Below, in pieces: positions 1-64,000 of a stretch of 64,000 nucleotides of DNA. The stretch covers positions 1-64,000 of the forward strand of contig NZ_CAJHBI010000005.1 in the NCBI RefSeq assembly GCF_904846605.1. The letters run 5' to 3'. How positions within the stretch are numbered: the stretch's first letter is position 1; every line of letters starts with the position of its first letter. The DNA is from Psychrobacter sp. 72-O-c. GTDB taxonomy: Bacteria > Pseudomonadota > Gammaproteobacteria > Pseudomonadales > Moraxellaceae. A program made the translations under genes and the position numbers. Under the pieces are notes generated by a model, which searched no databases, was not told where the DNA came from, and saw only the letters and a list, made by a program, of their open reading frames with translations.

Positions 1-326
1 GCGAGCAGTTAGAAAGACTTGTGCTTTTTCTAAGAAACTCGACAATCACTTTAAAACGTTCAATATGCTGTTCTTTTATATCAATTATGGTTATGTCTAA
101 TGCCAGCATACTTTTTGAAACACCACCTATTATCTTAATAGTTTAATGAATTGTTTTGAAAGCTGATTTAACTGGTGCAGCTTGTTTGAACGGTATTAAA
201 GCCAATGTTCAATTAGTGTGGAAAATTAGCAAGGGAACCTCATGGGTCCCCCTACTACGTTCTCAATGTTCACAATAACAGAAACCCATTAATCCCTGTT
301 AGCTGTCTGCTTTTTATTTCTACCAA
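1..326. other. Left edge, no firm gene
   Basis: No gene can be supported here. A minus-strand reading frame opens with ATG at 109 and stays open to the window edge (36 codons, beginning MLALDITIID), so the start of a gene running off the left side is possible. It has no clear ribosome binding site and I do not recognise it. The rest is AT-rich spacer downstream of msrB without a convincing terminator. Confidence 0.3.
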
Positions 327-752
327 CTACTTCTCAGCTTTATCTAAATCAATAGACACTGAGTTGATACAATAGCGCATGCCAGTGGTCTCACGTGGGC
401 CGTCAGGAAAGACGTGACCTAAATGCGCACCACAATTGCTACAGGTCACCTCAGTACGGCGCATACCCAAAGAGTCATCGACATGTTCATCAATAGCGCT
501 CTTGTCTACGCCTTGGTCAAAACTAGGCCAGCCGCAACCGGCATCAAACTTGCTATCAGCATCAAATAAGTTCGCGCCGCAGCCTTTGCAACGGTATACA
601 CCTTTATCTTCAGTATCGTTATAAACGCCAGTGTATGGACGCTCTGTGCCCTTCTCACGCATCACATGATATTCATCGGCGCTAAGGCGCTGCTTCCAGT
701 CAGCTTCGGTAAGTTGAGCGATCTCTTCTTTGTTAAGTTGATTGTCTTGCAT
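327..752 (-). CDS. msrB: Peptide-methionine (R)-S-oxide reductase MsrB
   Basis: Repairs oxidised proteins by reducing methionine-R-sulfoxide, probably in the cytosol because no signal peptide is visible. The 141-residue length is normal for a stand-alone MsrB. The two zinc-binding CxxC pairs are at Cys55/Cys58 and Cys104/Cys107. The catalytic cysteine is Cys128 in the RYCINS motif, and Cys73 in GCGWPSF is in the position of a resolving cysteine. ATG at 752 follows AAGGAT at a normal distance. It is a single gene, divergent from the aminotransferase fusion across about 650 bp. Family assignment is secure. Confidence 0.95.
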   Translation of the reverse strand: MQDNQLNKEEIAQLTEADWKQRLSADEYHVMREKGTERPYTGVYNDTEDKGVYRCKGCGANLFDADSKFDAGCGWPSFDQGVDKSAIDEHVDDSLGMRRTEVTCSNCGAHLGHVFPDGPRETTGMRYCINSVSIDLDKAEK

Positions 753-1256
753 GAGTAATCCTTGTTTAGTTGTTTAGTTGTTTATTATCTAATCTGCTAT
801 GACAGTCATACCGCTATCCGTTTACGAATTTATCGTTAATAATTTATGACAGCGATGCGCTTTATCTGTTGGTTATAAGTCAATATTCAAGACCCAATAC
901 CCGCATTTATTGATATCGTCATACAGTATGATAGAGAAGTAAGATATAGCAATTGCCTCTAACTATGCAATGAATAGACGCTGATTTTTACCAAACCTAC
1001 ACGTGGTTAGCTAGCCCATGTTTGAGGGCTTAACAGTTTCTGAAGACCACCTATAAGTTGACATTTAGGTATAGCTAAATCTAAGAATAACGTTTCATAC
1101 TATTTGTGCGATTGCTTAACTTATGGGATTGGTTAACTCGGTAGGGCTGATTCTAATAATAGCCTCAACCTAGAGCTTCGACTTTAGATATCTAGACTCT
1201 AAGAAGCCTTGAGAAGTTAATTAGGTTGGTATTAAAGCCAGTTAACACTAATAAAA
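753..1256. other. Intergenic spacer before the aminotransferase fusion
   Basis: About 500 bp between the divergent msrB and the XRE-aminotransferase gene. I see no open frame with a ribosome binding site and no RNA gene. It should carry the msrB promoter. The operator-like array that follows is listed separately. Confidence 0.4.
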
Positions 1257-1328
1257 TGCAAGAATAACTTGCAAAATACTTTCTATGAAATACTTGCATT
1301 CAAGCTAAAAATGCAATAATATCTTGCA
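1257..1328. promoter_or_regulatory. Array of three operator-like dyads
   Basis: Three 17-bp sites share the layout TGCAAG-N5-CTTGCA with an A/T-only centre. Site 1 at 1257-1273 (TGCAAGAATAACTTGCA) is a perfect dyad. Site 2 at 1282-1298 keeps only the right half (CTTGCA). Site 3 at 1312-1328 (TGCAATAATATCTTGCA) has one mismatch. Centres are 25 and 30 bp apart. The array lies 80-150 bp upstream of a gene whose product starts with an XRE-type helix-turn-helix, so autoregulation is the simplest inference. Nothing here proves which protein binds. Confidence 0.6.
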
Positions 1329-1407
1329 TTAGGTAACTCATTGATTCAACTATTCAACACTATATTTATTAGATACTAACTTATTGAAATAAAGGGCTTC
1401 GATAATT

Positions 1408-3072
1408 ATGGATAAGGATCAAAGCAAACAGAAACAAGCTGAACGCTTAGTAAAGCTACGTCGCGATAAGGGACTGACTGCTGAGAAATTGGCCCAAGCA
1501 ATGACAGAAGCTGGTGCAAAGGTCAGCCGCGGTGCTATCTCTAATTGGGAACGTGGCACTAATGGTATCGTCTCCTCAAAGCTCCCTACTCTGGCGAGAA
1601 TCTTAGGTTGTAGCGAAGGCTATCTGTTACGCGGCGACCATCATACTGACATTGTCGCTGATACTAATCTGAATGCCCAACAAAGCAACGTCCTAAGCAA
1701 AAACGTCACTGGTGCTGAATCAACAGATGCAAAACCTGCTAATGCTAATAACAGTCAAACTAAACCACCAGCCAATAAGTCAACAACCACAACTAGTACC
1801 CGTACAGACTCACAAAATAATACTATGGATGGTAACTCTATGAGTGCATTGAAAAAATCCGATAAATTACAAAATGTCTGCTATGACATTCGTGGTCCGT
1901 TACTACAAACTGCCAATAAAATGGAAGCGGAAGGTCAGAAAATCTTAAAGCTCAATGTGGGCAACCCAGCTCCTTTTGGCCTTGAGGCACCGCATGAGAT
2001 TCTCCGTGATGTGGCTATGAACTTGCCTGAGGCCACTGGTTACTCAGACTCGCAAGGAATCTTTGCAGCGCGTAAAGCAGTATTGCAATATTATCAAGCA
2101 AAAGGGTTACTGTCTGCGGTCGACGTACGTGACGTGTATTTGGGTAACGGCGTTTCTGAGCTGATTGTCATGACTATGCAAGCACTTATGAATGACGGTG
2201 ATGAGATATTGATTCCCATGCCAGATTATCCGCTATGGACAGCAGCAGCCAACCTAGCTGGGGGTACAGCGGTACATTATCGCTGTAATGAAGAGGACAA
2301 TTGGCATCCTGATATTGAGGATATCAAATCAAAAATTACCAGTAAAACTAAAGGTATTGTGGTCATTAATCCCAATAACCCCACGGGCGCTCTCTACTCA
2401 GACGACCTTCTTAAACAAATTATCGAAGTGGCTATAGAACATGATTTAATCATCATGGCTGATGAGATTTATGATCGCGTCCTTTATGATAATGCGGTTC
2501 ATACGCCAATGAGCACTTTGACTGACGAGGTACTCGTCCTATCATACAATGGACTATCAAAATCACATCGTATCGCTGGATTCCGCGCGGGCTGGATGAT
2601 GGTGTCGGGCAAAAAACAGCACGCTACGGACTTTATTGAAGGCTTAGATATGCTTGCTTCCATGCGCCTATGCTCCAACGTGCTCGGACAATATGCAATC
2701 CAAACAGCGATGGGTGGCTATCAAAGTATGCGAGATCTGACCTCGGAGAAAGGCCGTCTCTATAAGCAGCGTGAATTGGCTATCTCTCGTCTAAATGCGA
2801 TTCCAGGTATTTCTTGTACTATGCCCCAAGGCGCGTTTTATTGCTTTCCAAAGATGGATCCTGCCGTTTATCCCGTCAAAGACGACATGCAGTTTATGAT
2901 GGAGTTGTTACTTGAAGAAAAAGTACTCATGGTACAAGGTACAGGCTTTAACTGGGATGCGCCCGATCACTTTCGTGTGGTGTTCTTACCCAATCTTCAT
3001 GAATTAGAAGATGCGATGGATCGCTTGGATCGCTTCTTTGCGAAGAAACGCCAACAGTTTGGTACCGATTAA
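1408..3072 (+). CDS. XRE-type HTH fused to AlaA-like aminotransferase
   Basis: A 554-residue two-part protein. Residues about 10-75 form an XRE/Cro-type helix-turn-helix (KLRRDKGLTAEKLAQ, then GAISNWERG). Residues about 80-140 are a Thr/Asn/Gln/Ser-rich linker. From residue 145 the sequence closely follows AlaA, the glutamate-pyruvate transaminase (KLQNVCYDIRGP, GNPAPFG, NPNNPTG at 321-327, PLP-binding Lys385 in LSKSHRIAGFR). The enzyme part makes alanine from pyruvate and glutamate. The HTH suggests it also binds DNA, perhaps the dyads just upstream. An internal ATG at 1840 lies exactly at the AlaA start and could give a separate enzyme, though its ribosome binding site is weak. The aminotransferase call is firm; the regulatory role is inferred. 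Confidence 0.9.
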   Translation: MDKDQSKQKQAERLVKLRRDKGLTAEKLAQAMTEAGAKVSRGAISNWERGTNGIVSSKLPTLARILGCSEGYLLRGDHHTDIVADTNLNAQQSNVLSKNVTGAESTDAKPANANNSQTKPPANKSTTTTSTRTDSQNNTMDGNSMSALKKSDKLQNVCYDIRGPLLQTANKMEAEGQKILKLNVGNPAPFGLEAPHEILRDVAMNLPEATGYSDSQGIFAARKAVLQYYQAKGLLSAVDVRDVYLGNGVSELIVMTMQALMNDGDEILIPMPDYPLWTAAANLAGGTAVHYRCNEEDNWHPDIEDIKSKITSKTKGIVVINPNNPTGALYSDDLLKQIIEVAIEHDLIIMADEIYDRVLYDNAVHTPMSTLTDEVLVLSYNGLSKSHRIAGFRAGWMMVSGKKQHATDFIEGLDMLASMRLCSNVLGQYAIQTAMGGYQSMRDLTSEKGRLYKQRELAISRLNAIPGISCTMPQGAFYCFPKMDPAVYPVKDDMQFMMELLLEEKVLMVQGTGFNWDAPDHFRVVFLPNLHELEDAMDRLDRFFAKKRQQFGTD

Positions 3073-3089
3073 ACCTTAACTCTAAACAC

Positions 3090-3132
3090 AAAAGAACGCT
3101 TATCAGCATGAGGCCGATAAGCGTTCTTCTTG
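3090..3132 (+). terminator. Terminator after the aminotransferase fusion
   Basis: A hairpin with arms AAGAACGCTTATC and GATAAGCGTTCTT and a 9-11 nt loop, followed by a T-rich stretch (CTTGTTTCT). It sits 20 bp after the stop codon and faces the convergent phosphate transporter gene. Confidence 0.8.
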
Positions 3133-3214
3133 TTTCTAGGACGCGATGCGTTATCGTTAAGGTTTGAGACATTCAAAATCGAATCAATGCACTTTTGAAG
3201 ATTTAAGAGATCAT

Positions 3215-4822
3215 TTAAAAAACTTGTTTTAATATCATATAACTAATCGCTGACAGCGAGGCTGCGACAGGCAAGGTGATTATCCATGCCAGTCCAATAG
3301 GCTTCATTAATGCCCAATTGGTATCTCTATTAACGATACCAATGCCTAAAACGGCACCAACTAGTGTATGGGTGCTTGATACCGGTAGGCCCATAGTAGA
3401 TGCGCCCATCACCACGGCAGCCGCTGCCAGCTCGGCTGAAAAACCAGATGCGGGGTGCATCTTGGCCAAATTAGTACCGACCGTCTGAATGACCTCTTTA
3501 CCAATGAACCAAAGACCGACGACAAGCGCCACACCAAAGGTTAACATTACTGGTGTTGGTACCGCAGCTTGTGTGGCCATAGTATTGGTACGGATAACAT
3601 CCATAATCGCGGCAAAAGGGCCAACCGCGTTGGCGATATCGTTCGAACCATGACTGAACGCAAACGCCGATGCGGTAAATACTTGCATCCAGCTGAACAT
3701 AATAAACGTGGCTTTAGTGAGGTCTTCTTTGTGCTTACCACGAATGCTTTTAGTGTAAATGAAAGTGGCGAGCCAAATCAATGCCCCTACCATACCCATA
3801 AACAAAAAGCCGTGCAGGGTTGTGATGTTACTATTGACGTTCTTGAGCCCTTTAAAGACGACTAACGCGGTCATCACTACCCCGCCCATCGCAGCGATAA
3901 TAGGTACCCATTTTTTGAGTGCTTTTAGGGTATCTAAACCATTACGCTCATGCTCAATCTTATAAAGGTTTTGGTAATAGTCAGTCTCTAGATCCTCAAG
4001 CGTACAGTCGTCATCTTTATAGATGTCTTGATCACGCAGCATCGCTGAGGTGTATGACAATTGTAGTGACTCTGACAACCCATCGAAGAATTCTTTATGA
4101 TCTTTCTTTAAGTTTTTCTTATCTGTTTTTAGCTCAGCAATATGGGCTTCAGTCTTATCGTTATAATCAATGATATTCTTTTTGATTTGACCATATAGCA
4201 AATAGGCCAGTACACCGCCTAATAGTGGCGACAGTACCCACGATATAGCGATTTGTCCTACCGTCGTCCAATTGACTGTTGACAGCGCTGTCTCAGTGCC
4301 GCCCAAATCAAAACCAAGGACAATCGAGCTGCCGATCACACCACCAATAATGGAATGCGTAGTTGAGACAGGTAAGCCCCTACGAGTGGCAAATAATAGC
4401 CAAAATGCAGCTGCAATCAATGCGGAGAGCATGACATAGATAAATTGATTGGGCGACACGGCTAAGCCGTCTAAATCAACGATGCCTTTGCGAATGGTAT
4501 CGGTAACTGCACCGCCAGCAAGCACAGCCCCTGATACTTCAAATATCGCCGCCACTCCTAACGCTTGCGGAATGGTCAAAGTACCGGCACCTACTGAGGT
4601 ACCAAACGAATTGGCGACATCATTACCACCAATGTTGAATGCCATGAAAATACCAAACGCGGTGGCCAACACAAATAGCATCGTCTGTTGATGCATGGTG
4701 TAATCAAGTCCCCACCATAAAAAATAGCCGGTCATTGCAATCAGTAAAATGGCAAAAAATAGATTCATTCTCATAGTGCCAACTTGTTTGGTCGGCTCTG
4801 TAGAACTGCTGCTAATACCCAT
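3215..4822 (-). CDS. Pit-family inorganic phosphate transporter
   Basis: A 535-residue inner-membrane carrier of the PiT family (low-affinity phosphate, probably as metal-phosphate, coupled to protons or sodium). The two family signature repeats are visible: GGNDVANS at 65-72 and HGSNDIAN at 391-398. Each is followed downstream by a PVST/SSTH motif (PVSTTHS at 151-157 and the later PVSSTHT). A hydrophilic charged loop of about 85 residues (about 215-300) separates the two membrane halves, as in other long PiT proteins. The ATG at 4822 has no strong ribosome binding site, and Met17 or Met19 are possible starts. A polyphosphate:AMP phosphotransferase lies upstream on the same strand, which fits a phosphate-metabolism neighbourhood, but the 698-bp gap argues against one transcript. 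Confidence 0.93.
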   Translation of the reverse strand: MGISSSSTEPTKQVGTMRMNLFFAILLIAMTGYFLWWGLDYTMHQQTMLFVLATAFGIFMAFNIGGNDVANSFGTSVGAGTLTIPQALGVAAIFEVSGAVLAGGAVTDTIRKGIVDLDGLAVSPNQFIYVMLSALIAAAFWLLFATRRGLPVSTTHSIIGGVIGSSIVLGFDLGGTETALSTVNWTTVGQIAISWVLSPLLGGVLAYLLYGQIKKNIIDYNDKTEAHIAELKTDKKNLKKDHKEFFDGLSESLQLSYTSAMLRDQDIYKDDDCTLEDLETDYYQNLYKIEHERNGLDTLKALKKWVPIIAAMGGVVMTALVVFKGLKNVNSNITTLHGFLFMGMVGALIWLATFIYTKSIRGKHKEDLTKATFIMFSWMQVFTASAFAFSHGSNDIANAVGPFAAIMDVIRTNTMATQAAVPTPVMLTFGVALVVGLWFIGKEVIQTVGTNLAKMHPASGFSAELAAAAVVMGASTMGLPVSSTHTLVGAVLGIGIVNRDTNWALMKPIGLAWIITLPVAASLSAISYMILKQVF

Positions 4823-4872
4823 AGGTTAATACGCCCTGCGTAAGCTTATTGAAGAATTATGCGATTGATAAC

Positions 4873-4926
4873 GCGGCCATTTTTGATGCTGTGTCAATCA
4901 TTTGACACAGCATCAAAAATGGCCGC
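4873..4926. repeat. Perfect 25-bp inverted repeat
   Basis: Arms 4873-4897 and 4902-4926 are exact reverse complements of 25 bp, separated by the 4-nt loop TCAT. The structure lies 51 bp upstream of the phosphate transporter start, so it is probably in its leader or promoter. No long T-run follows on the minus strand; the plus strand has only TTTTTCTT. It is longer and more perfect than the terminators in this window. Confidence 0.85.
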
Positions 4927-5158
4927 ATGATTTTTCTTAAAATAAAACATGGAACGACAGTGTTGAACTATTTTTTCAAGTGCTATTTTTAAATAATAAT
5001 CTTAAATTATGGCTTTAAAATATGATAATAAACTACAGTTCCGAATACGAGACTGGTTTTTGGATATGGTATTAACGCTGATTAAACGTTTGCTTGAGAG
5101 GTGTTGACAAGATTTATAATCTGCATCTATTCCACCTCGTACAGAAGACAAAATATTA

Positions 5159-5212
5159 TTAAGCCGCAAGTAAAATGACTAAATTCGTTGATTTAATCAT
5201 CTTGCGGCTTAA
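5159..5212. repeat. Hairpin in the pit-pap gap
   Basis: Outer arms TTAAGCCGCAAG (5159-5170) and CTTGCGGCTTAA (5201-5212) are exact complements. Inside them TGACTAAAT and ATTTAATCA pair with one mismatch around a 6-nt loop, giving one long interrupted stem. A TATAAT box at 5115-5120 precedes it, and a 19-codon frame follows at 5239-5298 (MTTNSKLRSRL...). No T-run follows, so it is not a standard terminator. The remaining intergenic sequence between 4927 and 5520 shows nothing else I can name. Confidence 0.6.
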
Positions 5213-5520
5213 GCATTCCATTATATCTGTGAGCATTTATGACAACCAACAGTAAACTCCGTTCGCGTCTGCCATCACGCGCCTATTATATTAAATAAAT
5301 GAGCATAATGCATGATGATACTGCGAAATTTGTAACCGTAAATGTATGGCTCTAATATCACTCTAATAATGCCCAGTCGGTTAGACTTTATACGAGAATA
5401 ACGCTCCTGCTTGTTATCCGCCCTATTATGAGTATTCGCAGTGAATTGTCAAAGACAATCGTATAAATTATTGATATTTAGAGATTCTATTTTTAACAGT
5501 TAGGATTTTCACGGTTAGTT

Positions 5521-7263
5521 TTAACTCTCAGAAAATTTCGATAGTTGCTTGATGGCATGATCTAAAACCTCTAAACGCGCGCTGCGCTTATCATTGGTCG
5601 CAATCACACACCACGGAGTCGTTTCCGTATCGGTACGCGCCAGCATATCAGCAGCAGATTGCACATAGTCTGACCACTTATCACGGTTGCGCCAATCATC
5701 ATCCGTTAATTTAAATTTTTTGTGCGGGGTCTCACTGCGATCTTCAAAGCGATCTAACTGCTCTTCTTTATCAATAGCCAGCCAATACTTAATCACTAGG
5801 GTTCCTGCCGCTACCAAATCCGCCTCAAAGCGATTGATCTCGTCATAAGCACGCTGCCACTCGACATCATCAGCAAACTGCTCAATTCGCTCAACCAAAA
5901 CCCTGCCATACCAAGTACGATCAAAGATAGCGATTCGGCTAATGCGGTCAGTTTGCTCGTTGGGCAGTCGTGTCCAGAAGCGCCACAAATATGGATGCTG
6001 TAGCTCATAAAGCATTGGCGCGCCAATATTATAAACCTGATATTCCCGTGGATCTAGAGGCGCAACTAGCCTTTTAATGGCTCCGCCTTTGCCTGCCGCG
6101 TCCATACCTTCAAATGCAAAGACCACATGGCGACCATCACGATCACGTAGCAACTCAGCAAGTTTGGCTTGCTTGGCATCCAGTTGTTCATGATAGTCTG
6201 ACTTATCCATATCAGGATCATCAATATCTTTCAGTATCTTGGGTATCTTTACAGGCTCAAATTCTACAGAATTTTGTACATTTTTCTGCTTATCGTCTAA
6301 AGGTTTATTGTCAACATCTTTAAAGGTGTCAGATAGGGGTACTTTACTACTTGCTAGCGCGTCTTGCATCGCCTGTAGCACTTCATGGCAAAAGCTGGTT
6401 GCTGCTTGTGATTTGTCACAACCATCGATAATGACCCAGTCATCTTGTTGTTGTAGTAGTGTGGTAGCGACGTGATTGAATTGCGCTATAACCTCAGCTT
6501 TATTCCAGTCAACCTGATACAAAAATTGCGGATCTGCTTTCTCATCATTTAACCGCTGTTGTAAGGTCTCGGCATCAACATGAAACCAGCATTTTAGCAG
6601 CTTAGTTTGGTTGGCCTCTAGGTCACGCTCAAATGCTTGTAGCTCAATTAATTGCTGTTTTAAATAAACTTGCCACTTAGCAACAGGTAGCGCTTGCGAT
6701 TCATCTGACGATTTATTTTTAGACTTTTTATTGGACTCTTTATTGCCATTTTCATCTTCACTATCCGTTGCCATACGCATGACGTTATATAACAAATCAG
6801 CATACCAATTACCAAAATACACCATCACATCGCCATGACGCGGCATTGCTTTGGTATGCGCCTGCCAGATTGGTTGATAAGCTAACGGTGGATAACCGAT
6901 AGTCGCTTCAACTTTTAATAATCGCGGGTCGACCCACTGCCGCAACTGCTTGACTGCCGTACCTTTACCTGCCTGCTCCATACCATTAACCAACACCAGC
7001 AGCCCAGTAGGCTTGTTGCTGGTGGGCGGAGACTGTTGTCGCGTTGCTTTCAAGGCGAATTGTGCGGTCACCAACGCTAACCTAAGCGCATCTTGGTCCA
7101 TTGCGAACTGACTTAAAGGGTTAGGCGTTAAGCGCTGATCAACCACTTCTCGGTTAAACTGGTCGCTCACCGCTTGCGGCAGCTGCTGCCTTTTAGACGA
7201 AGGTTTATCTTGATTATTCTTAGACATATTTAGACTCATCTTATTTTTATGTAATATATTCAT
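5521..7263 (-). CDS. pap: Polyphosphate:AMP phosphotransferase (double PPK2 domain)
   Basis: A 580-residue protein made of two PPK2-like kinase domains, the layout of class II PPK2 enzymes that make ADP from AMP and polyphosphate. The C-terminal domain carries a complete P-loop (GMDAAGKG at 386-393, Lys392) and the Walker-B-like IFDRTWYGRVLVER. The N-terminal domain keeps a P-loop (GMEQAGKG at 94-101) but has FGNWY where the second has FDRTWY, so it has probably lost catalysis, as known for the family. A charged linker (about 310-355) joins them. The start is uncertain: Met1, Met9 and Met13 are all possible and none has a strong ribosome binding site. The phosphate transporter downstream is a plausible functional partner. 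Confidence 0.93.
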   Translation of the reverse strand: MNILHKNKMSLNMSKNNQDKPSSKRQQLPQAVSDQFNREVVDQRLTPNPLSQFAMDQDALRLALVTAQFALKATRQQSPPTSNKPTGLLVLVNGMEQAGKGTAVKQLRQWVDPRLLKVEATIGYPPLAYQPIWQAHTKAMPRHGDVMVYFGNWYADLLYNVMRMATDSEDENGNKESNKKSKNKSSDESQALPVAKWQVYLKQQLIELQAFERDLEANQTKLLKCWFHVDAETLQQRLNDEKADPQFLYQVDWNKAEVIAQFNHVATTLLQQQDDWVIIDGCDKSQAATSFCHEVLQAMQDALASSKVPLSDTFKDVDNKPLDDKQKNVQNSVEFEPVKIPKILKDIDDPDMDKSDYHEQLDAKQAKLAELLRDRDGRHVVFAFEGMDAAGKGGAIKRLVAPLDPREYQVYNIGAPMLYELQHPYLWRFWTRLPNEQTDRISRIAIFDRTWYGRVLVERIEQFADDVEWQRAYDEINRFEADLVAAGTLVIKYWLAIDKEEQLDRFEDRSETPHKKFKLTDDDWRNRDKWSDYVQSAADMLARTDTETTPWCVIATNDKRSARLEVLDHAIKQLSKFSES

Positions 7264-7534
7264 TAATTATTATATTGACTTAATGTTGGCTTAATAATAA
7301 TAGCGCCCATTTAACTCGTAGATAACGCTACTATGTAACAGTTTGATATTTGTATTCTGCTTTACTTTCTTTTAAGGTAGCGTATTATCTGCTGATATAT
7401 GCGCTGATATACAGCTACTTATTAACTTTCATCCCTTCACTACTGAGCTAGCTCTACTTAAAGCGCTTAACTAAGATATGTAATACTGTGTCTTTGGATA
7501 GCGGTTGATATTTAATTATATAGGATTCCAAGCC
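7264..7534. other. Divergent promoter region
   Basis: A 271-bp AT-rich spacer between pap (minus) and the FFLEELY-like gene (plus). I see no RNA gene, repeat or reading frame worth naming. Promoters for both genes should be here, but no box stands out. Confidence 0.4.
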
Positions 7535-8248
7535 ATGTCTGCTTTATCAGATCTACAACACCATTTGACGCGTTATTGGGCGCTGCTTTGCCACCAAGAT
7601 GCAGAGCTTGATACCAAGCTTAATGCCGTGCAAGCATGGCAACGGGCGCGTATTCAACGTAGCCATAGTGCGCTATTTGAGCAGCCAAAAAATCAACCTA
7701 TGGCAAAATATTTTCTCACCCAATTATATGGGGGTGATGAGTTCAAGAAGTTGGCCGAACAGCTAGCACGTATCCTACCTAAGGCAAAAAAGCTTGAGCG
7801 TCTCGCCAAGGAATCGGCATTAGAAACAGGCAGTATGGCTATTCAGGCTTCTATTTTAGCGATTGAGTTGGATTTGCATTTGGCTGAATGGTTGGTTGAT
7901 AAAGACCTGCCAGTTAATGAAGACAACATGCTTGCTGCCTACCGCGCTGTCGATGAAGATGACGCGCGCCGCACCCAAATCAATAACCTCAAGGATGTCT
8001 GTTATCGTACTGATAAGTATCTTAATTCGTTTGTGCTAAAAAGAGCTTTCGCTCTTGCTAAAGGCACCGCCTATCGACATAACTATCAGCCGCTATACGA
8101 CTTCATTGATGCCGGCTTCATTGCCATGAAACCACTTAAAAGTGTCAGCAGCTTTATTGATCCCTTTTGCGAGCGCGAATTGATGATTATTGATCAAGTA
8201 CACGCATCGGGTAATGACGGCAAGATAACCGCGTTTGGTGTATCATAG
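7535..8248 (+). CDS. Conserved hypothetical protein, FFLEELY-motif type
   Basis: A soluble helical protein of 237 residues without signal peptide or membrane segment. The stretch KYFLTQLYGGDEF resembles the motif for which Moraxellaceae proteins are labelled FFLEELY-motif proteins; no function is known for that group. I start it at ATG 7535 (MSALSDLQHH) because the residues encoded upstream are hydrophobic and do not resemble coding sequence. It lies 87 bp before ubiE in the same orientation, so it may be co-transcribed with the ubiquinone genes, but nothing in its sequence indicates a role in that pathway. Confidence 0.75.
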   Translation: MSALSDLQHHLTRYWALLCHQDAELDTKLNAVQAWQRARIQRSHSALFEQPKNQPMAKYFLTQLYGGDEFKKLAEQLARILPKAKKLERLAKESALETGSMAIQASILAIELDLHLAEWLVDKDLPVNEDNMLAAYRAVDEDDARRTQINNLKDVCYRTDKYLNSFVLKRAFALAKGTAYRHNYQPLYDFIDAGFIAMKPLKSVSSFIDPFCERELMIIDQVHASGNDGKITAFGVS

Positions 8249-8335
8249 CCCAATCACTATTACTCAATAACACTAGCAAAAAAGCTGACTTTGACGACTG
8301 AACATACCCATAAAAACAAGTAACAGGACTATTTC

Positions 8336-9475
8336 ATGACCGATACTTCAAATAATAATCTGAGTAACAATCTAGGTGACAATTTAGATAAAAGCGGCGC
8401 TCATCCTGACCCTAAGCCTACTTCACACGGTCATATCCAAGATAAGTTGGTCAAAGACAGCATAGCCCATAGTCAAGATATCAGTGCCAAAGCGCAAGCA
8501 CGCCAAAGCCCTGTGATTAAAGCTGCGACAGAAAACGACAGTAATGCTGATTTTACTCAGGTCCAAGACCTACCAACAGGAACACCACAAGGTCAACAAA
8601 CAACCATGCTAAATAGTAGTGCTAATAAAAGCACCAACACCAACTCAAGCGACACTCAGACACAAGCTGCAAAACAAGCTGCTTTTAATCAACGTGATGA
8701 TATCAATAATCCGCATACATCTGATACTGATGGCGCAGAAGAGACCCACTTTGGTTATAAGACTGTTAATAAATCAGAAAAACAAGCCCGCGTAGCTGAC
8801 GTCTTTACCTCAGTGGCGAAAAAATACGACATTATGAATGACTTAATGTCTTTTGGTGTCCATCGCTTATGGAAGCGCTATGCCATCAGCTTATCGGGCG
8901 TTCGTGCCGGCCAGCATGTGCTTGATATTGCTGGCGGTACAGGTGATTTAGCGAAAGTGTTTAGCCGTGAAGTAGGTCGCAGCGGTAAAGTGGTGCTATC
9001 TGATATCAATGCTGCAATGTTAGAAGTGGGCCGTGAGCGCTTGATTAATGCAGGTTGTAACAATGTCGATTTCGTATTGGCCAATGCAGAAACGCTGGCG
9101 CCATTCGATGATAATAGCTTTGACTTGTTGACTATCAGCTTTGGTCTGCGTAATGTTACTGATAAAGAAGCTGCATTGCGCGCTATGTATCGCGTGCTTA
9201 AACCAGGTGGTCGCTTATTGATATTGGAGTTCTCAAAACCTGTCTTTGAGCCGTTATCAAAAGCCTATGACTTATACTCTTTTACTGCGCTGCCGATGAT
9301 GGGTAAACTGGTGGCCAACGATTCAGAAAGCTATAAATATTTGGCCGAGTCTATTCGCATGCATCCTGATCAGCAGACTTTAAAGCAGATGATGGAGCAA
9401 GCTGGCTTTGAGAACTGTGATTATCACAACCTAACTGCCGGAATCGTTGCGGTACATCGTGGCTTTAAAGCGTAA
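8336..9475 (+). CDS. ubiE: Ubiquinone/menaquinone C-methyltransferase UbiE, extended
   Basis: S-adenosylmethionine-dependent C-methyltransferase of ubiquinone synthesis. The region from residue 135 ([10 protein letters not shown]) to the end aligns in memory with E. coli UbiE throughout: DIAGGTGD (197-204) is the SAM-binding loop, and [24 protein letters not shown] and [22 protein letters not shown] are family-specific. Ahead of it lies an unusual 134-residue Asn/Ser/Thr/Gln-rich extension with no predicted fold. ATG 8336 follows AGGA, and no ATG exists near residue 135 (only Met91), so the extension is probably translated. UbiJ and UbiB follow in the same direction, as in other gammaproteobacteria. 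Confidence 0.95.
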
Positions 9476-9583
9476 TGCTAAAATAAAAGCTAATAGCGCT
9501 CATAAAGAATATCGGTTATAAAAACAGACCCTGATTGAATGTTTGCCCCATTTCCACGTGCTTAAATAATATGCGAGAGTCTT

Positions 9584-10282
9584 ATGCTGACTGTATTACT
9601 TTTGGCCGGTGCCGAAAAGCTGATTAATATTGCCATTGCAAGTGATGAGATCACTCAAGCGGGTCTTACGCCTCTTGCTGGTAAAGTGTTACGTCTCAAT
9701 ATGATCATGCCTGAGATTCATTTGGATATTTTATTCAATCAAGAGCGTCTGCGTTTTGAGCCAGTGACCACCGACAGTGTATTTGAGAAACGAGGTCAAC
9801 GTGATGATGAAAATCAACAAGCCAATCTCGATATTTCACGTATTGGTCATAGCAGTCCAGACTGCACTATTTCAGTTGATAATCCTGCGCAATTATTGAA
9901 CCTAATGCGCGGTGCCGAAGGCAATTTACCAATTGCGGGTGATTATAAAGTACTGATGCAGCTCAAACAGTTGGTAGCAGGCTTTGATCCTGATGTTGCC
10001 GGACAGCTTGAGCCTTTGATTGGTAAACCGATGGCCAGCCAGCTACAACTGCTTATCTCCCAACTCAAAGGGAGCTTTCGCCATAGCGCCAAGCGTGCCT
10101 TTGACGATATGAGTGACTGGGCAAATGACGTATCAGGTAATAGCGTCCCCGACCCTACTGAAAAAGCGCAAGCCGATGATCTAAAGCAGCAAATATTACA
10201 ACTGCGGGCTGACGTTGAGCGCGAAGAGGCAAGACTGGCGGCCATTAAGGCAGAACAGGCGCGCTTAACGCAACAACAATAG
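9584..10282 (+). CDS. ubiJ: UbiJ-like ubiquinone biosynthesis accessory protein
   Basis: A 232-residue protein in the ubiE-ubiJ-ubiB position. The N-terminal part (about 15-125) looks like an SCP2 lipid-binding domain, and the C-terminal 45 residues form a Gln/Glu/Ala-rich coiled coil (DDLKQQILQLRADVEREEA). UbiJ binds isoprenoid quinone intermediates and helps assemble the soluble Ubi complex with UbiK. Identification rests on this architecture and the synteny rather than on strong sequence motifs. ATG 9584 has GAGAG upstream. Confidence 0.85.
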   Translation: MLTVLLLAGAEKLINIAIASDEITQAGLTPLAGKVLRLNMIMPEIHLDILFNQERLRFEPVTTDSVFEKRGQRDDENQQANLDISRIGHSSPDCTISVDNPAQLLNLMRGAEGNLPIAGDYKVLMQLKQLVAGFDPDVAGQLEPLIGKPMASQLQLLISQLKGSFRHSAKRAFDDMSDWANDVSGNSVPDPTEKAQADDLKQQILQLRADVEREEARLAAIKAEQARLTQQQ

Positions 10283-10390
10283 CCATAACAAACCGTTTTA
10301 TTCGCGTATTTATCTATAGTGGCTGTTTAGCATAAATATTTTGGCGTCACTATTCAGCTTAGAAACACTATATTAGAGTATTTACTGCCT

Positions 10391-12052
10391 ATGCTATTAT
10401 CTCATCGCGCCCGTCTACTTGAGCTTTGGCGTATTGCCGCAAGCTACCGCATTGATACCCACTTTTCTGTTGAGGACGCGCCGCAGCTACAACCTCTTGT
10501 GCGTCTAATTCGTCTACATCCAGCGGCTTGGGGTAAAAAACATCAGCCAAATGCTATTAAATACGCATTAGAAGACATGGGTACATTATTCTTAAAGCTC
10601 GGCCAACTGCTCTCTACGCGTCGTGACTTAGTACCCCCTGAAATCATCGAACAGTTGATTCAGCTACAAGATAAAGTTAAGCCGTTCGACGTTGATATTG
10701 CTATCACTCAAATTCAAGACCCCAAACATGGTCTCGGCCAGTCTATTGAGACTTTATTTGCACGTTTCGATATTAAGCCTTTAGCGGCTGCCTCTATTGC
10801 TCAAGTACATACCGCTGCTCTAAATGATGGTCGTGAAGTAGTGGTAAAAGTGGTTCGCCCTGATATTCGCACTACTATCATTGCAGACTTTGAGTTGCTG
10901 CGCGAGTTAGCCGACTGGGTATCCGCACGAGTAGAAGCGGCACGCGCGGTACATATTATCGATATTGTCGAAGACTATCGGCAAGTGATGCTCAATGAAT
11001 TAGATTTGAACCTTGAGGCAGAAAACACCACTCAGATGCGCAATAACTTTTTAGGTTCAGCACTAATGTATGTGCCCGAAGTCTATGACGCGTCCAAAAA
11101 TGTCATGGTGATGGAGCGTATTCAGGGTGTTCCGATTTCACAAGTACAACTCTTTGACCAACTCGGCTACGATCGCGCTGCCCTCGCAGAAAAAGGCTTA
11201 ACCATATTTTTTACCCAGGTCTTTCGTGATAACTTTTTTCATGCCGATATGCATCCGGGTAATGTGTTTGTAGAGACCCCTCCGGTCACAACGCTCACGG
11301 CTGATATGGAAGCCATTGATCTCGGACATGAGCCACGTTATATCGGTCTTGATTGCGCCATCATGGGGACGTTATCAAAAGACGATCAGCTGATTGTAGC
11401 GCGGATGCTACTGGCAGTGATGAATAACAACTTTACCGCTGTGGTCGATATTGTTAGCCGTGCAGGCTGGATACCACCCAATAGCGATAAACATGCTTTA
11501 ATGCGCGATATGAGCCGTACCGTTGGCCCTATGCTACAAAAATCTATTAATGAGATAGATTTTGCCGGTGTATTAATGCAAATTTTGGATATTGCCCGCC
11601 GCCATCATATGAGTATTCCGCCGCAATTGATGCTGCTACTTAAAACTTTAGTTCACGTTGAGGGACTAGGACGCGACTTGTATCCCGATTTAGATATTTG
11701 GTCATTAGCTAAGCCCATTTTAAGCAGTTGGATTAAAGAACAGTTGGATCCGACGCGTAATTTACAACAGCTACGTGCGCAGCTGCCAGAAATTTTATTG
11801 TCCGCAACTGACATTCCAAAATTGCTTGATCAAAGCTTACAAAGTCTAGCCTCTCAAGGCTCGCGGCAAGACAGTCAACTGCGTGAAATCCAACAGATAC
11901 GCGCTGACATGCTCAATGATCGCCGCCGTGACTGGATAGCACTAGCAGGATTTGGGCTGTTTATTGCCATTGCCACTCAAGTTATCGGTTGGCTCTCACC
12001 TGTCTTTTATATTTTGGCCATGCTGACAGTGATTTGGCGGATTTTCGCTTAA
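10391..12052 (+). CDS. ubiB: UbiB, ADCK-family atypical kinase for ubiquinone synthesis
   Basis: A 553-residue ABC1/ADCK-family protein needed for ubiquinone biosynthesis, an ATPase anchored at the membrane. Family hallmarks are present: the KxGQ motif (KLGQ, 69-72), the Ala-rich loop replacing a kinase P-loop (AAASIAQVH, from 132), Lys153 in VVKVVRP, and the catalytic loop FFHADMHPGN. The metal-binding position reads LDCAIMG. A short insertion (PPVTTLTADMEAID) lies between the catalytic loop and that motif. Two C-terminal hydrophobic segments (about 518-553) should anchor it. It closes the ubiE-ubiJ-ubiB run. Confidence 0.95.
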   Translation: MLLSHRARLLELWRIAASYRIDTHFSVEDAPQLQPLVRLIRLHPAAWGKKHQPNAIKYALEDMGTLFLKLGQLLSTRRDLVPPEIIEQLIQLQDKVKPFDVDIAITQIQDPKHGLGQSIETLFARFDIKPLAAASIAQVHTAALNDGREVVVKVVRPDIRTTIIADFELLRELADWVSARVEAARAVHIIDIVEDYRQVMLNELDLNLEAENTTQMRNNFLGSALMYVPEVYDASKNVMVMERIQGVPISQVQLFDQLGYDRAALAEKGLTIFFTQVFRDNFFHADMHPGNVFVETPPVTTLTADMEAIDLGHEPRYIGLDCAIMGTLSKDDQLIVARMLLAVMNNNFTAVVDIVSRAGWIPPNSDKHALMRDMSRTVGPMLQKSINEIDFAGVLMQILDIARRHHMSIPPQLMLLLKTLVHVEGLGRDLYPDLDIWSLAKPILSSWIKEQLDPTRNLQQLRAQLPEILLSATDIPKLLDQSLQSLASQGSRQDSQLREIQQIRADMLNDRRRDWIALAGFGLFIAIATQVIGWLSPVFYILAMLTVIWRIFA

Positions 12053-12116
12053 AGCTTCTAACATTCAGTGATTAGCCATTCTCTACCTCTACTGAGGAAA
12101 GCACTACTAGAAAAAT

Positions 12117-12155
12117 AAAAAACCTACTATTGAAGCTTCAATAGTAGGTTTTTTA
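12117..12155. terminator. Bidirectional terminator between ubiB and ruvB
   Basis: A perfect 30-bp palindrome (12121-12150, arms AACCTACTATTGAAG and its complement) flanked by A-rich and T-rich sequence on both sides. It lies between two convergent genes and can stop transcription from either direction. Confidence 0.92.
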
Positions 12156-12176
12156 TTAGGCTCGAGACAAAAATAA

Positions 12177-13157
12177 TTACATCTGATCAATAGCCATTTG
12201 CGTCAGCACACGTCCGCGCGCTGTCCGTAACACATATCCTTGCTGAATCAAATACGGCTCAATCACGTCTTCAAGCGTTCCGCGATCTTCAGCCATAGCT
12301 GCTGCTATCGCTTCAACTCCCGCAGGACCGCCATCAAAGCGTTCCTGTAAAATCTCAATATAACGCCGATCTAAATGATCTAAACCACGCCGATCGACCG
12401 CTAGCATATCAAGGGCACTACCAGCTATGTCACCATTAATTCGGCCATCCCCTCGCACTTGAGCATAATCACGTACACGGCGCAACAAGCGGTTGGCAAT
12501 CCTTGGTGTACCACGAGCTCGGCGAGCAATTTCGACCGCGCCATCCTCACTCATAGGAACGCGCATCAGACGTGCTGCGCGGCTGACAATGGTAGTCAAA
12601 TCCGCAATGTTATAAAACTCCAGACGCTGGACAATACCGAAGCGATCACGCAACGGCGAGGTTAACAATCCTGCTCGTGTGGTTGCGGCCACTAAGGTAA
12701 ATGGCGGCAAATCAAGCTTAATAGAGCGTGCCGCTGGCCCTTCACCAATCATAATATCCAGCTGAAAATCTTCCATCGCTGGATAGAGTATCTCTTCGAT
12801 AACCGGACTTAAACGATGAATTTCATCGATAAAAAGTATATCGCCCGCTTCTAAGTTAGTTAGCATCGCCGCCAAGTCTCCTGCACGCTCTAGTACAGGT
12901 CCAGAAGTTGAGCGTAGATTACCGCCCATCTCACGGGCAATAATATTGGCAAGGGTGGTTTTACCTAATCCAGGTGGACCAAAGATAAGAGTATGATCCA
13001 GCGCTTCATCGCGCGCACGTGCCGCTTCAATGAAGACTTCCATCTGCTCACACACGACCGGCTGACCGATATACTCAGCCAGTGAGGCGGGACGAATGTT
13101 AGCATCAGGCGCGTCACCTGCCCCTTCTAAGGGATTTATCAAGCGATCTTGCGTCAT
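12177..13157 (-). CDS. ruvB: Holliday junction branch-migration helicase RuvB
   Basis: AAA+ motor of the RuvABC complex, which drives branch migration of Holliday junctions. The 326 residues include Walker [10 protein letters not shown] (60-68), Walker B with DEIH (111-114), sensor 1 ([20 protein letters not shown]) and the C-terminal winged helix ending [15 protein letters not shown]. It lies downstream of ruvA on the same strand, but a terminator-like hairpin stands in the 186-bp gap, so it may also have its own promoter. RuvC is encoded about 17 kb away on the plus strand. Confidence 0.97.
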
Positions 13158-13264
13158 ATATTTTATCGTTATATTAAGGGCAGAGATAATAAAAAGAGAG
13201 TAATAGCATAACTAAACCAATTCGATAAGTCATGCGAAAACAACATAAAGTAAAAGACAGCATA

Positions 13265-13295
13265 AAAATAAGCGACAACTGGTGTCGCTTAAATA
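13265..13295 (-). terminator. Terminator-like hairpin after ruvA
   Basis: Arms AAGCGACA (13270-13277) and TGTCGCTT (13283-13290) with a 5-nt loop. Read on the minus strand the stem is followed by ATTTTTATG. It lies between ruvA and ruvB and could end or attenuate the ruvA transcript. Confidence 0.65.
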
Positions 13296-13343
13296 TAAGC
13301 ACGGCTCATTTGACGACAACAGTAAAGGTTAAAAAAACACCCC

Positions 13344-13964
13344 TTAGAAGCCAGAGAGCTGCTGGAGTGTCGCCTTTAATAACCCTTGCGTGTCTTCAAA
13401 AACAGTACCGTTACTCTTCGCAGCTTTAATGGCTTGTTGGGCTTCTTTTTCTTTGTACCCTAAGCTGATTAGCGCCCCTTCTACCTCAGCAATGATACTG
13501 CCTTCAAGATCGAGAACTGGCGGCTGAGTGGCAAATTCCAAATTACTATTATCAACTTCGATATTTTTGAGCTTGTCTTTTAGCTCAATCAATAAACGCT
13601 GAGCGGTTTTTTTACCGATACCGGGAATACGCATCAACGCCGTTTCTGACTCTTGATCGACATGCATCTTTAACTCTGCAGCCGACATAGCCGATAACAT
13701 GGCCAGCGCCATTTTAGCGCCGACCCCGTTGATCTTGATCAATTGCCGAAAGACATCACGCTCTTTACGATCGATAAAACCAAACAGTAGCTGCGCGTCT
13801 TCACGGACATGCAAATGCGTCCAAATCCTCGCGGGCTCATCTACGCGTAACTGGCAAAATGAGGGCAATGGCAGCTCAATATCATAACCTACTCCAGAGG
13901 TGGTCATGACACAAGCGGTTGGTGCCATTAAATACTGCACCTGCCCAGTAATCAGTCCTATCAT
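13344..13964 (-). CDS. ruvA: Holliday junction DNA-binding protein RuvA
   Basis: Tetrameric Holliday-junction-binding subunit that loads RuvB. The N-terminal OB fold (MIGLITGQV...), the two helix-hairpin-helix motifs (FRQLIKINGVGAKMALAMLS and LMRIPGIGKKTAQRL) and the C-terminal RuvB-binding three-helix domain (ALISLGYKEKEAQQAIKA) are all present. I choose ATG 13964, giving 206 residues, because MIG is the family start and AGGTGA lies about 6 bp upstream; GTG 13973 and ATG 13970 are alternatives. Confidence 0.96.
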   Translation of the reverse strand: MIGLITGQVQYLMAPTACVMTTSGVGYDIELPLPSFCQLRVDEPARIWTHLHVREDAQLLFGFIDRKERDVFRQLIKINGVGAKMALAMLSAMSAAELKMHVDQESETALMRIPGIGKKTAQRLLIELKDKLKNIEVDNSNLEFATQPPVLDLEGSIIAEVEGALISLGYKEKEAQQAIKAAKSNGTVFEDTQGLLKATLQQLSGF

Positions 13965-14032
13965 AATCATCACCTATCATAAATAATAAAATGAGCTGCT
14001 GTTAGGTTAAGCGGTTTGTCTTTATTAATTTA

Positions 14033-15067
14033 CTAATAAAAATTGACCATATTTTCAAGACTGATCGGACGGATTTTATCCGCTTGACCCGCAGAGCCAA
14101 AGGCTTCAAAGCGATTGCTACAAATATCAGACATTGCAACCATTGAAGCTTTGAAATATTTACGAGGATCAAAGTCGCTAGGATTGTGCGCTAAATACTG
14201 ACGAATAGCACCTGTTGAGGCTAAACGTAAATCGGTATCAATATTGACCTTACGTACGCCATGCTTAATCGCTTCAACGATTTGTTCAACCGGTACGCCA
14301 TAAGTTTCGCCAATATCCCCACCGTATTCGTTGATGACTTTTAGCCACTCTTGCGGTACTGATGAAGAACCGTGCATCACCAGATGAGTATTCGGAATGC
14401 GAGCATGAATTTCTTTTACCCGCTCAATAGATAAAATATCGCCAGTTGGTGGCCGGGTAAACTTATAAGCACCATGGCTGGTACCAATAGCTATCGCTAG
14501 GGCATCAACGTTGGTATCTTTCACAAACTGCTCTGCTTCGTCAGCGCTAGTCAATAGTTGCTCATGACCCAGCACGCCTTCGGCGCCAGAACCGTCTTCT
14601 TCACCAGCCATGCCAGTCTCAAGACTACCCAAACAGCCAATCTCACCTTCTACAGAAACGCCGCAAGCGTGGGCTAACTTAACCACTTCGCGCGTGACGC
14701 TGGCATTATAATCATAATCCATGGGTGTTTTACCGTCTTCACCAAGCGAGCCATCCATCATTACTGATGAAAATCCAAGCTGAATTGAACGCTGACAAAC
14801 CCCAGGTGACATGCCATGATCTTGGTGCATTACCACTGGAATATGTGGCCACTCTTCAATGGCAGCACTAATTAAATGACGTAGAAACGCTGATCCTGCA
14901 TAGCCGCGTGCGCCGGCACTAGCTTGAACAATTACTGGGGAATTACAAGCGTCAGCAGCCATCATAATCGCCCGCATTTGCTCTAAGTTGTTCACATTAA
15001 AAGCAGGAACACCGTAGTTGTGCTCAGCGGCGTGATCTAAAAGTTGACGTAAGGAGATTAGGGCCAT
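14033..15067 (-). CDS. fba: Class II fructose-bisphosphate aldolase
   Basis: Zinc-dependent aldolase of glycolysis and gluconeogenesis that interconverts fructose 1,6-bisphosphate with two triose phosphates. The 344-residue length and sequence match the Calvin-cycle-type class II subfamily. Visible metal and active-site motifs are [17 protein letters not shown], and VMHGSSSVP; the Asn/Asp-Thr-Asp motif (VNIDTDLR) marks the phosphate site. pgk lies about 1.1 kb upstream on the same strand, separated by a lipoprotein gene, so the two may share physiology rather than a transcript. Confidence 0.95.
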
Positions 15068-15446
15068 AACACGCTCTCTGATTGGATTTTGAAAATTGTT
15101 TTAAGTACAGGGTTTTTAAATATGAGTTTTTGCAGAAATTACCCAAAAATCCCTGCTTTGATACAGTGGTATCGCTATAAGTTAATAAAAGACTTCATGG
15201 TCTTTGATAGTCATCATTTATTAAAAGCAATACGCGGTGATTATAGCAAAATTTGCCACCCCTTCGCAGCTGTTGTCAGCCTATTTGTTTGTCTGGCACG
15301 TTTTTTTGTTATAGTCGCTTTACTTCAAAACAGCCGCAGGTGATTATTAGCGTATCTATTTCATTAAGTATTAACTATAGGTGCTTAAATCCGTTACTTA
15401 AGTTAATCCCTCGAACAAATTGTAAAAACCACAGGATGACAAACAC
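15068..15446. other. fba upstream region
   Basis: A 380-bp AT-rich region between the lipoprotein terminator and fba. It should hold the fba promoter. Short plus-strand frames here have no ribosome binding site and no recognisable product. I see no riboswitch or repeat. Confidence 0.4.
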
Positions 15447-15477
15447 AAAAAAGCCTTGGAATTGCCAAGGCTTTTTA
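15447..15477 (-). terminator. Terminator after the alanine-rich lipoprotein
   Basis: Stem CCTTGG/CCAAGG extended to AAAAGCCTTGG and CCAAGGCTTTT around a 5-nt loop, with TTTTTTGTG following on the minus strand. It ends the lipoprotein transcript and separates it from fba. Confidence 0.88.
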
Positions 15478-15526
15478 GGTTTTAAGGCGTTAACTTTTCA
15501 GTAAAATTACAACTTAGTACTACTGA

Positions 15527-15931
15527 TTAGTACTGTTGATCTGCTGGAACATCTTCTTCTGCATTGTTTGCTACATCAGATGCGCCATCAGCAACAGAAT
15601 TAGCGCCATCAGCGACTACTTCAGCTGTATTTACAACTGCGGTGTTAGCACCATCGGCAATTGCTTCACCAGTATTTACGACTGCACCAGCAGCAACAGC
15701 GCCAGCAGTTTCTGCGCCATCGGCAAGTTCAGTGCCAGCATTTTGTGCTGCAATTTCGGCTTCAGTAGTAGCTGCTTCAGTGTTGGCGGCGATATCATCA
15801 CCAGCCGACTCAGCAGTATCTTCAGCTTGTTGAGCGGTATCTTCCGCTTGTTCTTCAGTTTGTTGGCTACATGCAGTGACTGCGAAAGTACCAGCAAGCA
15901 CGCTAGCAAGTAACAAATGACGTTTTAACAT
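15527..15931 (-). CDS. Alanine-rich small lipoprotein
   Basis: A 134-residue secreted protein. The signal peptide (MLKRHLLLASVLAG...) ends in a lipobox VTAC with Cys21 as the lipidation site. The mature part is almost entirely Ala, Glu, Asp, Thr, Asn and Gly with no aromatic residues until the final Tyr, and contains imperfect repeats of VVNT-(G/A)E-(A/V)(I/V)ADGAN. It resembles acidic helical repeat lipoproteins, but I cannot assign a function. I start at ATG 15931 because the in-frame extension upstream would bury the signal peptide. Confidence 0.8.
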   Translation of the reverse strand: MLKRHLLLASVLAGTFAVTACSQQTEEQAEDTAQQAEDTAESAGDDIAANTEAATTEAEIAAQNAGTELADGAETAGAVAAGAVVNTGEAIADGANTAVVNTAEVVADGANSVADGASDVANNAEEDVPADQQY

Positions 15932-16213
15932 AGTAAACCTCTTGTAAATAATGCATGTCAAAATACATGGTGGCGCTATTTTATAGAGTGCAAATAAGAC
16001 ATGCAATAACAATCTTTATTATATTAACAAATAATAACGACTTAATAATGAACAACTTAATAATGGCTGTTAATTATCGAATTTTAGATTGATAAGCCAA
16101 TTGTGACAGCCGCTATACGAGTTTTATAGCCTAACTTAGATACCTAGCGAAAGTTGTACACCTAATGTTACTGAAACATTATATTGCAGTATAGCTAGTG
16201 GCGTTAGAATCTA
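15932..16213. other. Spacer between pgk and the lipoprotein
   Basis: A 282-bp AT-rich spacer on the minus-strand path from pgk to the lipoprotein gene. I see no clear terminator, RNA gene or repeat. It probably carries the lipoprotein promoter. Confidence 0.35.
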
Positions 16214-17428
16214 TCAGCCGTCAATTTGTAAGGCTGCTACTGCTGGTAAGGTTTTACCTTCTACAAACTCTAAGAACGCCCCACCGCCCGTTGACATGTA
16301 ACTTACGCCGTCGGCCACTTGATACTTATCAATCGCTGCTAATGTATCGCCGCCACCTGCAATCGAGAAGCCGTCGCTATCCTTGACCGCTGTTGCCACA
16401 ATCTGGGTGCCGGCGCCAAAGGCATCCACTTCAAAAACGCCAACCGGGCCATTCCATAAAATGGTTTTCGCGTTGGCAATGGCTTCCGCTAATAGTTCGG
16501 CACTTTGCGGCGCAATATCTAATATCATGTCATGCTCGCCGATAGCGTCAACGGATTTAACAGTGGCGGCCGTCTGTTGTAATGAGCCGATAAAGTCTGC
16601 AAAGTCAATGTCATTTTTATCAGCAACTACGACATATTCAGGCAATAAAATATCCGTTTTTTTCATAATCTGACGTGCAGTATCAACTAAGTCCGGTTCA
16701 TACAGAGACGCGCCGACACTATGACCCTCAGCCGCTAAGAAAGTATTGGCAATACCGCCACCAACGATAATTTGCGTACAAACTTCAGCCAAACTATGTA
16801 GGACTTCAAGCTTAGTAGATACTTTTGAGCCGCCAACAATAGCCAACATCGGCTGCGCTGGAGTCTCTAAGGCTTTACTTAGGGCATCAAGCTCAGCGGC
16901 CAATAAAGGCCCTGCGCAAACGTTTTTATTTGCTCTACGCATTGCTTGGGTAACGCCCTCGGTTGAAGCTTGCGCGCGATGAGCGGTGCCAAAAGCATCC
17001 ATGACAAACACATCGCATAAGTCAGCATATATTTGAGCCAACGCAGAATCGTTTATTTTTTCACCTTTATTAAAGCGAACATTTTCCAACAAGACCAACT
17101 CACCCGCTTTTACTGATACGCCTTGAGTAAGATACTCACTATTAAGAGTTACTGGCTGCGCTAATTGCACCCCAAGCTTCTCGGTTAAGTAGTCAGCAAC
17201 TGGCGCCAGCGAATATTGCACCTCAGGGTTACCTTCGGTTGGACGGCCTAAATGCGAGCATACAATTACTGCTGCTCCTTTATCCAGCGCCATCCTAATG
17301 GTAGGCAAACTGGCTTGTAGGCGCGCATCACTGGTGATCTTACCGTCTTTAATAGGCACATTTAAGTCTTCACGAATCAATACCACTTTACCAGCTAAAG
17401 CCAGCTCACTCATACGCAAAAAATTCAT
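16214..17428 (-). CDS. pgk: Phosphoglycerate kinase
   Basis: Glycolytic enzyme that transfers phosphate from 1,3-bisphosphoglycerate to ADP. At 404 residues it has the usual length. Motifs in order are [11 protein letters not shown] (substrate binding), [30 protein letters not shown], and the nucleotide-binding GGGDTLAA near the C-terminus. ATG 17428 has GGAG about 10 bp upstream. It is transcribed toward the lipoprotein and fba. Confidence 0.97.
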
Positions 17429-17855
17429 TACCTGCTCCTATACTGGGTCTCAATCTATTCATTAGTTTGTGGTGTTTTATCTTAGTTAAGTGATCGTTAT
17501 AAATAGTAGTCTACTTAGATGAGTTTTCATTGTTAGCTTTTTTATAGACATCGTTTATCAAAAATATTGGGTCGCAAACAATAGCCGCTGCATTCTATCA
17601 GCTTTCTAGCAAAATTCTATAGACAACGCGCTATAAATTTTCGGCGTGGGCATAGCATAACGACCAATTTGCCAAGCCATCATTAAACTTGAAGCAATAA
17701 AAGTTTGTCGTCAGAGATATTTCGCTCAAGATGAATTAAAAAACCAGTAACATTTTGTGGTGGTACTCGGCCCCTACCGCCCTTATGCTAGAACAGTAGA
17801 GAATAACAACAGTCCATTAAACAACGATTTATTAAAGAGCTATCAGGAGATTACT
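17429..17855. other. Divergent promoter region pgk / dksA-like
   Basis: 427 bp between the divergent pgk and the DksA-like gene. The open frame that extends the latter upstream to 17757 lacks a ribosome binding site. I see no repeat, riboswitch or RNA gene. Confidence 0.4.
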
Positions 17856-18185
17856 ATGAGCGTTGACTTAGATGCTGCCAAACAAACACTATTAAAACTT
17901 AAAGAAGAATATGAGACCCGCATTGCTAAAATAAAGCATGATATCCAAAATCCGCAGGATGATCTTAATAAAGACTGGGAAGATCAAGCGATTTCTATTC
18001 GTCAAAACGATACACGCCAGCTACTCGCGGCAGAAGCACACCAAAACCTTATTTATATTGAAAATGCGCTAAGCCATATCGAAAATGGTACTTACGGAGA
18101 ATGTGAAGTGTGCGGTAAACAAATACAAGAACAACGTTTGCAAGCCGTGCCTTACGCTACCTTATGTATGGAACATGCTGAATAA
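17856..18185 (+). CDS. Small DksA/TraR-family zinc-finger protein
   Basis: A 109-residue protein of the DksA/TraR family, which acts in the secondary channel of RNA polymerase. An N-terminal coiled coil (about 5-75) is followed by a zinc finger, Cys83-x2-Cys86-x17-Cys104-x2-His107, where classical DksA has a fourth Cys. The acidic coiled-coil tip typical of DksA is not obvious: the segment reads QNPQDDLNKDWEDQA. It is much shorter than DksA (about 150), so it is better called DksA-like than DksA. ATG 17856 follows AGGAGA. Confidence 0.85.
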   Translation: MSVDLDAAKQTLLKLKEEYETRIAKIKHDIQNPQDDLNKDWEDQAISIRQNDTRQLLAAEAHQNLIYIENALSHIENGTYGECEVCGKQIQEQRLQAVPYATLCMEHAE

Positions 18186-18296
18186 ATAAGTAGTCTGTAA
18201 GACAAGGATTATCTTATAATTTACCAGTCAAGCGCGCATCGATTTGCGCGCTTTTCGATTATTAGGATTTAGATTTTAATCGTTAAAAAACCCTCG

Positions 18297-18974
18297 TTAA
18301 ACAATATGCCAATCAGTTAAAGCTTGCTGCCATTGCTGACAACGCTTAGCAATCATATCAACAGGTAAATCCATAATATCGCCCACTATCGCAATATAAG
18401 TAATTGGTAAGCCTGCCAACTGTGAAATATTCTCCGCAGTTAAACCACCAATCACACACATATCCATGCTTTTATTAACAGCTTCTTGGCAGCCATCGAT
18501 AAGCTGCTGACGAGAAATGGTCTTGGCATTAGGTTTGGTAGTGGAAGTAAATACTGCCCCCATTGCCGCATAGCTTGCACCGTCACTTTGCGCTTCTTTT
18601 ACTAGAGCGATATCACCCTGACAAGTACGGCCAATAATTTGCTCGGGCGCCAACTGCTGTTTTGCTTGATTGACACTGCCATCTTGCTGCCCTAGATGTA
18701 CGCCAACCCCAAGCTTAACTGCCAATGTAATGTCATCATTTATTACTACCGGAACACCATACTCTCTAGCTAGCATAACGATTTGCACCGCTTCGTTATA
18801 TAACGTTGCCTGCCCGTTTGGCATTGCTAACACTTGCTTGCGCCGGATTTGTAGCAATCCTATTAATCCTGTCGCTAAAGCAGTCTCCAGCTTGCGATAA
18901 AGCAGATCAAACTCGTCGTCGTTAGTAAGTAAGTACAACTTAGGCACAGGTATAAGCGTTCGTAAAGCAGTCAT
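18297..18974 (-). CDS. thiE: Thiamine phosphate synthase
   Basis: Joins the pyrimidine and thiazole moieties to form thiamine phosphate. The 225 residues show a TIM-barrel ThiE pattern: QIRRK, VINDD, GVHLGQQDG, IGRTCQ, MGAVFTSTTKPNA (pyrophosphate/product site), and CVIGGLTAENI (thiazole phosphate site). ATG 18974 is preceded by AAGGAT at 6 bp; the nine extra upstream codons are unlikely. No TPP riboswitch is visible upstream, where the pbpG terminator lies only about 30 bp away. Confidence 0.92.
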   Translation of the reverse strand: MTALRTLIPVPKLYLLTNDDEFDLLYRKLETALATGLIGLLQIRRKQVLAMPNGQATLYNEAVQIVMLAREYGVPVVINDDITLAVKLGVGVHLGQQDGSVNQAKQQLAPEQIIGRTCQGDIALVKEAQSDGASYAAMGAVFTSTTKPNAKTISRQQLIDGCQEAVNKSMDMCVIGGLTAENISQLAGLPITYIAIVGDIMDLPVDMIAKRCQQWQQALTDWHIV

Positions 18975-18999
18975 ATGAATATCCTTAAGCTCAAAACAC

Positions 19000-19032
19000 A
19001 AAAAAGGCCGTTATATCATATAACAGCCTTTC
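19000..19032 (-). terminator. Terminator of the PBP7-like gene
   Basis: Arms AAAGGCCGTTATAT and ATATAACAGCCTTT pair with one mismatch around a very short loop, with TTTTTTGTG following on the minus strand. It lies between the PBP7-like gene and thiE, so these neighbours are probably separate transcripts. Confidence 0.85.
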
Positions 19033-19100
19033 TATTTATTTTATAGCACATGCTTTATAACATAGGCTGCATCGTCAATATTGATCACCGCTTTGTGCAA

Positions 19101-20171
19101 TTAGACCGTACGGCGAGTCGCTAAGCTACTTAAGATATTTTTGGCATCACCCCAGCGCGTTGCTGAACTGTTCGCGCCTAGAATAACGATAATGGCCGGA
19201 CGATTGTTGACGCGAGTCTCCATGACCACACAACGTCCTGCTTCATTGATAAAGCCAGTTTTTGAGATACCAATTGGATAGTCACCTGAGCGAACTAGGC
19301 TGCTGGTATTGTTCGCTTTATAGGTACGGTTACCACTAGAATTGTTAGCAACAAAGAAGTCATAGCTTTTAGTAGTCGTAAAACGGCGAATCACATCGTA
19401 GTTGCCCGCAGCGCGTACCATTTTCACTAAATCATTTGATGAGGCAACGTTACGCTTATCAAGACCGGTTGGATCACCGAAAAAAGCACTACTCATGCCC
19501 AATTCTTGAGCTTTACGATTCATCGCACGCATAAAGGCACTATAGCCACCCGGATAATTACGCGCTAAACTTTTTGCAGCTGGGTTTTCTGATTTCATCA
19601 ACGACATTAATAACAACTCAGCACGATTCATGCGATCGCCTGATTTAAGATTCGAGCTGGCGCGTTTAGGACCGACGAAATCTTCTGGATCGAGCGTAAT
19701 TTCCTCACGCATATCGAGCCCAGCATCTAAAACAACTATAGCTGTCATCAGTTTAGTGATACTTGCCATTGGACGTGAGGAATCTGCGTTTTTTTCGTAG
19801 ATAGATTCGCCCGTTTCTAAATCAATCACTGCTACGCTGCGTGAGTCGGTACTGATAGGCAACATACTGCTACTGCCAAAACTACCGCGGTAGGTCGTGT
19901 TATAGCTATTGCTACTGCTGCCAAAACTGTTAGCATTAGTAACGTTGGTCGTGCCATAGCCATTATCAACTTTCTTGATAGGAGAACTAGGAGTCTTATA
20001 CATAATATTACGGGCTTCCGACAAGCTATCGGCACCGCCCCAGCTCACGCGGGCATTAGTAGTGGCTTCAGAGCTACCATTAATAGTAAGGGCTGCTTGT
20101 GCAACACTGCCCAAACTCAACGAAATCAGTGCAGCGATTAATTGCTGTTTGGTTAATGGTAGTTGCTTCAT
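19101..20171 (-). CDS. pbpG: D-alanyl-D-alanine endopeptidase, PBP7 type
   Basis: Periplasmic penicillin-binding protein of the S11 family that cleaves peptide cross-links in peptidoglycan. From ATG 20171 (356 residues; GGGGGAAG upstream) it has a signal peptide ending near ALA/AQA. A Ser/Asn-rich segment of about 60 residues comes next, then the three active-site motifs: SITK (Ser137, Lys140), SEN (from 194) and KTG (from 304). The low-complexity region ahead of the catalytic domain is longer than in E. coli PBP7. Confidence 0.9.
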   Translation of the reverse strand: MKQLPLTKQQLIAALISLSLGSVAQAALTINGSSEATTNARVSWGGADSLSEARNIMYKTPSSPIKKVDNGYGTTNVTNANSFGSSSNSYNTTYRGSFGSSSMLPISTDSRSVAVIDLETGESIYEKNADSSRPMASITKLMTAIVVLDAGLDMREEITLDPEDFVGPKRASSNLKSGDRMNRAELLLMSLMKSENPAAKSLARNYPGGYSAFMRAMNRKAQELGMSSAFFGDPTGLDKRNVASSNDLVKMVRAAGNYDVIRRFTTTKSYDFFVANNSSGNRTYKANNTSSLVRSGDYPIGISKTGFINEAGRCVVMETRVNNRPAIIVILGANSSATRWGDAKNILSSLATRRTV

Positions 20172-20585
20172 TCTTCCCCCTGCTGTTGATATCACGTCAG
20201 TTACGAATCATTTGACGTCGATAACATACATAGCGTTTATAGATGTGTTTTTAGAGACTCACATAGAGTTTTTGTATTTTTAGTGTATCATGATTTGCTT
20301 TCAAGTTTTATCTCCTAAATCAATTTCATTCCGTTTGTTTAATTTTTTCAATTTTTGCTACATTTGCTTTGGTTTCTAGCAATATTGGTTAACAATATAG
20401 CAATATAAGGTGATTTCTGACTTTATGTGCTTATGATTAGGTTCTCTTAGTGTAAAGTGAGCAACACCATTGCGATAGTCACACTCAGTATGTAAAACTG
20501 TACTTATACCAAGCATGCAATTGTCTGCAGTGACTTGACGTTAATAATACACCTTTCATTTTGTCAGATAGTAAAGAGTATAACT
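20172..20585. other. Divergent promoter region before the GacA-like regulator
   Basis: 414 bp between the divergent PBP7-like gene and the response regulator. It contains an AT-rich dyad around 20382-20398 (ATATTGGTTAACAATAT) and repeated GCAATAT words. These could be regulator sites, but nothing identifies the protein. No RNA gene is seen. Confidence 0.4.
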
Positions 20586-21221
20586 ATGATTCGAGTATTG
20601 GTAGTAGATGATCATGATCTGGTGCGGATGGGCATTAGTCGTATGTTAGCTGACAGTGCTGATATCGAAGTAGTGGGCGAAGCAGACAGCGGCGATATGG
20701 CGATTAAACTGGCCAAACAGCTGCGGCCTGATGTGGTTCTACTTGATGTTAATATGCCCAACATTGGCGGGCTTGAAGCAACCAAACGCTTGGTTCAGCT
20801 GGACATGGGTATCAAAATTTTGGCAGTAAGTAGTATGTCTGCCCAGCCTTATCCATCAATGCTGCTAAAAGCTGGGGTAAATGGTTATATTACTAAAGGC
20901 ACCCCGCTTGATGAGATGTTGCTAGCAGTCAAAAAAATCTATAAAGGCGGACGTTATTTTAGCCAAGATGTCGCCGAGCAGCTCGCCGAAATCCTACTAT
21001 CAGATAATGCCGCCTCGCCTTTCGACTTGTTAAGTGATCGCGAAAAACAAGTGGCAATGATGGTGGTCAATTGTCAAAGCCCACAGCAAATTGCGGATCA
21101 GTTGTTTGTTAGTGTCAAAACTATCAATACTTATCGCTACCGTATTTATGAAAAAGTCAGTGTCGATAGTGATGTTAAATTGACCCATTTGGCTATTCGG
21201 CATGGTTTAATTCAACCGTAG
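20586..21221 (+). CDS. GacA/UvrY-like response regulator
   Basis: A 211-residue NarL/LuxR-type response regulator: receiver domain with phospho-acceptor Asp54 (VVLLDVNMP) and conserved Lys104 (YITKG), then a LuxR-type HTH (LSDREKQVAMMVVN...VSVKTINTYRYRIYEK). The receiver and linker resemble GacA/UvrY, which activates small regulatory RNAs under BarA/GacS control. No cognate kinase gene of the GacS type is seen nearby; the PilS-like kinase downstream has its own partner. ATG 20586 (MIRVLVVDDHD) is chosen over the upstream alternative start because MIR is the family start. Confidence 0.87.
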   Translation: MIRVLVVDDHDLVRMGISRMLADSADIEVVGEADSGDMAIKLAKQLRPDVVLLDVNMPNIGGLEATKRLVQLDMGIKILAVSSMSAQPYPSMLLKAGVNGYITKGTPLDEMLLAVKKIYKGGRYFSQDVAEQLAEILLSDNAASPFDLLSDREKQVAMMVVNCQSPQQIADQLFVSVKTINTYRYRIYEKVSVDSDVKLTHLAIRHGLIQP

Positions 21222-21377
21222 ACTAGATTTTTGGCACCGGATTTTTAATTCTGTATTTTCAATGCGTAGCTCTGGCATTTTACTGTCAAAATGTAGCTGA
21301 ATTTACTTTCTATATTCAGCTTAGATATTAGGCCGTATTGAGCACTTAGTATCTACTTTTACCTTTTCGGTCAATTT

Positions 21378-23222
21378 ATGAAATCTGCTACTAAAACCAT
21401 CACCGCTATCACTAAATATTTTCAACAAGGTGATACATTACCCCCACCGCAGTTACGCCGAATCGGGCTAATTTATAGCAGTTATCGGCTTATTGTCAGT
21501 ATATTTTTTATGCTGATGGTTTATATCACCACCAGAACCGATAGTAGCTTACTACTGCCAAGCTTATTACAACAAACTGTCCTTAGTTTTTATGTACTAC
21601 TCAGCTTAATTCTGCTGGGGTTGTTTTATGTGGCCACCAAACAACAGTTACAGCGGCAACTGGCTTTTGGACTGGCGCTAGATGTGATTATCTTAAGCCT
21701 ACTGCTTTATACTAACGGAGCTCCTGATCTACAGCTCACCATGTTATACATGGTGGTAGTGGCGGCAAGCTTTATGCTACTGAATGGTTCACAAGCGCTC
21801 ATTATCACCTTGCTCGCCATTATTTTTGTTATTTATCAACAGTTTTTCTATGCCATCGCCAATAGTATGAGTTTGACCAACTTAGGTGATGCGTTACTAA
21901 TATCAGCAAGCTTTTTGGCAGTAGGATTTCTCAGCTGGTCCATCTCACAGCGCTTGGTACACGTTGAAAAGGTGGCAGCACACCATGCCAAAGAGGTCGA
22001 ACGACTCAACGACATCAACCAAGAAGTCATCAGTCAAATGATCAGCGGCGTCATAGTAATTGATAGACAACATATTGTCTTAGCCAACCTCGCCGCTTAT
22101 CAGTTACTCAGTATCCCTAAACACTCGCTGGCATCCCTTACTGACAACCCTATTATTGATAGCAGCACTAGCAAAACAGCTGCCGAAACTGCAGCAGACT
22201 CTGACAGCCTCTCTAACGCTCAGTCCAAACAGGCACAAAATCAGAATAAGGGTGAGCAGAACCACTCTGATATCAGTCTTTTATCTGACTTTCAACAGCA
22301 GCTCGGCGAGCAACATCCGCAACTACTTAATGGCTGCTTGTCAGTAGCAACGGGTCAGTCACGAGCCTTTATTTATGAGTTGCCGGCAGCGGCGAGCGCT
22401 TCGGTGGTTGGTAAGCTGCGCGTACAGATTATCCCTTTAAAGGACCAAAGTCAGTTGGTGATGTTAGAGGACCTACGCCGTGAACAGGCCAGTGCTCAAC
22501 AATTAAAGTTGGCATCTCTTGGACAGTTAACTGCCAGCATTGCTCATGAAATAAGAAATCCTCTAGCGGCTATCTCACAAGCCAGCCAACTATTAATGGA
22601 AGATGTGGTAGAAAATGTCACGGACAATGACAGTAATATTGATAGAAGCAGTGATATAACTGACAACCATGAGCTCTATAAAATGATTTTTGCACAAACC
22701 AAACGCGTTAATCGCATTATTGAGGACGTTCTAAAACTATCACGGCAGCAAACACCCAACCAACAAACGCTAGCTCTGGCTGAGTGGATGCCGCTATTTC
22801 TGAATAATCACTTTCAAGATCATGATATTTTCTTACATATGCGCACGCAACCTGTCATACAATTTGACACTCACCAATTAGAACAGATTTTGATTAATCT
22901 GATTAATAATGGTTTACGTCATAGTAGTTACGCCCATCCTCATGCTTATGTGGAGATCGAAATTTATCATGCTGAGAACGATGTTATAATTGATGTTTTA
23001 GATGGTGGTTCTGGCGTTAGTTCTGCTAATTTGAACCGTTTATTTGATCTGTTTTTTACTACTGCTGAGTCAGGCACAGGTTTGGGGTTATATTTATCTC
23101 AATCATTTTGTGAAGCCAATCAAGCCCGTTTACTTTATATTCCTGAGCATGAAAAAACCTGCTTTCGTGTCATTGCGCCTGTTGCCGATAATAAAACTGC
23201 CAACAGCCCCTTCTCTTTATGA
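21378..23222 (+). CDS. pilS: PilS-like sensor histidine kinase
   Basis: A 614-residue inner-membrane kinase. Six hydrophobic segments occupy about 30-190. A PAS-like region (about 208-365) follows, interrupted by a Ser/Asn/Gln-rich insertion (about 262-300). The HisKA domain has phospho-acceptor His390 (SIAHEIRNPLAAIS), and the HATPase domain has N-box INLINNGLRHS and G-boxes DGGSG and GTGLGLYLS. This layout and the adjacent NtrC-type regulator match PilS, which controls type IV pilin expression. The pairing with PilR is well supported by position; the pilA target lies outside the window. Confidence 0.88.
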   Translation: MKSATKTITAITKYFQQGDTLPPPQLRRIGLIYSSYRLIVSIFFMLMVYITTRTDSSLLLPSLLQQTVLSFYVLLSLILLGLFYVATKQQLQRQLAFGLALDVIILSLLLYTNGAPDLQLTMLYMVVVAASFMLLNGSQALIITLLAIIFVIYQQFFYAIANSMSLTNLGDALLISASFLAVGFLSWSISQRLVHVEKVAAHHAKEVERLNDINQEVISQMISGVIVIDRQHIVLANLAAYQLLSIPKHSLASLTDNPIIDSSTSKTAAETAADSDSLSNAQSKQAQNQNKGEQNHSDISLLSDFQQQLGEQHPQLLNGCLSVATGQSRAFIYELPAAASASVVGKLRVQIIPLKDQSQLVMLEDLRREQASAQQLKLASLGQLTASIAHEIRNPLAAISQASQLLMEDVVENVTDNDSNIDRSSDITDNHELYKMIFAQTKRVNRIIEDVLKLSRQQTPNQQTLALAEWMPLFLNNHFQDHDIFLHMRTQPVIQFDTHQLEQILINLINNGLRHSSYAHPHAYVEIEIYHAENDVIIDVLDGGSGVSSANLNRLFDLFFTTAESGTGLGLYLSQSFCEANQARLLYIPEHEKTCFRVIAPVADNKTANSPFSL

Positions 23223-23403
23223 GCAGTTTTAATGAGCAGGCTCAACGAATAAACAAAGCACTATCCCATAATGCGCTTAAAAAACCTACTGCTGATACGA
23301 ACATAGCGCTAATTTATAGCCATACCTTTTACCAATACTTTTTAATACGCCGCCTTTTAAAACCTTGTATCAATTGCACACCATGAACAAAATGAGATTA
23401 TGT

Positions 23404-25083
23404 ATGAAAAAAACCGCGCTAGTCGTCGATGATGAAGTAGATTTATGCCGGCTGATGCAAATCACCCTAACTAAGATGGGCATCAAAAGCGATGTCGCTT
23501 ATACTTTATCGCAAGCAAAAATATACTGGCAAGACAATGCCTATGATTTTTGCTTAACTGATTTAAACCTACCTGATGGTTCAGGTCTAGAATTGGTCAA
23601 GCAAATTAGTAATAGCTCTAGCACTCCAGTAGCTGTCATTACTGCACACGGTAGTATGGATTTGGCTATTGAGGCACTCAAGCTTGGGGCTTTTGATTTT
23701 GTGAATAAGCCTCTTGAGTTACCACGTTTACGCCAGCTGGTTACAAATGCCCTAAAGGTTATTCATCAGGACAACGATAAAAAAACCACTCCTGAAAGCT
23801 CGCCTGAGCAGCAGATCTTAGACAGCCGTCTGATTGGTGACTCAGCAGTGATGCATACTCTTAAAAACACCATTTTAAAACTGGCGCGCTCGCAAGCCCC
23901 TGTATTTCTGTCAGGTGCTTCAGGAACGGGTAAAGAAGTGGTGGCAAGACTGATTCATGATTTGAGTCCGCGCCGAGATGGCAGCTTTGTGCCCGTAAAC
24001 TGTGGCGCAATACCTTCAGAATTGATGGAATCAGAGTTTTTCGGCCATAAAAAAGGCAGCTTTACTGGTGCAGTCGCTGATAAAAAAGGATTGTTTCAGC
24101 AGGCTAATGGGGGTACGTTGTTTTTGGATGAGTTGGCAGACTTGCCATTAGCAATGCAGGTAAAACTGCTGCGCGCCATTCAGGAAAAAACTGTACGCGC
24201 TATCGGTGATACCAAAGAAGTGCCAGTAGACATTCGTATCTTATCAGCGACTCATAAAGACTTAGACCAGCTGGTACAAAGTGGCGCATTTCGACAAGAC
24301 TTATACTATCGTATCAACGTTATTGAGCTTAAGCTGCCCACCCTCAATGCCCGTCGTGATGACATCCCAGTGTTAGCCCAGCATTTTTTGGCATTGATTG
24401 CCAAGGAGTGGCAACTTGATACATCGCCAACATTGACAGCGGATGCTTGCCAGCGCTTGCAGCACCATGATTTCGCCGGTAACGTCCGCGAGCTGCGTAA
24501 CCTACTTGAGCGCGCGGTAACCTTAGCTGAAACAGCAACAATTGACGTCAGTCATCTAGGGCTAGCTGAAATTGATGTCAATCATAAGGTTCTAACACAT
24601 CATGAGAAAGCTACTAATGATGAACATGCCGAAGCTAATCTTGACGTGGCTGACGAACCCGTAGTTGAGCCAATCTCGAATAAGGATAAAAACGCCCCAA
24701 CGACGGCAAAAACAGCAACTGGGCCGACGGCAACCAACTTACATCCTTACCGTACCAGCACTCAGCACTACCCTTCACACATTCAACGCTCAACTACTAA
24801 CGCCCCAGAAAATACTGATGAAACAGACAAACGGCGTGAACAAGGGTTATTTATCGAGAAAACGAACAGTCAGTCGTCATTAGTAAGCGCTTCTGAGGCC
24901 GATTTGCCGAAAAAAGGGCTAGAAGCTTATCTGCAAGATCAAGAAAAGCGCTTGATTATTACTGCGCTTAAACAGACTGACTGGAATAAAACCCAAGCTG
25001 CTGAGCTACTAGGCACCACTTTTCGTTCATTGCGCTATCGGATGAAAAAATTAGATATTGCTGAAGATCAACACGGTGAGTAG
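23404..25083 (+). CDS. pilR: PilR-like sigma-54-dependent response regulator
   Basis: A 559-residue NtrC-family activator. The receiver domain has Asp53 (CLTDLNLPDG). The AAA+ domain has Walker A GASGTGKE (171-178) and the sigma-54-contacting GSFTGA (218-223). A C-terminal Fis-type HTH ends the protein (WNKTQAAELLGTTFRSLRYRMKKL). Between AAA+ and HTH is a poorly conserved Thr/Asn/Asp-rich linker of about 110 residues, longer than in Pseudomonas PilR. ATG 23404 (MKKTALVVDDE) is preferred over the upstream alternative start. It lies 181 bp after pilS. Confidence 0.9.
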   Translation: MKKTALVVDDEVDLCRLMQITLTKMGIKSDVAYTLSQAKIYWQDNAYDFCLTDLNLPDGSGLELVKQISNSSSTPVAVITAHGSMDLAIEALKLGAFDFVNKPLELPRLRQLVTNALKVIHQDNDKKTTPESSPEQQILDSRLIGDSAVMHTLKNTILKLARSQAPVFLSGASGTGKEVVARLIHDLSPRRDGSFVPVNCGAIPSELMESEFFGHKKGSFTGAVADKKGLFQQANGGTLFLDELADLPLAMQVKLLRAIQEKTVRAIGDTKEVPVDIRILSATHKDLDQLVQSGAFRQDLYYRINVIELKLPTLNARRDDIPVLAQHFLALIAKEWQLDTSPTLTADACQRLQHHDFAGNVRELRNLLERAVTLAETATIDVSHLGLAEIDVNHKVLTHHEKATNDEHAEANLDVADEPVVEPISNKDKNAPTTAKTATGPTATNLHPYRTSTQHYPSHIQRSTTNAPENTDETDKRREQGLFIEKTNSQSSLVSASEADLPKKGLEAYLQDQEKRLIITALKQTDWNKTQAAELLGTTFRSLRYRMKKLDIAEDQHGE

Positions 25084-25253
25084 TGTTTGGCTAAAAAATT
25101 ACAACTCTGGTAATAAAGCTTTAAACAGACTCTGTTATTGGGTTATGGGTATTAATTTATGGACATTAGATTGTTGAAGTTTATGACTAAGCTTCTTTAT
25201 TGAACATCATTTTTTATTAAACATTGTTTTTTATTAACAGTTATTAGGCCGTA

Positions 25254-26771
25254 TTAGTTACTTGGTATCGATTTTTCAACAGCACTTGCTTTGGAAGTAT
25301 CCTTTTTTACAAAGCGTATGCCCGAAGTGCGCTCTTGCTGGCTTAATAGATCAAGCGCCTGCTGCTCCCACGTATTCTCACTACCCGATAAAGTCATATC
25401 AGGCTGTACACCGATTTTATCTATCTTTTTACCCGCAGCTGTTAGGTAATGGGCGACCGTTAATTTGACCGCTTGTTCCTCATTAAGCGGTATTACTGAT
25501 TGTACTGACCCTTTGCCGTAACTGACCTCGCCCACAATAGTCGCACGCTTTTGTGCCTGTAAGCTGCTTGCCAACACTTCCGCTGCTGATGCCGAATAGC
25601 GGTTCTGTAGGATGACAACCGGCAGGGGTTTAAGTACTGCAGTGCCTTGGGTGGACAAGGTTTGCAGGGGGCTTTGGCGACCTTTTACTTTTACCACATC
25701 GGTATCCGTCATAAACAAGCTGGCTATTTGTACCGCTGAAGCCAGAACGCCGCCTGGATTATCCCGCATATCTAATAATATACCTGAAACCGGAGCATTT
25801 AGACTAACAAGGCTCTGTAAGATTTGTTCACGGCTGTTATTTTGAAAGGCCGGTAATCTAATAATAGCAATACCATCAACAAGACGCGTCTCAATAATCT
25901 GAGGATGGTTATTATTACGTTGCAAAGTAGTGGTATGCTTACGGCGACCTGCTTCTGAGGTAATAACATCGACTTGCGTACCTGCAATACCGGTGAGCAA
26001 CTGCTTAATATCATTGGATTGCTTATTGTCATCAAGCTTGAACTCATCAATTTGATGCAAATAATCACCAACAGCGATACCTTTTTTATCAGCAGGCGAA
26101 TCAGTAATCACATCGGTAATGACCCAATATCCTACCTCTGGTTGATAAGTGGCTGTCAGCCCGACATCACCGACATCACCTTGAGTAAAAGCGCGTAGAT
26201 TCTCATAAGCTTCAGCATCTAAAAACTCAGCATGACTATCAAGCTTGGTCAGCAAGCCACTCATAGCATTATTGAACAACTCTTCATCATTGACCGCATC
26301 AACGTACTCACGCCGAACTAGGTCCACCACCGCGACAAAGGTCTTTAGGGTCTCAGGTGAAATCGCTTTCAAAGAGACATGGGCGACCTCAGCTGGAATA
26401 TCAGTATTTATATCATTTGAATTATTGTAGTCCAGATCGTCAGTTACAGCGCTCGCATCAGGGACGTTATCTATCCAATCATCAGTCTGGTCAGCAGCAT
26501 CTAATCCGTCGGCTATATCCGTTAAATTATCAGCCCCATTCGATGACGGGACTTCATCACTTTTTAGACTTATAAGCTGTATACCTGCTGTGGGGCTGCT
26601 GGCACTAGTATCGACAGGCGCTATAGTAGCCGCTTGAGCGTACAAGCTAACGCTACCTATCCCAAGCAGAGCAATCATAAACGCAGGCTTAAAAACAGCA
26701 GGCTTTATAGCTACTGGCATAATCAGTTTGTTTGGTCGTTTAAAAGCTGATAGACGCATAAAAGGACTCAT
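25254..26771 (-). CDS. S41-family C-terminal processing peptidase
   Basis: A 505-residue exported serine protease. A long N-terminal region with a hydrophobic signal segment (about 28-48) is followed by an acidic low-complexity stretch (50-125). A PDZ domain (about 195-280) and the S41 catalytic domain come next. The Ser/Lys dyad fits Ser395 in YSASAAE and Lys420 in SYGKGSVQ, 25 residues apart as in Tsp and CtpA. Substrates of such proteases include peptidoglycan hydrolases, but the target here is unknown. It is convergent with pilR; the 170-bp gap between them has no clear terminator. Confidence 0.9.
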   Translation of the reverse strand: MSPFMRLSAFKRPNKLIMPVAIKPAVFKPAFMIALLGIGSVSLYAQAATIAPVDTSASSPTAGIQLISLKSDEVPSSNGADNLTDIADGLDAADQTDDWIDNVPDASAVTDDLDYNNSNDINTDIPAEVAHVSLKAISPETLKTFVAVVDLVRREYVDAVNDEELFNNAMSGLLTKLDSHAEFLDAEAYENLRAFTQGDVGDVGLTATYQPEVGYWVITDVITDSPADKKGIAVGDYLHQIDEFKLDDNKQSNDIKQLLTGIAGTQVDVITSEAGRRKHTTTLQRNNNHPQIIETRLVDGIAIIRLPAFQNNSREQILQSLVSLNAPVSGILLDMRDNPGGVLASAVQIASLFMTDTDVVKVKGRQSPLQTLSTQGTAVLKPLPVVILQNRYSASAAEVLASSLQAQKRATIVGEVSYGKGSVQSVIPLNEEQAVKLTVAHYLTAAGKKIDKIGVQPDMTLSGSENTWEQQALDLLSQQERTSGIRFVKKDTSKASAVEKSIPSN

Positions 26772-26974
26772 CTAAAATAGGAAAGCATATAAGCTTATTG
26801 TCATAAGATTATTAGCAAGTAATAGAGTATAAGATAGCATTAAGAGGATATTAATCACTAGGACATTATTGCAAGTGGCTTTATCTCCGGTGATAGTATT
26901 TCAAGTAATAGTATTATGCGTGGCAAGAATACTGTTGACAGTATTAAAAATTAATTAGACAAAGCTTACCGTAT
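26772..26974. other. Spacer upstream of the S41 peptidase
   Basis: AT-rich sequence between the gpmI terminator and the peptidase gene. It has several short ATAGTATT words between 26883 and 26946 but no recognisable repeat unit or gene. Confidence 0.35.
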
Positions 26975-27012
26975 AAAAAAGGGAAGGATAATAATTGCCC
27001 TTCCCTTCTTTT
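26975..27012 (-). terminator. Terminator of gpmI
   Basis: Arms AAGGGAAGG and CCTTCCCTT around an 11-nt loop, with TTTTTTAT following on the minus strand and CTTTTTC on the plus strand. It lies 90 bp after the gpmI stop. Confidence 0.85.
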
Positions 27013-27100
27013 TCACTTCCTTTTCCCTTCCTTTATTAGCCACTAACCCGTCGGCAAAAAAGCCTTAAAACAACTTTAAGTCAACCCTAAAATCAGGATA

Positions 27101-28744
27101 TCAAGATGCTGGAATGAGTAAATTTTCTCCAGTCATCTCAGCTGGTGGCTCAAGGTTCATCAGTGCCAAAATGGTAGGGGCCACGTCACTAAGCTTACCG
27201 CCGCTACGTACTTGTACCTTTTGCTCACCGACATAAATCAAGGGCACATGCTCAGTGGTATGTTGGGTATGTACCTGACCACTGTCGTAATCTTGCATTT
27301 GCTCACAGTTGCCATGATCGGCAGTAATCAACATATCGCCACCAGCTGCGCGTACTGCGGTCTCAATTCGACCCACACACACATCTAGCGCTTCTACTGC
27401 TTGCACCGCCGCATCAAAGATACCCGTGTGGCCGACCATATCACCATTCGCATAGTTCACGATCAATACGTCGTGTTTGCCTGACTCAATAGCTGCTACC
27501 AGTTTATCGGTCACTTCAGGGGCGCTCATTTCAGGTTGTAAGTCATAAGTCGCTACATCAGGAGACGGTACTAAAATACGCTCCTCTCCTTCATATTCTG
27601 TCTCGCGACCGCCACTAAAGAAGAACGTCACGTGGGCATACTTTTCAGTCTCAGCGATACGCAGCTGCGTTTTGCCTTTATCCTGCAAGTACTCGCCCAG
27701 CGTATTGCTCAATGACGCTGGATAATAGGCAATACTAGTCTTTGCATTATCGGCTAAAACATCTGAGTACTTAGTCAACATCACAAAGGCAGCAAGTTTA
27801 GGACGTTTATGACGGGCAAAACCTGAAAACTCATGATCTGGTAAGACGAACGCTTGCGCAAGCTCACGAGCACGGTCAGCACGAAAGTTCATAAAAATCA
27901 GCGCATCATTATCGTTAACGGTATAGGGCGTCTCGTCTCGTCCAATCACAACAGTAGGACTAATAAACTCATCGGTCTCACGCGCTTTGTAGGCCGCTTG
28001 GACCGCTCCATCGGCACGGGTTGATAGACGATCCGCTTTACCTTCGGTAATTAATTCATAAGCTTTTTGCACTCGGTCCCAACGATTGTCACGATCCATC
28101 GCATAGTAGCGCCCAATGATACTAGCAATCTGTACCCGACCTTCATAGTGGGCATTGAGCTTGTTCACATATTCACGCAACCGGTTAATATATTTATCCG
28201 AAGACTTAGGCGGAGTATCGCGACCATCTAAAAAACAATGGACAAAGACTTTTTTTGCGCCATGGACTAGTGCTGAGTGACACATGGCTTCGATATGGTC
28301 TTGATGCGAATGGACGCCACCATCAGACAATAAACCCATAATATGCACATTGCCGCCCAACTCGTTAGCCGCGTTTACTGCACCCACTAACGCTTCGTTT
28401 TTATAGAACTCACGGTCAATAAGCTCACTTGAGATACGAGTTGAGTCTTGATAGAGAACCCGACCGGCGCCTAGGTTCATATGCCCGACTTCTGAGTTAC
28501 CAAACTGTCCCTCTGGTAGACCTACATCTTCTCCTGATGCTGAAATCAGCCCGTGCGGATATTGCTGATAAATCTTATCTAGATTTGGCATATTGGCGGC
28601 AACGATGGCATTGTCTTTTTCGTCTTCACGATGCCCAAAGCCATCCAATATCATTAAGACATGCGGCACTTTTTTATTTTGCTTATTATTAGGCTGGGCC
28701 TGACTGTCGTTAAGTGACTCTGATTGTTGCTGCATACTGGTCAT
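27101..28744 (-). CDS. gpmI: 2,3-bisphosphoglycerate-independent phosphoglycerate mutase
   Basis: Manganese-dependent mutase converting 3-phosphoglycerate to 2-phosphoglycerate. At 547 residues it is about 30 longer than usual owing to a Gln/Asn-rich N-terminal tail. Metal ligand Asp34 (LDGFGHRE), catalytic Ser84 (GNSEVGHMN), FLDGRDTPP, and the C-terminal metal sites ([20 protein letters not shown]) are intact. ATG 28744 has GGAG about 10 bp upstream; Met4 is a possible start. It completes the glycolytic trio with fba and pgk in this window. Confidence 0.96.
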
Positions 28745-28944
28745 AGATTACCGCTCCTCAAGTGAATGAACGCCTATAGTGCTATAGTAGGATGATGAAA
28801 GCCCTCTATACTACCACAAATCTCAAAATAGCCGAAAACTCGACATTTTTAGGCATGCTCTTAGTACTTTCACCTGTTACTTCTATCCTTATAAATTAAA
28901 AATAAAATGATTATTGATATGACGTGTAGATCTGTAAAGCAAAC

Positions 28945-28973
28945 TTGCAATCAGTGATTTCATTAGTTAATAT
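28945..28973 (+). promoter_or_regulatory. Promoter of the 6S RNA gene
   Basis: A TTGCAA -35 box at 28945-28950, 17 bp, and TAATAT at 28968-28973 place the transcription start near 28980, which is where the 6S RNA closing stem begins. Confidence 0.65.
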
Positions 28974-28979
28974 AGATTT

Positions 28980-29168
28980 ATTCTGGAGTGTTGGCTAGTA
29001 GATGTTATTCCCTGAGCCGATAACGTTATACCTGGATACGCTACCTATTGCTTCATTGTGTATGCCTGCACCGCTTGCGGTGTTTCAGGAAACCTACCGA
29101 GGTGATGACGTATCCGTCCTGAACTTCACGGTTCATGGGTCACCATCTTACGGCGGCACTCCGGTTGT
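28980..29168 (+). ncRNA. ssrS: 6S RNA
   Basis: 6S RNA mimics an open promoter and binds the sigma-70 RNA polymerase holoenzyme in stationary phase. The conserved 5' element CCCTGAGCCGATA (29011-29023) and the 3' element (TGAACTTCACGGTTCATGGG near 29118-29137, then GGCGGCACTCC) match E. coli 6S RNA in order and spacing. The closing stem pairs CTGGAGTG at 28983-28990 with CACTCCGG at 29157-29164, giving about 182-190 nt, the usual length. The 63-codon frame in this stretch is a by-product. In E. coli ssrS is followed by ygfA; here a terminator follows directly and then the convergent fxsA. Exact ends are inferred. Confidence 0.92.
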
Positions 29169-29205
29169 TAATTTCGATGCTAACCAATTTTAGTTATCAT
29201 CACTA

Positions 29206-29246
29206 AAAGGCCCTTTTCGTCAATGACGAAAGGGGCCTTTTTTTCT
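29206..29246 (+). terminator. Terminator of the 6S RNA locus
   Basis: Arms of 17 bp (AAAGGCCCTTTTCGTCA and TGACGAAAGGGGCCTTT, one G-T pair) followed by TTTTTTCT on the plus strand. It stands 40 bp after the inferred 3' end of 6S RNA, so a longer precursor trimmed at its 3' end is likely. Confidence 0.9.
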
Positions 29247-29343
29247 GTCAATTTCAACCAAACCACAATGATTAAAAAAACCAGGCGACTAATAAATAAC
29301 GAAAGCTTTTTTAAATTAGTCGCCACTTTACTAAAACTATAAT

Positions 29344-29961
29344 CTACTCATCATTGGCAGATTTCGTAATTTTTTTCACATCTTTAGGGATATTTTTAGC
29401 GGTACCGTCAACAGTCGTATGCTGTTTAAAAACATCACCAAATGGGCTTTTTTGCTGTTTACCAAAAGGATTTTGGCTGCCCATATCACCTGTTCCACCG
29501 AATGGGTTTTGTCCGCCCATGCCACCAGCGCCGCCAAATGGATTTTGTCCACCCATCTGCTTGGCCATCATTTCCATCATTTTTTGCTGATTATTCATGA
29601 CGTAGTTATTGGCTATGTCTTTCAGCTTCTTTTGCACAGGCGGTAATACCACCAGTAACGCAAGCAAATCACTAATTACCCCTGGGATAAGCAGTAGAAT
29701 ACCTGCCGCTGCCATCGCAACACTTTTGATCATGGTCGACTCTTGCGGCCGCGCCGAAGGGTTCGTCATTCCGCCCGCTTTCATTTGCTGCGCCATGGGA
29801 TTAAGAGCGGCCATACCTTTGCGAATAAAGGAAATACCAATAACAGCGGCGATAATAAACCAAATGAATACCCACCAGCCACTAACAAACTGGGCAATCA
29901 AGTACCACAGCAGCATCTCGATAATAAACCAAACGATGGCAATACCAACTATCTGACCCAT
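29344..29961 (-). CDS. fxsA: FxsA-family membrane protein
   Basis: A 205-residue inner-membrane protein of the FxsA/YtzA family. Three or four hydrophobic segments occupy residues about 4-105. Then come a cytosolic Met/Gln-rich stretch and a tail with three copies of a GGQNPFGG-like unit, which are also tandem at DNA level. FxsA is known for blocking exclusion of phage T7 by F plasmids when overproduced; its ordinary role is unclear. It is convergent with the 6S RNA terminator and divergent from ruvC. Confidence 0.85.
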   Translation of the reverse strand: MGQIVGIAIVWFIIEMLLWYLIAQFVSGWWVFIWFIIAAVIGISFIRKGMAALNPMAQQMKAGGMTNPSARPQESTMIKSVAMAAAGILLLIPGVISDLLALLVVLPPVQKKLKDIANNYVMNNQQKMMEMMAKQMGGQNPFGGAGGMGGQNPFGGTGDMGSQNPFGKQQKSPFGDVFKQHTTVDGTAKNIPKDVKKITKSANDE

Positions 29962-30141
29962 AAAGTGTCGTCCTATAAAATTAAAACTAAAGATATTAAA
30001 GCTAAGAATTAAATGTTAAGCAAATTAAAATGCTTAACTTATGATGTATATGGGGATGGCTTGTTATACTATCAAACTTACGGCTGTTTTTTAAGCTAAA
30101 AAAGCATATAGCAGCAACATGGAATACTGAAACGGAATACT

Positions 30142-30726
30142 ATGGCAATTATTATTGGAATTGATCCCGGCTCGCGTATGACCGGTTATGGCATCGTCCA
30201 ACAAACAGGCGATAAGCTGACTTATATTGATGCCGGTACCATTCGCACAGAAACCAAAGAAATGCCTGAGCGTCTTAAGCGCATTTTTAATGGCTTAACT
30301 CGCATTGCTCAACATCATATGAAATATTCTGATGAACCTATTTATACCGCTGTTGAACAAGTATTTATGGCAGCAAACCCGGACTCTGCACTTAAGCTGG
30401 GGCAAGCACGAGGCGCAGCCATTGCAGCTTTAGTGGCTTTAGATTTAGAGGTCTCAGAATATACTGCGCGCCAGATCAAGCAAGCGGTTTGTGGCTATGG
30501 CGCGGCGGCCAAAGAACAAGTTCAAGAAATGGTCTGCCGAATACTAGCGCTGGATGTAGTGCCCCAGGAAGATGCCGCTGACGGTCTTGCCTGCGCAATC
30601 TGTCACGCACATTCAAGCCACTCTATGAATAAGCTGCTGCTTAACAGTGGTATGAGCGGACGTGGCGCCACTAAGAAAAAAGGCCGCTGGCGTTTAACAG
30701 AAAAAGATTTAAATAATCGACGTTGA
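30142..30726 (+). CDS. ruvC: Holliday junction endonuclease RuvC
   Basis: Resolves Holliday junctions delivered by RuvAB. The 194-residue protein keeps the four acidic catalytic residues: Asp8 (GIDPGSR), Glu72 (VEQVF), Asp144 and Asp147 (EDAADGLA). The C-terminal tail is basic ([17 protein letters not shown]) and about 20 residues longer than in E. coli. It is alone here, about 17 kb from ruvAB, unlike the ruvC-ruvA-ruvB cluster of enteric bacteria. Confidence 0.96.
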
Positions 30727-30786
30727 GGTTGTACATACTCAGCTTGCTCTCTTTTGGACTCTGTATGTTAAAAACAGGATAGTAAC

Positions 30787-31680
30787 TTAAGTGTTATTTT
30801 CGATCACGGTATCTAACACGTAGGCATATTCTGCATCAGAGCCTTCTGCTGATATATCATCGGTGTCTAAATTATAACGGTGCAAACGCAGCACCTCTTC
30901 CTGTGTGCTGTCATGCTGATAGCCATCTATAGTGCCTGTAAACAGCGCCCATTCACCCTCGCTAGTTTTTATACCTTGATCATCATAAGTGACGGGGCTC
31001 ACTTGCAGACACATTTTTGCACTGTTATCGGTACAAGGTTTAGTTTCAGAACTTACGGCCCAAAATATAGTCTCACCTTTAGTATTATACTTCGCTTGAG
31101 CAGTTAGCCTACCCTTCCAAACCAAAGTAGTCGAATCACCTGTGACTTGCGTCAACATTGGCTGCTCACCCTCTACTAAACTTAGCTGACTATCGCCATA
31201 TATCAGCTTGTTTAAGCGGTTTTCGGCCGTATTGAGATCGCCACATGACATTTTAGTGCCCATACTCTCTTCGGCAGTTAAAGCTTGACCCTGTAGGTTA
31301 TAAGCGGCGCTCATGGTATTACAGCCGACACTATAGTTGATGGTATTTTGGCCTTGATACTTGTTAAAATTCAAGGTGACTTGATCTTTGATAGTCATTA
31401 ATAAAGGTAGTGGTTGGGAGGCGCTATCAGTTGCAGTAGCTAATGTCCAACGGTGGCGAGCAAGGTCATTAATCATCTGCTGCTCAGCGGTCTGCTCATT
31501 TTTTATAGTCTCATCCACTGTCACGTTGGGGTTTAAGGTGGTATCAGTGGTCTCGCCGGCCGTATCGGCAGTTTTCTGTGCGTCATTCTCGGTAGGTGAC
31601 GAAGCGTTTTGGCAAGCACTTAACGCGACACTGACCATCAGCAAACTTGGCAATAATGCTAATGTTAAAATTGGTTTCAT
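30787..31680 (-). CDS. Lipoprotein with META and DUF4377 domains
   Basis: A 297-residue lipoprotein. The signal peptide ends in LSAC with Cys23 as the lipidation site. A Thr-rich linker is followed by a META domain (about 75-175: HRWTLATATD..., VGCNTMSAAYNL). The C-terminal DUF4377 domain (about 205-295) has the paired cysteines KPCTDNSAKMCLQVSP and the IDGYQHD motif. META domains occur in HslJ-type heat-shock lipoproteins; DUF4377 has no known function. It probably sits at the outer membrane facing the periplasm. Confidence 0.85.
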   Translation of the reverse strand: MKPILTLALLPSLLMVSVALSACQNASSPTENDAQKTADTAGETTDTTLNPNVTVDETIKNEQTAEQQMINDLARHRWTLATATDSASQPLPLLMTIKDQVTLNFNKYQGQNTINYSVGCNTMSAAYNLQGQALTAEESMGTKMSCGDLNTAENRLNKLIYGDSQLSLVEGEQPMLTQVTGDSTTLVWKGRLTAQAKYNTKGETIFWAVSSETKPCTDNSAKMCLQVSPVTYDDQGIKTSEGEWALFTGTIDGYQHDSTQEEVLRLHRYNLDTDDISAEGSDAEYAYVLDTVIENNT

Positions 31681-32088
31681 AGTAGTTATACCTTACCTAT
31701 AGAGTTACAAATAAGAGTTTTAAATCAATAAATTCCGGAATAGTTTTTATAGTCGATTTAACATAAAAGAGAGGCACTCATAGCAACGTGCGATTGGCTA
31801 TCGAGAGCAATAACTTAGACAAGTATTGAAGAACGCCCACAATAAAAAACAGCAAAAAAATACAGCACAAGACCTTTTTTAACCTCTTGTACTACATTTA
31901 AATCTGTTCTATTAACAATATTAGTAAAAAACAACTATTTAATAACTATAACCCTGATAACGTCAGCTTTTGTAACGAAGTGTTTGGTTTTATAGTTTGA
32001 ATATTTAATATAGTTGACAATATAGTCAAGATATTCATAGCTTATGACTATTGGTAAGATTGGCCATTTATCAGACCAGCTATAAAAC
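31681..32088. other. AT-rich intergenic region
   Basis: About 400 bp between the META lipoprotein and the GST gene terminator. It contains a fragment of the TATAGT repeat (listed separately) and several further TATAGT words near 31990, 32010 and 32020. A 74-codon minus-strand frame here overlaps the terminator and is not credible. Confidence 0.5.
31748..31795. repeat. Fragment of the TATAGT intergenic element
   Basis: Begins TATAGTCGATTTAACATAAAA and continues to AGCAACGTGCGATTGGC, matching the first 48 bp or so of the element at 56706-56859 read on the minus strand. The rest of that element is not recognisable here, though AATAACTATA at 31941-31950 could be a decayed right end. Confidence 0.7.
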
Positions 32089-32135
32089 CAAGAGTGGATC
32101 ACTAACGATATTATTAGTGACCCACTCTTAGTTTT
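32089..32135 (-). terminator. Terminator after the GST-family gene
   Basis: Arms AGAGTGGATCACTAA and TTAGTGACCCACTCT pair with one mismatch around an 8-nt loop. The minus strand continues GGTTTTATAG. It lies 37 bp after the GST gene stop. Confidence 0.75.
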
Positions 32136-32164
32136 TAAATAGGTTTGTAAGTACAACAAACCAC

Positions 32165-32836
32165 TTACTTGTCTTGCTCACTTTCGGTAGTAGGTTTGGC
32201 TTTACCCATTTTCTTCACACTAAAGCGCTCATGCATCATCGCATAGAAACGCGCGAGGTTTTCTCCGTGTTCAGTAGGGTTTACTTTTAATAATTTGCCA
32301 AAATCTAACCCTAAATACAATACAATATCTGCAAAACTCAACTGGTCGCCGACTAAGTATTCACGACTTTCTAAAATAATTTCAAAGTATGCCAAAGCTT
32401 TAACAGCACGCGCGATAGAAGGTGCTACAAACTCTGGTACTTGCTCAACTCGCTGAGCTTTGGAAGGGTGACTGTGTTGAAATGCCAGCATCAAGTTATA
32501 CAACACTTCAAACTCAGCGACACGGCGCATGGCACAGACTTGAGCACGCTGCACCACATCATTACCCATGACCGAACGCTCACCATAGACGCGATCAAGA
32601 TATTCACAAACGGCCTGTGAGTCATTCAGTACCGTGCCGTCATCAAGCGTCAGTACCGGCACCGTCTGCATGGGGTTCATAGCAGTGAACGCATCTGAGA
32701 ACTGCTCACCAGCAGCAAAGTCGATATCGACTACATCAAGGTCATCCATATTATCGATATCAATACCTTTTGAAGCCAGTAAAATAATGGCTTTGCGCGC
32801 ATTGGGGGCGGTACGAGTTACGTATAATTTTTTCAC
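32165..32836 (-). CDS. Glutathione S-transferase family protein
   Basis: A 223-residue cytosolic protein with an N-terminal thioredoxin-like domain (TAPNARKAIILLASKG, NPMQTVPVLTLDDG, ESQ-like DSQAVCEYLD) and a C-terminal all-helical GST domain (DQLSFADIVLYLGLDFG). Substrate unknown. It has some resemblance to SspA, but its N-terminal motif differs and no sspB follows. The start is GTG at 32836 with AAGGAG six bases upstream, a well-supported non-ATG start. Confidence 0.85.
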   Translation of the reverse strand: MKKLYVTRTAPNARKAIILLASKGIDIDNMDDLDVVDIDFAAGEQFSDAFTAMNPMQTVPVLTLDDGTVLNDSQAVCEYLDRVYGERSVMGNDVVQRAQVCAMRRVAEFEVLYNLMLAFQHSHPSKAQRVEQVPEFVAPSIARAVKALAYFEIILESREYLVGDQLSFADIVLYLGLDFGKLLKVNPTEHGENLARFYAMMHERFSVKKMGKAKPTTESEQDK

Positions 32837-33026
32837 AACAAACTCCTTGTAAGGGTGATCAAGCAGCGACTTAGCACTGATAGATTTTTATCATAGCAAA
32901 ACCTTACCAACCCTTGTGAAGAGAATAGTAAAAAGTCCCATAACTTTAGGTTATAGGACTCTATATTATGGGACTTTAGGTAACAACGATAATATCGACT
33001 TCTATACCATACGTCTTGAGACTTGG

Positions 33027-33665
33027 TTATTTATTGGGCGCAGGTGTCGTGCGCAAATAAGGCTTAATTTCCGTATGACCTTTAGGATAATTGGCTGCGA
33101 TATCTTCGTTTTTGACACTAGGTGGAATGATAACGTCATCGCCTTCTTTCCAGTCGACAGGAGTCGCGACATTATACTCATCAGACAGTTGCATGGCATC
33201 AATTACTCGTACGATTTCATCGAAGTTACGACCACAACTGGCAGGATAGGTAAGCGTCAAACGTACTTTCTTTTTAGGATCAATAATGAATACGCTTCTG
33301 ACCGTAGCGGTATTATCGGCATTCGGGTGAATCATGTCATATAGATCGGCTACTTTACGATCCGAATCAGCGATGATAGGGAAATTCACGGCTGTGCCTT
33401 GAGTCTCTTCAATATCACTAACCCAGCCTTTATGATCTTCTAAGCCGTCTACTGATAGCGCGATAGGCTTAACATTGCGTTTTTGGAACTCACCACCTAA
33501 TGCTGCGGTACGGCCAAGCTCAGTAGTACATACTGGCGTATAATCAGCAGGATGTGAGAAGAAAACTACCCAGCTATCCCCTGCCCAATCGTAAAAATTG
33601 ATATCGCCATCTGTAGTGCTGGCGTCAAAATTTGGTGCGCTATCGCCTAAACGTAAATGTGCCAT
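33027..33665 (-). CDS. 1-Cys peroxiredoxin (Prx6 type)
   Basis: Reduces hydrogen peroxide and organic hydroperoxides. The 212 residues include the peroxidatic Cys46 in HPADYTPVCTTE, and the Prx6-specific C-terminal extension (VATPVDWKEGDDVIIPPSV). No resolving cysteine in the usual 2-Cys position is seen; another cysteine occurs in YPASCGRNFDE, as in bacterial Prx6 proteins. It is transcribed toward the GST gene about 190 bp away, which fits a joint role in oxidative-stress defence but is not proof of an operon. Confidence 0.93.
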   Translation of the reverse strand: MAHLRLGDSAPNFDASTTDGDINFYDWAGDSWVVFFSHPADYTPVCTTELGRTAALGGEFQKRNVKPIALSVDGLEDHKGWVSDIEETQGTAVNFPIIADSDRKVADLYDMIHPNADNTATVRSVFIIDPKKKVRLTLTYPASCGRNFDEIVRVIDAMQLSDEYNVATPVDWKEGDDVIIPPSVKNEDIAANYPKGHTEIKPYLRTTPAPNK

Positions 33666-33944
33666 GCTTAATTCCTTATTTATAGTAGTTTTGAGCGCTG
33701 ATGTCGACGCTAATGTCGAAATGTATCATTGCGCTATATTATTGTCGTCGACGTGCTCAGCTATTAGTTAATAACTTAATGAATAACTCAACAAATAACT
33801 AGAGCCACGTCATTAGAAAGCTCATTTCATCTTAACAAACTGGTTATGAATGTCTTGTGACGGATTGTAATGCTGTTATTCCATTTTCAGATAAGTGAAT
33901 AAGCTCAAGTAACTTTGTCTTATGCCTAAGTTTATGCTTATGGC

Positions 33945-34673
33945 TTACACTATCATGCCTGCATCCCACAAACAAAACTCACCGAATTTTCCGCGTTTGC
34001 TGGTGCCGCCCGCAACACTACCGGCATCGGTCAATACCAACTCCCCCTCTTTTTCTTCTAAATAACCCATTTCAAGCAGCTTGTCATTTAACTCTTGGGT
34101 TTTTAATCCCAGCTCCTTAGCAAGCTTCGCTGTGGTCAATTTAGAATAGCTAGGCTTTGCAATGTCTTCTGCTGCTTTATCAGTCGTAACAGAGACAGGA
34201 CTGACTGTTTTGTCATCAGATGTGGCGACCTTTTCAAACGACATCCGTACTTCATCACTGATACGAATAATGCGCTGGGCTTCATCGTAGGTATCAGCAT
34301 ATAGCTTCGTATCTTCATTACGATAAATCAGAACACCCATCTCATTGTTATTCACTTGGCTAAACTCATAGAGATTGAGACTGGTAATGATGCATTCGTT
34401 TTCATTAAGATAGCATTTGGCATGTAAATTCTTACAAAAGCTAGTACGGATAAAGGTTAAGTTTTTAAGCCAGTTAATCTCTTCTGGTTGTAGGTCATTT
34501 TTTCCATAGACAATTCGAATATCGATTTTTAACCGGTTGCGGTCTTCTAACAGCTCCTTAATGCGGTCATTAAGCTTTAGATAGGGGCTAATAATAATCA
34601 GGCGATCGGACGCATTTTTAATTAACTCTTCTAGATGATAAGTCGTGCCACTGCTATTCAGAAACTTTGCCAT
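33945..34673 (-). CDS. PLD-like domain protein with C-terminal winged-helix-like domain
   Basis: A 242-residue protein. Residues 1-140 form a phospholipase-D-like domain with one HxK motif (His84, Lys86 in NLHAKCYLN) and the downstream Asn100 (ITSLNLYEFS). This single-motif form, which would act as a dimer, is seen in BfiI-type nucleases and in uncharacterised nuclease-like proteins. After a Thr/Ser-rich linker (about 150-175), residues 178-242 resemble a winged helix (TTAKLAKELGLKTQELNDKLLEMG, then LTDAG and KGKFGEF-LW). Nucleic-acid processing is plausible; I cannot name a function. It sits alone between the peroxiredoxin and glnS. Confidence 0.75.
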   Translation of the reverse strand: MAKFLNSSGTTYHLEELIKNASDRLIIISPYLKLNDRIKELLEDRNRLKIDIRIVYGKNDLQPEEINWLKNLTFIRTSFCKNLHAKCYLNENECIITSLNLYEFSQVNNNEMGVLIYRNEDTKLYADTYDEAQRIIRISDEVRMSFEKVATSDDKTVSPVSVTTDKAAEDIAKPSYSKLTTAKLAKELGLKTQELNDKLLEMGYLEEKEGELVLTDAGSVAGGTSKRGKFGEFCLWDAGMIV

Positions 34674-34741
34674 TGGTATGTCCTCAAATTTACGGTTTAT
34701 AATTATTACTAATGATCACTTATTGAATAATTTATTATTTT

Positions 34742-34783
34742 TCATAAAAAAGCCCATCTCTAGCGTACTAGAAATGGGCATGC
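34742..34783 (-). terminator. Terminator of glnS
   Basis: Arms GCCCATCTCTAG and CTAGAAATGGGC pair with one mismatch around CGTA, with TTTTTTATG following on the minus strand. Confidence 0.85.
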
Positions 34784-34850
34784 TTGCAAACCACTATTGT
34801 TCAGTATTATTTTAGAATATTAAACTCTATAAGTAATACTCTTTGATAGA

Positions 34851-36581
34851 CTAAGCGGGCTTATAACTATCACGTAAGCTAACGATTTGGTTAAATACTG
34901 GCTTCTCGTTACTATGCTCGATAGCATCACTAATAAAGTAGCCTTCACGCTCAAACTGAAAACGCGTGCCAGCATCGGCATGAGCCAATGACGGTTCAAC
35001 CACTGCGTTAAGCTCAGTCAAAGAATTGGGATTTAGCGCGCCATGAACATCGCTCACGCTACCGGGGTCTTCGACGTTAAACAGCGGCTCATATAAGCGC
35101 ACGGTAGCTGGAATACCTTGACTGGCCGACACCCAATGAATCACACCTTTCACTTTACGGCCTTCAGGATTGTTACCCAAGGTAGTAGGATCAATAGTCG
35201 CTTTTAGCTCAATAACCTTACCATTATCATCAGTAATATGTTCGGTCACTGCTAAAATATAAGTATTACGCAGACGGATCTCAGTTTTTTCTGGTGACAA
35301 ACGTTTGTAGCCTGCTGGCGGCTCAATCTCATAGTCACCTTGGTCGATATAAAGTGTTTCAGTAAAGGGGATTTCACGCTCACCCATATCGATGACGTTC
35401 GGATGGTTAGGCTGCGTTAACCATAAAGTTTGTGCAGTGTCATCCCAGCGCCCATTAACACTATCAGCCTTTTGCGACTCCCAGCTACTGACCGCCTCGC
35501 TAAAGTTAGTAATAGTCACTTTTAAAGGTTTAAGTACGGCCATTCCACGCGCGGTAGTGTCATCTAACGACTGACGAATGCTAAATTCAAGCAAACGCAT
35601 ATCGACCACACCATCCGCTTTGGCGATACCAACACGATTACAGAAATCACGTAGCCCTTCAGGGGTATAGCCACGACGGCGCATGCCAGCAACCGTTGGC
35701 ATGCGAGGATCATCCCAACCATCAACGATACCTTCATCAACCAACTGCTTCAACTTACGCTTACTGGTCAAAGTATGATCCACATTCAGACGTGAAAATT
35801 CATATTGATGCGGCGGTTGCTCAAAGCCAATTTTATTGACAATCCAATCATAAAACGGGCGATGGTCTTCAAACTCTAACGTACATAGCGAATGAGTAAT
35901 ACCTTCAAGCGCATCTGATAAGGGATGAGCAAAATCATACATCGGATAAATGCACCATTTATTACCCGTCTGATGATGCTCTTGATGCATCACACGATAA
36001 ATAATGGGGTCGCGCATATTCATGTTGGCATCAGACATATCAATCTTGGCGCGCAATACTGCTTTACCATCGGCATATTTACCGTTTTTCATGTCATCGA
36101 ATAACTTTAAATTGTCTGCAACACTAGCATCACGCTGCGGAGACGCAGTACCCGCTTCTTTAAACGAGCCACGATTGTCTTTTATTTGCTCAGGCGTTTG
36201 CAAGTCAACGTACGCATCACCCTGTTCAATCAGTTGGACTGCCCACGCATGCAATTGATCAAAGTAGCTTGACGCATGTAACGCCTCGCCTGCCCACTCA
36301 AAACCCAACCACTGTAAATCTTTTTTGATATTATCAATGTAGTCCTGTTTCTCAGCCGTTGGGTTAGTGTCGTCATAACGCAAATGGCAAATACCGCCAA
36401 ACTCTTCAGCAACGCCGAAGTTTAAGCAAATTGATTTCACATGGCCAAGATGCAAGTAGCCATTTGGCTCGGGTGGAAAGCGCGTCACTATCTGTTCATA
36501 TTTTTGCGCATTGACATCATCACGAATGATATTACGAATAAAGTCGTTTTTTTGTTCGGTAGTGTTTGAGTGCTCACTCAT
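34851..36581 (-). CDS. glnS: Glutaminyl-tRNA synthetase
   Basis: Class I aminoacyl-tRNA synthetase that charges tRNA-Gln. At 576 residues it has the family length. The ATP-binding HIGH motif appears as PPEPNGYLHLGH (HLGH at 44-47), and the KMSKS counterpart as LTSKRKLKQL. Family-specific stretches include LRYDDTNPTAEKQDYID, PMYDFAHPLSDALEGITHSLCTLEFEDHRPFYDW and DDPRMPTVAGMRRRGYTPEGL. ATG 36581 has AGGAG about 11 bp upstream. Transcribed away from ppiB. Confidence 0.97.
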   Translation of the reverse strand: MSEHSNTTEQKNDFIRNIIRDDVNAQKYEQIVTRFPPEPNGYLHLGHVKSICLNFGVAEEFGGICHLRYDDTNPTAEKQDYIDNIKKDLQWLGFEWAGEALHASSYFDQLHAWAVQLIEQGDAYVDLQTPEQIKDNRGSFKEAGTASPQRDASVADNLKLFDDMKNGKYADGKAVLRAKIDMSDANMNMRDPIIYRVMHQEHHQTGNKWCIYPMYDFAHPLSDALEGITHSLCTLEFEDHRPFYDWIVNKIGFEQPPHQYEFSRLNVDHTLTSKRKLKQLVDEGIVDGWDDPRMPTVAGMRRRGYTPEGLRDFCNRVGIAKADGVVDMRLLEFSIRQSLDDTTARGMAVLKPLKVTITNFSEAVSSWESQKADSVNGRWDDTAQTLWLTQPNHPNVIDMGEREIPFTETLYIDQGDYEIEPPAGYKRLSPEKTEIRLRNTYILAVTEHITDDNGKVIELKATIDPTTLGNNPEGRKVKGVIHWVSASQGIPATVRLYEPLFNVEDPGSVSDVHGALNPNSLTELNAVVEPSLAHADAGTRFQFEREGYFISDAIEHSNEKPVFNQIVSLRDSYKPA

Positions 36582-36893
36582 GGAACATTGCTCCTAACGC
36601 AATTTATCAGATTAGGGTACGCGCCAACACGTACCATAGGAAGTTCAAAAATTAATAAGAAAATATAGTCGGTTCATTTCAAAAACGGATACAGTGTGCT
36701 TATATAGCATAGCGTGTCTATTTTATCTGGTACAAACTATATTGATAAATCATAAAGTTGCGTTATTCTATCAGGTTTCACGAATGCATTAACAGCCTGA
36801 TACATGACAGGCGACAAAAAAGCCGTTAGACTAACCATAATATTAACTCACCACAGTGCCAATTCAGGTGCTGCAATTAGAAAGGAACACAAC
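36582..36893. other. Divergent glnS-ppiB spacer
   Basis: 312 bp carrying both promoters and a short copy of the TATAGT element (listed separately). The frame that extends ppiB upstream has no ribosome binding site before its 5' end. Confidence 0.45.
36664..36741. repeat. Short TATAGT intergenic element
   Basis: A 78-bp stretch with ends TATAGTCGGTTCATTTCAAA and TTTTATCTGGTACAAACTATA; the ends are related inverted repeats (TATAGTnnGnnC, then AAAA). The left end also continues AACGGATACA, as the element at 59826-59992 does. The core found in the longer copies is missing, so it looks like an internally deleted copy. Confidence 0.6.
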
Positions 36894-37406
36894 ATGGTAG
36901 ATATGCCAGTAGTAGAACTCGAAACCACTATGGGTGCGATCGTTATCGAACTTAACGAAGAAAAAGCCCCAAAAACCGTAGAAAACTTCTTAAACTACGT
37001 CAAATCTGGTCATTATGACGGAACTATCTTTCATCGTATTATCGACGGCTTTATGATTCAAGGCGGCGGTATGGATGCAGATATGAATGAAAAAGGCACC
37101 AATGCTCCCATCGAAAACGAAGCCGATAATGGTCTAAAAAATGAAGCTGGCACGCTTGCTATGGCGCGTACCCAAGACCCACACTCAGCAACCAGCCAGT
37201 TCTTTGTTAACGTAAAAGACAATGACTTCCTAAACCATACTGGTAAAAATGCCCAAGGTTGGGGTTATACCGTCTTTGGTAAAGTGACTAGCGGTATGGA
37301 CGTTATCGAAAAAATGAGAGGCGTTCCTACTGGTCGTTTCGGCATGCATGCTGATGTGCCAAAAGAAGCGGTTATCATCAATTCAGCAACTATCGTTTCT
37401 AAATAA
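36894..37406 (+). CDS. ppiB: Peptidyl-prolyl cis-trans isomerase B (cyclophilin)
   Basis: Cytosolic cyclophilin that speeds proline isomerisation during folding. From ATG 36894 (AAAGGA seven bases upstream) it has 170 residues. Family motifs are [15 protein letters not shown], the active-site [20 protein letters not shown], and WGYTVFGKV. The first codons fit PpiB without a signal peptide. lpxH follows 60 bp downstream on the same strand; the two are adjacent in several relatives. Confidence 0.95.
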
Positions 37407-37466
37407 GTAGTTACTGAATAAGTACTTTCTAAATAAATAGCCAGCAATCATTTAAGGTTATGATAA

Positions 37467-38321
37467 ATGCAAAATTTCAATCATCTGATAACAACCCGTC
37501 CCCATGAGGTACGGCAATTATTAATCAGCGACTTGCATTTATCGCCTGAAGAGCCTGCCTTAGTGCAGGCTTTTTTGGCGCTGCTTGATGACTGTCTAGC
37601 TTTGCCTGCACTCAAGCGTTTATTTATCTTGGGCGATTGGTTTGAGGTGTGGCTGGGTGATGATGCCTATTTAACATTATCAGAAGATGAGCGCCAAACT
37701 CATTGGCTAACACCACTGATTGCTAAGCTGAAACAACTACGTATAGACGGTTGTGAGATTTTAGTGATGCATGGCAACCGAGATTTTTTATTAGGCCAGC
37801 CATTTTGCAACCTATTCGGTGGCGAGATGATTTATGAACCTTATGCGTTGTCTGTCGGACAGCAAAGCTACCGTTTAGAACATGGCGATGCGCTATGTAC
37901 CGATGATAAAAAATATCAGTTTTTCCGCAGAATAATGCGTCATCGTTTGACCCAGTGGTACTTACTAAATAAATCGTTAGAAAAACGTCTGGCAATCGCT
38001 GATAAGATGCGACAAAAAAGTCATGAAAATAATACCACTAAAGCTGCCTATATCATGGATGTGAATGAAGCTTCAGTGAACAAAGCGCTTTATAAATTTG
38101 ACGCGCTGCTACATGGTCATACTCATCGTCCGGAGATTCATCGGAGCGATGAAGGCAAAAGCCGTTATGTGCTTGGTGATTGGCGACTGCTCGATCAAGA
38201 AACGCGCCAACCTAAAGTTAGCGCCGTTATTGGGGCAATTACCACAGATATAGAGGCAAATATTGACAGCAATACTAATAACGCCATCTTTGGATTAGTT
38301 GAGTTTAAATTTTTGGTGTAA
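37467..38321 (+). CDS. lpxH: UDP-2,3-diacylglucosamine diphosphatase LpxH
   Basis: Membrane-associated metallophosphoesterase that makes lipid X from UDP-diacylglucosamine in lipid A synthesis. The metal-binding motifs are all present: SDLHL (Asp and His), GDWFEVWLGDD, HGNRDFLLG, LEHGDALCTDD, and HGHTHRPEIH. At 284 residues it is about 40 longer than the E. coli enzyme, the extra sequence lying at both ends. ppiB lies directly upstream. Confidence 0.94.
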   Translation: MQNFNHLITTRPHEVRQLLISDLHLSPEEPALVQAFLALLDDCLALPALKRLFILGDWFEVWLGDDAYLTLSEDERQTHWLTPLIAKLKQLRIDGCEILVMHGNRDFLLGQPFCNLFGGEMIYEPYALSVGQQSYRLEHGDALCTDDKKYQFFRRIMRHRLTQWYLLNKSLEKRLAIADKMRQKSHENNTTKAAYIMDVNEASVNKALYKFDALLHGHTHRPEIHRSDEGKSRYVLGDWRLLDQETRQPKVSAVIGAITTDIEANIDSNTNNAIFGLVEFKFLV

Positions 38322-38416
38322 CGTAACCCACCGCTTGATGATATTAGAAAATCCTATTTAAAGGATTTTCCTTGCAAGTCTAACAAAGCAGTGTTTTGTT
38401 TTGACGACTTTCAGGT

Positions 38417-38483
38417 GTAGGGTGTGCTCTGCGCAACGCTTGTTGGTCATAATCTCGTTATTGGTGCGCAGAGCGCACCCTAC
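38417..38483. repeat. REP-like palindromic repeat
   Basis: Arms of 19 bp, GTAGGGTGTGCTCTGCGCA (38417-38435) and its complement at 38465-38483 with a single mismatch, enclose 29 bp. The GTAGGGTGYG start resembles palindromic intergenic elements common in many proteobacteria. It is GC-richer than its surroundings. Sequence just after lpxH (AACCCACCGC near 38328) may be a decayed piece of the same kind. Confidence 0.75.
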
Positions 38484-38502
38484 GCAACTATAAAAAAAAC
38501 AT

Positions 38503-38545
38503 TAAAAAAGGGTCTGTTGACTATTCAACAGACCCTTTTCTTTTA
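38503..38545. terminator. Bidirectional terminator between lpxH and orn
   Basis: Arms AAAGGGTCTGTTGA and TCAACAGACCCTTT around CTAT, with A-rich and T-rich flanks. It separates the convergent lpxH and orn. Confidence 0.92.
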
Positions 38546-38600
38546 CTGGCTAATCTTAATAGCAGGATTAAGCGTTTAAGACCGCCTAGTTTAATTTAAT

Positions 38601-39194
38601 TTAGTCCTGCGACATTAACTTAAAAAAGTGCTGACGATAGTGTTTTAGTTCACGAATAGAATCACGAATATCATCTAACGCTAAGTGACTACCGCCTTTC
38701 TCAAAGTTCTTTAAAATATCAGGGCGCCAGCGGAAGCACAGCTCTTTGATTGAAGACACATCAAGGTTGCGGTAATGAAAGAACTTCTCTAACTCTGGCA
38801 TTTGGCGCGCCATAAAGCGTCGATCTTGACAGATAGAGTTACCACACATTGGTGACTTACCGCTATCGACCCATTTATTCAAAAACTTGATAGTCTCAGC
38901 TTCAGCTTCTGCCAAGGTTACGGTACTACGGCGCACGCGATCGACCAAACCTGACTGGCCGTGCTGCTTAGTATTCCAGTCATCCATACCGTTTAATTTA
39001 CGATCAGATACTTTGATAGCAAAAACGGGACCTTCTGCTAAAACGTTCAAATCTTCATCGGTGACAACCGTGGCAATCTCGATAATTTCATCGTTTAAAG
39101 TATCAAGCCCTGTCATCTCTAAATCAATCCATACCAGCCCTTTTTTGCCTTGGTTTTTGATCTTAATCTTGTTGGGATGGTCACCGGTACTCAT
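38601..39194 (-). CDS. orn: Oligoribonuclease
   Basis: DEDD-family 3'-5' exonuclease that degrades di- to pentaribonucleotides, including linear dinucleotides from cyclic-di-GMP breakdown. From ATG 39194 it has 197 residues. Catalytic residues include Asp24 and Glu26 ([10 protein letters not shown]), the middle [12 protein letters not shown] motif, and the C-terminal [14 protein letters not shown]. It is divergent from rsgA, the same gene pair arrangement as in E. coli. Confidence 0.95.
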
Positions 39195-39396
39195 AAGCTG
39201 TCCTATGGTCAATAATTTTTGAAGCAACTTTGAATCAGTTGAGCCTCAATAAAGTAAATAATATAAAAGGTATAACGCCTTGGCGTTCGTAGCGCTTAAA
39301 CGTTACAAAACCACTGTCTGCCGCATGCGCTTAAGGCTGTATGTTAGCAAATTTTCACGCTACACTTAGAGATATTTTTTTAGTAGGTCACAATTC

Positions 39397-40500
39397 ATGG
39401 CATTAATTCGGCAACGCAAACTGACCAAACAGCAGATTCGTCGTATCGATAAACAACAGTTGTCTAATCAAGACAGTATTGACGATAGCCTGATGGATGG
39501 CGTAGTCATGGCGCACTATGGCAAGCAGCTAGAAGTACAAGTGACCAGTTTACCGGCTGTCATCCCTTTGCAACCTGAGTTTGCACCCGATGATCCTGAG
39601 CCGTTTTGGCAAGAGCTGGCGTTAGGAGACATTTGGCGTTGTCATGTCCGCACCAACCTACCGATGCTAGCAGCAGGCGACCAAGTACGCTGGAATGCCG
39701 ATTCCAATACTGGATTTGGACGCATCGAAGCAGTAAAACCACGTACCTCATTGGTCTCACGCCCAGATCGCTATCATAAGCTCAAACCAGTAGCCGCTAA
39801 TGTCGATATCTTGGCCATTGTCTTTGCACCACTGCCAGCGGCTGCTCCCACCTTAATTGACCGTTATTTAGTAGTTTGCCATCATGCCGGTGTGAAGCCA
39901 CTACTGGTATTAAATAAAGCAGATTTATTAGCAGAAGATGATGATGCCAATACCAATGAATTACTGACGCAGTATGCGGCACTAGGTTATGAAAGCGTAC
40001 TAACCTCAGTTGATTGTCCAGAAAACGTCGCTGCTAGCAACGATCAACAAGGACTTAGTGAGCTTAAACGTTATATCGATAATAAGCTGGTCATTTTTGC
40101 AGGGCAATCGGGCGTTGGTAAGAGTAGCCTAATCAATGCGCTACTGCCTGAATCAGCACAAAGCGTTAATATTATCTCTGATAACTCAAAACTCGGTCAG
40201 CATACCACCACCACTAGTCGTTTATTACCTTTTAATCCGAATGATTTGACCCAAGGCGGCATCGTCGATACCCCAGGTATTCGTGAATATGGTATTTGGC
40301 ATTTAACCCCTGACGACATTATCTCCGGTTTTGTTGAGCTTGCGCCTTTGTCCGGTGATTGTCAGTTTCGCGATTGTCGTCATACCCACAACAGTAAAGG
40401 CTGCGCGTTATGGCAAGCGGTTGCTGACGGCGAAGTACTCCAGCGCCGCGTTGAAAACCTCATTACTTTGCGCATCGAGGCCGATACCAAACCGTATTAA
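39397..40500 (+). CDS. rsgA: Ribosome small-subunit GTPase RsgA
   Basis: Circularly permuted GTPase that checks maturation of the 30S subunit. The G motifs run in the permuted order: NKAD (173-176), then P-loop GQSGVGKS (236-243), then DTPG (291-294). An N-terminal OB fold (about 35-115) precedes them. The C-terminal zinc site is built from Cys322, Cys327, His329 and Cys336. At 367 residues it is of normal length. Confidence 0.96.
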   Translation: MALIRQRKLTKQQIRRIDKQQLSNQDSIDDSLMDGVVMAHYGKQLEVQVTSLPAVIPLQPEFAPDDPEPFWQELALGDIWRCHVRTNLPMLAAGDQVRWNADSNTGFGRIEAVKPRTSLVSRPDRYHKLKPVAANVDILAIVFAPLPAAAPTLIDRYLVVCHHAGVKPLLVLNKADLLAEDDDANTNELLTQYAALGYESVLTSVDCPENVAASNDQQGLSELKRYIDNKLVIFAGQSGVGKSSLINALLPESAQSVNIISDNSKLGQHTTTTSRLLPFNPNDLTQGGIVDTPGIREYGIWHLTPDDIISGFVELAPLSGDCQFRDCRHTHNSKGCALWQAVADGEVLQRRVENLITLRIEADTKPY

Positions 40501-40659
40501 GCCAAATTAGCCAACGCGCTTATTACCGCAACTATCAAATGAAACGTGTGGTCATCGCACGTTTACTAAAGATGACCTAATCGGTATAATAGCGCCTTGT
40601 TCGGTATCATTAGACTGTATTCGCAGTTTGATAGAACACTTATTTTTTGGAGGTATGGT

Positions 40660-41115
40660 TTGGATCGTGCGCTTGGATTTGTGGGCAACCACCCGTTTTT
40701 ATTTGGTCTTTTAGCAGTACTTGCCGTGCTGTTTTTTGCCATTGAAAACAAACGTAGCGGCAAAAAAGTGTCGCCTAATACACTTGGCATGATGGTCAAC
40801 TCCCAAAATGCGCAACTTATTGATATTCGCGCTAAGAAGAAATTCATTACTGGCTATATCCAAGGCAGTCGTAATATTCCGTTTACTCAGCTCAAAGACA
40901 GCCTAGAAGAAGTACGTGCGATTGAGTCGCCCGTGATTATCATCTGTGATATGGGTGCACAAGCAGGTGCAGCTGTGCAGATGATCGGTAAGGACAACGT
41001 CTATCGCTTAGATGGTGGTATTGGCAGCTGGCAAGGTGGCGGTATGCCATTAGTTGGCATAAAAGACGCACAGCCTAAAAATAAAGGTAAAGCGAAACCT
41101 AGTTTGCATAAGTAA
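40660..41115 (+). CDS. Membrane-anchored rhodanese-like protein (YibN type)
   Basis: A 151-residue protein with an N-terminal membrane anchor (about 12-28) and a cytosolic rhodanese domain whose loop carries the cysteine in ICDMGAQAG. The start is TTG at 40660: GGAGG at 40649-40653 lies six bases before it and the overlapping ATG at 40655 is out of frame. It precedes grxC and secB, the same order as yibN-grxC-secB in E. coli. YibN has been linked to membrane protein insertion and lipid work, but the function is not settled. Confidence 0.87.
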   Translation: MDRALGFVGNHPFLFGLLAVLAVLFFAIENKRSGKKVSPNTLGMMVNSQNAQLIDIRAKKKFITGYIQGSRNIPFTQLKDSLEEVRAIESPVIIICDMGAQAGAAVQMIGKDNVYRLDGGIGSWQGGGMPLVGIKDAQPKNKGKAKPSLHK

Positions 41116-41161
41116 CGGGCCAAGCAAAATTTAGCGGTCACTCATAGCTGTTCGTAGCCAA

Positions 41162-41198
41162 TAAAAAAGACACTTCATAATGTAGTGTCTTTTTTTAT
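41162..41198 (+). terminator. Terminator after the rhodanese gene
   Basis: Arms AAAAAAGACACT and AGTGTCTTTTTT around a 9-nt loop, ending in a run of seven T. It separates the rhodanese gene from grxC, so these are separate transcripts despite the conserved order. Confidence 0.9.
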
Positions 41199-41394
41199 GC
41201 CCTGTTGGTCCTCCTTTTTGCATTATGTTACTTTTCGAAAGTTTCAGCGACGCTAACTTGAATTTACCACTCCTATCCCCACTTTATAATTAGCACAAAC
41301 GAATACAGGCTTGTGATTAACTTGATTGCAGCCGACACGATTAACTTTCATAATATAACTATTGCTTCATAAATTTATAAATTAAGGATTTACC

Positions 41395-41658
41395 ATGACC
41401 GTATCTGTTAAAGTCTACACTACCCCTATTTGCCCTTACTGCTCGAATGCCAAACAACTATTAAAATCTAAAGGCGTTGAGTATGAAGAGATTGGTATGC
41501 ACGATATGAGCAGCGATGCACGCCGTGAGCTAATGCAAAAAACCAATAACTACCGTACAGTGCCACAAATCTTTGTGGGCGATACCTTTGTTGGCGGTTT
41601 TGATGAGCTTAATCAGTTTAACCAACAAGGTAAACTTGATGAGCTATTAGCGGGTTAA
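41395..41658 (+). CDS. grxC: Glutaredoxin 3
   Basis: Small dithiol glutaredoxin that reduces disulfides and glutathione adducts with electrons from glutathione. The 87 residues contain the active site CPYC (Cys13 and Cys16), the TVPQIFVG cis-proline motif and the GGFDEL glutathione-binding loop. AAGGAT precedes the ATG. secB follows 183 bp later. Confidence 0.96.
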   Translation: MTVSVKVYTTPICPYCSNAKQLLKSKGVEYEEIGMHDMSSDARRELMQKTNNYRTVPQIFVGDTFVGGFDELNQFNQQGKLDELLAG

Positions 41659-41841
41659 TCTGCTACATTGCTTTGCTAATTGTCATTATACCTGCCTGTT
41701 ATTGCATCAACGCATCAGCATTAATAGGCAAAGTTTGATGAGAAATATTGAGATTGAGTTACGATTTCTGAATATTACTTAAGAATTAGTAGCATAATTA
41801 TATTCTGCAGAACTATTTGACTAACTATTAGAGGAATTATC

Positions 41842-42294
41842 ATGGCTGAAGAACAAGCACAACCACAATTGGCACTAGAACGCATTTATGTGAAAGACAT
41901 GTCACTTGAAGTCCCAGGCGCAGGCGTATTCACTAAAGAGTGGAATCCTGAACTTGACATCAACCTATCAAGCAATGCTGAAAAGCTTGACGATGATCAC
42001 TATCAAGTGATTTTGACCGTAAGCGTGACTGCTAAAAACGCTGAAGAACCGGCATTTATCGCGGAAGTTCATCAAGCAGGTATCTTCTTATTAAAAGATA
42101 TTCCAGAAGACCAAATCGGCCAAATTTTAGGTGCCTATTGCCCTAATGTATTGTTCCCGTATGCGCGTGAAGTGATTAGCGACATCGTTACTCGTGGTAG
42201 CTTCCCGCAGTTATTGCTAGCGCCGGTTAACTTTGACCAAGCCTACGCCCAAAGCCAAGAGCAAGCACAAATAGATGCTGAAGGTAATGCATAG
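41842..42294 (+). CDS. secB: Protein-export chaperone SecB
   Basis: Tetrameric cytosolic chaperone that keeps precursor proteins unfolded and passes them to SecA. The 150 residues include the family stretches [16 protein letters not shown], the central [10 protein letters not shown] and [15 protein letters not shown], and the LLAPVNF region. AGAGGAAT lies before the ATG. The acidic N- and C-terminal tails are ordinary for SecB. Confidence 0.97.
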
Positions 42295-42346
42295 GTTCTA
42301 ATTTAAAACTTTTAAGTTAAAAAGAACCAACATAAAAGACCAATAC

Positions 42347-42386
42347 AGAAAAGCCGCCTACATTTGATTGTAGGCGGCTTTTTTAA
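42347..42386. terminator. Bidirectional terminator between secB and adk
   Basis: Arms AAAAGCCGCCTACA and TGTAGGCGGCTTTT with a 4-5 nt loop, and T-runs on both strands. It separates the convergent secB and adk. Confidence 0.93.
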
Positions 42387-42416
42387 TGCGTTCATATAAA
42401 TATCAGCTAAAAGTTA

Positions 42417-43178
<762 letters not shown>

Positions 43179-43232
43179 TTAGTCTGGATGCGGCAAGTTA
43201 CGATGACTTATCTGTTCATGTGCTGTGATTGT

Positions 43233-43257
43233 ACGCCGTAGAAATAAGCTACGGCGT
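43233..43257. other. Hairpin downstream of ccmI
   Basis: Arms ACGCCGTAG and CTACGGCGT with a 7-nt loop. It stands 67 bp after the ccmI stop and could end the ccm transcript, but no T-run follows on the minus strand. Confidence 0.45.
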
Positions 43258-43323
43258 CTATGTCAAAAGGCTTACAGTCATGACACTTACAGATATAGAC
43301 CAGCATATTAAAATGCTTGTTTA

Positions 43324-44604
43324 TCAAGGCACCTGTTGGTTGATTTCAATATTAACTTGGTTTTGCCCCGCGCTAATCACGACTGGATTGGCAGATAAAT
43401 CTCCTGACTCTGCTCCTGCATTACCGCTATGACTGATACGAGCAATGACTGCCAATTGAGTTTTTTCAGCGCGAGCAGATTTTAACGTGCGCTCCGGCAT
43501 CATTGCATCGAGATTACTTAAGCTAACACTGGCTTCACCTTGCTGGATGACACTAATAGGCAAGCGCTTGGCAGCGAACGGAGGGCCTCCTTTTACATCA
43601 CGAATAGCGACAAATAAAACATCATCGCCTTTTACCAGCGGCAATAAGCTGGAATTGATCGTTATACTTACATCGATGCCTTCGGCAGCTTGCTGTTTCT
43701 GCGCGTTCACATTCGCGCTTAGCTCATCTAAGCTGGCCAATGCTTGGGTATGATCACCGGGTTTGGCCGCAATGCTGTCACGCAAACGCTTAATCCAGCC
43801 TTGTGCTTGATCAAAGTTATTACCACGCGCCTCGCCCATGGCCATTAGCATTTGTGCGCCTTCATGCTGAGGGTTTTTAGCCAGCACATCTTGTAGTACA
43901 CGGCGACTGTTGACATCCAACTGACCTTGATTCGCAAAAAAACTAATCTGTGCATAGGTCGTGGCAATCTCTACATTATCTGGTGATAAACGATAGGCAC
44001 GGGATAAAGCTTCTAATGCTGATTCAGTCGCTTCTAGTGATAAAAACAGCTCTGATAGCCGCATCCAACGATTGGGATCATCAGCATTACGATGGACATT
44101 AGTCTGCATGGCCGAAATCAGCTGGCGACTGTCTTCAATCGCCCATTCTGGTGGCTGATCAATTTTGCCGGTTAATAAGTCATCAGCGACTTGTCCGACT
44201 TTATCTTCAGCAGCCCACAGCTCGAATACGGGCGTACGGTTACCAATCAATAGATAGGCCAGTGCTGCTAATACAGGCACCCAAACGATAACGATTAAAC
44301 GGCTTTTGATACCAGGGGTTACCATCGGCTCAACTTGACGCTGAGCGTCTAATAACTGGCGCTCAAGCTCAAGCTTTTGATTTTGGTAATGGCTGTCATC
44401 AATAGTGCCGCTGTCTTTATCGGTTTTAAGTTCTGCTAACCGTTCACGAAATACCGCAACGTTGATATCTAGCAGTTGGTTGTCCACCGGTTTGTCTGGT
44501 GCCCGTGATGCTCGTAACCAAGGTATAATGGCAATAACGGCAAGTACTAGAGCAATAAGTAAGCTTAAGGCAATAAATAAGCCAACAGTAGAAAATAGGG
44601 TCAT
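43324..44604 (-). CDS. ccmI: Cytochrome c maturation protein CcmI
   Basis: A 426-residue membrane protein that binds apocytochrome c and feeds it to the CcmF-CcmH haem ligation complex. Two membrane segments (about 5-28 and 105-122) flank a cytosolic coiled-coil loop. The periplasmic part has TPR repeats (about 170-275: RWMRLSELFLSLEATESALEALSRAYRLSPDN) and a C-terminal beta domain. Its ATG overlaps the ccmH stop in ATGA, so the two are translationally coupled. Confidence 0.9.
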   Translation of the reverse strand: MTLFSTVGLFIALSLLIALVLAVIAIIPWLRASRAPDKPVDNQLLDINVAVFRERLAELKTDKDSGTIDDSHYQNQKLELERQLLDAQRQVEPMVTPGIKSRLIVIVWVPVLAALAYLLIGNRTPVFELWAAEDKVGQVADDLLTGKIDQPPEWAIEDSRQLISAMQTNVHRNADDPNRWMRLSELFLSLEATESALEALSRAYRLSPDNVEIATTYAQISFFANQGQLDVNSRRVLQDVLAKNPQHEGAQMLMAMGEARGNNFDQAQGWIKRLRDSIAAKPGDHTQALASLDELSANVNAQKQQAAEGIDVSITINSSLLPLVKGDDVLFVAIRDVKGGPPFAAKRLPISVIQQGEASVSLSNLDAMMPERTLKSARAEKTQLAVIARISHSGNAGAESGDLSANPVVISAGQNQVNIEINQQVP

Positions 44605-45164
44605 TTTTTGTCCTCTGTGCTTGTGATGTCATGATCAGCGTTATCAGTGCGCGACAACAGACGATCAAGTTCAGCTTTTTCTGCGGGCGTCAAAGCTTGG
44701 GCGGTACTATCAACCGTCAAGCCATCTTGACCACTTGCAGTAACTTGCCGACGTTTGCTCTGCCAGAACCAGCCTGTAATGAGAACGATTAATAATAATG
44801 GCGGGAAAAACCATAGTATCCATGTTGAGGGACGTACGGGTGGCTTATAGCTAATAAAGTCGCCGTAGCGCTCTTGCATATAGACCCTTATTTCTCCATC
44901 ACTACGGCCATCTTTAATCATGTCGTAAGTTTTTTGCTTCAAATCTTGGGCAATCGGTGCATCCGAACCAGCAAGGTTTTGGTTTTGGCATTTCGGGCAA
45001 CGCAGCTCCTCGATGAGACCGCGATATTGGGCTTCTTGCTGCACAGAATCAAAGTCGTATACATCAATCGCGGCATAGGTGGTCATACTGAGCATACATG
45101 CCAGTATTAAGCTTGCTAGCCTAAAGATTATATTGGCTTTTGTTTGAATAAGCTTCATTGGCAT
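44601..45164 (-). CDS. ccmH: Cytochrome c maturation protein CcmH
   Basis: A 187-residue periplasmic thiol oxidoreductase anchored by a C-terminal membrane segment (about 118-138). A signal peptide is followed by the haem-lyase cysteine motif LRCPKCQNQNL, which reduces apocytochrome cysteines before haem attachment. It overlaps ccmG by 10 bp and ccmI by 4 bp. Met3 (MKLIQTK) is an alternative start. Confidence 0.92.
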   Translation of the reverse strand: MPMKLIQTKANIIFRLASLILACMLSMTTYAAIDVYDFDSVQQEAQYRGLIEELRCPKCQNQNLAGSDAPIAQDLKQKTYDMIKDGRSDGEIRVYMQERYGDFISYKPPVRPSTWILWFFPPLLLIVLITGWFWQSKRRQVTASGQDGLTVDSTAQALTPAEKAELDRLLSRTDNADHDITSTEDKK

Positions 45165-45802
45165 TCCTCCTCAAGTTGACTAGAGTTAGGGCTTTCGCCG
45201 CTCTTATTGGCTTCATTGAGTACCCTCAAACAAGGCGTAATACGACTTTGCCAATTGGCCTCATTAATCTCACCAATAATGTGTTGGCGAATGATGCCTT
45301 CACCATCAACGATAAAGGTTTCGGGCGCACCCGTTAGACCCAAGTCTAGGGCAAACTGACCCGATAAATCCTGAATGGACATGGAGAAGGGGTCGCCGCG
45401 CTGGTTTAAATAACTCAGCGCATCACCAATATCATCTTTATAATTGACCCCAACAAGATTAACGCCGCGTTGTTCTAACTGCATCAAAAACGGGTGCTCA
45501 ACAATACAAGTTGGACACCACGAGCCCCAAATGTTCATCAAAAATGGCTGGTCGGGCAAGTTATCATTGGTCATCACACGACTAGTATCTGACAGTAATG
45601 GCAACTCAAAAGTAGGTACCGGACGCTCAAGGGCCGTATTGGTTACAATCTCTACCGGTTTACCAAGCCGCATATACAGCATAACTATCAAACCAAAAAA
45701 GACAATCAGTGGGATTAAGAACCATATCTTCAGCTGCTTTTTACGCAGGGTTTGGCTGCCACGCTTATTGTTTTGATCAGGGTTATTGTCTGGTGCACTC
45801 AT
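45155..45802 (-). CDS. ccmG: Thiol:disulfide interchange protein CcmG (DsbE)
   Basis: Membrane-anchored periplasmic thioredoxin that keeps apocytochrome c or CcmH reduced. The 215 residues have an N-terminal anchor (about 28-45), the active site WCPTC in NIWGSWCPTCIVEHP, and the family acidic stretch GVNYKDDIGDALSYL. It starts one base after the ccmF stop codon. Confidence 0.94.
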   Translation of the reverse strand: MSAPDNNPDQNNKRGSQTLRKKQLKIWFLIPLIVFFGLIVMLYMRLGKPVEIVTNTALERPVPTFELPLLSDTSRVMTNDNLPDQPFLMNIWGSWCPTCIVEHPFLMQLEQRGVNLVGVNYKDDIGDALSYLNQRGDPFSMSIQDLSGQFALDLGLTGAPETFIVDGEGIIRQHIIGEINEANWQSRITPCLRVLNEANKSGESPNSSQLEEECQ

Positions 45803-45803
45803 G

Positions 45804-47816
45804 CTACTTCTCCCCCGTTGTTTCTACTGGGATTGACGTATTAGTAGCATTAATAGCAACTTGATCTTGTGCCTTGGTTTTTTTAATGCGATAGCGCTTA
45901 TCTAATATACTTAATAAGCTGCCCAACGCCATGATAATCGCACCCAGCCAAATCCAGCGGATAAGCGGCTTCACATAGATACGTACCGCCCATTGATTTT
46001 TACCTTGAGCAATAGGCTCACCTAGTGCCACATACAGATCGCGCATTAAGCTGGCATCAATAGCTGCCTCAGTCATCGGCATCATGCTGACCACATACGT
46101 ACGTTTTTCAGGATATAAGGTCGTCACTTCGCGACCATTTTTGGTCACCTCAACTTGTGCCTGTATACCATCAAAGTTACTGCCTTTGACTTCCTGAAAG
46201 TCTTTCACTTCAAAATCGTAACCTTGCACATTGACCGTATCACCAATACCCAGTGCCACATCACGCTCAATACTTAAGCTACTGGTGAAAGCCACGCCAA
46301 TGACTGCGATTATCACACCAATGTGGGCAGTTTGCTGGCCCCAATAGCTGAGGCGTAATTGACGCAGACCCTTAAAGAGATTAGGGGCGTTTTTAGTCTT
46401 ATCCTTAATATCGACTACCATCCAGAACAGTACCCAGAAACTTATGGCTAGAGTGACACCGATATTGAACATTGACGAAGGATTGACAAAATAGGTAATG
46501 ACAGCAGCTAGAACCAGACTGCTAGCCGCAATCACCATACCCACGCCCAATAACGGACGCTTGTCTTGTTTCCAGCGAATATTAGAGCCCATACCCATCG
46601 CGAACAATAACAGCCACGTCAGGGGTACAAACAGCGCATTAAAGTAAGGAGGACCAACAGAGACCTGACCTAAATTAAAGGCATCAGCAATGATTGGATA
46701 CAGCGTACCGAGCAGCACCACTAAAGTAGCAATCAAAATGATAACGTTATTAATAACTAAAAATGACTCACGTGAAATCAGCTGATACTGACTCTCGACT
46801 GTCAAGCGCCAACCGCGAACGGCGAACATCAGTAGGCCGCCCCCGATAATAACGCCAAGAATAATTAAGATCACCAGACCACGCGTCGGGTCAGCGGCGA
46901 ACGAATGTACGGAAGTAATGACTCCAGAGCGCACTAAAAAGGTACCAAGCAGGCTGAGCGCAAAGGCAAAAATCGCCAGCATAATCGTCCATGCTTTAAA
47001 GACCCCGCGCTTTTCAGTCACTGCTAAGGAGTGTAATAATGCGGTAGCGGCAAACCAGGGCATCAAGGACGCATTCTCTACCGGATCCCAGAACCACCAG
47101 CCGCCCCAGCCAAGCTCGTAATAGGCCCACCAAGAACCCAGCGCGATACCAACGGTTAAGAACCCCCAAGCGGCAAGCGCCCACGGACGTGACCAGCGTG
47201 TCCATACCGCATCTAAGCGCCCGGCCCACAATGCAGCCATACAAAAGGCAAAAGGCACGACTAGACCCACATAACCCATATAGAGCATCGGTGGGTGAAT
47301 AATCAGACCAAAATCTTGCAGTACCGGATTTAAATCAGCACCATCAACTGGGATATTGGGTAAGGTACGATTGAACGGCGATGAGGTAAAGATCAGCATC
47401 GCCAGCATCATCATCTGCACGCCAGCCAAAATCACCAATACTCGTGCCCGCATAGACAGCGGTAGACCGCGGCTAAAGTACGATACCAACGCACACCATG
47501 TCGCCATGATGGTCATCCAAAGTAGCAACGAGCCTTCATGCCCGCCCCACGTTGCCGATAGCTTGTAGTACCAAGGCAACAAAGTGTTGGAGTGCTGCGA
47601 GACGTAGACTAGGCTAAAATCGTTGTAATAAAAGCCTGCCATCAATGCGCCAAAGGATATTATCATGGCTGTAAATTGCGCCCAAGCCAAACTTGGTGCC
47701 AGACGCTGCCAAGCGACTTTATGACGAATAACGCCGATGGTTGGTAACACTACTTGCAAGATCGCCAACACAAACGCGGCCAGCAAGGCAAAATAACCTA
47801 ATTCTGTGATTAACAT
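45804..47816 (-). CDS. ccmF: Cytochrome c haem lyase subunit CcmF
   Basis: A 670-residue polytopic inner-membrane protein that attaches haem to apocytochrome c with CcmH and CcmI. About 15 hydrophobic segments are seen. The haem-binding WWD domain is GWGGWWFWDPVENASLMPW, and the histidines expected to face the periplasm (SATWGGHEGSLLLW and IIHPPMLYMGY) are present. It is the first gene of the ccmFGHI run; ccmABCDE are not next to it. Confidence 0.96.
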   Translation of the reverse strand: MLITELGYFALLAAFVLAILQVVLPTIGVIRHKVAWQRLAPSLAWAQFTAMIISFGALMAGFYYNDFSLVYVSQHSNTLLPWYYKLSATWGGHEGSLLLWMTIMATWCALVSYFSRGLPLSMRARVLVILAGVQMMMLAMLIFTSSPFNRTLPNIPVDGADLNPVLQDFGLIIHPPMLYMGYVGLVVPFAFCMAALWAGRLDAVWTRWSRPWALAAWGFLTVGIALGSWWAYYELGWGGWWFWDPVENASLMPWFAATALLHSLAVTEKRGVFKAWTIMLAIFAFALSLLGTFLVRSGVITSVHSFAADPTRGLVILIILGVIIGGGLLMFAVRGWRLTVESQYQLISRESFLVINNVIILIATLVVLLGTLYPIIADAFNLGQVSVGPPYFNALFVPLTWLLLFAMGMGSNIRWKQDKRPLLGVGMVIAASSLVLAAVITYFVNPSSMFNIGVTLAISFWVLFWMVVDIKDKTKNAPNLFKGLRQLRLSYWGQQTAHIGVIIAVIGVAFTSSLSIERDVALGIGDTVNVQGYDFEVKDFQEVKGSNFDGIQAQVEVTKNGREVTTLYPEKRTYVVSMMPMTEAAIDASLMRDLYVALGEPIAQGKNQWAVRIYVKPLIRWIWLGAIIMALGSLLSILDKRYRIKKTKAQDQVAINATNTSIPVETTGEK

Positions 47817-48106
47817 ACGGTCTAACCTTGTTTACCTTAATACGGTCATTGTTTACTTTATGAATTGGACTTTTTATAACCTTCAAAAGCACTCAGTAGG
47901 TTTTACTGTTGTAGTGGCTATTTTAGCTATTTTTAGTTGCTCATATAGGTACTGTATTGACTAATGCTATCGTTAGCGCCGCCAGCCATTGCCATCCGAA
48001 ACACTTACAACAAGGTACACTAGCGTCAACTTGTCACGGTCTCATATCTGCTTTGTGTACGATGTGTATAGAGACTATAAGGACTCAACTATTACTATAT
48101 ATCTGG

Positions 48107-49441
48107 TTACTGCATAGCGGGGAAAAACACCAAAACCAGGTGCAGCCAACCGGCTAGAAATCCTGTCAGGCCACCCAGCACAATCAAGGTCATTTCATCT
48201 TCGTGAAACGCTGGGCGCAACAAGTTTTGAAACTCATCGGGCGATAGCGCACGGATACGATCTCGAAACAGACCGAAGATTTTACTGGCGCGGCTCTCAT
48301 TGAGCTCAGGATCGCGCATCGGCACCATAGTAGCGGTAATTGATTTATCAATAATGGTGTTTTTGAGTTGGCCAAACTCACGTCGACCAAGTCCCATTCG
48401 TAAGGTAGCACTGACCACTGGTGATTCTAACACTTGATAAAGATGCGACTTCATTAGCTCACGCGTTTGCGCGGCACGCTCACCATACATCATCTCATTC
48501 ATGATGTTCTCAAGGGTAACCAAATCATTGACGACAATTTCAGCAAAAACCTCAGACACTTCCTCTTGACGCTTCATAAAGCCACCCTGCCAGCGAAACT
48601 TCGCCATATGGGGCAGTTGCAACTTAATAAAGGGAAAGGTCTTACCCCGCGCGAATAACTTCACATAAGTGATAAAACGCGGCTCTACTGGATTAAACAC
48701 CATCCAAATCGCAATCCAGTTGGTCAATAAGCCCCAGATCGCCGCAAAGAAGGGTACGGTCCAATGCTGCGGCACTCCCAAAAAGATAAACATTTGGATA
48801 ATGCCAAAAATAAGCCCAATCAACGCGCTAATATGCCAAATAAAATCAATTTCTTTTTGGCCTACTTTTAAGAACATATTAACCATCAAGCGTCGATCAC
48901 TCTCCATCTTATTGACAATCATTTGGCGCATATCAACCAAATCTTCGACGTGATAGGTCAAATCCGTCACTAAGGATTGCATGATTGCGGGCAACTCTTG
49001 ATGCGCTTGCGTGTATAGGCGGCGCTTTAACGCATAGGGAAGGTTGCTCCATAAAGTCTCTGAACGCTCAAGCATAATTTCGTCAATCAACGACTCAAGA
49101 TTCTTATCGATCGCCTCGGTGATGAACTCCGCCATTTGCTCCGGTTCCATCGCTTGAAAAAACTCATCAAGCGAGCCGAGCTTAGAGAGCGTCTGATCAA
49201 CGATAACCCCTGATATCTTACCGGCTTTACGCGGTACGATACCTTGCCAGCCAATCCCTGGTAGTCCAAAAAAGGGAAAGTTGGGAATGCGGATACCCCG
49301 AAACTTAATGGGATAAAACAGCATTTTTAGCGCCATCCACACATGGACCCAAGTGACAAATGCTGTCACCGGTGGGATGGTCAGCATGGCAAGAAATTCC
49401 GGATGCTCAGCGAGCGTCTGCCATATTGAGGTTGCAACCAT
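48107..49441 (-). CDS. DUF445-family membrane protein
   Basis: A 444-residue inner-membrane protein of the DUF445 family. An N-terminal membrane segment (about 15-42), central segments (about 205-255) and a final C-terminal one (about 420-440) surround long amphipathic helical regions. Motifs such as IGWQGIVPRKAGKISGVIVD and WGLLTNWIAIWMVFNPV, repeated in weaker form, are typical of the family. The function is unknown. It stands alone between ccmF and mrdA. Confidence 0.85.
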   Translation of the reverse strand: MVATSIWQTLAEHPEFLAMLTIPPVTAFVTWVHVWMALKMLFYPIKFRGIRIPNFPFFGLPGIGWQGIVPRKAGKISGVIVDQTLSKLGSLDEFFQAMEPEQMAEFITEAIDKNLESLIDEIMLERSETLWSNLPYALKRRLYTQAHQELPAIMQSLVTDLTYHVEDLVDMRQMIVNKMESDRRLMVNMFLKVGQKEIDFIWHISALIGLIFGIIQMFIFLGVPQHWTVPFFAAIWGLLTNWIAIWMVFNPVEPRFITYVKLFARGKTFPFIKLQLPHMAKFRWQGGFMKRQEEVSEVFAEIVVNDLVTLENIMNEMMYGERAAQTRELMKSHLYQVLESPVVSATLRMGLGRREFGQLKNTIIDKSITATMVPMRDPELNESRASKIFGLFRDRIRALSPDEFQNLLRPAFHEDEMTLIVLGGLTGFLAGWLHLVLVFFPAMQ

Positions 49442-49865
49442 GACTTTTTGTGCCCCTGACGTAACGGTTGTCGTTAATTCATTATCGTTAATTTACTGTC
49501 GTTAAACTGTCGTCGTTGCTATTACAATATTGATCTACGCTGAGCAAAAACAGCGCTTTATCAATCATAAATACGTTAAAGAAATACGTTAAAATAAATT
49601 GCCTAATATTAGCATACTTGCCATTTATTAGCACACATACACCACGGTCAAGTTGTGACTATACATGACACGTTTTATGGTCACCTCGCAACCGCTAATA
49701 CACTAACCTACTGCATAGCTGTGACTGATAAAGGCATAGACAAAGCAAACGGGTAAGTTCAACGTCATATATTTTGTTCTGCTATAATTCGTCGCTTAAT
49801 AGCCGCTTGTAATAACCACTTATAATATTCAGCTATAATAGCTGTAAAGACTGACATGCAAGCCT
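49442..49865. other. Spacer before the mrdA repeat
   Basis: About 420 bp between the DUF445 gene and the repeat in front of mrdA. A short palindrome, CAGCTATAATAGCTG (49830-49844), is present. I see no gene. The 90-codon frame at 49856-50125 runs through the repeat and is not convincing. Confidence 0.4.
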
Positions 49866-49970
49866 ATATAGGGTTGGACCAACCACAAAAAAGAGTCCGT
49901 TTGGTTGGGATGAATTTTTATCAGTTATACGAAGCTATAGGTGTACCCATTTCATTTGGTTCTAACTATA
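49866..49970. repeat. Partial TATAGT intergenic element (type 2)
   Basis: The right part (CAGTTATACGAAGCTATAGG ... TTGGTTCTAACTATA) matches the right part of the element at 59826-59992 with a few changes. The left end TATAGGGTTGGACCAACC could be a related inverted end. The core is shorter than in other copies. It ends 152 bp before mrdA. Confidence 0.6.
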
Positions 49971-50121
49971 GCCAGTATTGCCAGATAAATTGCGCTATCT
50001 GCTTGAAACTGTTACTTTCATCGTTTATATTTGCGGCGCTTTTACTTATTATCCTATTTATTATATTGTCCATTAATTCACTACACTGTTTATTCACCGA
50101 CTTTTTGGCTACTGACCTTTT

Positions 50122-52119
50122 ATGAAGAAACCGCTCACTCCAGACACTGAACAGGTCAACCAAATTTTTATGCATCGAATCATTATTTTTGGTTTGTTGA
50201 TCGTGGTGGGTTTGAGCGTGTTACTGCTACGTTATGGTTATCTGCAGGTGTATGCCCATGATAAATATAAGACCCAGGCGGACAACAATCGTATCAAGCT
50301 GGTATCAGCGCCGCCAAGCCGAGGTTATATCTACGATCGTAACGGAATACTGCTGGCAGACAATCAGCCGGTATTTACGGCGATGCTCAGCCCCGATGAG
50401 GTGGAAAATCCAGAACGTACGTTAACCTTACTTGCGCCTATTTTTAAGCTGACCGATACCGACATTACCGATATCTTAGCGCGTCTTAGCAAAAGTAAAA
50501 ATGATCCCGTCACCATAAAAATTGACTTGACTGAAGCACAGCTGGCGCAGTTTAGTGAGCGTAAACCGTTCTTTCGCGGCGTAACTATTCAAAGTAAGCT
50601 CACGCGCTCCTACCCTTATGATGAGCTGTTTGCACATGTGATCGGTTATGTTGGCCGTATCAACGATAAAGAGAGCAAAAAAATTGATAAGGATCGCTAC
50701 GCGGGTACGGACCTTATCGGTAAAATCGGTATCGAAGACTTTTATGAAGATATTTTGCTTGGTCAACCCGGTTATCAGTCGGTAGAAACCGACGCTTATG
50801 GCAATATTTTGCGCCAGTTAGAGACCAAGCCGCCGATTGCCGGTAACGACATTACTTTAAGTCTAGATTATGGCTTACAAAAGATTGCTCAGCAGCAGCT
50901 CGATGGTCGACGCGGAGCAATTGTGGCCATAGATCCCAAAAATGGCGATGTGCTGGCCTTTGTCAGTAACCCAAGCTACGATCCCAACCCCTTTATCTCA
51001 GGGATATCTTTTAAGGACTATGCCGCGCTACGTGAAGACCCTGATGAGCCGCTATATAATCGGGCGCTGCAAGGCATGTATCCACCCGGCTCTACCATCA
51101 AGCCCTTTGAGGGTTTAGGCGGAATCCATTATGGACTACGCGACTGGGAGACCACTATTTATGACCCCGGTTATTTTAGTCTGCCTGGTGATAGCCATCG
51201 ATTCCGCGATTGGAAGCGTGGTGGTCATGGCACCGTAGATTTAAAAAAGTCTATCGTGCAGTCGGTCGATACTTATTATTATAAATTGGCCTATGAGATG
51301 GGTATTCAACGCCTGCATGATTGGATGGTGCGCTTTGGCTTTGGCGCAGACACCGGTATTGATTTGCCTAATGAAAAAGCCGGTATCATGCCGTCACCGA
51401 AATGGAAAAAAGATAGGTATGATAGAGACTGGTTTCCAGGTGACACTATTTCGGTCAGTATCGGTCAAGGGTATTTCTTAGCCACGCCGCTACAGATTGC
51501 CAATGCCACCGCCATGACTGCCAACAAGGGCTATCACATCACCCCGCATCTATTAAAACGTAGCGAAGGTGCTGCAGATGTCGATGTCATTACCAAGCCT
51601 GATGGTAAAATTAAATATAACGGCAAGCCCTCCGACTGGACACGCATGCAAGATGCCATGGAAAACGTCATCGAGAACGGCACCGGACGTGGCATCTATA
51701 CCTCTCGCTATCGTATCGCTGGCAAAACCGGTACCGCGCAAGTAAAGTCTATCGCCCAAGGTAAAAGCTACGATAAATCCGCGCTGGATAAACGTGAGTG
51801 GGATCATGCTTGGTTCAATGGCTTTGCTCCAGTAGAAGACCCACAAATTGCCCTGTCAGTGCTGGTCGAAAACGGCGGTGGTGGTAGCGCCGTTGCCGCC
51901 CCTATTGGTCGCGCCTTATTTGATTACTGGGTACTACAACGCAAAAATGATCCTGTTTTGCCGCCCACTGCCGATGAGCTTAAAGTGATCAAACGCCAAA
52001 AAGCACTAGACAAAATAGCACGTGATATAATACGCGAGCAAGAACAGGCGCTAAAAGAAGAAAACGCATTAAAAGAAAAGGCAGAGGTTGCATCAGAAGC
52101 TACGACGACAAGCGAATAA
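50122..52119 (+). CDS. mrdA: Penicillin-binding protein 2
   Basis: Peptidoglycan transpeptidase of the elongasome, needed for rod shape or side-wall growth. The 665 residues have one N-terminal membrane anchor (about 20-38), a dimerisation/pedestal domain, and a transpeptidase domain with Ser324 in PPGSTIKP, SVD in QSVDTYYYKLA, and Lys535 in GKTGTAQV. The C-terminal tail is a charged Lys/Glu/Ala helix of about 45 residues that the E. coli protein lacks. rodA is not next to it; rsmD follows after 16 bp. Confidence 0.95.
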   Translation: MKKPLTPDTEQVNQIFMHRIIIFGLLIVVGLSVLLLRYGYLQVYAHDKYKTQADNNRIKLVSAPPSRGYIYDRNGILLADNQPVFTAMLSPDEVENPERTLTLLAPIFKLTDTDITDILARLSKSKNDPVTIKIDLTEAQLAQFSERKPFFRGVTIQSKLTRSYPYDELFAHVIGYVGRINDKESKKIDKDRYAGTDLIGKIGIEDFYEDILLGQPGYQSVETDAYGNILRQLETKPPIAGNDITLSLDYGLQKIAQQQLDGRRGAIVAIDPKNGDVLAFVSNPSYDPNPFISGISFKDYAALREDPDEPLYNRALQGMYPPGSTIKPFEGLGGIHYGLRDWETTIYDPGYFSLPGDSHRFRDWKRGGHGTVDLKKSIVQSVDTYYYKLAYEMGIQRLHDWMVRFGFGADTGIDLPNEKAGIMPSPKWKKDRYDRDWFPGDTISVSIGQGYFLATPLQIANATAMTANKGYHITPHLLKRSEGAADVDVITKPDGKIKYNGKPSDWTRMQDAMENVIENGTGRGIYTSRYRIAGKTGTAQVKSIAQGKSYDKSALDKREWDHAWFNGFAPVEDPQIALSVLVENGGGGSAVAAPIGRALFDYWVLQRKNDPVLPPTADELKVIKRQKALDKIARDIIREQEQALKEENALKEKAEVASEATTTSE

Positions 52120-52135
52120 AGAGCTTATAAATACC

Positions 52136-52825
52136 ATGAAAAAGACTCCAGCATCATCTAAAACTCAGCCTAAAAAGGCTATAAACCCTAAGCAGACCGC
52201 TGCTGGTAACGTGCGTATCATCGGTGGTCAGTTTAAACGTCGTAACGTCAATTTTATTGATGCAGACGGCTTGCGACCAACGCCAGACCGCTTACGTGAG
52301 ACCCTGTTTAATTGGTTGCTGGCTGATATTCATAGTGCGCGCGTACTCGATAGCTGCGCTGGTAGCGGCGTATTAGGGTTTGAAGCGTTATCGCGCGGCG
52401 CGGCACATTGCAGCTTTATCGAAGCCAATCTCGCCCAAAGTCAAATGCTACTACAAAGCGCAGAGCAGTTACATATTGATGTTGGCAGCTATCAAATTTT
52501 GCACGGCACAGCCCAGCAAATTTTGAGTCAAAATCAACAATCTCAGCCCTTTTTCCCTCAACCTTTTGACATAGTTTTTATCGATCCGCCTTATGCTGAA
52601 GAGTTATGGCAGCCGATTTTGACCGCGTTGATTACTAAAGAGTTAATCACAGTAGAGACGCTGATTTATCTAGAAGCCGATAAAGACTTAAGTGGACAAT
52701 TAGACGAGCTAGTATTGTCTCTTAGCGATACTTTGACCGCACAAAGGCTAAGTGGCTTTGAATGTATCAAAAACACAAAAGTAGGGCAAGTTGTTGCTGG
52801 ACTTTATCGACTAGTATCGTCATAA
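52136..52825 (+). CDS. rsmD: 16S rRNA (guanine(966)-N(2))-methyltransferase RsmD
   Basis: Methylates G966 of 16S rRNA in the small subunit. From ATG 52136 it has 229 residues: a basic N-terminal tail, RIIGGQFKRR, LRPTPDRLRETLFNWL, the SAM loop DSCAGSGVLGFEALSRGA, and the catalytic FIDPPY. The upstream frame overlapping mrdA is less likely as a start. Close spacing suggests co-transcription with mrdA. Confidence 0.94.
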   Translation: MKKTPASSKTQPKKAINPKQTAAGNVRIIGGQFKRRNVNFIDADGLRPTPDRLRETLFNWLLADIHSARVLDSCAGSGVLGFEALSRGAAHCSFIEANLAQSQMLLQSAEQLHIDVGSYQILHGTAQQILSQNQQSQPFFPQPFDIVFIDPPYAEELWQPILTALITKELITVETLIYLEADKDLSGQLDELVLSLSDTLTAQRLSGFECIKNTKVGQVVAGLYRLVSS

Positions 52826-52922
52826 TCAGTCGGCTACTATTAAGAAATGCTAAAAACTGCTAAAAATCCAGCTAGATGCTCGCATTTAATGCTTAGCAGG
52901 CTAAAATAAACCACAATGCAGC

Positions 52923-52951
52923 TTGCAAGCTTAAGCTCTACTGCTTATAAT
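52923..52951 (+). promoter_or_regulatory. Promoter of rplM-rpsI
   Basis: TTGCAA at 52923-52928, 17 bp, then a consensus TATAAT at 52946-52951. Transcription should start near 52958 and give a leader of about 64 nt. Confidence 0.75.
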
Positions 52952-52965
52952 GTGCAGTCTGTTTT

Positions 52966-52996
52966 TTGAGAGCCCCGTTCCCAGACAAACTCTCAA
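52966..52996 (+). promoter_or_regulatory. Leader hairpin of rplM-rpsI
   Basis: TTGAGAG (52966-52972) pairs with CTCTCAA (52990-52996) around a 17-nt loop within the leader. L13 represses its own operon in E. coli, so this could be the binding structure; this is inference from position. Confidence 0.5.
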
Positions 52997-53021
52997 CGAA
53001 TTTCAAATTAAAGGTTTTATC

Positions 53022-53450
53022 ATGAAAACACTTAGTGCAAAACCAGCTGAAGTGACCCATGACTGGTTTGTCGTCGATGCTGACGGCAAAACCCTTGGTC
53101 GCCTAGCTAGCCAAATCGCTCACCGCCTACGTGGTAAGCATAAGGCTTCTTTTACTCCGCACGTTGACACTGGTGACTTTATTGTTGTCATCAATGCCGA
53201 AAAAATCACGGTAACGGGTAAAAAAGCGCAAGATAAAAAATACTATCGTCACAGTGGTTATCCAGGTGGTATTAAAGAAACCAACTTCACCAAGTTGCTT
53301 GCAAATAAGCCTGAAGATGTTCTACACAAAGCCGTTAAGGGTATGCTTCCAAAAGGCCCTCTTGGCTATGCGATGATCAAGAAGCTGAAACTTTATGTGG
53401 GTAACGAACATCCACATGAAGCACAGCAACCTAAAGAATTAGACATCTAA
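53022..53450 (+). CDS. rplM: 50S ribosomal protein L13
   Basis: Early-assembling large-subunit protein. From ATG 53022 it has 142 residues with family stretches [43 protein letters not shown] and [12 protein letters not shown]. The upstream frame begins before the likely transcription start's leader hairpin and is rejected. rpsI follows 10 bp downstream, the near-universal arrangement. Confidence 0.98.
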
Positions 53451-53460
53451 GGATAAACTT

Positions 53461-53847
53461 ATGGAACGCAATTACGGAACTGGTCGTCGTAAGACTTCTA
53501 CTGCTCGTGTCTTTTTATCAAAAGGTACTGGCACTATTGTTGTTAACGGCAAGCCACTTGATGAATATTTCAGCCGCGAAACCTCACGCATGGTTGTTCG
53601 TCAGCCATTAGAGTTACTTGATTCTGGTAGTGCTTATGACTTATATGTCACCGTTACAGGCGGCGGCAGTACGGGTCAAGCGGGCGCAATCCGCCACGGT
53701 ATCACTCGTGCCCTTATCGAATCTGACGAAACCTTGAAGCCTGCCCTAAAAGCAGCTGGTTTTGTAACTCGTGACTCGCGTCAAGTTGAACGTAAGAAAT
53801 TGGGCCTACGTAAAGCACGTAAACGTCCACAATTCTCGAAACGTTAA
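53461..53847 (+). CDS. rpsI: 30S ribosomal protein S9
   Basis: Small-subunit protein whose basic C-terminal tail reaches the P-site tRNA. The 128 residues have [30 protein letters not shown] and the ending [17 protein letters not shown] precedes the ATG. It ends the rplM-rpsI operon. Confidence 0.98.
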
Positions 53848-53857
53848 TCAAAGCTAT

Positions 53858-53926
53858 GCTTTATCTGCTGGCATTTACGGTCTTTACTATAAAGATACCG
53901 TCTCAATAGCAGATAGAGTGATAGAT
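53858..53926 (+). other. Nested hairpin after rpsI
   Basis: Outer arms TATCTGCT and AGCAGATA enclose an inner imperfect stem (ACGGTCTTTA and TAAAGATACCGT). It sits between the rpsI stop and the terminator, in what should be the 3' end of the ribosomal-protein mRNA. Function unknown. Confidence 0.5.
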
Positions 53927-53930
53927 TTGC

Positions 53931-53969
53931 GAAACCTTATAAGTTGGTCACAGCTTATAAGGTTTTTTT
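53931..53969 (+). terminator. Terminator of rplM-rpsI
   Basis: Arms AAACCTTATAAG and CTTATAAGGTTT around a 10-nt loop, ending in seven T on the plus strand. Confidence 0.92.
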
Positions 53970-54003
53970 ATGCGTGCCTTTCTTTCGGTGCATTTTTGTA
54001 AGT

Positions 54004-54169
54004 TATAGTGAATACCAAATAAAAGACAGTCGTTCATATCAACGTGCTACTGGTATAAATTTTTCTTGCTTGCTGTTCGCAAGCGTGGTTCGATGCTGCA
54101 AAACATTTATTCAAGTCGCATCCCAGCAGCCCAGCAGCCTTGTATCGTTCTTAAATTGGATCGACTATA
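54004..54169 (+). repeat. TATAGT intergenic element, type 1 copy A
   Basis: A 166-bp element with related inverted ends: TATAGTGAATACCAAATAAA on the left and, read from the other side, TATAGTCGATCCAATTTAA on the right. The core (CAACGTGCTACTGGTATAAA, TTTTTCT, then the hairpin GCTTGC-TGTTC-GCAAGC) matches the minus strand of the element at 56706-56859 over most of its length. No reading frame of note is inside. It looks like a non-autonomous mobile element. The sequence from 54170 to 54270 holds only the promoter region of the next gene. Confidence 0.85.
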
Positions 54170-54270
54170 GCCTCTTATGACAATACGTAAATTACCTTGC
54201 AAAGATACCTGTACTACCCCATCATCATAATAACTTTTCATCATTAGCCCTTATAGCGCAAAAGGATATT

Positions 54271-55371
54271 ATGAAAGCGCCCGAACAGTTTGATCCCAGT
54301 AAATCTTCTGCGCAAAACGGCACGCCACCAGACGCCGCCGCGCCGCATGGCAAGCTTGCTAAGTCGCCAGCAATTCCTGCTGGCACCCCAACTATCAAGC
54401 AGACCCATAAGCAAACCGCGCAATCGGAGAAACAGCCCTTTCAGTGGCAGTTCTTGTTGCCTAAATATTGGGCTATATGGCTACTACTGGCCCTTGTGGT
54501 ACCCTTAGTATATTTGCCGCTACGGTGGCAGTTTTGGCTGGGTCGCAAGCTGGGTATTTTATTCTATAAAATGTTAGCCACACGGCGGCGTGATACCTTG
54601 ATCAACCTCAGACTGGCTTTCCCTGACAAACCGGAAGCTGAGCGTGAACTGATGGCCAAGCAAGTGTTCGTCAATCAAGGTATTGGCATATTTGAAACTT
54701 TATGCACTTGGTTTCGTCCTAATATATTTACCCGTACGGTCTCTATCTCTGGGCTACAGCATATCGTCAATGCTCAAAATGAGGGCCGCGCGGTTATTTT
54801 GTTGGGTGCTCACTATACGATGCTGGATCTGGGCGCCATGCTATGCACCCAGTTTTTCCCCATGGATGGTATGTATCGACCGCAGAATAATGCGCTATTA
54901 GAGTGGTTTATTTATAACGGTCGTGCCCCTATCTTTGGTAAATTAATTTCTAGTCGCAATATGCGTAGTTTGGTCGATTCTATTAGAGCCGGACACGTGG
55001 TTTGGTATTCGCCTGATCAAGATTACGGTCTTAAGCATGGTGTCATGGCGCCATTTTTTGGTGTACCAGCGGCGACTATTACCGCAACGCGGCGCTTGGC
55101 TACAGTGGGCGAGGAAGGGCGTCAGCCAGCAGTTATGGCGCTACATACTTACCGGCAAACACCTGATAGTATTCCCAGAGGTAAGCGTCCGCATTATCAT
55201 TTGACCATTACCCCAGAGCTCGATAATTATCCTAGTGATGACGAAATCGCTGATGCCACCCGCGTTAATGAAATTTTAGAAGGGTTGATTCGTATTGATC
55301 CGACTCAGTGGATGTGGTTTCATCGCCGCTTCAAGCATGGTCCTAATGGTCGTACCGACATCTACAAGTAA
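54271..55371 (+). CDS. Lipid A acyltransferase (LpxL/HtrB family)
   Basis: Inner-membrane acyltransferase that adds a secondary acyl chain to lipid A. The 366 residues have the HX4D motif (His181, Asp186 in GAHYTMLDLG), DGMYRPQNNALLEW, RAGHVVWYSPDQDYG, and the ending PTQWMWFHRRFK. A membrane segment (about 66-85) follows a Pro/Ser-rich N-terminal extension of about 55 residues absent from E. coli LpxL. Whether it acts as LpxL or LpxM cannot be told from sequence. AAAGGA lies before the ATG. Confidence 0.92.
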   Translation: MKAPEQFDPSKSSAQNGTPPDAAAPHGKLAKSPAIPAGTPTIKQTHKQTAQSEKQPFQWQFLLPKYWAIWLLLALVVPLVYLPLRWQFWLGRKLGILFYKMLATRRRDTLINLRLAFPDKPEAERELMAKQVFVNQGIGIFETLCTWFRPNIFTRTVSISGLQHIVNAQNEGRAVILLGAHYTMLDLGAMLCTQFFPMDGMYRPQNNALLEWFIYNGRAPIFGKLISSRNMRSLVDSIRAGHVVWYSPDQDYGLKHGVMAPFFGVPAATITATRRLATVGEEGRQPAVMALHTYRQTPDSIPRGKRPHYHLTITPELDNYPSDDEIADATRVNEILEGLIRIDPTQWMWFHRRFKHGPNGRTDIYK

Positions 55372-55464
55372 TATAAGCTAACGCGCAAATTTGCTATAAT
55401 TGTTTATTAAGGTCTATTAACCATTTAAGCATTAAATACTGAGTATCAACTCTCTTAAGATCGC

Positions 55465-55495
55465 TACGCTGTAGTCAGTCATGGCGATTTTTTAT
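55465..55495 (+). terminator. Possible terminator after the acyltransferase
   Basis: ATCGC and GCGAT arms with an inner CTG/CAG pairing, then TTTTTTA. The stem is short, so this is a weak call. Confidence 0.4.
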
Positions 55496-55576
55496 CGTAT
55501 TTTATAAAGCAGTTAAAATATTGATATCGTTAATTCAAAATAAAACTAACCTACCTAGATTAAAGACGGACATCTC

Positions 55577-56674
55577 ATGAGCGATAACCACATCTCCGAC
55601 AATAGTACCTCTGATAATTCAAACCATGCTTCCACGACTGCAGTAAAACGTATTTTAACGGGCATCAAACCAACAGGTATCCTACACTTGGGCAACTATG
55701 TTGGTGCGATTCGCCCCGCTATTGAATCTATCCAAAATAGTGATGATGAGGCGTTTTTCTTTTTGGCGGATTATCATGGCATTATCGGCTGTCATGATCC
55801 TGCGGTTATTCATGAGTCCACTAAATCGATTGCCGCCACTTGGCTGGCTTGCGGTCTCGATCCTGAGCGCGTAACCTTTTATCGTCAGTCCGATGTACCA
55901 GAAATACCTGAGCTTGCTTGGATTTTAAACTGTTCATGCGCCAAAGGTCTGATGAATCGTGCCCACGCTTACAAGGCCTCAGTTGATATCAATATAGAAA
56001 ATGACGTTGATGCTGATCAAGGTGTCACTATGGGGCTGTTTGGCTATCCGGTGCTGATGGCAGCGGATATCTTAATGTTTAACGCTACTCATGTTCCTGT
56101 TGGCCGTGACCAAATTCAACATATTGAAATGGCGCGTGATATTGCTGGTACTTTTAATCATAGGTATAAGCCACTGTTTACCATGCCAAATGCGGTAGTG
56201 GATGATGACACGCCATTATTGACTGGCCTTGATGGGCGTAAAATGAGTAAAAGCTATGGCAATACCATTCCACTATTTGGTGAGATTAATCCGCAAGTAA
56301 GTCCTGAGAAGCAGATGCATAAAGCGATTATGAAAATTGTGACCAATTCGCAACTGCCCGCTGAGCCAAAAGACCCTGACGACTCTGCTATATTTGAGAT
56401 TTATAAAGCCTTTGCCACACCTGAAGAAATTGCTGATATGCGCGCTCAATTCGCGGCGGGTATTGGTTGGGGTGATGCTAAGAAAGCATTATTTGATAAG
56501 ATTAATGACGAGATTGCGCCCTTCCGTGCACGCTATGAAGAGCTAATGGCCAATCCAAAAGAGCTAGAAGAAATCTTACAGATGGGCGCAGACAAAGCAC
56601 GTCGCCATAGCCGCAAACAGTTGGATAAAACCCGTCGCGCCATTGGCATCCGCCCGCTTGCTAAACTTAAATAG
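55577..56674 (+). CDS. trpS: Tryptophanyl-tRNA synthetase
   Basis: Class I synthetase for tRNA-Trp. At 365 residues it is about 30 longer than the E. coli form through an Asn/Ser-rich N-terminal tail. The ATP-binding motif is [16 protein letters not shown], the KMSKS loop is [11 protein letters not shown], and FLADYHGI and [16 protein letters not shown] are family stretches. The repeat element begins 31 bp after the stop. Confidence 0.96.
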
Positions 56675-56705
56675 TAGCGTGAGAATTAAAAGAAAATCAG
56701 ATAGT

Positions 56706-56859
56706 TATAGTTAATCCAATGTAAAAACGACACAATGTTACTGGGCTACTGGAATGAATTCTTTGCAGCCTCTGTCCCGCTTGCGAACAGCACGCCAGAA
56801 AAATTTATACCAGTAGCACGTTGCTACAAGAGTATTCCTTTTATTTTGAATCGACTATA
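56706..56859 (-). repeat. TATAGT intergenic element, type 1 copy B
   Basis: A 154-bp element in the opposite orientation to the copy at 54004-54169. Ends are TATAGTTAATCCAATGTAAA on the left and, read from the other side, TATAGTCGATTCAAAATAAA on the right. It shares the core CAACGTGCTACTGGTATAAA and GTGCTGTTCGCAAGCG on the minus strand. It fills most of the trpS-scpA gap and ends 32 bp before scpA, so it may affect scpA expression. Confidence 0.85.
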
Positions 56860-56891
56860 CTTATCATTGTAATCAATATAGATTTCAACTT

Positions 56892-57782
56892 ATGCAAGTG
56901 ACGTCAACCATCCACGCTGATATAAAAACACCAGTAAGTATCAGCCCTGTATCAGTTAAAACTGGAGTTGTGGCTGATACTCATGATATGTCATTGCGTA
57001 TTTATCAGACGCCTGTGCAGCACTTGCCGGAAGATTTATACGTACCGCCGCAAGCGTTTGCCATTTGGCTGGAACAGTTCGCAGGGCCACTGGATTTTTT
57101 ATTATATTTGGTCAAAAAGAACAACGTCGATCTAACCCAAATGCCGATATTGCCTATTACTGAGCAATACTTGGCTTATATTAGCGAGTTAGATACTGAG
57201 CATTTTGAATTGGCCGGTGACTATCTATTGATGGCATCGACTTTGATCGCGATTAAGACTGAGCTACTGTTGCCCAAGCCGCAAACGCCTACTGATGAAC
57301 GCGATCCAAAGGCAGAACTGATTGAGCGTCTGGAAGCATACGCGCAAATCAAAGGGGCGAGCCAGCGCTTAGACAATCTAGTCCGTCTTGAACGTGATGT
57401 ATTTTTAGCAATGGTCAGCATGCCCAATCAAGATATTATGAGTGCAGAGCTACCCAGTTACTCGCCGAACTTACTGATTGATAGTTTGTTTAAAATGCAA
57501 TTGCAGCCGGATTATCACATGCAGACCCATACTATTAAAGTCGATGCGGTGCCGCTTGCGGATCGTATTGCCAGTATTAGTCGGCAGCTGAGCACTAATG
57601 GCGCACGCTCTTTTTATCAACTACTTGATAAGTCACAAGGTAAAATTGGAGTGGTGGTTAGCTTTGTAGCAGTGCTAGAGCTGATGAAACGTCAACTGGT
57701 TGGAGTAGCCAGTACTGAAGGTGAAGTTGAAGTTGAAGTTGACAATCAGCTTAGTCAGTTAACCTTGCAATGGTTGGCGTAG
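56892..57782 (+). CDS. scpA: Segregation and condensation protein A
   Basis: Kleisin subunit that bridges SMC heads with ScpB in chromosome condensation. The 296 residues include an N-terminal extension of about 50, then the kleisin helix (FAGPLDFLLYLVKKNNVDLTQMPI), LAGDYLLMASTLIAIKTELLLP, and the C-terminal winged helix (VSFVAVLELMKRQ). Start uncertain: Met33 (MSLRIYQTP) is possible. scpB follows after 64 bp. Confidence 0.92.
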   Translation: MQVTSTIHADIKTPVSISPVSVKTGVVADTHDMSLRIYQTPVQHLPEDLYVPPQAFAIWLEQFAGPLDFLLYLVKKNNVDLTQMPILPITEQYLAYISELDTEHFELAGDYLLMASTLIAIKTELLLPKPQTPTDERDPKAELIERLEAYAQIKGASQRLDNLVRLERDVFLAMVSMPNQDIMSAELPSYSPNLLIDSLFKMQLQPDYHMQTHTIKVDAVPLADRIASISRQLSTNGARSFYQLLDKSQGKIGVVVSFVAVLELMKRQLVGVASTEGEVEVEVDNQLSQLTLQWLA

Positions 57783-57846
57783 GATGCATTTCAACTCATC
57801 CAAAACTTTCTTTTTATAAAACCCTTTATTCAAGAGCAGCATAATA

Positions 57847-58422
57847 ATGACTACGGTTGACAAGGCCAAACAAGATAGTAATAAACAAAGTAATAATAAA
57901 CAAGAAACTACCAGCCGCCATATTGAAGCACTGCTACATGCATCAGAAGCACCATTAACTGCCAATGCTATTAAAAAGCATCTGTCTCTATCAAGTCAAG
58001 AGCTACAGCAGGCATTAGAAGTGTTACAAGAGCGCTTGAGCAATGGCGTGCTCAGTCTGAATGAAACGGCTAGCGGCTACCGCTTGCAAGTTACTGATAG
58101 CTATAGCGCGCTCATTCAACGAGTATTCCCTCAGCGGCAAGAGCGCTTGAGCCAAGCATTACTGGAAACTCTAAGCGTGATTGCCTATAAGCAGCCAGTA
58201 ACCCGTAGCGATATCGAGTATGTACGGGGTGTGACGCTATCAAGCAATATCCTACGGCAGTTATTTGATAAGGGCTGGATTATGGAGGACGGTTATAAAG
58301 ATACTTTAGGTCGTCCGGCGCTACTACATACTACTGCGCAGTTTTTAGATGCTTTTGGCTTGACCCATCTAAATGAGCTACCACCGATGCCAGATATGGC
58401 GGCGATTAGAGCAAAGTCTTAA
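57847..58422 (+). CDS. scpB: Segregation and condensation protein B
   Basis: Winged-helix dimer that stabilises the SMC-ScpA ring. The 191 residues show two winged-helix domains: residues about 20-95 (IEALLHASEAPLTANAIKKHL) and 100-175 (LSQALLETLSVIAYKQPVTRSDIEYVRGV, KGWIMEDGYKDTLGRPALLHTT). The length and these motifs are standard. It is convergent with the polysaccharide aminotransferase; no clear terminator is seen in the 112-bp gap. Confidence 0.94.
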   Translation: MTTVDKAKQDSNKQSNNKQETTSRHIEALLHASEAPLTANAIKKHLSLSSQELQQALEVLQERLSNGVLSLNETASGYRLQVTDSYSALIQRVFPQRQERLSQALLETLSVIAYKQPVTRSDIEYVRGVTLSSNILRQLFDKGWIMEDGYKDTLGRPALLHTTAQFLDAFGLTHLNELPPMPDMAAIRAKS

Positions 58423-58534
58423 AATTACTTATCGAAAAATAGATAAACAAACACTTTGATCAACGCTATATAAGTCAAACACCGCCTCATGTACCACTTA
58501 TAAAAGACTGCCTATTACTTTCAGATAATGATTG

Positions 58535-59752
58535 TCAAATAGTAAATGAACTGGTTCTGTCCATCTTAGAAAACACCGTATCAATTGCCTGCATGGTTTT
58601 CTCAATCTCTATACTAGTCAAAGTCGGATGTACCAAAAACATCAAGCTAGTCTCACCTAGCTGCTCTGCTATAGGTAGCCTTGTCTCTGGACGCAGTCCA
58701 GTATTATCAAAAGCTTTTTCTAAATAGACTTCAGAAGCCGATCCCGAAAAACAAGGGACTCCCAATTCATTAATCTCTTGGATAATACGATCTCGCGACC
58801 AGCCGTCAGGTAAGTTGTCTGGCTGTATGTAAACATATAGCTTATAGTACGCATGTTTAGAGTCTGCAAACTGTGGCGTGCCTTCCAACTTAGGCACAGA
58901 TAAATAGCCTTTGACTGCCCACTGGTCACACGCATGCAAGATTGCCTGTGCATTGTCAGACCGCTTAGCCGTCCAATCACTCATGCGTACTAGCTGAATA
59001 CGGCCAATCACTGCCTGCATCTCTATCATCCTCCAATTAGTACCGAAGCTCTCATGTAGCCAGCGATAGCCATTTGGATGCTCTTTTTCATACACAGCAG
59101 CGTAGCTTTTTCCGTGGTCTTTATACGCCCACATCTTGCGCCATAGTTGCTCATCATTGGTCGTGACCATGCCTCCCTCACCGCCAGTGGTCATAATCTT
59201 ATCTTGACAAAAGCTCCAGGCACCAACATGTCCAATACTGCCCACGCTACGACCTTTATATTGTGCGCCATGCGCTTGTGCACAGTCTTCGATAACATAT
59301 AGATCGTACTGATCGGCAAGCGCCATAATACCGTCCATCTCACATGGCCAACCTGCCAAATGTACGCAAATAACCGCTTTTGTCTTATTAGTCAGTACGG
59401 CTTTGATGGTTTCAGGGGTAATATTACCTGTCATGGCATCAACATCGGCAAAAATGGGAGTTGCACCGGCATTGACCACACAGGAGATACTAGCGATAAA
59501 GGTACGCGGGGTAACGATAACCTCATCACCAGCGCCTATACCCAGTGCTATCAAAGCCACATCTAATGCCAGAGTGCCATTACCTAACGCGATGGCATAA
59601 TTACTGTCTGCCCAATCAGCAAACTCTTGCTCAAACTGCCGGCATTCTTGCCCTGTCCAGTAGTTGACTTTATTGGACAATAATACTTGGCTGACGGCAT
59701 CCGCCTCTTCTTGAGTGAAGCTTGGCCACGGAGAAAATGATGAATTTAACAT
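58535..59752 (-). CDS. DegT/DnrJ/EryC1-family sugar aminotransferase
   Basis: A 405-residue PLP-dependent enzyme that aminates nucleotide-linked keto sugars. PLP-binding Lys185 is in FCQDKIMTTGGEGGM, and GNGTLALDVAL, TPRTFIAS and VIEDCAQAHGA are family sites. Close resemblance to the enzymes of UDP-diamino-trideoxyhexose pathways (PglE/WeeJ type) is my reading from memory. ATG 59752 has GGAG six bases upstream. In relatives an acetyltransferase gene usually lies between this gene and the sugar transferase; here there is only a repeat. It is the last gene of the minus-strand surface-polysaccharide cluster. Confidence 0.9.
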   Translation of the reverse strand: MLNSSFSPWPSFTQEEADAVSQVLLSNKVNYWTGQECRQFEQEFADWADSNYAIALGNGTLALDVALIALGIGAGDEVIVTPRTFIASISCVVNAGATPIFADVDAMTGNITPETIKAVLTNKTKAVICVHLAGWPCEMDGIMALADQYDLYVIEDCAQAHGAQYKGRSVGSIGHVGAWSFCQDKIMTTGGEGGMVTTNDEQLWRKMWAYKDHGKSYAAVYEKEHPNGYRWLHESFGTNWRMIEMQAVIGRIQLVRMSDWTAKRSDNAQAILHACDQWAVKGYLSVPKLEGTPQFADSKHAYYKLYVYIQPDNLPDGWSRDRIIQEINELGVPCFSGSASEVYLEKAFDNTGLRPETRLPIAEQLGETSLMFLVHPTLTSIEIEKTMQAIDTVFSKMDRTSSFTI

Positions 59753-59825
59753 ATGCGTCTCCAATATTTATGAATAACAGTTTTAACTGGTATTAGTCAT
59801 TAGTGGTTATCGCTGATAATGAATA

Positions 59826-59992
59826 ATAGATCAGTTCTAATTTGTTCTTACAATTTATCTAATGGCTAGGAGAAATTTCCAAAGCCTAAAGACTAAAACC
59901 TGTGGAGTAACGCAGTCACACAGCAAGCTAGAAAAACTTCTCCCAGTTATACGAAACTAGGTGTGCATCCGTTTTATTTAGTTCTGACTATA
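59826..59992 (-). repeat. TATAGT intergenic element, type 2
   Basis: About 167 bp with one clear end, TATAGTCAGAACTAAATAAA when read from the right, and a decayed counterpart at the left (ATAGATCAGTTCTAATTTG). The core GAGAAGTTTTTCTAGCTTGCTGT resembles the TTTTTCTTGCTTGCTGT core of the type 1 copies. The right part matches 49920-49970. It fills the gap between the aminotransferase and the sugar transferase. Confidence 0.7.
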
Positions 59993-60029
59993 CCGATGAA
60001 CGGTTGTATCTTGAATCATTCCTTATTAA

Positions 60030-60623
60030 TTATTCACTCCCTGTAAACTTACTCATCGTCACTTCACCATCGGCACTGATGCCATCTTTAATCAGTACTT
60101 TCTTGACCGTTTTAAACAGTATTTTAATATCCAACCATATCGACTGATTATCAACGTACCACGTATCTAGTTTGAACTTTTTATCCCAGCCAATAGCGTT
60201 ACGGCCATTAACTTGAGCGAAGCCAGTAATACCAGGACGAACCAAATGACGTCGCGCTTGTTCTTGATTGTATAACGGTAGATATTCCATCAATAACGGA
60301 CGAGGTCCTACTAGACTCATATCGCCTTTGATGACGTTCCACAGCTCTGGCAACTCATCGAGACTGGTATTGCGTAACGTCTGACCGAATGCCGTAAGGC
60401 GCTCACTATCCGGTAACGGGTTGCCATCCATATCTATAGCATCACGCATGCTACGAAACTTAAGCATTTCAAATGGCTCTCCATACTGACCAGGACGTGT
60501 CTGTCGAAACAGCACTGGCGCACCTAGGTTTTTCTTTACCTTATAAGCAGTCAGAGCATATATCGGAGATAGAATCACTAGTGCCGTGGTTGCTGCCGTA
60601 ATATCAAAGAGTCTTTTTATCAT
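60030..60623 (-). CDS. Initiating sugar transferase (small PglC-type phosphoglycosyl transferase)
   Basis: A 197-residue monotopic membrane enzyme that moves a sugar phosphate from a UDP-sugar to undecaprenyl phosphate, starting a repeat unit. It has a single N-terminal membrane helix (about 4-25) and only the catalytic core: FRQTRPGQYGEPFEMLKFRSM, the Asp-Glu pair in LDELPELWNV, GDMSLVGPRPLL, and RPGITGFAQVNGRN. It is short like PglC, lacking the multi-pass N-terminus of WcaJ-type enzymes. Its aminotransferase neighbour suggests a diamino-sugar substrate. Confidence 0.92.
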   Translation of the reverse strand: MIKRLFDITAATTALVILSPIYALTAYKVKKNLGAPVLFRQTRPGQYGEPFEMLKFRSMRDAIDMDGNPLPDSERLTAFGQTLRNTSLDELPELWNVIKGDMSLVGPRPLLMEYLPLYNQEQARRHLVRPGITGFAQVNGRNAIGWDKKFKLDTWYVDNQSIWLDIKILFKTVKKVLIKDGISADGEVTMSKFTGSE

Positions 60624-60635
60624 TAAAACCCCACT

Positions 60636-61766
60636 TTACAGTTTCTTTAAGTAAAAATTTAAGTAACTTTGCCAGATTTTTGTTTCCTCAAAATTCTCAA
60701 CAACCCAATCTCTAGCAGAAATATACTGTTTATAAAACTTAGTATTGGTAGAAGCTTCATCAAGTGCTTGTCTCATCGCAAAAACATCTTTAAGCGCAAA
60801 TTTTTGCCCACTAACGTCGTTACTCACACTGTCTTTTACACCAACTACGTCATATGCAAAAGTTGGAAGACCACAACTTGCCGCTTCAATAGCAACATTA
60901 CCAAAGCCCTCTCGACGACTCAAAAATAGATGCAAATCAGAGCATTGGAAAATTTCATAAATTGTCGACGTATGGGGTATATAAAAGCCCTGCTTATCGT
61001 TGACTATCTTTTCCACAATAGCTTTCCCAATGTCATCTTCGAAACGCCCAACAAATAGAAATTTTATATTCTTATTACATAAATTTTTTGCTAGATACTC
61101 AATATCTTTTATACCTTTGTCTTCACATATTCTACCTACCACACAAACTAAGTAGCTGTCTAAAGGTAAACCCAGTCTCTCTCTTAAATCAGATTTTTCT
61201 CTCAAATCGATAGGCTTAAAAAACTGTGTATTTACGCCACTAAACGAGCCTTCATTAACCATTTTCGCTTTTTCACCAATTAGACCTTCTTGCTTACAAA
61301 CATCTAAAAGAGAATTTGAAATAAATAGAACGTCATGTGAGATACTAAAAATTATCTTATCTAGATATTGAAAGGTTAGTTTTTTAAATCCTGTAAAATT
61401 CTCATAAGCTCTTCCAAAAACGATAGCAACTCTCACCTTCTGCATAGTAAAAAAAGCAGCAAGACTACCCAATAATAGCGCTTTTGGAGTACAGTAAACC
61501 ACTAGGTCAAAACGATTATTAAGAAAAAATAGAGATAAGCGCGATAGGCAATAAAAATCTTTAATTATTGATGGCTTACGAACAAAAGGCATCGCAACAA
61601 CACGACCCACATTACGAGATTTCAAGAAATCAATTTCTTCCGCATTACCACCGCAAATCAGTGTAATATCCAAATCACTTGATTCTCTAAAATATTCAAG
61701 CTGTCCTTTATATAAGACATTAAATGAAATTATATCAGTAACAATAAAACAGATTTTCGAAGACAT
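60636..61766 (-). CDS. Glycosyltransferase family 4
   Basis: A 376-residue GT-B-fold glycosyltransferase. The C-terminal half has the nucleotide-sugar-binding pattern: VGRICEDKGIKDIEYLA, KFLFVGRFEDD, SDLHLFLSRREGFGNVAIEAASCGLPTFAYDV (EX7E motif). The N-terminal half is less conserved. Donor and acceptor sugars are not predictable. AGGGAT precedes the ATG. The sequence is clearly more AT-rich than genes up to 58 kb, as is common in surface-polysaccharide loci. Confidence 0.9.
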   Translation of the reverse strand: MSSKICFIVTDIISFNVLYKGQLEYFRESSDLDITLICGGNAEEIDFLKSRNVGRVVAMPFVRKPSIIKDFYCLSRLSLFFLNNRFDLVVYCTPKALLLGSLAAFFTMQKVRVAIVFGRAYENFTGFKKLTFQYLDKIIFSISHDVLFISNSLLDVCKQEGLIGEKAKMVNEGSFSGVNTQFFKPIDLREKSDLRERLGLPLDSYLVCVVGRICEDKGIKDIEYLAKNLCNKNIKFLFVGRFEDDIGKAIVEKIVNDKQGFYIPHTSTIYEIFQCSDLHLFLSRREGFGNVAIEAASCGLPTFAYDVVGVKDSVSNDVSGQKFALKDVFAMRQALDEASTNTKFYKQYISARDWVVENFEETKIWQSYLNFYLKKL

Positions 61767-61794
61767 ATCCCTATCCCTCTATTTCAGTACGAAG

Positions 61795-62661
61795 CTACAT
61801 ATACTTTAGTTTATTAATTATATTTTGATGCTCTTTTTTCACGTTATCAGATATATCCTTTTTATTTCTTCTACTTGCCATATTTTGTAGTAATCCTAAA
61901 TAATCTACTGTTTTTACGATGAATATTTTTAGCCGGACTTTAGAAAAGTAGAGCAGATCAAAACTTTGCTTGTACTCACAGTAGGTTGTAAAAGTATCTT
62001 TGTATGTCTTAATTATATTTGATGACGACAGGTTACCTTTTTCTCGATAGTAATATAATAAGTCTGGTAATACCGCTATTTTTAGATCCTTATTTGATAT
62101 TGCTCTACACCATAGCTCATAATCTTCGGATCTTGTATAATTGACATCATAATTGTTCCTACTATACCAATTTTTTTTTGCTAAAATAGCAGGGTGTACG
62201 ATAGGGTATGCTTTTTCTACTTTTTCAAAATCTGTATAGACTTGATCTACATTACGATAACCGTATACTTGGTTGTCGTTATCAATAGTAATAACGCCTG
62301 TAGAAACTAAGTCATAATTAGGATTATTTTCTAAAAATTTAATCTGTATCTCTAGTCTCTCTGGATGAATAATGTCATCTGCATCCATACGAGCAATATA
62401 TTGGTATTTAGATTCATCAATGATTTGATTTAGTCTACTGGGTAGCTTTTTATTAAATCCATCAGATATCACTCTAATCCTATTATCTATCCTCTCGAAT
62501 TTCTTAGCTATTTCTAACGATTTATCATTAGAACCATCATCTATTAATATTAGTTCCCAATATTTATGTGTTTGGGTTAATACAGAATTTATCGCATCTT
62601 CTAAATAATTTTCAGCATTATAGATTGGAATTCCAATTGATATATATGACTGACTTTTCAT
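61795..62661 (-). CDS. Glycosyltransferase family 2
   Basis: A 288-residue GT-A-fold enzyme. The N-terminal domain shows GIPIYNAENYLEDAINSVL, LIDDGSNDKS, and the DxD motif RMDADDIIHPERLE. The ED sequence in YTRSEDYELWCRAI is the likely catalytic base. Specificity is unknown. Its ATG shares one base with the stop codon of the polymerase gene (TAATG), showing tight coupling. AT-rich like its neighbours. Confidence 0.9.
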   Translation of the reverse strand: MKSQSYISIGIPIYNAENYLEDAINSVLTQTHKYWELILIDDGSNDKSLEIAKKFERIDNRIRVISDGFNKKLPSRLNQIIDESKYQYIARMDADDIIHPERLEIQIKFLENNPNYDLVSTGVITIDNDNQVYGYRNVDQVYTDFEKVEKAYPIVHPAILAKKNWYSRNNYDVNYTRSEDYELWCRAISNKDLKIAVLPDLLYYYREKGNLSSSNIIKTYKDTFTTYCEYKQSFDLLYFSKVRLKIFIVKTVDYLGLLQNMASRRNKKDISDNVKKEHQNIINKLKYM

Positions 62662-63700
62662 TACAAGGCCTCAAAAATAGGATTTATTAAGTATGGTGTT
62701 AGATTACTGAATTTAGAGGTAGTCAATATAAAATAAGACAGTAATAATAATATAGATATAAAGTAAATATAAAAATTATTAATTTTTTTAAGTGCTATAG
62801 GTAATAATAATACTAACGACCAGCTAAAATATCCGACTATCCTTTGTGGACCTGACGCGCTTGCACCTAACATAGCAATAGGTATGACAAAGACAGTGCC
62901 AATAGCATAAAAAGTTAGTAACTTATCGAACTCTTTATTTTTATTTTATAAAGATATCTTATAGCATATAAAATAATTATAAGAATAAAATAAAAACCCA
63001 AAGTAATTAAACCTCCAGCTTCTTCGGAAGGTTCTGCATAACTAGTATATCTTGGGTTAGTAGAGGCTATTTCGGAAACTATAAAGCCGCTGCCAACAAG
63101 AGAAACTAAAAAAGACAGTAAAATTTTATAATAGCTTTTAATGTTCATGTTAGTTAGAAAATAAACTGGAATCATAAATAATGCTGTAATATGGAACATT
63201 GCAGCGATGGCAACTAAAAATAAATAGGGTATTAGTCTTTTTTCTAATAAGTAGGGAGTGGCTAAAACAAATATAGCGATAGCCAATCCTTGGCGTAATG
63301 TATTAAAGAATAACGTATAGGTACCTAAAGTGATGAATAAAAATACAGAAAGTTCATAATTTACGCTGTATTTTTTGATTATCTTTAGATAACAACCAAC
63401 TATTATTAGAGCTGTTAGGAAAAATAGCCAAAAATAATTATGAGTAATATTCAATAGAGAATATTCGAGTAATTGATAGCCAAACTCGACATCCTCACTA
63501 AATCTATAGTTATAAACAGATTTTTGTTTGACAAAATCACTAGCGTAATTTCCTGAGTCCGTACCGACAAGATAGCTACGAACGCCTGCAAATAAAGCCA
63601 AGGTTATAAAAGGCACCCAAAATGCCTTACGATTAGTAGCCTTTTGCTCTAGTATCATCCAGAACATAACAAAACTTAAGACGAGTAAATATGGAAGCAT
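62661..63700 (-). pseudogene. EpsG/Wzy-like polysaccharide polymerase, frameshifted
   Basis: A multi-pass membrane protein of the EpsG type (N-terminal MLPYLLVLSFVMFWMILEQ, then RSYLVGTDSGNY and FFNTLRQGLAIAIF). The frame is open from ATG 63700 to about 62950, then stops at 62915. The next frame continues at once with KEFDKLLTFYAIGTVF and runs to 62661. The break lies in an A/T homopolymer stretch (T5 at 62938-62942, T4 at 62944-62947, plus strand); one extra base in either run would restore a 346-residue protein, the usual size. It may be a true mutation, phase-variable slippage, programmed -1 frameshifting or a sequencing error. AAGGA lies before the ATG. Confidence 0.82.
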
Positions 63701-63739
63701 CTTATTCCTTATAAAGGAGTTTGTATTTTTGAAAAACAG

Positions 63740-64000
63740 TTATAAGCTTTTATATAACCTAGTTAATTTTTCTGCATTAACAGCAACATCAAAACCTTGC
63801 AACTGTAGCCTATCCTTTATTACGTCATTAGAAACGCAAACTCCTTTAGACCCTAACAAACGTTTGGCCCAAGGTTTTGCAGAATCAAGGGGTAGAAACT
63901 CAACTAAATCCAAGCCTAAGTCTACTTCAGCAGATATTTGATTAGAAATTATTGATGCCAGTCCTACAGTTTGGCTTTCTACTAGTACTACAGGAAAGCC
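63740..64000 (-). CDS. Glycosyltransferase family 4, C-terminal part
   Basis: The open minus-strand frame enters from the right edge and ends at 63740; 86 codons of the C-terminus are inside. It begins GFPVVLVESQTVGLASIISN, the end of the GT4 donor-binding EX7E region, and continues EVDLGLDLVEFLPLDSAKPWAKRL, much like EpsF-type transferases. The start lies beyond the window. The next gene (polymerase) follows 40 bp downstream, in the same transcript direction. Confidence 0.85.
   Translation of the reverse strand, partial: GFPVVLVESQTVGLASIISNQISAEVDLGLDLVEFLPLDSAKPWAKRLLGSKGVCVSNDVIKDRLQLQGFDVAVNAEKLTRLYKSL

Follow-up and report, generated by a model that had tools for sequence, protein, structure and literature searches.

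Known systems and the locus compared with them

Few trigger enzymes are known, and how they arise is, in our view, poorly understood. For E. coli, the part of the source cited here lists five of them, PutA, NadR, BirA, PepA and PyrH, and describes PutA as binding only to the spacer between putA and putP (PMC8249747). The protein analyzed here is similar in that a metabolic enzyme carries a DNA-binding part, for which the predicted targets are the enzyme's own promoter and few others. It differs in the enzyme, since the five-member list in that part of the source includes no aminotransferase (PMC8249747), and in the combination of AlaA with an XRE domain, relatives having different domains at this place. 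As in a trigger enzyme, an apparently complete catalytic domain and a DNA-binding domain (HTH_3, helices of the structure model) are found in the same protein. Trigger enzymes control transcription, often of their own gene; on this point, what is observed here are conserved promoter repeats that co-occur with the domain.

In MocR/GabR regulators, the DNA-binding domain is N-terminal to a domain of the aminotransferase fold. The relevant part of one description specifies a winged helix-turn-helix of the GntR family and an aminotransferase-like PLP domain (PMC5320631). Our protein shares the N-terminal DNA-binding domain and the PLP domain of this fold, but the former is XRE instead of GntR and the latter is a full AlaA homologue. 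Membership in the MocR group was rejected because the DNA-binding domain is the wrong one (XRE, no Pfam match to GntR). E. coli AlaA (4cvq) displays the same motifs, without the N-terminal domain. Phage repressors of the CI/DicA type occur as standalone proteins or with a peptidase domain; their helix-turn-helix (HTH) is of the same sequence class, here joined to an aminotransferase. A fusion of AlaA to a DNA-binding domain was not found described in the titles and abstracts of the part of the open-licence literature that was searched.

Our main reading, to which we assign a probability of about 0.77 from the sequence evidence, is that of a trigger enzyme. The catalytic AlaA would form a dimer, and its XRE domains would bind repeats in the promoter of alaA, repressing this gene and, in Psychrobacter, probably ilvA as well. 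The reading also yields a testable prediction of how alanine is controlled in Psychrobacter, Moraxella and Acinetobacter.

An XRE domain and a complete AlaA in one protein

The window (the whole stretch of 64,000 nucleotides from Psychrobacter sp. 72-O-c) contains the fusion gene on the forward strand at 1408..3072, stop codon included, as a single open reading frame of 554 amino acids. The original prediction let the feature begin at 1257, which is the first base of the inverted repeat O1; the gene itself starts at 1408. The XRE/Cro-CI-type HTH covers residues 9-78 (1432..1641, plus strand), in agreement with two Pfam models, HTH_3 (residues 16-73; 24.9 bits against a cut-off of 23) and HTH_19 (residues 12-76; 28.5 bits, slightly below the cut-off of 30.2). 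Its PHROG matches are phage repressors (PHROG 4, 3 and 8, best 3.7e-12), and the DicA model scored 32.6 bits, under its cut-off of 101. As predicted, the DNA-binding part is of a family other than GntR: the models that match are of the XRE type, and no GntR was present among the eight Pfam families with E-values up to 1.

The HTH is followed by a fast-evolving linker (residues 79-144, 1642..1839, plus strand) and by the alanine aminotransferase (residues 145-554, 1840..3069, plus strand). The enzyme part matched Pfam Aminotran_1_2 at residues 178-539 (197.5 bits). The closest solved protein is E. coli AlaA (4cvq, 564 bits, alignment starting at residue 142), the next one reaching 292 bits; the NCBIfam alanine aminotransferase model NF006230 scored 351.3 bits, below its cut-off of 534. 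The motifs NPNNPTG, ADEIYD and GLSK and a C-terminal Arg, which we take to be the active-site and PLP motifs of AlaA, are conserved in the enzyme part (alignment A1). Judged by these motifs and by the length of the alignment, the enzyme appears catalytically complete, in line with the expectation that AlaA is fully catalytic.

An AlphaFold2 model built from 20 sequences (mean pLDDT 70.7) displays five helices within residues 3-75, a linker (79-149) with pLDDT below 50 and then the AlaA fold, with two weak stretches at residues 186-216 and 422-440. Foldseek returned 4cvq as the top match to this model, with 57-58% identity across the enzyme. Thus, the predicted order of an XRE HTH (placed at residues 10-75), a linker and a complete AlaA is confirmed in one protein, with HTH_3 over its cut-off, 564 bits to 4cvq and a consistent model. 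This gene encodes the only close AlaA in its own genome, where six other matches are 21-29% identical and cover parts of the enzyme; a single AlaA match at E 1e-60 was found in most genomes searched.

Upstream, a divergent msrB-like gene, named from its sequence, is located at 327-752 and leaves a gap of 655 bp (753-1407) before alaA. The same divergent order upstream of alaA is seen in basal genera of the family, with a much shorter gap.

The XRE domain is conserved and under purifying selection

The XRE stretch is encoded in all 61 same-genus loci that were fetched, and the fusion is present in P. immobilis as well. Absence or frame disruption of the HTH in close relatives, named in the original prediction as a finding that would refute it, is not the rule: the domain is absent from none of the 61 loci, and the frame is disrupted in two, L057 (in the 5' part) and L117 (in the enzyme part), both from genomes given as 84-85% complete. 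Selection was analyzed in 58 Psychrobacter sequences with 600 random pairs, leaving out L057, L064 and L117. The pN/pS ratio was 0.083 for the XRE domain and 0.081 for AlaA, as compared to 0.765 for the linker. Purifying selection on the XRE domain in Psychrobacter is as strong as that on the enzyme, and residues 39-49 (VSRGAISNWER, 1522-1554, plus strand) are invariant in 58 of 58 loci. The domain is looser in Moraxella, with a ratio of 0.334 versus 0.144 for the enzyme (nine loci).

These results bear on whether the N-terminal part could be an accidental in-frame extension or an annotation artefact. Some outgroup genes do have long upstream extensions of spurious appearance, judged by eye, but the low pN/pS of 0.083, the invariant recognition stretch and the Pfam match make this explanation barely credible, and we consider an annotation artefact ruled out by the selection analysis.

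Operator-like repeats in the alaA promoter

Two operator-like inverted repeats with the pattern TGCAA-N7-TTGCA were found upstream of the gene (no strand assigned): O1, TGCAAGAATAACTTGCA, at 1257..1273, an exact match conserved in 58 Psychrobacter loci and in Moraxella XRE-type loci, and O2, TGCAATAATATCTTGCA, at 1312..1328, 55 bp from O1. Between them, a conserved half site, CTTGCATT (1293..1300, plus strand), contains a putative -35 box TTGCAT (1294-1299). O2 lies over a putative -10 box TAATAT (1317..1322, plus strand), with a spacing of 17 nt to the putative -35; this pair of boxes was not among the results of the promoter scan. When the sequences upstream of alaA in the 58 loci were aligned, the islands TGCAAG-N5-CTTGCA, CTTGCATT and TGCAATAATATCTTGCA stood out as very highly conserved amid poorly kept sequence, and the columns of O2 were conserved at 0.9 or higher. 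For O1, the scan listed a minus-strand stem; we rejected a terminator because the conservation of O1 together with O2 and the motif in Moraxella suit an operator better.

The repeats co-occur with the XRE domain. An exact TGCAAN7TTGCA within 300 bp upstream was present in 67 of the 77 XRE-type loci (one, L064, was dropped because of its short upstream sequence) and in 0 of 94 others, at a frequency in shuffled sequences of 0.000-0.002. When the search was relaxed to one mismatch and any of three spacings over 600 bp, sites were found in 72/78 XRE-type loci, whereas the numbers for the other types (0/32, 0/4, 1/7 and 5/51) were near the shuffled expectation. The motif patterns were defined after inspection of the sequences, and TGCAAN7TTGCA was first noticed in Psychrobacter. 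All nine XRE-type loci of Moraxella matched at nine or ten of ten positions (seven at ten), with a chance of about 5.7% per locus. L076 (G116), the only fetched Moraxella-type locus without the domain, gave no match to the operator, and it looks like the XRE domain and the operator have been lost jointly there. Within the window, nine sites were found with one mismatch allowed, against 5.4 expected, which is not clearly over chance; the case for an operator depends on the sites being exact, conserved and paired. Each of 16 same-genus genomes scanned had the TGCAATAATATCTTGCA site at alaA; stray single matches were found at other places of these genomes and in 5 of 7 from the outgroup.

The exact motif is missing from 10 of the 77 XRE-type loci, and even a site with one mismatch is missing from six of 78 (L067-L069, L077, L078 and L094). 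These six loci are from genera g28, g29, g35 and g37, and their recognition stretch starts with SRA or SKA, not SRG. Inspected by eye, their promoters contain related half sites or variants such as TGTAAG-N5-CTTGC. L065 and L066 (g28, SRA) have a site with one mismatch.

Because a DNA-binding domain in the protein is matched by conserved sites in the promoter, it is very probable that AlaA controls the gene encoding it. This supports the suggestion of the original prediction that the enzyme acts on its own promoter, as far as the co-occurrence of operator-like repeats with the type of fused domain can indicate. AlaA would form a dimer, and its N-terminal XRE domains would occupy O1 and O2 and repress alaA, probably along with ilvA in Psychrobacter; the dimer, the binding, the repression and the promoter boxes are all inferred. 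Since O2 lies over the putative -10 and O1 is 55 bp upstream, the bound protein would block RNA polymerase, and repression would set the level of AlaA by the amount of AlaA itself. More speculatively, repression might be relieved or strengthened by a substrate or by the PLP/PMP state, the effector being a guess.

A domain that binds DNA without a transcriptional role, in nucleoid tethering or stabilization of the enzyme, is an improbable alternative. It is suggested by the function of StbA, a possible relative of the TRK domain described below, in plasmid stability and positioning, according to the part of the source cited (PMC3098194). The arguments against it are that the sites coincide with the promoter region and cover the putative -10, and that the own genome contains only eight exact sites.

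A second candidate target, ilvA

Of these eight exact sites, two are at alaA, five overlap open reading frames of at least 80 amino acids and one precedes an ilvA-like gene, which we take from its own sequence to encode a threonine dehydratase. This site, TGCAATTGCGCCTTGCA, lies outside the window at G000:C13:40723-40739, 104 bp before the gene. Of 30 Psychrobacter loci examined (the best 30 of 58 matching genomes), 27 have such a site, some of them with a different neighbouring gene. The block with the site is kept far better than the sequence upstream of it. Immediately downstream follows a conserved AT-rich block that may be the ilvA promoter. Outside Psychrobacter, the ilvA site was mostly not found, a score of 9/10 being reached in 2/18 XRE-type and 1/9 non-XRE loci. 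Based on the distribution of the exact sites and their conservation at these two genes, the likely target set consists of alaA and, in Psychrobacter, ilvA.

Other N-terminal domains on AlaA in the family

AlaA was matched in 294 of 299 genomes of the family, and 172 loci were fetched and typed by the N-terminal extension, which varies by genus: 78 XRE, 32 StbA-like (TRK), 7 FVG, 4 MYF (from three genomes) and 51 with none. The last group includes 18 outgroup loci from the same order and two gene fragments (L147 and L148). No recognised N-terminal domain was found in genera g23-g27 and g33 or in the 18 outgroup loci. The search for the architecture across Moraxellaceae, which the original prediction had proposed, recovered XRE-AlaA in Psychrobacter, Moraxella and further genera such as g28, g29, g35 and g37, whereas still other genera had other domains or none. 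Both these other domains at the same place and the second candidate target, ilvA, are absent from that prediction. Among the 80 named matches listed, domains were seen by eye in Moraxellaceae only, XRE in Psychrobacter and Moraxella and TRK in Acinetobacter.

The TRK domain, of about 55 amino acids, is found on AlaA of Acinetobacter (g36) and g30, with 12 of 40 fetched g36 loci lacking it. It matched the plasmid StbA profile at 3.5e-4, and it is named only StbA-like because its score to NF041290, 21.2 bits, is far below the cut-off of 100. Standalone homologues, 59% identical, are encoded on Acinetobacter plasmids. The FVG domain is found in genus g34; its sole plasmid match, in Bradyrhizobium (42%, 8e-5), is divergent from an S24 peptidase gene, in the position of a Cro. 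The MYF domain is found in genus g32 and has 34-36% identical homologues on small mobilisable plasmids, of which the two records that were opened are typed IncQ2.

None of TRK, FVG and MYF gave a convincing Pfam match, nor did a fold search with the three-helix model of TRK, and their role as DNA-binding domains is for this reason inferred only. The pN/pS ratios of domain and linker were 0.149 and 0.451 for TRK, 0.359 and 0.890 for FVG, and 0.317 and 0.958 for MYF, with the domains above the enzyme. It seems that relatives have come to the arrangement seen here with unrelated domains in place of XRE.

Repeats at the other types and at plasmid homologues

An 11-bp direct repeat, GCAAANAGNANGCAA, was found exactly in 29/32 TRK loci and in 0/139 others; with one mismatch it was also present in two XRE-type loci (L044 and L057). 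FVG loci contained ATAGGGAATANCCTAT in six of seven cases, as compared to none of 164 others. The signal was weak for MYF, with TGACAGATA in two of four loci and also in 1/77 XRE-type loci. TRK resembles the plasmid proteins StbA/TraK in its weak profile match and in direct repeats with a period of 11 bp, and differs in being fused to AlaA. The part of the source cited reports binding of StbA from R388 to direct repeats of 9 bp, TTGCATCAT, at a spacing of two (PMC3098194). In our reading, the Acinetobacter alaA repeat would have, on the other strand, the same 9+2 layout and the TTGC core of these sites.

Similar sites accompany the standalone homologues. Two plasmid stretches each have a single exact TRK repeat, located upstream of the gene for the TRK homologue. 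By eye and without shuffles, TGACAG/CTGTCG words were seen before the genes of two MYF homologues and ATAGG/CCTAT words before that of the FVG homologue. The plasmids L189 and L190, typed IncQ2, encode a hypothetical protein of about 155 amino acids, possibly an unrecognised autoregulator; the 140 bp preceding the gene contain six TGACAG/CTGTCG/CCGACA words.

For Acinetobacter and g30, the repeat with at most one mismatch was present in all 42 loci with the domain (35 exact, one identical pair included) and in 0 of 15 without it. A DNA tree of these genes offers 5 independent pairs on starred branches and 11 on all branches. On average, the exact repeat followed the domain in 3.8 of 5 pairs, and it never went the opposite way (sign test, median p 0.125), and with only five independent pairs the test is unable to reach significance. 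Independent cases of domain and motif are few (four domain types), since the two are inherited together.

These patterns also bear on the idea that the repeats are bound by a separate regulator and that the fused domain is a tether or a relic. XRE proteins are common, which lends the idea some weight, but two other N-terminal types have other repeats, the standalone homologues have similar sites, domain and repeat are both missing in 15 of 15 Acinetobacter-type loci and the XRE domain is not decaying. We regard a separate regulator as quite improbable, and binding by the fused domain itself remains our preferred explanation.

The domain-free loci of the Acinetobacter type (L087-L089, L121, L124, L137, L144 and L174-L178) have other conserved words upstream, such as TTTACGCTAG...CTAG, perhaps the site of another regulator or the promoter of the divergent gene.

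A possible second start within the fusion gene

The first residue of the enzyme part, Met145 (1840..1842, plus strand), is close to the ancestral AlaA start and is a possible internal start codon. Two products might be made, a minor long XRE-AlaA and a major short AlaA from a start near Met145, the short form doing most of the catalysis and perhaps titrating the long form in mixed dimers. This idea is compatible with a trigger enzyme, and we hold it to be possible but rather doubtful. A Met at most 16 amino acids from KSxKL is present in 75/78 XRE, 25/32 StbA-like, 7/7 FVG and 4/4 MYF loci, and at residue 145 in 56 of 58 Psychrobacter loci, whereas XRE-type linkers elsewhere contain 42 Met in 3596 codons. 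The mean best anti-Shine-Dalgarno energy at this Met was -3.1 kcal/mol, as compared to -0.28 kcal/mol for the linker background; at the basal domain-free starts, 8 of the 10 shown were between -2.5 and -4.3 kcal/mol. In the window, the energy was -6.8 at Met145 and -4.4 at the long start.

These observations come from related sequences that are not independent, and the Met may persist owing to its position next to the folded enzyme. Among the StbA-like loci, the nearby Met is missing in 7/32 and five more lack a Shine-Dalgarno-like energy at it, while Met elsewhere in the linkers is not rare (12 of 260 codons). Still, a Met kept near the old start, with a Shine-Dalgarno strength over the linker background, suggests that free AlaA may also be made, alongside a long form acting as the trigger enzyme.

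History of the fusions

In a quick enzyme tree with 66 rows, the domain-free genera were basal in the family. FVG formed one clade (99) beside domain-free genera. The MYF sequences were likewise a single clade (99) and clustered with TRK and the domain-free Acinetobacter sequences (80). The XRE rows grouped at 93, all except L077; as the tree does not fix the place of L077, a single origin of XRE is possible. From the tree, XRE may also be the older state of the larger clade, swapped later, and the number of domain captures is provisional. Relatives display no domain, four different domains or apparent loss, mostly with matching sites, which makes the origin of enzyme autoregulation traceable and testable.

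Tentatively, and at slightly under even odds, we propose that within this one bacterial family AlaA has several times captured the gene of a plasmid or phage regulator together with its promoter and operator, each single fusion giving a self-repressing enzyme. At least four unlike modules (XRE, StbA-like, Cro-like and a small-plasmid type) would have been used, perhaps swapped and lost, the old start often being kept so that free enzyme is made too. In the simplest case, a regulator gene would have been inserted before alaA, along with the promoter and operator belonging to it, and fused in frame. The arrival of the regulator with its own promoter and operator would explain why the domains are paired with operators of their own kind.

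Matches to the Moraxella phages Mcat18 and Mcat15, at 64%, had suggested a phage origin. The Mcat18 record (KR093642, L191, first 1.5 kb) begins with an unannotated XRE-AlaA gene with 86% DNA identity over 698 bases to that of a Moraxella-type genome. We did not retain a phage origin from Mcat18, taking this gene to be the host's own alaA in an over-extended prophage record.
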